A stretch of DNA of 5,576 nt from Burkholderiales bacterium (lineage in GTDB: Bacteria; Pseudomonadota; Gammaproteobacteria; Burkholderiales; Burkholderiaceae), in contig CANFNO010000227.1 in assembly GCA_947447845.1 (NCBI GenBank), positions 1 to 5,576 on the forward strand, read 5' to 3'. The notes beneath the pieces are model-generated. The model saw only the letters and a list, made by a program, of their open reading frames with translations. It did not search any database and was not told the DNA's origin. Below, piece by piece: positions 1-5,576 of this stretch (positions are counted from its first letter, which is position 1; the number at the start of each line of letters is the position of its first letter). Position numbers and translations under genes: made by a program.

Positions 1-593
1 CCCAGAACCATGTAGGGAATGTGCGCTTCAGCAAGAAAGGTCCGCATGATTTCGCGCGGGTGTGCGAACGCGCTCAGGCTAATGACTGCACGCAAATCGG
101 GCCGCCGAGTGGCACATAGAAGTGCAGCGCCGGCACCTACCGAATGGCCCATGACCGCAAGTCGTTTGGGGTCTACCGAGGGTTGCCGACTCAACCAATC
201 CAGACCGGCCTCAATATCCTCTGCAAAACGGAGTAGAGAGGTAAAGGCCGCGTCGTCACTTTGGCCGTGGCAACGGGCATCCAGAAGCAACACAGAAAAG
301 CCTGCCGCGTGCAACGGCGCCAGTGCCGGTAGCATCAAACTGGCGTTGGCACCCCAGCCGTGCATCACGACAACAGCAGGGCCAAGCGAGCGGTCGGAGA
401 CCGGAACAAACCAAGCAAAGAGTGTCTTGTTGTCCGCTGTAGGCAGTCGTATTTCGTGGGCGTTCAATCCCAAATCTGCCGGTGTTTGTTGATGCGCTAA
501 TCGGGGCGCACGCAGTCCATGCAAAATCAATGCGTGAGCCGCACCTCGCAGCACCAAGATGCTGGTCACAATGATGATGCCGACAAGTAGCAT
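1..593 (-). CDS. Membrane-anchored alpha/beta hydrolase, C-terminus cut off by window edge
   Basis: Seen: 197 codons from the ATG at 593 are open to the window edge. Residues 1-15 are almost entirely hydrophobic and look like a signal anchor. The alpha/beta-hydrolase core follows: the oxyanion-hole motif HGWGAN at 78-83, strand and loop LLLDARCHGQSD at 102-113, and the nucleophile elbow GHSVGAG at 149-155 with Ser151 as the likely catalytic serine. The catalytic Asp and His would lie beyond the window. Family knowledge: proteins with this layout are serine hydrolases (esterase, lipase or dipeptidyl-peptidase-like); the substrate cannot be told from sequence. Start choice: the frame is closed by a TAG just inside the end of the globin gene, and this is the first ATG after it. 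No clear Shine-Dalgarno precedes it, so a non-ATG start slightly upstream is possible. It begins 28 bases after the globin stop, so it is probably co-transcribed. Its link to respiration is unknown. Confidence 0.85.
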   Translation of the reverse strand, partial: MLLVGIIIVTSILVLRGAAHALILHGLRAPRLAHQQTPADLGLNAHEIRLPTADNKTLFAWFVPVSDRSLGPAVVVMHGWGANASLMLPALAPLHAAGFSVLLLDARCHGQSDDAAFTSLLRFAEDIEAGLDWLSRQPSVDPKRLAVMGHSVGAGAALLCATRRPDLRAVISLSAFAHPREIMRTFLAEAHIPYMVL

Positions 594-621
594 CAGTAGG
601 TAAAGGTCAAGACCATGTGCA

Positions 622-1035
622 TTACGCAGCGCAATTGTGGCTTCCGTCGGTGTTGACTAAATGGTTGGCCATTTGGGCAAAGGTGTGAATGAGCTGGTCA
701 CGCAGTGCAATATCAGCCACCTGCTCGGTAAGCGCCTGTGTCATGCACAGCATCCATTCATCACGCACCACCGGACCCACGGCATACGGTGCATGGCGCA
801 TGCGCAATCGGGGGTGTCCTTTCTTGGCAATAAAGAGTGCGGGGCCACCAAACCAGCCTGACAAGTATTCAAACAAGCCTGTAGCGCTGCCGGATAAGCT
901 TTCAGGGTGCAACTGCCGAGCGTTGTAGGCCTCTGGTAACTCATCCATAAGTTCATAAAAACGATGCACAAGGGTGAGAACACCGGTTTCGCCGCCTAAT
1001 TGGTCGTATGGACTTGATCTAGTGTGTGTGGTCAT
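622..1035 (-). CDS. Group II truncated haemoglobin (2/2 globin, trHbO type)
   Basis: A small cytoplasmic haem protein of 137 residues, full length for the family. Seen: the opening YDQLGGETGV (10-19); HRFYELMD (24-31), where Tyr27 fits the B10 distal tyrosine; FEYLSGWFGGP (55-65), the group II CD-E signature; RMRHAPY (78-84), with His81 as proximal F8 haem ligand; and DEW (92-94), with Trp94 at G8, the tryptophan that marks group II. Family knowledge: such globins bind O2 tightly and are linked to O2 delivery, NO or peroxide chemistry. No reductase domain is fused to it. The ATG overlaps the TGA of the small flavoprotein remnant in an ATGA arrangement, and no good Shine-Dalgarno is visible, so translation may depend on coupling to upstream reading. 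Sitting downstream of the bd oxidase genes, it plausibly serves microaerobic or NO-stress physiology; this is inference. Confidence 0.93.
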   Translation of the reverse strand: MTTHTRSSPYDQLGGETGVLTLVHRFYELMDELPEAYNARQLHPESLSGSATGLFEYLSGWFGGPALFIAKKGHPRLRMRHAPYAVGPVVRDEWMLCMTQALTEQVADIALRDQLIHTFAQMANHLVNTDGSHNCAA

Positions 1036-1112
1036 CGGTAATTTCTATGGTGCGCCGTGGACAGTGCGCCAAAACCCGCGCCTATTACAGTGATGTTTTG
1101 CACAGCATTCAT
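1032..1112 (-). pseudogene. Remnant of an FAD/NAD(P)-dependent oxidoreductase, start and stop retained
   Basis: Seen: a 26-codon frame whose ATG (1112-1110) overlaps the TGA of the MBL gene as ATGA and whose own TGA (1034-1032) overlaps the ATG of the globin gene in the same way. Residues 7-20 read ITVIGAGFGALSTA: a beta strand followed by GxGxxG and a small-residue helix, the classic N-terminal dinucleotide-binding motif of flavoproteins such as sulfide:quinone reductase-like and other NAD(P)/FAD oxidoreductases. After it only six residues (HHRNYR) remain before the stop. Inference: a full-length flavoprotein gene once lay between the MBL and globin genes and lost nearly all of its interior, leaving both junctions intact. 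A real microprotein or an assembly deletion are alternatives. Which flavoprotein it was cannot be decided from 20 residues; sulfide:quinone reductase-like is favoured by the neighbouring persulfide dioxygenase-type gene. Confidence 0.6.
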
Positions 1113-1762
1113 CGTTGGGTATTCTTATTGTGGGCATTCCACAATGGTTTATCTGGAAGGCTTCGCATAGAGGCCAGAAATTCGTCACGGGAGCAGCCTG
1201 TAAAGGATGGATTCCAGCGCCTCTGGTCCATGATCGTGCTGACCGTGCGCAGATGCTGTGCGTGACCAGAAAACAAAAGTGTTTCGTTGGGGAATTTAAA
1301 AAGTCGTTGGGTAATGCTTTCCCATAATTGCGCAGGTGCTGCGGCAAATGGTTGGTCTGGGCATTCCATTGTGTTCAGCAATCCGCCACAAAATAGCCGG
1401 TCGCGCCAGGCAAAGCTAAGACAAGTTGCGGTGTGACCCGGAGTGGACCAAACTCCAAGGGCCTCGTTACCAAATGCTAAGGATGCGCCATCGTCAGGCC
1501 GGTATGCGCGTAGCTGTTCGTCACCCTGTATCAGCGGCGCCCCCAGTTGGGCCAAATTCTGAAATTCTTCCGAGTGCAGGTGGTCATGGTGATGGGTCCT
1601 CAAAACCCACTTCAATTGCAGGTCATGCTCTGCCAGCAAAGCAGAAAGAACGTCGAGGTCGCGGCTGTGAGGATCAATCAGGACTGCTTCTTTGGCGTGC
1701 ACATCGGCGAGCAGATAGGTCAACTCACCGCTGAATTCGTCATGCAACATGCGGAAGTACAT
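1109..1762 (-). CDS. MBL-fold protein of the ETHE1/persulfide dioxygenase type, altered metal site
   Basis: 217 residues, near the usual family length. Seen: the N-terminus matches ETHE1-type proteins (FR at 3-4, TYLLAD at 15-20, EAVLIDP at 25-31). The first metal motif reads THHHDH at 56-61, one residue shorter than the family's THxHxDH. STPGHTATC (106-114) supplies the second-shell histidine, His110. The site that normally reads F-T-G-D reads FCGG at 124-127, so the metal-ligand Asp appears to be Gly127. SGHAQH (165-170) holds the third histidine, His167, followed by TVSTI (173-177) and WNP (183-185), which match the family's C-terminal region. Family knowledge: intact relatives oxidise glutathione persulfide to sulfite with one iron held by two His and one Asp. 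Inference: this copy may be inactive, bind metal differently or have a new role. It starts one base after the ybgE stop with no clear Shine-Dalgarno, and its TGA overlaps the next small frame. The family call is strong; the activity is doubtful. Confidence 0.85.
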   Translation of the reverse strand: MYFRMLHDEFSGELTYLLADVHAKEAVLIDPHSRDLDVLSALLAEHDLQLKWVLRTHHHDHLHSEEFQNLAQLGAPLIQGDEQLRAYRPDDGASLAFGNEALGVWSTPGHTATCLSFAWRDRLFCGGLLNTMECPDQPFAAAPAQLWESITQRLFKFPNETLLFSGHAQHLRTVSTIMDQRRWNPSFTGCSRDEFLASMRSLPDKPLWNAHNKNTQR

Positions 1763-1763
1763 A

Positions 1764-2057
1764 TCAGGCAGCCCAACGCAAGCCTACCGCCAGCAGCAGG
1801 CCGCCCGCGCAAGACCAACCGGAAAACAATAGCTTCCATCCGACTGCACGCGGCACAAAACCTACCCCACGCACTAATCCAGCACTCATGGCCCAAAAAA
1901 GCGCAAGGATAAAACCATGGTCGACGCTGCCGTTGTGACGTGCGAGAAGCAGGGGATAGATAGTGCCTGCCAGCATGATGGCAAGTGCAACGAACAGACT
2001 GGGAAAGTTCATGGCGCTTGCAGCAGGCGTCGTGGCAACTGCGTCACTTGATTTCAC
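1764..2057 (-). CDS. ybgE: Cyd operon protein YbgE
   Basis: A 97-residue inner-membrane protein, the same length I recall for E. coli YbgE. Seen: three hydrophobic stretches at roughly 18-38, 46-66 and 74-93. The middle region carries the family pattern: His47-Gly48, Trp55-Ala56, and AGLVRGVGFVPR at 59-70, which lines up with the HG...WA..AG..HGVGF.P pattern of the E. coli protein. Family knowledge: ybgE is a standard downstream gene of proteobacterial cyd operons; its exact function is not established. The start is GTG, two bases after the cydX stop, supported by AGGA nine bases upstream; a later ATG at codon 16 would shorten the poorly conserved N-terminus and cannot be excluded. The following MBL gene starts one base after its stop, so the two are almost certainly on one transcript. 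Confidence 0.88.
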   Translation of the reverse strand: MKSSDAVATTPAASAMNFPSLFVALAIMLAGTIYPLLLARHNGSVDHGFILALFWAMSAGLVRGVGFVPRAVGWKLLFSGWSCAGGLLLAVGLRWAA

Positions 2058-2059
2058 GG

Positions 2060-2173
2060 CTACTTGTCCTTTTTCGCGGCTGCACGTGCCTCTTCATTCT
2101 CGCCCCACATCGCATTCAAAATTGCCAGCAAGACGGCAAAGCCGACGCCAAGAATCCAAGCAAAGTACCACAT
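2060..2173 (-). CDS. cydX: Cytochrome bd oxidase small subunit CydX
   Basis: A 37-residue single-pass membrane peptide, the same length as E. coli CydX. Seen: the nearly invariant opening MWYFAWILG, one hydrophobic helix through about residue 21, then a short charged tail rich in Glu, Ala and Lys. The conserved Trp6 and Glu25 are both in place. Family knowledge: CydX packs against CydA and is needed for stable, active bd oxidase. AGGA lies six bases before the ATG, an ideal spacing. It is 20 bases after the Rieske stop, whereas in most cyd operons it follows cydB directly; the Rieske gene therefore sits inside the normal cydB-cydX junction. The family assignment is secure from the N-terminus alone. 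Confidence 0.96.
   Translation of the reverse strand: MWYFAWILGVGFAVLLAILNAMWGENEEARAAAKKDK
2067..2070 (-). promoter_or_regulatory. Ribosome binding site of ybgE (GTG start)
   Basis: AGGA on the minus strand, inside the last codons of cydX and nine bases before the GTG at 2057. It is the main support for the GTG start over the ATG fifteen codons later. Confidence 0.55.
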
Positions 2174-2193
2174 GATGTTTCCTATCTCAGCGT

Positions 2194-2793
2194 TCAGGCT
2201 GTGTTGTCTTCACCGATCAGCAGTTTGCTGGCGGTGAGGTATTTGTGAGGCGGCACTTCTAGATTGGTGGGTGCCGGTTTGTTCTTGAAGACCCTGCCTG
2301 CCAGGTCAAACGTGGAGCCATGGCATGGACAGAAAAAGCCGCCGGACCAGTCAGCACCCACACTGGGGTTGTTACTGCCCTTGGCAACAGAATTGGGGGA
2401 GCAGCCCAGGTGGGTGCAAATGCCCACAGCGACCAAGTATTCGGGATTGATAGAGCGGGTGGCGTTTTGGGCATAGGCCGGTTGTTGCTCACGCTCCGAT
2501 TCGGGGTCCACCAATTGAGGACCCAAAGTGGTCAGCCCTGCCAGCATCTCAGGAGTTCGGCGCAATATCCAGACGGGTTTGCCACGCCATTCCACCATTT
2601 TGGTTTCGCCAGGTGCCAAACCGCTGATATCCACCTCCACACTGGAGCCCATGGCACGGGCCCGCTCACTCGGTGCAAAGCTGGAAACAAATGGCACGGC
2701 AGTAGCTGCAATAGCAACTCCAGCCAGAGTGCCGGTCATCAGCACCCATTTGCGGCGCTCTTCGTCTTGTTCGGGCGGGTTAGTAAGCTGCAT
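2194..2793 (-). CDS. petA: Rieske iron-sulfur protein, bc1-complex type (ubiquinol-cytochrome c reductase subunit)
   Basis: 199 residues. Seen: a twin-arginine start (ERRKWVLMTG, 12-21) leading into a hydrophobic anchor (17-40) that ends in VPFVSSFAPSERARA (33-47), the flexible hinge region; then the soluble domain with KPVWILRRTPEML (72-84), cluster motif one CTHLGCSP (126-133) and cluster motif two CPCHGSTFDLAGR (155-167). Cys126, His128, Cys155 and His158 should hold the [2Fe-2S] cluster and Cys131-Cys157 the disulfide. NKPAPTNLEVPPH (171-183) is the usual C-terminal region. Family knowledge: this protein passes electrons from ubiquinol to cytochrome c1 and normally sits with petB and petC. 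Neither is here. Instead its ATG lies 14 bases inside the end of cydB, implying translational coupling, and cydX follows after 20 bases. No key residue is missing. It may be a second Rieske isoform for a bc1 complex encoded elsewhere or have a bd-linked role; both are inference. Confidence 0.95.
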   Translation of the reverse strand: MQLTNPPEQDEERRKWVLMTGTLAGVAIAATAVPFVSSFAPSERARAMGSSVEVDISGLAPGETKMVEWRGKPVWILRRTPEMLAGLTTLGPQLVDPESEREQQPAYAQNATRSINPEYLVAVGICTHLGCSPNSVAKGSNNPSVGADWSGGFFCPCHGSTFDLAGRVFKNKPAPTNLEVPPHKYLTASKLLIGEDNTA

Positions 2794-3916
2794 GGTCGTT
2801 CTCTCTGACGTAGGCTGCCGTCACTTTGCCACGCATGACGCTATAGGCCCAGGACGTATAAAGAATGATGAGAGGCATAAAAAGCATCGTGGCCCAGAAC
2901 ATGATGCCTAGCGTCAGGTGGCTGGAAACGCTATCCCACACGGTCAGACTGGCTTGCGGCATGGAACTCGACGGCATGATGAAGGGAAACATCGACGCGC
3001 CTGCCGTGCCAATGACTCCGAACACGGCCAGCGAGGAGGCCACGAAAGCACTCAGTGTCAAGCGCAGGCGCAACAGCACCGTGGCCAGCAGCGCGCCGCC
3101 AATGCCGAGGGTGGGGAGCAGCCACAGCAGCGGCTGTTTGCCGTAATTGACCATCCAGGCACCGGCCTCACGGACCACCGTCTTTGCCATTGGGTCTGGC
3201 AAGGCGTTGGGGCTAATGACGGAGGCAATGCGGTAGCCGTCAATGCCTTGCAGCCAGACGCCCGCGCCCACAAAGGCCAGCACCATCACCAGCGCCGCAC
3301 CGGTTGCCGCACGGATGGTACGTTGCTGAATAATGCCTTCGGTGCGGTGGGCCAGGTAGGCACCACCCTGCAGGGTGATCATGGCGCTGCTGACCACTCC
3401 GGCTAGTAAAGCGAAGGGGTTGAGCAATTGCCAGAAGCTGCCTGTGTACGTGGAGACCATGAAGAGGTCGAACTGAAAAGGCACACCTTGCAGCAGGTTG
3501 CCAAAGGCCACACCAAAGATCAGTGGTGGCACTGAGCCGCCGATAAACAAACCCCAATCCCAGGTGCTGCGCCAAGTCGCGTTATGGATCTTGCTGCGGT
3601 AGTCAAAGCCAACGGGTCGGAAGAAAAGTGCCCACAACACCACCAGCATGGCCCAGTAAAAGCCGCTGAATGCCGTGGCATAGACTAATGGCCAGGCAGC
3701 AAAAATGGCGCCTCCGCCGGTAATGAACCAGACCTGGTTACCGTCCCAATGTGGCCCCACCGTGTTAATCACCACGCGGCGCTCGAGGTCGTTGCGCCCC
3801 ACGAAGGGCAGCAGGGTTCCGACGCCCATGTCGTGCCCGTCCATGATGGCAAAGCCGACCAGCAGGACGCCGACCAGCAGCCACCAAATGATCTTTAGAG
3901 TTGAATAGTCAAACAT
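2780..3916 (-). CDS. cydB: Cytochrome bd quinol oxidase subunit II
   Basis: 378 residues from the chosen start, close to the E. coli protein. It is a multi-pass inner-membrane protein without haem that pairs with CydA. Seen: KIIWWLLVGVLLVGFAIMDG (8-27) with the conserved Asp29 just after it, GRNDLERR (40-47), GPHWDGNQVWFIT (54-66) containing Trp57-Asp58, AAWPLVYATAFSGFY, and FFRPVGFDYRSK, all family hallmarks. About nine hydrophobic segments follow one another through the protein. Two ATG codons stand in tandem at 3919 and 3916; AGGA is three bases from the first and six from the second, so the second is preferred, giving the usual MFDY-type N-terminus. The frame stays open far upstream inside cydA, but that extension is only an antisense-free shadow and not part of the protein. 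The gene begins 11 bases after cydA and its last 14 bases overlap the Rieske gene. Confidence 0.97.
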   Translation of the reverse strand: MFDYSTLKIIWWLLVGVLLVGFAIMDGHDMGVGTLLPFVGRNDLERRVVINTVGPHWDGNQVWFITGGGAIFAAWPLVYATAFSGFYWAMLVVLWALFFRPVGFDYRSKIHNATWRSTWDWGLFIGGSVPPLIFGVAFGNLLQGVPFQFDLFMVSTYTGSFWQLLNPFALLAGVVSSAMITLQGGAYLAHRTEGIIQQRTIRAATGAALVMVLAFVGAGVWLQGIDGYRIASVISPNALPDPMAKTVVREAGAWMVNYGKQPLLWLLPTLGIGGALLATVLLRLRLTLSAFVASSLAVFGVIGTAGASMFPFIMPSSSMPQASLTVWDSVSSHLTLGIMFWATMLFMPLIILYTSWAYSVMRGKVTAAYVRENDHAAY

Positions 3917-3922
3917 CATGCG

Positions 3923-3926
3923 TCCT
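3923..3926 (-). promoter_or_regulatory. Ribosome binding site of cydB
   Basis: AGGA on the minus strand. It lies six bases before the ATG at 3916 but only three before the tandem ATG at 3919. This spacing favours the second ATG as the cydB start. Confidence 0.7.
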
Positions 3927-3927
3927 C

Positions 3928-5487
3928 TTAAGCGTGAAACTGCGGTTCGTTGACATAGCGACCTGTTCCCAGGCTGCCGGGGCCCATGCGGGCGAACTTG
4001 ACCATCAGGAACATCTCCACTACCAGCAGCACGGTGTAGAAGCCGATAAATCCAGCCAGTGAGCCATACAGGCTGTTGACACTCAGGGTGGACACGCTCA
4101 GGTGCGTAGGCAGTACGCCATAAATGGTCCAGGGTTGGCGACCGTACTCGGCGACAAACCAGCCCAGCTCGCAAGCCAGCCAAGGCGCGGGCAACATCCA
4201 CAGCGCCACCTTCAGCAACCAAGGTTTGCCCATGCAGGCCGACTTGAGCGTGCTCCAGAACGCAAGGCCGAACAGTAGAAGCATGGCAAAACCGAGCCCG
4301 ACCATGAGGCGAAAGGCCCAGAACATGGGGGTGACGCGCGGCACGGTGTCGTCGACGGCGCGTTGAATGATCGCGGGGGTGGCTGTGTTGACGTCGACCA
4401 CATATTTTTTGAGCAGCAGGCCAAAGCCCAGGTCAGTCTTATGCTCTTCAAATACGCGCTTGGCGGCGGCATCCTCGCGGTTGGCGCGCAGGGCTTCAAG
4501 CGCATTGACAGCAACAATGCCGCGCAAAATTCGCTCCCGGTTTTTGGCCTTGATTTCGTGGATGCCAGGAATTTCCTTAGTGAGCGAGCGCGTGCCGATC
4601 AGACCCATAACCCAGGGAATCTCGACTTCCCAATTGTTCTTCTGCTCGGCTTCGTTGATGCTAGCTACCAGTGTGAGTCCCGCCGGTGCTGGTTTGGTCT
4701 CCCACATGGCTTCCATGGCTGCCAGTTTGGTTTGCTGTGCTTCACCTACTGTGTAACCCGATTCGTCACCGAGCACGATGACGCTCAGTACCGAGGCCAG
4801 GCCAAAGGCGGCCGCCACGCGGAAGCTTCGTTTAGCAAACTCCACGTCCCGCTTCTTGAGCAAATACCAGCTCGAAATCGACAGCACAAACATGGCACCC
4901 GTAGCGTAGCCGGCTGACACGGTGTGAACGAACTTGGCTTGCGCATCCGGGTTGAACAGCACAGCCCAGAAGTCTGTCATCTCCATGCGCATGGTCTGGT
5001 AGCTGAACTCGGCGCCCACTGGGTTTTGCATCCAACCATTGGCGATCAGAATCCAGAGTGCTGACAGATTGGTGCCGGTCGCCATCAGAAGGGTGACCAG
5101 CAGATGCTGGGTTTTACTGAGTCTGTCCCAACCAAAGAAGAACAGACCAATCATGGTGGATTCCAGGAAGAATGCCATCAGCCCTTCGATGGCCAGCGGA
5201 GCGCCAAAAATGTCGCCCACGTAATGCGAGTAATAGGCCCAGTTGGTACCGAACTGGAATTCCAGCGTGATGCCGGTGGTTACGCCCAACGCGAAGTTGA
5301 TGCCAAAGAGCTTGCCCCAGAATCGAGTCATGTCTTTCCAGACCACGTTGCCTGTCATGACGTAGACACTTTCCATGATTACCAGCATCCACACCATGCC
5401 GATGGTGAGTGGTACGAAGAGAAAGTGGTACAGCGCCGTAGCGGCAAACTGCAACCGCGACAGATCTACCAGTTGTTCCGAAATCAT
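3928..5487 (-). CDS. cydA: Cytochrome bd quinol oxidase subunit I
   Basis: 519 residues, full length for the long Q-loop (E. coli-like) class. It oxidises quinol and reduces O2 to water in the inner membrane without pumping protons. Seen: all ligand positions of the E. coli enzyme are present with a steady offset of two. His21 and Glu101 fit the haem d/b595 region (Glu109 matches the neighbouring conserved acid in GLMAFFLEST), His188 (KFVHT) and Met395 (FRLMV) fit haem b558, and Glu447 (GWFVAEYGRQPW) fits haem b595. The Q-loop begins with GDESGYTVGEAQQTKLAAMEA, where Lys254 and Glu259 match the quinol-site pair, and continues with a long hydrophilic insert to about residue 380. The ATG is supported by AAGGA eight bases upstream and overlaps the TGA of the preceding frame. 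No defect is visible, so the enzyme should be functional. Family knowledge: such oxidases have high O2 affinity and tolerate sulfide and NO. Confidence 0.98.
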   Translation of the reverse strand: MISEQLVDLSRLQFAATALYHFLFVPLTIGMVWMLVIMESVYVMTGNVVWKDMTRFWGKLFGINFALGVTTGITLEFQFGTNWAYYSHYVGDIFGAPLAIEGLMAFFLESTMIGLFFFGWDRLSKTQHLLVTLLMATGTNLSALWILIANGWMQNPVGAEFSYQTMRMEMTDFWAVLFNPDAQAKFVHTVSAGYATGAMFVLSISSWYLLKKRDVEFAKRSFRVAAAFGLASVLSVIVLGDESGYTVGEAQQTKLAAMEAMWETKPAPAGLTLVASINEAEQKNNWEVEIPWVMGLIGTRSLTKEIPGIHEIKAKNRERILRGIVAVNALEALRANREDAAAKRVFEEHKTDLGFGLLLKKYVVDVNTATPAIIQRAVDDTVPRVTPMFWAFRLMVGLGFAMLLLFGLAFWSTLKSACMGKPWLLKVALWMLPAPWLACELGWFVAEYGRQPWTIYGVLPTHLSVSTLSVNSLYGSLAGFIGFYTVLLVVEMFLMVKFARMGPGSLGTGRYVNEPQFHA

Positions 5488-5576
5488 TTGTTTGTTCCTT
5501 GTGTCGAATCTAATGCCGGTTGCAGCAACTGCGCAGCAACCCCGCCGTCATCAACTGCCACGCGTTGGTCTCGAAC
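5484..5576 (-). CDS. C-terminal end of an upstream gene, possibly a CydC/CydD-type ABC transporter
   Basis: Seen: a frame open from the window edge for 30 codons, ending in TGA at 5486-5484, which overlaps the cydA ATG as ATGA. Such an overlap is typical of a translationally coupled operon pair. The readable piece contains VRDQRVAVDDGG followed by AAQLLQPALD; this vaguely resembles the end of an ABC transporter ATPase, where a 'DGRV...DG...LL' pattern is common. Family knowledge: cydD and cydC, the transporter needed for bd assembly, often precede cydA. The assignment is weak because only 30 residues are visible and another frame is also open over part of this stretch (to a TAG about 25 bases before cydA). 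It may instead be non-coding leader DNA. Confidence 0.35.
   Translation of the reverse strand, partial: VRDQRVAVDDGGVAAQLLQPALDSTQGTNK
5496..5500 (-). promoter_or_regulatory. Ribosome binding site of cydA
   Basis: AAGGA on the minus strand, eight bases before the cydA ATG. It confirms the start at 5487. No convincing promoter, FNR box or ArcA site could be recognised in the 89 bases between cydA and the window edge. Confidence 0.75.

Follow-up and report, generated by a model that had tools for sequence, protein, structure and literature searches.

A 26-codon open reading frame (positions 1032-1112, minus strand, translation MNAVQNITVIGAGFGALSTAHHRNYR followed by a stop), lying between the genes for an MBL-fold protein and a truncated globin, is in all likelihood what is left of a gene of about 381 codons for a sulfide:quinone oxidoreductase (SQR)-like FAD/NAD(P) flavoprotein, after one in-frame deletion of about 1,065 nucleotides in this lineage. 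This frame, referred to below as the stump, very probably consists of the joined start and end of the flavin-enzyme gene, because in relatives the complete gene occupies this place. Its interpretation as a real gene remnant, left by an ordinary evolutionary event and unusually well preserved, is well supported; it is not a new kind of system. The features of the window, that is, the whole stretch of DNA analysed (5,576 nucleotides), are as follows.

1032-1112, minus strand: the very probable remnant of the SQR-like flavoprotein gene (comprising its start codon, about 20 codons of the N-terminus, the last 4-6 codons and stop)
1052-1112, minus strand: probable 5' segment of the deleted gene, from the start codon up to and including the dinucleotide-binding loop GAGFGALST, assigned by the profile and the breakpoint scan
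1032-1051, minus strand: putative 3' segment of the deleted gene, with the last codons, the stop and the overlap with the globin start (moderate evidence)
1109-1112, minus strand: ATGA overlap (4 nucleotides) of the MBL stop and the stump start, also present between MBL and the intact flavoprotein gene in locus L003
1032-1035, minus strand: ATGA overlap (4 nucleotides) of the stump stop and the globin start, also present between the intact flavoprotein and globin genes in genomes G278, G212 and G384
1109-1762, minus strand: MBL-fold protein, ETHE1/glyoxalase-II-like, the upstream partner
622-1035, minus strand: truncated (2-on-2) globin, the downstream partner (Pfam Bac_globin, 114.5 bits; PDB 2xyk, a 2-on-2 hemoglobin, 1.2e-32)
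3-593, minus strand: alpha/beta hydrolase, following the globin and cut by the window end
1764-2057, minus strand: YbgE
2060-2173, minus strand: small open reading frame, which we take to be CydX-like
2194-2793, minus strand: Rieske iron-sulfur protein gene, between cydB and ybgE
past the Rieske gene, minus strand: CydB (presumed from its place) and CydA

The first-pass annotation of this DNA had described a 26-codon frame with an FAD/NAD-binding start between the MBL and globin genes, overlapping each of them as ATGA, and both observations hold. The family assignment of the N-terminus comes from a profile of flavoprotein residues 1-40, constructed from 157 rows (120 proteins from databases plus 37 copies from the loci, some of them repeated). 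It was searched against 10,441 peptides of 20 or more amino acids in the six-frame translations of the window and of loci L001-L113. The stump peptide scored 34.1 bits (E=7.1e-9), above the top non-member, a paralogous flavoprotein (21.3 bits); the 46 rows that outscore it are all frames of family members, many of which are in the profile and match by construction. When intact N-terminal fragments were trimmed to equal length, 16 of 119 scored no higher than the stump (38 of the 157 rows having been dropped because they are without GxGFG), and the stump N-terminus is therefore not visibly decayed. Among the 202 flavoprotein members that passed a motif filter, out of 240 fetched, the distance from the start to GxGFG is most commonly the 10 residues seen in the stump (113 members), and 19 match ITVIGAGFGALSTA at 13 of its 14 positions. 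The stump thus carries the N-terminal nucleotide-binding signature of the family (ITVIGAGFGALST, 10 residues from start to motif) and is placed between MBL and globin on the same strand, as are the flavoprotein genes of G278, G212, G256 and G040 and the broken one of G377. With 26 codons versus 381 in G278, and with the complete catalytic domain absent, it is classed as a remnant rather than as a member. On this sequence evidence, the N-terminal motif is well beyond chance.

An MBL scan of the genome collection yielded seven loci, in two of which (L003, L007) the MBL gene is followed by a flavoprotein gene sharing this N-terminal motif. With the L003 flavoprotein as query, 42 of 399 genomes of one family contained a match at E <= 1e-80 (for most genomes the best four candidates were scored), and MBL searches gave 23 of the 399 family genomes at E <= 1e-50 and 8 of 87 genomes of one genus at E <= 1e-40, a total of 30 distinct genomes, with G278 in both searches. 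In the stretches read, which for several genomes cover about 1.5 kb on each side only, the flavoprotein gene follows MBL in six of these 30 (G278, G212, G127, G256, G040 and, broken, G377), in five of them (not G127) with the globin gene next, and globin directly follows MBL in three (G454, G321, G062). Neither arrangement is found in the stretches read from the other 21, among which another gene separates MBL and globin in G218 and G419, and globin precedes MBL in G350, G426 and G463. With six of 30 carrying the flavoprotein nearby, most genomes do not have this operon form even when the MBL gene is present.

The best match to the window is the G278 locus (L074), which reads cydA-cydB-Rieske-ybgE-MBL-flavoprotein-globin in the order and strand of the window, with identities of 87% for CydA, 83% for CydB, 71% for Rieske, 57% for YbgE, 59% for MBL and 73% for globin. 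It contains intact both the ancestral order (cyd genes, MBL, flavoprotein, globin) and the gene whose internal deletion the first-pass annotation had proposed. The G278 flavoprotein has 381 codons, starts with MHSPLKISIIGAGFGALSS, ends in YLRKYR-stop and overlaps the globin start as ATGA (flavoprotein tail and globin start, CTCAGGAAATACCGATGACGACC; the corresponding stretch of the window is CATAGAAATTACCGATGACCACA); the same overlap is found in G212 and G384, and the order MBL-flavoprotein-globin recurs, with longer spacers, in G212, G256 and G040. The upstream overlap is present in L003, where MBL spans 5001-5654 and the flavoprotein starts at 5651; in G278 the two genes are 8 nucleotides apart, with no ATGA overlap there. 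Each of the two overlaps has a counterpart in relatives, but no single relative among the loci compared has both together. In the genomes closest by CydA (G218, G321 and G454; 91-92%, G321 over 100 residues) the gene is absent at the locus, and no very close intact copy was seen; G321, G062 and G218 also have no whole-genome match to the L003 flavoprotein query at E <= 1e-80.

At its other end, where the family tail is Y-L-R-x-Y-R-stop, the stump terminates in HHRNYR-stop, compared with R[K/Q]YR-stop in intact relatives, the common element being R-x-Y-R-stop; an NYR ending occurs in 0 of 202 flavoprotein members. Of the 14 nucleotides before the globin ATG of the window, ten agree with a flavoprotein tail from G278, G212 or G384; the random P is 8e-4, weakening to 0.03 with AGGA taken as given. 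Shuffling with local alignment gave P values of 0.01 against G278, 0.09 against G212 and 0.31 against G384. In the ranking of 39 rows by this match, the three intact overlaps score 14, G321 (listed twice) 12 and the window 10; G218, which has no flavoprotein there, equals the window (10/14), and L088 and L082, controls without an upstream flavoprotein, reach 9/14, as does G419. By these comparisons the C-terminal match, which extends over few codons, is only moderately significant, and the expectation that an intact relative would match the stump at both ends is borne out for the N-terminus, whereas the last codons only resemble each other. Tail remnants in G218, G419 and G454 are not claimed, the similarity there being weak or fitting an ordinary ribosome-binding site. 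The best-scoring breakpoint, from a scan against G278/L074 and L075, falls after nucleotide 61 of the open reading frame, and 1,065 nucleotides are missing from the window gene by comparison with G278, and 1,056 by comparison with G212, in frame.

We infer that a single internal deletion created the stump and spared the start, the stop and both ATGA junctions, such that a ribosome finishing MBL could restart on the stump and then on globin. The flavoprotein function would then be gone from this locus, with globin expression possibly spared, and the stump peptide, without a complete nucleotide-binding fold, would probably be inert. In most studies the highest coupling efficiency is reported for spacings of -4 to +3 nucleotides (PMC12548453); the stump keeps the -4 nucleotide spacing at both ends. 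Polarity was not used as a cause of the in-frame outcome, since translation in either shifted frame would likewise end close to the globin ATG, 14 nucleotides after or 12 nucleotides before it, and this outcome therefore need not be selected. The closest known cases are deletion-derived remnants and internal-deletion pseudogenes of bacteria, among them the deletion-born fusions of PMC12803068, where coding pieces once apart are likewise brought together by a deletion to give a short new frame; unlike those fusions, the stump has two pieces from one gene and preserves the start, the stop and both ATGA overlaps. Internal deletions in one gene (mngB) are also mentioned there and were left out of that screen (PMC12803068). 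Among the titles and abstract beginnings listed there was no publication on this locus, a statement confined to those records and not a wider claim that it is unpublished. The case shows that raw sequence is enough to recognise a two-ended gene fossil, which comparison with the corresponding locus of relatives can then verify.

In addition to the deletion, the 26-codon frame might be kept as a functional relay (a leader minicistron) that couples translation of MBL to that of globin, an elaboration we regard as rather unlikely. In this reading the stump would have been retained for passing ribosomes from MBL to globin, and the globin's own ribosome-binding site, formerly in the last codons of the flavoprotein gene, would have eroded; the probability of this is similarly low. 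Retention of both ATGA overlaps and the in-frame deletion would suit such a role, as would the predicted anti-SD pairing at the window globin start, which at -0.1 kcal/mol (versus -4.3 to -6.1 in G278, G212 and G384) is so weak that the window globin may depend on coupling; the pairing predicted at the stump start is -1.5 kcal/mol. However, the energies of the relatives are no better than random sequence can give (a median of -3.1, with the best fifth at -5.8), and the predicted difference at the globin starts is suggestive only. Moreover, the N-terminal profile finds no other such stump in loci L001-L133, and an in-frame outcome has a chance of 1 in 3 without selection.

The absence of visible decay in the stump would also be expected of an artificial or very recent join, and an assembly collapse or strain mixture, with the intact gene still present and the contig joining its ends or showing a minority deletion strain, would explain it; we consider this quite improbable. 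In the intact gene of G278 and of G212, the first and last 130 nucleotides have no exact stretch longer than 7 nucleotides in common, so that an assembler would be without an obvious repeat for joining the gene ends. Furthermore, the tail in relatives contains an AGG that may belong to the ribosome-binding site of globin; the window has AGA instead, a hint that some time has passed since the loss. The flavoprotein gene is missing in some relatives too. That the open reading frame arose by chance, its Rossmann-like motif having nothing to do with a lost gene, is scarcely credible and was rejected on family profile and location: 26-codon frames are common, GxGxxG motifs are short and the C-terminal match would not by itself be enough to reject this reading, but the N-terminal match is family-specific (E=7e-9) and falls in an interval where relatives carry that family.

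Damage to the same gene, as proposed for the window, is also observed elsewhere. In G377 (L121), the flavoprotein between MBL and globin has 308 codons and runs from ITVLG straight into DGGRTV; it is 73 codons shorter than in G256, in frame, with the nucleotide-binding loop removed by a deletion that differs from that of the window, and at the ends of this deletion CTGGrCG is repeated in the intact G256 gene (read by eye). In G321 (L115), where the flavoprotein is absent, 12 of the 14 nucleotides before globin match the flavoprotein tail (random P 1.5e-5, or 6e-4 with AGGA given; uncorrected shuffle P 0.0015 against G212, 0.0015 against G384 and 0.065 against G278). The flavoprotein is absent in G062 (L118) as well, and there the 40 nucleotides before globin resemble the flavoprotein-globin spacer of G377, with 0 of 2000 shuffles as good (uncorrected P against other spacers, 0.036 for G256 and 0.069 for G040). 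All P values for these genomes are uncorrected for multiple comparisons, and any single one of these cases could reflect an assembly fault. Where a relative shows no trace of the gene, a loss is not distinguished from its never having been there. A CydA/CydB tree places the window close to G218 and to G321 at low support values (29 to 66), and for this reason no loss count was based on it. Taken together, the operon of cyd oxidase, MBL, SQR-like flavoprotein and globin genes appears to have undergone more than one loss of the flavoprotein, and such losses form a small natural set for asking how operons coupled by ATGA overlaps cope when a gene in the middle disappears.

With regard to the lost enzyme, the best PDB matches of an intact relative are SQRs (3hyv, 1e-17), and many flavoprotein members are named sulfide:quinone oxidoreductase by JGI. 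In SQRs the cysteine before GPxYEF is catalytic. In contrast to 3hyv, L074 has an arginine aligned with this residue, and the site reads RG in 240 of 240 fetched members (a count that leaves out the unrelated P0361), so that the redox-active cysteine pair is not found; a C-terminal cysteine pattern is present in 194 of the 240 and a TPCEG pattern in 237. The relatives also differ from SQRs in reaching no NCBIfam cut-off. True SQR identity was accordingly not accepted, one catalytic cysteine being missing, and the enzyme is best described as SQR-like without that cysteine. The reconstruction in the first-pass annotation is correct in the order of the genes and in the type of enzyme, with this correction to the latter.

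Alignments of the MBL partner with 9rhq, 4ysb and the ETHE1 persulfide dioxygenase 4chl cover most of its length, and it keeps a THHHDH motif. However, where persulfide dioxygenases have TGDALL, with an aspartate that is a metal ligand, the window protein has CGGLL, with glycine in place of the aspartate; among the best 120 of 866 MBL relatives the site is Gly in 115, Ser in 2, Asp in 2 and not matched in 1. The MBL relatives P0001-P0006 are 81-94% identical to the window protein, with P0001 at 94%. The MBL protein, taken at first to be of dioxygenase type, may thus not be a dioxygenase, though some sources name its relatives sulfur dioxygenase. The E. coli bd oxidases are H2S-insensitive (PMC8657789), which makes a sulfide-related role of the operon plausible but unproven.

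Several neighbouring genes also recur among the relatives. The Rieske gene sits inside the quinol oxidase operon in the window and likewise in relatives such as G278 and G454, and an alpha/beta hydrolase gene follows globin in relatives as well, for example in G454 (71%) and G419 (72%). In six loci (L042, L043, L044, L045, L048 and L050), a gene with a KIYPRSVSG-type start, presumably resembling CcoG, follows MBL, where others have the flavoprotein.
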